Notes under the pieces: model-generated
Seen by the model: the letters and a program-made list of their open reading frames with translations, nothing else
The model's database searches: none
What the model was told of the DNA's origin: nothing
Position numbers and translations under genes: made by a program
In this document: piece by piece, positions 1-12,485 of the stretch
Layout: every line of letters starts with the position of its first letter
Numbering within the stretch: the first letter of the stretch is position 1
Assembly: GCA_026396495.1 (NCBI GenBank)
Contig: JAPLWR010000028.1
Location: 1 to 12,485 of the forward strand
Source of the DNA: Candidatus Magasanikiibacteriota bacterium
GTDB taxonomy: Bacteria; Patescibacteriota; Patescibacteriia; Magasanikbacterales; UBA10003
DNA length: 12,485 bases
Direction: 5' to 3'

Positions 1-37
1 AATCTCGTGCTGAAGATTGGTTTTTTTGTTTTAATCT

Positions 38-3000
38 CTAAGGACTAACTTCTATAATTCCACCAAAAGGCGTCCAGGGTGCCGTTTTGTCTATACTACA
101 TTCTCTTTGAAGTTCTGATATGGGCGTTAAAGGATTAGTATCGATAGTATTATAATCACGGTTAGGATCAGAATCATTCCAATAACCCCTATAATTACCT
201 GAACCATCTACACCATTACACCAGCCCCAGTTATCTAAAATCTGTACTTTGGGTTTAAATTTACAAACTCCAGTTGCAATATTTTTACAATTAAACGTTA
301 CAGAACCAGTACAAGCTGGGACTCCGATGGTGGCTTGATCAGGACATTCATAAACATGTTTAAAGGAAAAATAATTTGTGTCACACGCTTCAGCAGAATT
401 ACCAAAATACAAACGGGCTTCTTCTTTTAACATTAAAGTCAATGGGTTATCAGTAGCTAAGACACAACTTCCGGCTGTACTGTCACAATCTTCTATACCA
501 TTACAAGGCATATTATAATTAGTACCACGACCACACACCTTATTTTCTGTATTAGCACACCAAGGTTTTTGATTTTTAAACCATCCCTTAGTTACATAAG
601 CTGGTGTTCCATCGCCCCAATCAATAGCTACACGTTGAATAGGCATTTGGTCATTATCAGCATAAGCAAAGAAATTAGCAGTGACAACAGAGTTAGACCC
701 GGTCAAAGAAACTGTTCCATTAGGGGTTGGGTTTAAATTGATACTAAAGTTATTAGCCGTTCCCCAAGTAAAACCGGTTGAGTTTAAAGTGTTTGGTTTT
801 AAAGAATAAATCTTTGGTGGATTAGGAGTTATTGACGCTGCGGGATTACAAGCATGAGCAGGATAGGGACCACTGACAGGTTCATTAGATACGAGAGGAG
901 TGCAGGTATCTCCGACAGGGCAATCAGGGTTTCCTTGACATTTTATAGAACGATGGCCAGAACATTCTCCACAACCGTCAGTTGCCAATCTAACACTATT
1001 TGAATCATCATACTTGGAATAGCTGGTGTACCATCTGTCAGCACTGATATAAGTAAAAAGTTTATCAGCACCTCCAGCGCTTACATACCCAGCACGATTG
1101 GAGGGAGGAGGTGTAACATTATATTCCTTTTGTAATTTCTGGCCATTCCAAACCCAAGTACCATAAGAATTAACAAACAACTCTTTAATTCTTTCATAAA
1201 CTCTGCCTATCATCGTATTGGGGATAATTTTGCCATTATCTAAGGAGATACCCGAACAATAACCTTTTTCTTCAACTTCTTTATTATTTTCTGTAGCAGT
1301 ATAGGTTTTTGATGGACAATCAGAATTACCAGCACAAGCCAAGCCATGATTTTGCCCGCCTACACAGGTCCCGCGAGTGTTACTTATAGAATCACAGAAA
1401 GAATCTTGTGTCCCTCCTTTACAATCTGTATCCTTAGAGCAAACCTTTCCGTCCTCTTCCCCACCTTTACAAGTTGATTCGGCCCCCCACTCACAAACAT
1501 TATAAGAACTATCAGTTAAAATACAATTTTGATCATTAGCAACGTACACACTGCCAGATTTAACACCACAAATTAAAGAATTGTTTTTTTCACAGATAAA
1601 GATAGATTCGGTATAATCTTTTTTGCAACTTATGCCAGGATCACAATCATTATTACTTAAACAAAGCACCTTGTCTTTTGATGCGTCTGTTTCATTACAA
1701 TAACCACGGGCCACGCAAGGACCGAGATTTTGATTACGACAGGTACCAAAATCGTTAACATCTGCACACGGCAAAGCAAGAGAATTAGCAAGCACTCCGC
1801 TAGCCAGCATGCTACTACAAAAATATTGATCACTACAAGTGCCATTAGCAACCTCCGTCCTACAACCATTTAATTCTAAACTAGCAGTAGGGTTGCAAGA
1901 CATACCTTTTTTTGAGCCACCTTGGCACAAACCAATTTTACCACAATCCCCTTGATTTTCTTCCGCACAATTTAAAGCACTACCACCACCAGGAGCAAAG
2001 GTTATTGGCCAATAACCAAAAGATTTAAATGTGGCACTCTTTTCCAAACTAAATTTGGTTGGACCCATAACACTCTCTAAAGTAGTGGTTACTGGCAAAT
2101 TATTACGAGAAAAAGAACCAAAGGGTGAAGCGGCTTGGTCATAAGTAAGATCTAACAAAGGAGTTGAAGTTGTTTCTATTAAATCTTTGCCCAATTTGTA
2201 TTTACTACCTTGCCAAATTCTATCAGTACGAGCTTTAGAAATTAAACCAAAGGGACTTCTGTTAGCTTCTATTGATTCCGTATCTACAGTTTGTCTGACA
2301 TCATTACAAACCTCTTTTAAATAATAGACAACATCAACTTGTAACCAACCGGCCCCATCACTGGCATCACAAAATTTAGTAGAAATATTTTCCAAAACAC
2401 CTGTTTTCGCATTAAATTGGAAACGAACACCTAAAAAATTTGGATCCTCACCACCGCTATCTAGCCGCTGGCAAACTTCGTCAGAAAGAAAACCAAAATC
2501 AGAAGAGTTAAAATATGATTTACTTTGTTTATTAATTTGCGCCCAAACCACATCTAAGTAAGGACCATTATTAGGTGTAAATTTTACTGGCCCAGACCAA
2601 TAAAACCCATTTCCAGTTGAGGCACCATCCGTTGTAGCCCCCCCGCTATTAATGCCAGTCAAAATTTGATTAGGATAAATCATTAATTCACTACCTTTAC
2701 TAGGCCAATCAGTAGCCTCTGCATTTGTAATTTTAATACCAATAGCCGCTAGTTCACTAATGTGTAAGCCTACTTCACCCTCCTTTAATGCCAAATTATT
2801 TTCTCTCCAGAAATCTGTTTCTGGAAACATCTCCCAAGTATTATAAAATCTTTTTTTAAGGAAAAACCCTAAAGGTGTCCAAACGGGAACCCAGCGGTAT
2901 CCTTCCATCTCATGCCTACCAACAAAAGCATATCCACCTATACCAACAGAACCATCACTAAGAGCAGATTTTCTATTGGCGTTACCTTTAGCTTCCATAC

Positions 3001-6000
3001 ACCAAAATTTACCAGACCCTTCTGGTGGATAATAACCAGCTGTCTGATTTAATTCATATAAATTATTGGCGTTAGAAGGAGCGGTTAAAGGAAACCACTG
3101 CATACAGGCCTTAGAATTTGGATCTTTGAACAGACAAAAACCCTGCCAACCAAATTGACGAGTAACTGTTTTATTAATTAAGCATTTGTTGGTAAATGAT
3201 AAACCTCCAATACTCAAAGCGCCAGCTTTTTCATCAGCACACTCTGAGTCAGTATTACAAGGTATACCTAATTTTGATTGACCGTTGTCAAAAGCACCAC
3301 CATCACAAATGCCAGCAGCATCTAACAACTGATTAACAGGATAATATTTATCAATAGGAGATTTGTCCCCTCCGCTATAAGTTACCTTAGTAAAGGAACA
3401 CAGATCTTTTGATTCTGCTGTTGCTTCACCAGATGCAAACCCGCGACAAGTTTCCGGTATTACTTCTGTTGGCGGTTTATCACTAAACACGCTAACACTG
3501 CCGGGATTAGAACCTTTTAGACCAAAGTTTGAGTCTTTTTCCCCTACAATTAAATCGGAAATCTGATAACCATTAGGTATAGAGTAGCCACTGAAATCTT
3601 TAGCTGAAAAAGTAGCCACACCTGTAGCAGTTTGATAAGCAAGATTATCTAGACGATTAGTTTTAGTTGGCCAAATTTCTGAATTATCTACCCAATGAGC
3701 ACATTTACCTAATAATTCATCACTACCAGCGTTAGAAACAGCGGCTTGATCGCAATTTCTAAATTGAGTACAAATTTCCGTAGGCTTGCCATCTTTAATC
3801 ACTTTCATTGTAGAGGCACAGGCCAACCATTCCCCGCAAACGCGATCTCTCTTAACTTTTAAAACAACATTAGCATTATTAGCCGTAGAACTAACTATTG
3901 GATTAACCAACTCATAATTTTTTAATTCACTAGATTTGTAAGAATCCGCGGTATTCCAAAGTAAATCACCTTTGCTTGTTTCATTAAATAACACGCAGCC
4001 TTTTTGCAAACTAACTTGACCTTGGCAAGAACTTCTGTCTAAATCAGCATCTTTGATCAAATAATACGGCTGACCTAAAGGATTTATGGAATTATTATCA
4101 GCGCCAGAGGGATCCACAAATTCAGTACAACCATTTTGTTCCACAGGACAAATACCCACAGCGCCTCTGTATCCCGCGTCCCCATTCTTTTTAGTTTTGT
4201 AATTCAAGCCAGAATAACAAGTGCTAGTAGTGCCTTTAATCACCCAACCACCATAAGGATGAGCATCATCAATAGAAGCTTTCCATTCACACAAATCATT
4301 GCCAAAGACAACTGGATCTCTGAAATAATCAGTCCCCCCACCACCTGTTGTGTATTTATCGCAGCCCTCAGCATCTTTTTCACACAAAATTCTAGCATAG
4401 TTGTCTGGTTGGTCTTTAATATAAGAAGTAGCTGTGGAAGTAGCATGACCTAAAGCATCATAAGTGATATTACCTAAAGCACGACAGCCCAGATTATCAT
4501 CGGCACATTGAAAGGCTGGGTCATTAACTAGATAGACCTTTCTGTCTCCAGCGGGAGCCAAACCTAAAGTTTGAGGAATTTTCATTGATTGAGCAGCATC
4601 AAAACTAAAAGAGATGGAATAAGTTTTACCCTCAGCATCTATGGTGGTAGCGCCAGTTGTTAAAGCAGTTAATTCTGATTCTGTCCCTACAAAATTAAAA
4701 CGACAGCTTTTTTGGTTAGGAGCAACATCGCAATATACTTTTCCATGGCTGTCTTTGCAACCCACAGCTTGATTAGAAGTAGAGTTAACATTTAATTCAC
4801 AGACAGCATTAACAATAGTAGAAGCCGCAGTAAAAGTGTTAAAAGTATCAACTAATTCTTCACAACCCACAGCTTCTTCGCGGCAAATATTATTAAACGA
4901 TTTGGCCGCCACTGATTGTTTTTGTCTGGTTTTATAAGAAGTACAGCCCAATTGAGCTTGAGGAACTAATCTTAAAGGATTATAGAAACTACCTCCAGAA
5001 GACTCACCATTAGGATCATTATTAACATTGTCGCAAGACACTGGTGTGACCCAAGAATCTTTAATGACGTTAACATTAGCCGTCATCACCTTTAGATTAT
5101 AGTTGTCTAAATAAAAAGTAGCAGAGGAAGAAATAAATTGAATGGTAGAAGAGGATTGAGAGGCATCCCAGGTACTAGTAAAAGGGCCCACAGTGTAAAG
5201 CTCCCAATTATTACTTAACTTAACAACCTTGGTATCCTTGGAATACCCACTAATAACAGCTGTTGGATTTGAAGGATTGGACGGAAAAAATGACACACCT
5301 AAATCAACTAAATTTCCCTTAGCCCAAAAATACACTAGATAAGTTTTATTTTTTTCTCCGCCAAAAGTCTGAGTAACTCCACTAGTACCAGCCGATACTG
5401 CTAATGATTTCCCGCCCACCACAGTAGACTCCGCACTAAATTTACCAACCCAATTAATAGCGGACAAGGCATCTGCACCAACAGCGCCAGATTCAAAATC
5501 TTGGGAAGCAATTGTTATGAAATTATTACCAGCGTTACCTTTATAAGCGCGGCAACCTACAGCTTCCACCGGACAAGTCTTGGCTTCCTTAGTAATAGCT
5601 AAGTAAGTACAGAATTTTTGGTCATTCCAAGTACCACCAGTAGCAAGACAAGAAGTTTCATCAGAAACTGTTTTACGCAAAGTTTTACACTCTGTAGCGG
5701 AGACAGTTATAGTTTTGGAATATAAACGATAAGATTTTGTTCCAGAACGGCTATAAAATTCACGACAATCTGGATTAAAGGCTCTGCCTAAACTAATACG
5801 ATTAGCATAACTAGCTTCATCGCATTGACTATTATACCTTCCAATAGTAGCAGCATCATTAGTGTTATAAGCCGGTTCTAAACCAGTATAGCCTGTCTTC
5901 AAATTATAAGTTTTTAACTGATACCCGGTAGTATTACTTCCTTCCCAGGTATAAAATGTAGCCCCTTCATCTTCATGTTTGCTACAAGTTCTTAATTCAC

Positions 6001-8389
6001 TATAAAATTCTTTTTGTTCCCCTCCAGCTGATTGTGCTTCTAAATTTACAAATTCTTCGCAGCCAACATTTTGGGCAGTACAAGATTTGGCAGTAGCTGG
6101 AATAAAATAATTAGTAGTACTAGTAGAAAATTGACTAATTGGTTGTTCAATATATGTTTCATACCCCACGCAATCATTAGGACACTGATTAGCAGGAGTT
6201 AAAACTCCAGGCACTGCTGGATTGCCATTACTTGGAGTATATAATTCGCAACCCTTTTCTGCCGCAGAACAAACCTGGGCAAAATTAGCACAAGCCTGTT
6301 TTTTTTCTGGCGTCTCCGCAGCAAAAATTTTATATAAATCAGATTTATTAACGGCCCAAGCTAAAGTAGAGCTGCTTAAAGAACTAGCGGAAGGTGTAGT
6401 GGCAACTAAATTTTCCCCGTAACAATTATAGTAACTGGGGGCCTTTTTTAAATTAAGAGGTTGATTAAACACTTCTGGAGCCGTTCTTAAAAATCTAGTG
6501 CAACCTTCATTAGCTACATCACAAGATTGAGCGTCTTGATCAAAATATATTTTAAACCCATTAGCATCCCACTGTAGACTTGCAGAAGTCGAGGTGGCAT
6601 TAGTAGCATAACCACGACAGCCTACATTATCTGAAGTACAGATACCCTTATTCAAAGTATTGGCCAAATAACTAGAGGTTTGACCTTTGGAGCTGGTGTA
6701 ATTAGTACAAGTATTAAATTGTTCGTCACAAGAGTTGCCACCTAAACGCCAATAATTTCTTTCTCTCAAACAATAACCCCAAGAGTTGCAGGTTTTAGTT
6801 GCTGGATCTTCACCAACACAATTCTGAATATCAGCACAAGATTGAACTCTTTGCCCAGGGGTACTACTTTGTGGCTCAGAATATAAAACGGAACCATAAC
6901 TTTGGGCCGCGCACCTAGCTTTTGGAGCCACAATCAACCAATTAGGATCTATCAAATGATAAAAAGCATTGCCAACAGGAGAATAAAACCTGGCAACAAT
7001 TTGATCTAAACTAAATGGTTGGCCTAATTTTTTAGATTCCTTAGCCGCCATTTCCCAACCCACTGGCAAAATTCTTAAAATGCGTAATTTTACTAAATTG
7101 TCATAACAATATGCTTGAGCTTTACAAGGCACACCAGGACCTAAAATTGGCCAGTTACCATTTAACATTTTTTGTTTTATTGCTTCCCCTACTGTCAAAG
7201 CTTCTCCATTTTGAGCTTTACTAAAAATATCTTTAAAAGATTCGTCTAAAGCTCCACAATAAGGTCCAGGATTAGTACTACAATCAGTAGAAAGTTCTGG
7301 AAGGTACTGGTAGTCTTCAATTTCTGTGAAAGTTGGTTTGGTAAAATCGGCAAAATAGGCCTCAGCGGCTTCACGAGAACCAACTAACTGAGCTTCATAA
7401 GCCAAAGGTCCAGCGCCATCCTTAGTGGCATCTTTAATCCAACCCCAAATACTACTCACGCTAGTTAAGCCGGTACTTAATAATTTCTCTTGAAGTTTAT
7501 TAGATAAGGTATCTAAAAAAACCATGCCCACATCTTTTAAGGCAGCTAAATATTTTTTTGGATCACCAAGCTGGGTCTTTATCTCTGCAGCTTCTTTTTC
7601 TTTAGCTTCCTTGGCTCTTTGAGCATCAGCAGCTTTAACCTGTTCTTTGGTCATCTCTTCAGGAGCAGTAGCTTTTTTATCAACTGGACTTTTCAAAGGA
7701 ATAGTTTTTCCATTCAAAGTAAGATCATTAACAGCTGAGACCTTTTCTTTATTTTTAGCGGCTTCTATCCCTTCGGCCATTTTTCTAGATAAAGATAAAC
7801 CATTTTGGCCTGATTCAAATCCAGCTCCAACCTTACTCCAATATTCAGGTTTACCTATATTCTTATATGCTTCTATGACTGCCTTAAAATTACAACGGGG
7901 CTGGGGGCTTTCAACATTAACAGACTGCAATTTAAGTTTTAATTGAAGATCTGGTTGTTGCGGGGAACACAAATTAATTCCATATTTTTTAGTTAAAGCC
8001 CATTCATCACCAAAATTTCCAATAAAATCTCCCGCCGCACTCTCTCCTGCTTCTTGCCAATATTTTTTAGCATCAGTAACAAACATCGGCCCTTTATTAT
8101 ATTTACCGCTAGCCAACCAAGTAGCAGAATCTTGCGCAAATTTATTTAAAAAGTTTTTAACAGTTTTAAATAAAGCCTTACCAGCTGTACTACCCAAATT
8201 TTGATAAACACTATCTAAAATACCCATGACTGTGTCTTTCATGGATTTTGCGTCCAAAGAACTATCGCCAACAGGTAACCCCTCGGCTTTAGCTGGCTTG
8301 GCTAATACAAAACCACAAACAAGAAAAAACAAAAGAAAACCAATTACTATTTTTTTTCTCAAACTTTTTTCTTTTGTAAAATTGTTCAT
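38..8389 (-). CDS. Giant secreted cysteine-rich multidomain surface protein (2783 aa), function unknown
   Basis: I recognise no named family, but the style resembles very large uncharacterised surface proteins of Patescibacteria. The ATG at 8387-8389 is preferred over an in-frame TTG five codons upstream, because it directly precedes a good signal peptide: a basic n-region (K6, K8, R11-K13), a hydrophobic core at about 14-30, and an AKA|EG cleavage site after residue 35. By residue, the order is: a helical conserved-looking region (36-215); a charged, probably coiled-coil linker (215-280); a second helical region ending near a DPNWL motif (about 480); a cysteine cluster (525-580); degenerate GC cysteine modules (584-1468); a CBM4/9-like sandwich (965-1100) among them; a CGEWLAC block (1518-1524); CxGG-type cysteine modules from 1695 on; and a PKD-like domain (about 2520-2726). 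A hand count gives about 113 cysteines, near 4%, implying oxidative folding outside the membrane. No C-terminal membrane anchor or LPXTG motif is visible. The stop is TAG. It lies 28 bases after the calcium-binding protein gene and is probably cotranscribed with it. Confidence 0.9.
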   Translation of the reverse strand: MNNFTKEKSLRKKIVIGFLLFFLVCGFVLAKPAKAEGLPVGDSSLDAKSMKDTVMGILDSVYQNLGSTAGKALFKTVKNFLNKFAQDSATWLASGKYNKGPMFVTDAKKYWQEAGESAAGDFIGNFGDEWALTKKYGINLCSPQQPDLQLKLKLQSVNVESPQPRCNFKAVIEAYKNIGKPEYWSKVGAGFESGQNGLSLSRKMAEGIEAAKNKEKVSAVNDLTLNGKTIPLKSPVDKKATAPEEMTKEQVKAADAQRAKEAKEKEAAEIKTQLGDPKKYLAALKDVGMVFLDTLSNKLQEKLLSTGLTSVSSIWGWIKDATKDGAGPLAYEAQLVGSREAAEAYFADFTKPTFTEIEDYQYLPELSTDCSTNPGPYCGALDESFKDIFSKAQNGEALTVGEAIKQKMLNGNWPILGPGVPCKAQAYCYDNLVKLRILRILPVGWEMAAKESKKLGQPFSLDQIVARFYSPVGNAFYHLIDPNWLIVAPKARCAAQSYGSVLYSEPQSSTPGQRVQSCADIQNCVGEDPATKTCNSWGYCLRERNYWRLGGNSCDEQFNTCTNYTSSKGQTSSYLANTLNKGICTSDNVGCRGYATNATSTSASLQWDANGFKIYFDQDAQSCDVANEGCTRFLRTAPEVFNQPLNLKKAPSYYNCYGENLVATTPSASSLSSSTLAWAVNKSDLYKIFAAETPEKKQACANFAQVCSAAEKGCELYTPSNGNPAVPGVLTPANQCPNDCVGYETYIEQPISQFSTSTTNYFIPATAKSCTAQNVGCEEFVNLEAQSAGGEQKEFYSELRTCSKHEDEGATFYTWEGSNTTGYQLKTYNLKTGYTGLEPAYNTNDAATIGRYNSQCDEASYANRISLGRAFNPDCREFYSRSGTKSYRLYSKTITVSATECKTLRKTVSDETSCLATGGTWNDQKFCTYLAITKEAKTCPVEAVGCRAYKGNAGNNFITIASQDFESGAVGADALSAINWVGKFSAESTVVGGKSLAVSAGTSGVTQTFGGEKNKTYLVYFWAKGNLVDLGVSFFPSNPSNPTAVISGYSKDTKVVKLSNNWELYTVGPFTSTWDASQSSSTIQFISSSATFYLDNYNLKVMTANVNVIKDSWVTPVSCDNVNNDPNGESSGGSFYNPLRLVPQAQLGCTSYKTRQKQSVAAKSFNNICREEAVGCEELVDTFNTFTAASTIVNAVCELNVNSTSNQAVGCKDSHGKVYCDVAPNQKSCRFNFVGTESELTALTTGATTIDAEGKTYSISFSFDAAQSMKIPQTLGLAPAGDRKVYLVNDPAFQCADDNLGCRALGNITYDALGHATSTATSYIKDQPDNYARILCEKDAEGCDKYTTGGGGTDYFRDPVVFGNDLCEWKASIDDAHPYGGWVIKGTTSTCYSGLNYKTKKNGDAGYRGAVGICPVEQNGCTEFVDPSGADNNSINPLGQPYYLIKDADLDRSSCQGQVSLQKGCVLFNETSKGDLLWNTADSYKSSELKNYELVNPIVSSTANNANVVLKVKRDRVCGEWLACASTMKVIKDGKPTEICTQFRNCDQAAVSNAGSDELLGKCAHWVDNSEIWPTKTNRLDNLAYQTATGVATFSAKDFSGYSIPNGYQISDLIVGEKDSNFGLKGSNPGSVSVFSDKPPTEVIPETCRGFASGEATAESKDLCSFTKVTYSGGDKSPIDKYYPVNQLLDAAGICDGGAFDNGQSKLGIPCNTDSECADEKAGALSIGGLSFTNKCLINKTVTRQFGWQGFCLFKDPNSKACMQWFPLTAPSNANNLYELNQTAGYYPPEGSGKFWCMEAKGNANRKSALSDGSVGIGGYAFVGRHEMEGYRWVPVWTPLGFFLKKRFYNTWEMFPETDFWRENNLALKEGEVGLHISELAAIGIKITNAEATDWPSKGSELMIYPNQILTGINSGGATTDGASTGNGFYWSGPVKFTPNNGPYLDVVWAQINKQSKSYFNSSDFGFLSDEVCQRLDSGGEDPNFLGVRFQFNAKTGVLENISTKFCDASDGAGWLQVDVVYYLKEVCNDVRQTVDTESIEANRSPFGLISKARTDRIWQGSKYKLGKDLIETTSTPLLDLTYDQAASPFGSFSRNNLPVTTTLESVMGPTKFSLEKSATFKSFGYWPITFAPGGGSALNCAEENQGDCGKIGLCQGGSKKGMSCNPTASLELNGCRTEVANGTCSDQYFCSSMLASGVLANSLALPCADVNDFGTCRNQNLGPCVARGYCNETDASKDKVLCLSNNDCDPGISCKKDYTESIFICEKNNSLICGVKSGSVYVANDQNCILTDSSYNVCEWGAESTCKGGEEDGKVCSKDTDCKGGTQDSFCDSISNTRGTCVGGQNHGLACAGNSDCPSKTYTATENNKEVEEKGYCSGISLDNGKIIPNTMIGRVYERIKELFVNSYGTWVWNGQKLQKEYNVTPPPSNRAGYVSAGGADKLFTYISADRWYTSYSKYDDSNSVRLATDGCGECSGHRSIKCQGNPDCPVGDTCTPLVSNEPVSGPYPAHACNPAASITPNPPKIYSLKPNTLNSTGFTWGTANNFSINLNPTPNGTVSLTGSNSVVTANFFAYADNDQMPIQRVAIDWGDGTPAYVTKGWFKNQKPWCANTENKVCGRGTNYNMPCNGIEDCDSTAGSCVLATDNPLTLMLKEEARLYFGNSAEACDTNYFSFKHVYECPDQATIGVPACTGSVTFNCKNIATGVCKFKPKVQILDNWGWCNGVDGSGNYRGYWNDSDPNRDYNTIDTNPLTPISELQRECSIDKTAPWTPFGGIIEVSP
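212..832 (-). other. PKD-like domain with inserted cysteine module, C-terminus of the giant protein
   Basis: Residues about 2520-2726 carry the landmarks of a polycystic-kidney-disease (PKD) immunoglobulin-like fold. These are an IDWGDGTP turn (WGDG at 2591-2594), a FKHVYECP strand (His at 2678) and a final KVQILDNWGWC strand (Cys at 2724). A normal PKD domain has about 20-30 residues between WGDG and the H.Y strand, but here there are about 84. The extra segment contains a CxxG...DC cysteine module (2619-2641) like those upstream. PKD domains are common in adhesins and extracellular enzymes, where they mediate spacing or protein and glycan contacts. Confidence 0.65.
902..1927 (-). repeat. 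CxGG...C...DC small cysteine-module repeats in the giant protein
   Basis: Residues about 2155-2496 contain several copies of a short module: Cys, one residue, Gly-Gly, then G-x-x-C, then x(4)-DC and a further Cys. Copies start at residues 2155 (CQGGSKKGMSC), 2307 (CKGGEEDGKVCSKDTDC), 2342 (CVGGQNHGLACAGNSDC) and 2476 (CSGHRSIKCQGNPDC). Those at 2307 and 2342 are a near-tandem pair 35 residues apart. Related copies lie outside this range at 1695 (CDGGAF...IPCNTDSEC) and at 2619 (CGRGTNYNMPCNGIEDC), the latter inside the PKD-like domain. The spacing suggests small disulfide-stabilised knots with little other core. Confidence 0.7.
3986..6640 (-). repeat. Degenerate GC cysteine-module repeat region inside the giant protein
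   Basis: This part of the giant protein (residues about 584-1468) repeats a motif of the form C-x(4-6)-G-C-x-x-[FYL]. The second cysteine falls at residues 591, 630, 714, 777, 946, 1149, 1176, 1211, 1302, 1343, 1421 and 1465. Examples are DNVGCRGY, NEGCTRF, EKGCELY, NVGCEEF, AVGCRAY, AVGCEEL, NLGCRAL, AEGCDKY, QNGCTEF and QKGCVLF. In most copies a cysteine lies six or seven residues upstream; the copy at 1149 lacks it and those at 1211 and 1465 have longer spacing. Spacing between copies varies from 27 to 203 residues, so these are conserved anchor points within diverging modules rather than exact tandem repeats. No DNA-level repeat is apparent, which suggests old duplication. Confidence 0.75.
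5090..5497 (-). other. CBM4/9-like beta-sandwich domain in the giant protein
   Basis: Residues about 965-1100 lack cysteine and look like a jelly-roll carbohydrate-binding module of the CBM4/9 type. They start with an FESG motif and continue with a GKSLAVS strand and a KTYLVYFWAKG strand. A NNWELYTVGPF strand follows, and a closing FYLDNYNL strand completes the pattern. That order (FE.G, GKSL, Y..SFW.K, W..Y, F.LDN..L) is typical of the fold. It interrupts the cysteine-module region between the copies at residues 946 and 1149. Sugar binding is inference from fold resemblance only. Confidence 0.5.
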
Positions 8390-8417
8390 AAAATAAAACA
8401 ACAACTTTTTTTAAAAA

Positions 8418-9212
8418 CTACAATTGTTTAATTAAATCTAGCAAGGCCGCGTCATCCAATTTATCAACTGTGGCTTTGGGGACACCATTAGTTATTAAAT
8501 TTTTTCTTAATTCAACTAAATCAATTTGGTCGGGATTAATACTAGAGCCAATTGAAGTACCTACATTTAATGTAGAAGTGGCAGAAGTCATAAATTCCTT
8601 AAAAAAAGCCACCAACTCTTCATCACTAAATTTATTTATTAACTCTGCCTTACCTCCACTCTGTAATAAAAACTCTCTTATCTTGGCAACATCAGGGTTG
8701 GCAGAAAAAATATTTTGCAATAATATTTGTTCTACAGAAGGTGAAGTATCTGTTACCGCTTGTTCTAACGTAGAAGTATTTATTTGCCCAGAAGTAGGAT
8801 TGGCCATTTCATTAAAAAAACAATTTTGTCCTTTAGGACAATTGGGATCAGTTCCACCTGTTACTTCTTGTTTGTCACTTATGCCGTCTGAATCACTATC
8901 AGGTAGATACGGGCTGGTGTTATAAACATACAATTCTTCATAATCATTTAAACCATCTTTATCTGTATCTTTATTTTTTAATTCAGTCATTTGTTCTTCT
9001 TCTGTTTTTGGCACTTCCACATCTGAAGAATATTTTAAAGCAAAGAGAGCAAAGGGTGTTTTTAAATTATTACCCATTTGTTGAAAACCCAAATAAACTA
9101 TTACAACAGCTAAAATTACAAAACCCCAAAAGGCCAGTTTTTCTTTTTTGGACAATTCCCCCGTTTCAACCCCCGGCCGGTGATTTAATTGTGGGTTATT
9201 CTTAGAATCCAT
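8418..9212 (-). CDS. Single-pass membrane protein with thrombospondin type-3 calcium-binding loops (264 aa)
   Basis: The short N-terminal tail ends in a basic stretch (SKKEK, 21-25). A single transmembrane helix follows at about 26-43, and the remainder is probably extracytoplasmic. Two calcium-binding loops of the thrombospondin type-3/EF-hand-like kind are visible: DTDKDGLNDYEE (82-93) and DSDSDGISDKQE (105-116), followed by a TDPNC motif characteristic of these repeats, with Cys125 and Cys131 likely paired. The C-terminal half (about 145-264) is Ser/Thr-rich and then helical, with two segments resembling each other: REFLLQSGGKAELINKFSDE near 179 and RKNLITNGVPKATVDKLDD near 236. Both read as a helix, a G turn and a second helix. 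Such proteins are frequent in Patescibacteria, but their role is not established. The ATG at 9210-9212 follows an AGAGG sequence with only two bases between, and a promoter lies just upstream. The giant secreted protein gene follows after 28 bases. Confidence 0.85.
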   Translation of the reverse strand: MDSKNNPQLNHRPGVETGELSKKEKLAFWGFVILAVVIVYLGFQQMGNNLKTPFALFALKYSSDVEVPKTEEEQMTELKNKDTDKDGLNDYEELYVYNTSPYLPDSDSDGISDKQEVTGGTDPNCPKGQNCFFNEMANPTSGQINTSTLEQAVTDTSPSVEQILLQNIFSANPDVAKIREFLLQSGGKAELINKFSDEELVAFFKEFMTSATSTLNVGTSIGSSINPDQIDLVELRKNLITNGVPKATVDKLDDAALLDLIKQL

Positions 9213-9219
9213 TGCCTCT

Positions 9220-9248
9220 ATTATATCTTCTTTAAAATAAACTCACAA
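9220..9248 (-). promoter_or_regulatory. Sigma70-type promoter for the surface-protein unit, nearly leaderless
   Basis: Read on the minus strand, a -35 box TTGTGA (9243-9248, 4 of 6 to consensus) and a perfect -10 box TATAAT (9220-9225) are separated by exactly 17 bases. Only 7 bases (AGAGGCA) lie between the -10 box and the ATG at 9210-9212. Transcription would therefore begin at or within a few bases of the start codon, giving a leaderless or nearly leaderless mRNA. The promoter lies in the 80-base gap after rsmA, so the surface unit is probably transcribed independently. An 8-bp palindrome GGATATCC sits just upstream of the -35 box at 9252-9259, with unknown meaning. Confidence 0.7.
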
Positions 9249-9292
9249 GCGGATATCCACAAAAATTTTATTTTAACTTACTTTTAACTATT

Positions 9293-10102
9293 TTAAGCTA
9301 ACTTTTCTGCTAGTTTTATCCAGTCGCTAACGCTTAAATCCTCAGCCCGAACTTCTGAGTCTAAATTAACACCTAGAAAAGCGCTACTTATCAACTCTGG
9401 AGAAAACAAAGATTTAAGATTTTTCTTGAGCATTTTCCTTTTTTGTACAAATCCCGTCTTGACCACTTTAAAGAAAAATTTTTCTTGTTCCAAAGACAAA
9501 CGGGAAGAAATATTAGAAATTTTTAAAATAGCACTCTCTACTTTAGGTGGTGGCACAAAGGCGTTAGGTTTAACAATTTGTACAATTTGAGGAGTGCCAT
9601 AATATTGAACCATAACCGAAAGAAAAGATTTTTTATCATCAGAGGCACAAATTCTTTCAGCCACTTCTCTTTGCACTAATAAAACCATTAGTTGTGGTTT
9701 ATGAGAGGCCATTAAAAATTTTTCCAAAATTCTTGATGTAAGGTAATAAGGAATGTTGGCAATTACTTTGTAAGGAATCCCCACCAAATTATTTAGATCA
9801 AAAACTAAAACACTTTCTTTTCTAACTTCTAAATTTTTTTGCTGAGAAAATTTATTTTGCAAAAGAAAAATTAATCTCTCATCAATTTCTAAAGATAAAA
9901 CCTGTTTGGCCAACTTGACTAATTCGGCTGTTAAAACTCCAGCCCCAGCGCCAACTTCTAAAATATAATCTTTGTCAGTTATTTCTCCTTCAGCCACTAT
10001 CCTGGCTAAAATATTTTTATCAACTAAAAAATTTTGGCCAAGGGATTTATCCGCCTGGGGAGTTTTATTCTTTCTTTGATTGTGCAAATTTTCTCTTATC
10101 AT
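9293..10102 (-). CDS. rsmA: 16S rRNA dimethyladenosine transferase RsmA/KsgA (269 aa)
   Basis: This cytoplasmic SAM-dependent enzyme dimethylates two adjacent adenosines in the 3'-terminal helix of 16S rRNA (A1518/A1519 in E. coli numbering) late in small-subunit assembly. The family motifs are all visible. SLGQNFL is at 20-26, and EVGAGAG (SAM-binding motif I) at 49-55. LEID (acidic ribose contact) is at 71-74, and NIPYY (catalytic motif IV) at 116-120. VPPPKVESAI at about 183-192 marks the start of the C-terminal helical domain. The length matches the family's usual 260-290 residues. The gene starts 42 bases after the tsaC stop, with no convincing Shine-Dalgarno sequence at normal spacing (a GAGGGA lies too far upstream). 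It forms a translation cluster with tsaC and prfB. Its stop is TAA, and no GC-rich terminator follows it. Confidence 0.96.
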   Translation of the reverse strand: MIRENLHNQRKNKTPQADKSLGQNFLVDKNILARIVAEGEITDKDYILEVGAGAGVLTAELVKLAKQVLSLEIDERLIFLLQNKFSQQKNLEVRKESVLVFDLNNLVGIPYKVIANIPYYLTSRILEKFLMASHKPQLMVLLVQREVAERICASDDKKSFLSVMVQYYGTPQIVQIVKPNAFVPPPKVESAILKISNISSRLSLEQEKFFFKVVKTGFVQKRKMLKKNLKSLFSPELISSAFLGVNLDSEVRAEDLSVSDWIKLAEKLA

Positions 10103-10118
10103 TTTGATTAAAAATTAG

Positions 10119-10140
10119 ATCCCTCATCTCTGTTCGGGAT
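10119..10140 (-). terminator. Weak hairpin between tsaC and rsmA, possible attenuator or terminator
   Basis: In the gap after tsaC, ATCCC (10136-10140 read on the minus strand) can pair with GGGAT (10119-10123) across a 12-base loop. It is followed by CTAATTTTT. The stem is only 5 bp, so any termination would be partial, and rsmA may still be read through from upstream. Confidence 0.25.
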
Positions 10141-10144
10141 AACG

Positions 10145-10735
10145 CTATGCGTCAATTTTTATTTCTCCTTGTCGTAAAATTTTTACTTGATTATCTTCAG
10201 TAATTTTTACAATAGTAGTTGGCTGATGATGTGATAATACTCCCCCATCTATAATATAGATATTATTTTTTTCTATTCCCACTAAACTATTTTTTAATTC
10301 TTCTACAGAATAACTTTCTCCCTGACCAGACAAATTGGCCGAGGTGGCAACAATAGGCTTACCTAATTTTTGAGATAAATTTCTAGCAATTTCGTTACCA
10401 GAAACCCTAACCGCTGCTGTGCCATCTTTAGCCACACAACCACTAGCCAAAACTTTTTTAACTTGCACCACCAAAGTCAAAGCACCTGGCCAATATTTTA
10501 GAGATAATTCCTTAGCTTTATTACTTAAGATCACCCACTCCTCTGCCATTTCTAAGCTGCCCACAATTACTGGCAAAATTAAATCTTTGGAACGCTGTTT
10601 GATCTTAAATACTAAATCAACTGCTTCTTGATTAGTAGCATCACAACCCAGACCATAGGCGGTTTCTGTGGGATAAATTATCACCCCACCTTTTTTAAGA
10701 TGTTCTATAGCTTCTAATATTTTTTTATTTTGCAT
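10145..10735 (-). CDS. tsaC: L-threonylcarbamoyladenylate synthase TsaC (YrdC/Sua5 family, 196 aa)
   Basis: It makes threonylcarbamoyl-AMP from threonine, bicarbonate and ATP, the first step of t6A modification at position 37 of ANN-decoding tRNAs, in the cytoplasm. The YrdC fold is evident: YPTETAYGLG at 21-30, a KQRSK motif at 46-50 (the conserved K/R nucleotide-binding site), WPGALTLV at 82-89, AAVRV at 107-111 and TSANLSG at 131-137. The length fits the single-domain TsaC form and is too short for Sua5 with its extra C-terminal domain. I chose the ATG at 10733-10735. An in-frame ATG at 10811-10813 would add 26 hydrophobic residues encoded entirely across the 65-bp inverted-repeat element, with no counterpart in the family. 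The ribosome-binding site is weak. It lies between prfB and rsmA on the same strand. Confidence 0.95.
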   Translation of the reverse strand: MQNKKILEAIEHLKKGGVIIYPTETAYGLGCDATNQEAVDLVFKIKQRSKDLILPVIVGSLEMAEEWVILSNKAKELSLKYWPGALTLVVQVKKVLASGCVAKDGTAAVRVSGNEIARNLSQKLGKPIVATSANLSGQGESYSVEELKNSLVGIEKNNIYIIDGGVLSHHQPTTIVKITEDNQVKILRQGEIKIDA

Positions 10736-10746
10736 AATCAATCTTA

Positions 10747-10811
10747 GGCATACTTTTTGTTTTTCGCCGACGAGGGCGTTAGTCTGCAGCAAGAAAAACA
10801 AAAAGTATGCC
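10747..10811. repeat. 65-bp element with perfect 19-bp inverted repeats between prfB and tsaC
   Basis: The left arm GGCATACTTTTTGTTTTTC (10747-10765) is matched exactly by its reverse complement at 10793-10811. The 27-base centre (10766-10792) is GC-rich, unlike the AT-rich arms and surroundings, and contains a CTGCAG palindrome and a CGCC/GGCG mini-stem. The element ends 7 bases from the prfB stop codon and 11 bases from the tsaC start, so it fills the gap. No T-run follows the hairpin on either strand, so it does not look like a standard intrinsic terminator. It could be a small palindromic dispersed element (REP or MITE-like), or an mRNA stem that separates or stabilises the two transcripts. 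No target-site duplication is obvious. Confidence 0.85.
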
Positions 10812-10818
10812 AAAAAAA

Positions 10819-11919
10819 TTAGCTGCGTCTCATTTTTAAATAAGCTTCAATAAAATCAATTAAATCTCCATTTAACACTTTATCCGGATCTTTAGATTCA
10901 AAATCAGTGCGGTGGTCTTTAACTAAATGATAAGGATGCAAAACATAACTCCTAATTTGGTTGCTCCAAGCTGCCTCATGATATTCGCCTCGTAATTTTT
11001 CCATTTCTTGAGTCTTTTCCTCTTCCATTCTAGTAGCCAATTTAGCTTTTAAAATTTTCATAGCTGTTTCTTTATTCTGTTGTTGGCTTCTTTCATTCTG
11101 ACAAGAAACAGTAATGCCGGTTGGTAAATGAACAATACGTACCGCGCTGTAAGTGGTATTTACTGATTGCCCACCTTTACCCGAAGACATGAAGGTATCA
11201 ATACGTAAATCATCTGGTTTAATTTCTAAGACAGTTTTTTCATCAATTTCTGGCAAGACTTCTACCAAAGCAAAAGAGGTGTGACGCATTTTTTCTGAAT
11301 CAAAAGGGGAAATGCGCACTAAACGATGGACACCGTGTTCTGATTTTAAAAATCCATAAGCTTGAACTCCTTTAATTAATAAAGTGACGCTTTTAATACC
11401 AGCTTCTCCACCTCTACTTTCATTTAAAATTTGAGTCTTAAAACCTCGCTTTTCACAAAAACGTAAATACATCCGCAAAAGCATTTCAGCAAAATCCATG
11501 GCATCTACCCCGCCAGTACCAGCATGAATAGACAAAAAGGCATTATTATTATCATGTGCCCCAGAAAACATCAAACTAATTTCCGCCTCGGCAAATTTCT
11601 CTTTTAATTGAACTGTTTGTTTTTCCAAATCTTCACGTAGACTCACAGATTTATCTTTTTCATCTAATTCCCCCATTTCTAATAAATCAGCAACTTGTTT
11701 TTTTAAAGATACCCAAAAGTCTAATTCCTTTTTTAACTCATCATACTTCTGAGTAATTTCTCCGGCTTGGAGTGAATCTGACCAAAAACTTTGAAGAGAC
11801 ATCTGATCTTCTAATTTTTGCCTTTCTTCATTTTTTTTATCCAAATGCAATAAACCCCAAGCTTCTTCAATTTTGGTTTGCAAATTTTTCAATTCAGAAA
11901 TTACCTCTTTTATAGTCAT
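10819..11919 (-). CDS. prfB: Peptide chain release factor 2 (366 aa)
   Basis: RF2 recognises UAA and UGA stop codons in the ribosomal A site and triggers release of the finished peptide. The protein shows a coiled-coil N-terminal domain (about 1-115), the FSGAHDNNNAFLSIHAGTGG segment (118-137), and the SPF codon-recognition tripeptide (204-206, within VRISPFDS). The GGQ catalytic motif is at 249-251 (SSGKGGQSVN), and a C-terminal domain ends near IEAYLKMRRS. The length is typical. Unlike many bacterial prfB genes, the reading frame is continuous: at the place of the usual autoregulatory frameshift (codons 25-27) the codons read CAT TTG GAT, with no TGA. UGA-dependent autoregulation is therefore absent. 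It starts a translation cluster with tsaC and rsmA and has its own promoter just upstream. Confidence 0.97.
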   Translation of the reverse strand: MTIKEVISELKNLQTKIEEAWGLLHLDKKNEERQKLEDQMSLQSFWSDSLQAGEITQKYDELKKELDFWVSLKKQVADLLEMGELDEKDKSVSLREDLEKQTVQLKEKFAEAEISLMFSGAHDNNNAFLSIHAGTGGVDAMDFAEMLLRMYLRFCEKRGFKTQILNESRGGEAGIKSVTLLIKGVQAYGFLKSEHGVHRLVRISPFDSEKMRHTSFALVEVLPEIDEKTVLEIKPDDLRIDTFMSSGKGGQSVNTTYSAVRIVHLPTGITVSCQNERSQQQNKETAMKILKAKLATRMEEEKTQEMEKLRGEYHEAAWSNQIRSYVLHPYHLVKDHRTDFESKDPDKVLNGDLIDFIEAYLKMRRS

Positions 11920-11925
11920 ACGAAT

Positions 11926-11940
11926 AGTATATTTATACCA
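11926..11940 (-). promoter_or_regulatory. Extended -10 promoter for prfB with very short leader
   Basis: Minus-strand sequence just before prfB reads TGG followed by TATAAA (11932-11940), an extended -10 arrangement. An overlapping second -10 candidate, TATACT, lies at 11926-11931. No good -35 box is present at 16-18 bases upstream of either. From the TATAAA box transcription would start about 5 bases before the ATG. From TATACT it would start at the ATG itself, which is 6 bases away. The gene lies downstream of a strong terminator, so an independent promoter is expected here. Confidence 0.5.
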
Positions 11941-11958
11941 AAAATAAGCTAAATTTAA

Positions 11959-11981
11959 AAGCCCCCCTTATGGGGGGGCTT
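11959..11981 (-). terminator. Intrinsic terminator after the small membrane protein gene
   Basis: A 9-bp stem, AAGCCCCCC (11959-11967) against GGGGGGCTT (11973-11981), closes a 5-base loop. On the minus strand it continues into TTTTAAATTT. It lies 12 bases after the stop of the 108-residue membrane protein and before the prfB promoter, so it separates the two units. The flanking A/T symmetry could also allow function in the other direction, but no plus-strand gene needs it. Confidence 0.88.
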
Positions 11982-11993
11982 AAAAATAATCTT

Positions 11994-12320
11994 TTAAATT
12001 TTTATCTGCTCCGCATATTTACCAATCACTGGTAATTCTTCCATCTTGCCGTTGTAGACATTCTGCATGCCCACAACAGTAAAGATAATGGAGGCAACCC
12101 ATAAAGCCCAACCTACAAAAGGTATCCAACCAACTACCCAAGTAACTAACCACAAAATGCACAAAACTAAACCTTGTTTACCATGAAACTGAGCAAAAGG
12201 ACTATCTTTTTTGCCTAACAAAGGAATAAGACAAAGTATTCCCAAATAACCAACAGCCGCAATAATTTTATTATTCTTAAAATCTTTTGGGTCAGGAACT
12301 TTTTTTGTTTTTTGTTCCAT
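11994..12320 (-). CDS. Small three-helix membrane protein, DUF4870/Tic20-like (108 aa)
   Basis: After a charged N-terminus (1-17), three hydrophobic segments follow, at about 18-36, 49-66 and 68-86. A hydrophilic loop carries the motif SPFAQFHGKQG (40-50). This arrangement, with 'FA.FH.KQ' after the first helix and a Trp/Gly-rich second hairpin (VVGWIPFVGWALW), is characteristic of DUF4870 and the related Tic20-like small membrane proteins. These are widespread in bacteria and have no established biochemical role. The protein ends in a short cytosolic tail (PVIGKYAEQIKI). The gene is a monocistronic unit, with its own promoter upstream and a strong terminator downstream. The family assignment is from motif recognition and could be refined; the membrane topology is secure. 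Confidence 0.85.
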   Translation of the reverse strand: MEQKTKKVPDPKDFKNNKIIAAVGYLGILCLIPLLGKKDSPFAQFHGKQGLVLCILWLVTWVVGWIPFVGWALWVASIIFTVVGMQNVYNGKMEELPVIGKYAEQIKI

Positions 12321-12351
12321 ATAAAATTAAATTTAAATTAGTACCCATAAC

Positions 12352-12360
12352 AGTATAGCA
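12352..12360 (-). promoter_or_regulatory. Extended -10 promoter for the small membrane protein gene
   Basis: The minus strand reads TGC followed by TATACT (12352-12357), a 5-of-6 -10 box with the TGn extension. No good -35 box is seen, because that position falls in the T-run of the groL terminator. Transcription would begin about 25 bases before the ATG at 12318-12320. The position directly after a terminator supports it. Confidence 0.5.
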
Positions 12361-12374
12361 CGAACCCGGGGTGC

Positions 12375-12413
12375 AAAAAAAGCCGTCCCAACAAATGTAG
12401 AGACGACCTTTTT
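12375..12413 (-). terminator. Intrinsic terminator after groL
   Basis: Read on the minus strand, GTCGTCTC pairs with GGGACGGC (8 bp with two G-U pairs) across a loop of about 10 bases. It is flanked by an A-run before and seven T after, so the stem can extend by A-U pairs. It begins three bases after the groL stop codon. Confidence 0.88.
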
Positions 12414-12415
12414 GA

Positions 12416-12485
12416 TTAATAACCCATTCCCATGCCACCCATACCTGGCGCCCCAGGTGCTTGTTCGTCTTTCTTTTCTGGAATA
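12416..12485 (-). CDS. groL: Chaperonin GroEL, C-terminal end only (partial)
   Basis: Only the last 22 codons and the TAA stop lie in the window; the gene continues beyond its right edge. The residues read IPEKKDEQAPGAP followed by GMGGMGMGY. A proline/lysine-acidic linker ending in a Gly-Met-rich tail is the hallmark C-terminus of GroEL (Cpn60). The flexible GGM tail projects into the folding chamber of the 14-mer. A terminator follows directly, so groL ends its transcription unit, and no groS is downstream. Confidence 0.93.
   Translation of the reverse strand, partial: IPEKKDEQAPGAPGMGGMGMGY

Follow-up and report, generated by a model that had tools for sequence, protein, structure and literature searches.

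A giant cysteine-rich secreted-type protein encoded at a type IV secretion locus in one class of Patescibacteria

What role might a single secreted-type protein of nearly three thousand residues play in a member of the Patescibacteria? The question is raised by one gene in the window, the whole stretch of 12,485 nucleotides analysed here (contig JAPLWR010000028.1 of a Candidatus Magasanikiibacteriota bacterium). An earlier note, made from the sequence alone, had described its product (hereafter the giant) as a protein of unrecognised family with a suggested outer-surface role such as host attachment or a surface layer, and a literature search of titles and abstracts found no publication that describes it. 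That the giant belongs to a type IV secretion system (T4SS) locus is well supported by the gene neighbourhoods of its relatives, and we give an even chance to the reading that it forms the host-facing, extracellular subunit of its class's chromosomal T4SS.

An intact gene for a cysteine-rich protein

The reading frame runs on the minus strand from an ATG at position 8389 to a stop codon at 38-40 and contains no internal stops (Table 1). Hydropathy analysis identified a sole hydrophobic segment, at residues 9-35, with an AKA-type site, indicating a signal peptide, and no further transmembrane (TM) segments. Reading frame, hydropathy and cysteine count thus agree with the earlier description of a single intact gene encoding a signal peptide and 113 cysteines. 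The locus-protein analyses used 43 sequences, the window protein and those from 42 loci whose giant frame reaches 2,000 aa or more and is free of X; leaving out two 5'-truncated sequences, a hydrophobic N-terminal segment with an AxA-like site is present in 38 of 41 family members, and two have one extra weak hydrophobic segment.

A search of 5.8 billion proteins, in which scoring covered the 7,999 candidates with the most words in common, within a length window of 0.55-1.75 times the query, returned 52 family members including the query, 1,923-4,285 residues long. Three of them (P0002, P0005 and P0006; lengths 2,636-2,780) match the giant from end to end (100% of the length) at 36-48% identity; because full-length relatives exist, the giant is no assembly chimera, an objection that the earlier note had raised itself. 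The family does stand as unrecognised: a Pfam scan of the giant gave no family above cut-off, an NCBIfam scan listed none up to E 1, and neither the window protein nor 13 further members scanned with Pfam showed a confident match to a characterised family.

Table 1. Features of the giant and its upstream neighbours (positions in the window)
Feature	Position	Strand	Basis
Giant secreted-type Cys-rich protein, 2,783 aa, 113 Cys	38..8389	-	open reading frame and 51 relatives
Signal peptide, residues 1-36	8282..8389	-	sole hydrophobic segment (9-35) and AKA-type site
N-terminal helical domain, residues ~37-310	7460..8281	-	common to 280-880 aa T4SS-locus proteins, seven out-of-class genomes
Conserved cysteine core, residues 401-960	5510..7189	-	27/29 Cys at least 90% conserved
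Carbohydrate-binding-module-type jelly roll, residues ~954-1107	5069..5530	-	sequence profile and fold
Second cysteine region, residues 1111-1800	2990..5059	-	27/32 Cys at least 90% conserved
C-x-G-G cysteine-knot-like region, residues 2140-2510	860..1972	-	mean of 11.9/37 members align
C-terminal region, residues 2511-2783, PKD-like by eye only	41..859	-	
Partner, 264 aa, one N-terminal TM segment and TSP3 repeats	8418..9212	-	5' of giant
KsgA (rRNA adenine dimethylase family)	9293..10102	-	5' of giant, same strand

The modular architecture read from the sequence was largely confirmed. Residues 481-1500 hold nine copies of the motif C-x5-G-C, compared with 0.14 per shuffled sequence (maximum 2 in 2,000 shuffles), and C-x-G-G occurs five times in the giant, so that both the GC modules and the CxGG element described earlier are present. 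The supposed sugar-binding-like sandwich is backed by sequence profile matches to chains 1gui (CBM4) and 4xup (CBM22) and by a fold search that agrees; the shared jelly roll is here one domain of a giant protein, unlike in CBM4/CBM22 modules, and sugar binding is only putative. As to the helical N-terminus, helices are indeed predicted, although the model is of low confidence. The PKD-like domain was not confirmed: the C-terminus has a WGDG...H-x-Y look by eye, judged against the PKD motif, and Pfam listed PKD families neither for the window protein nor for the 13 members.

In an alignment of 37 rows drawn from the 52 proteins, 65 of the 113 cysteines are at least 90% conserved (columns with at least 19 of the 37 members aligned). 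Disulphides in the giant are plausible: DsbA-like Thioredoxin_4 matches occur in 33/33 giant-bearing genomes, three of them in the window's own genome, and VKOR matches in 21/33, to which neither the own genome nor its genus mate belongs.

Distribution and the type IV secretion locus

The survey across Patescibacteria that the earlier note had called for revealed a class-wide family, present in 175 of 191 class genomes and in 157 of the 166 good ones. In a sample of the phylum, 33 of 379 genomes match the giant, all of them from its own class or nearer, and a core profile recovered the same 33 along with three weak matches in the CBM-like insert. Two peptide patterns located 57 giant loci in a collection of named genomes, which by record title divide as follows: 12 in Magasanikbacteria, 21 in Uhrbacteria, 6 in Falkowbacteria, 1 in Kerfeldbacteria and 17 without these names. 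We take the class to be ABY1, including these named lineages. One record titled Candidatus Methylomirabilis sp. (L055) carries the giant together with its TSP3 partner, perhaps on a mis-binned Patescibacteria contig. The Kerfeldbacteria locus (L085, 9944-23566) holds the giant as separate frames, of which 1,861 and 1,579 aa were matched; the protein may be split there.

In the window, positions 9293-12320 hold ordinary genes, which encode KsgA, a Sua5/YrdC-type protein, a release factor (PCRF/RF-1 domains) and a DUF4870 membrane protein (Pfam). The T4SS context is invisible here because the contig ends 37 bases past the stop codon of the giant. In many relatives, where genes were called with HMMs built from same-genus genes (with Pfam for L036 and L044), the order is KsgA, a TSP3-single-TM protein, the giant, a polytopic VirB6-like protein (~700-1,400 aa), a ~370-600 aa protein, PrgI, a ~230 aa VirB4 N-half, the VirB4 ATPase and a ~200 aa single-TM protein, followed in some loci by a gene that looks ComF-like by eye. 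The VirB4-type ATPase was identified by P-loop_TraG matches (E 5.8e-27 in L036, 7.3e-28 in L044). Genes adjoin or overlap in L044 and L085.

Among the 53 loci with at least 2 kb of upstream sequence, the TSP3 partner lies 5' of the giant in 49 and KsgA, on the same strand, in 48. Of the 57 loci, 28 are long enough beyond the giant (8 kb or more) to be judged for a VirB6-like gene, which follows 3' in 18 of them, on the same strand every time; in the other 10 none was found within the 8-10 kb examined. Four members of the VirB6-like protein have 6-8 TM segments. PF04610 (VirB6) matched below cut-off in two loci only (L134 and L151) and gave no match in four giant-bearing loci scanned; the polytopic protein is thus termed VirB6-like on sub-cutoff matches and predicted topology. 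A search with the TSP3-single-TM partner yielded 538 proteins including itself, and the named organisms among the matches listed are Patescibacteria lineages or simply 'bacterium'. This partner may anchor the giant.

PrgI (PF12666) was found in 32 of the 33 giant-bearing genomes, above cut-off in 31; the remaining genome (G183) gave no match. Since PrgI is nearly universal in the phylum (106/116), its co-occurrence with the giant is by itself uninformative. PrgI shares contig and strand with the giant in 18 of the 32 genomes, where it lies downstream at a distance of 5.9-16.3 kb from the last match to the giant. At least seven (G072, G085, G161, G172, G212, G272 and G314) have PrgI elsewhere despite more than 20 kb of sequence beyond the giant, and in the remaining seven, including the window's own genome, the contig ends close behind the giant, so that linkage cannot be judged. 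In the own genome PrgI lies on contig C62, which begins inside the VirB6-like gene and continues in the same order according to HMM matches; we infer that contigs C105 and C62 are neighbours.

This arrangement resembles the MPF_FATA-related T4SS of Patescibacteria described in PMC12102498, with which it shares PrgI, a split VirB4, a VirB6-like protein, the KsgA neighbourhood and a chromosomal location; comF near virB4 in ABY1 has been reported there as well. The giant and its short form do not appear in the portion of that paper available to us, the main text of which has no words beginning with giant or thrombospondin.

A further gene was noted at some loci. Under a strict lipobox rule applied to the first 800 bases, a convergent lipoprotein-like gene (174-337 aa) lies directly 3' of the giant in 11 of 30 tested loci (L036, L046, L048, L058, L059, L060, L067, L076, L077, L080 and L083). 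None was found on the strand of the giant and none in at most 30 upstream control stretches; only three of the 11 match one another by BLAST.

A short form outside the class

Of 20 T4SS neighbourhoods from outside the class, one (L134) encodes a protein of 280 aa with a signal-like N-terminus, which scores 38.5 bits to positions 11-304 of the giant model and sits between KsgA and a VirB6-like gene. Two cysteines and a proline never vary among 26 aligned rows, and this protein has kept all three. No match to the N-terminal domain of the giant was obtained in the remaining 19 neighbourhoods. A profile of this domain that included the L134 protein matched 40 of the 379 genomes: the 33 mentioned above plus seven more, among them the genome that L134 comes from, with open frames of 316-886 aa and E values from 4.5e-39 to 9.5e-5; the remaining 339 of 346 other genomes had no match. 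In all seven, a VirB6-like gene lies 3' on the same strand, directly adjoining in five and with one gene between in two; KsgA lies 5' in six, and PrgI and VirB4 are on the fetched stretch in five, the contigs of the other two being short. By a search within a limited length window, one protein of this short form belongs to a Parcubacteria record and one relative to a Zambryskibacteria record.

Because the short form occupies the same locus position outside the class, the N-terminal domain looks like an older part of the T4SS locus, and the ~2,400 cysteine-rich residues look like an addition in one class. Either the short form is no general part of the T4SS or it has diverged beyond reach. Its occurrence in only seven of 346 other genomes and one of 20 neighbourhoods lowered our confidence in the host-facing reading from slightly better than even to even.

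At three out-of-class T4SS loci (L132, L137 and L147) the VirB6-like HMM matches a cysteine-rich protein (18, 11 and 22 cysteines, respectively), and the VirB6-like protein of four class members, one of them partial, has 0-1. At such loci another subunit may hold the cysteine-rich part.

Proposed role and competing explanations

The earlier suggestion of a surface role fared unevenly: the protein is of secreted type, large, cysteine-rich and widely kept (175/191), whereas nothing was found for a surface layer, an SLH or similar S-layer anchor being unlisted by Pfam for the window protein and the 13 members in this test of sequence. Host attachment is plausible, and the T4SS locus provides its concrete setting. 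We propose a model whereby the N-terminal helical domain would dock on the VirB6-like platform or on the TSP3-TM partner, and the class-specific ~2,400 residues would make up a rod, stiffened by disulphides and bearing a carbohydrate-binding-type domain. This rod would reach through the cell surface and bind host surface glycans, bringing the T4SS channel into contact with the host, so that the giant would act like a mating-pair adhesin or a pilus-tip protein; we infer the adhesin role. More tentatively, and with a good deal less than even confidence, we suggest that the class rebuilt its T4SS around such a tip or adhesin, a VirB6-docking secreted protein of ~300 residues having grown about ten-fold into a disulphide-stiffened host-recognition fibre with a carbohydrate-binding domain.

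In one genetically tested species, a Patescibacteria T4SS is essential for epibiotic growth (PMC10633639, PMC12102498). An otherwise unknown giant surface protein is now likely to be part of a known machine, and it is a named, testable candidate for T4SS host contact, class-wide and represented by a short form in certain other classes. On the more tentative reading, of a T4SS rebuilt around a tip or adhesin, the giant would supply the host-contact component so far missing from the Patescibacteria T4SS of its class. Against the host-facing reading stand the separation of PrgI from the giant, the 10 of 28 loci without a nearby VirB6-like gene, the giant-bearing genome without a PrgI match, the sub-cutoff matches and topology behind the VirB6 assignment, the low confidence of the N-terminal model and the lack of a VKOR match in the own genome and its genus mate.

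A general surface or S-layer-associated adhesin, whose adjacency to the T4SS would reflect old KsgA synteny with no functional link, is favoured by the rarity of the short form and by the genomes, at least 7 of 32, in which PrgI and the giant lie apart. KsgA is often found near virB4 across the phylum, as PMC12102498 has reported, and giant surface proteins have been reported in another CPR lineage (PMC8080830). We consider this explanation unlikely, as the N-terminal domain, in its short form, precedes a VirB6-like gene even outside the class, and as the genes adjoin or overlap in L044 and L085. The locus evidence itself, including the place of the short form in seven out-of-class genomes, serves also for a structural part of the T4SS, an extracellular stalk or sheath by which the channel would cross the surface layer, in place of the outer core complex absent in monoderm systems. 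Length and 65 highly conserved cysteines suit such a rigid scaffold better than a fast-changing recognition protein, but the CBM-type domain and the poorly aligning C-terminal part (11.9 of 37 rows at residues 2140-2510) suit recognition, and we hold a purely structural part to be rather improbable. Size, reports that some members of the phylum live as predators or epibionts (PMC8080830) and a jelly-roll fold common to the receptor-binding domains of some toxins might suggest a giant secreted effector or lytic weapon against prey cells; the jelly roll is, however, a common fold and no indicator of function, the cysteine scaffold is conserved, and Pfam listed no enzymatic or pore-forming domains for the window protein or the 13 members, which makes such a weapon highly improbable.

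The host-facing reading invites comparison with known T4SS components. TraN of the F plasmid is a cysteine-rich mating-pair protein and, like the giant, a secreted protein of a T4SS locus; it belongs to another envelope, the giant is several times larger, and Pfam listed no TraN family for the window protein or the 13 members in this sequence test. With VirB5 the giant shares a secreted type, helices predicted at low confidence, a gene directly before the VirB6-like gene and a possible tip role, and it is far larger in this class than the usual VirB5. Homology to VirB5, looked for with Pfam scans of the giant and the short forms and with fold searches of the low-confidence N-terminal model, is conjectural. 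VirB5 has been modelled to dock on VirB6 and occupies a pilus-tip position (PMC12857230). PrgB is the adhesin in one Gram-positive T4SS (PMC12857230), and a large survey of Patescibacteria T4SS, in the part of its text available, detected no PrgB-like adhesin (PMC12102498). The giant differs from PrgB, the aggregation substance of pCF10, in that the window protein has no LPxTG wall anchor and no matching Pfam domain (antigen I/II-type polymer adhesin domains were unlisted at limits of E 1 for the window protein and E 0.05 for the 13 members, again by sequence) and would be disulphide-rich instead; the two have in common a role, proposed for the giant, as surface adhesin of a monoderm-type T4SS.
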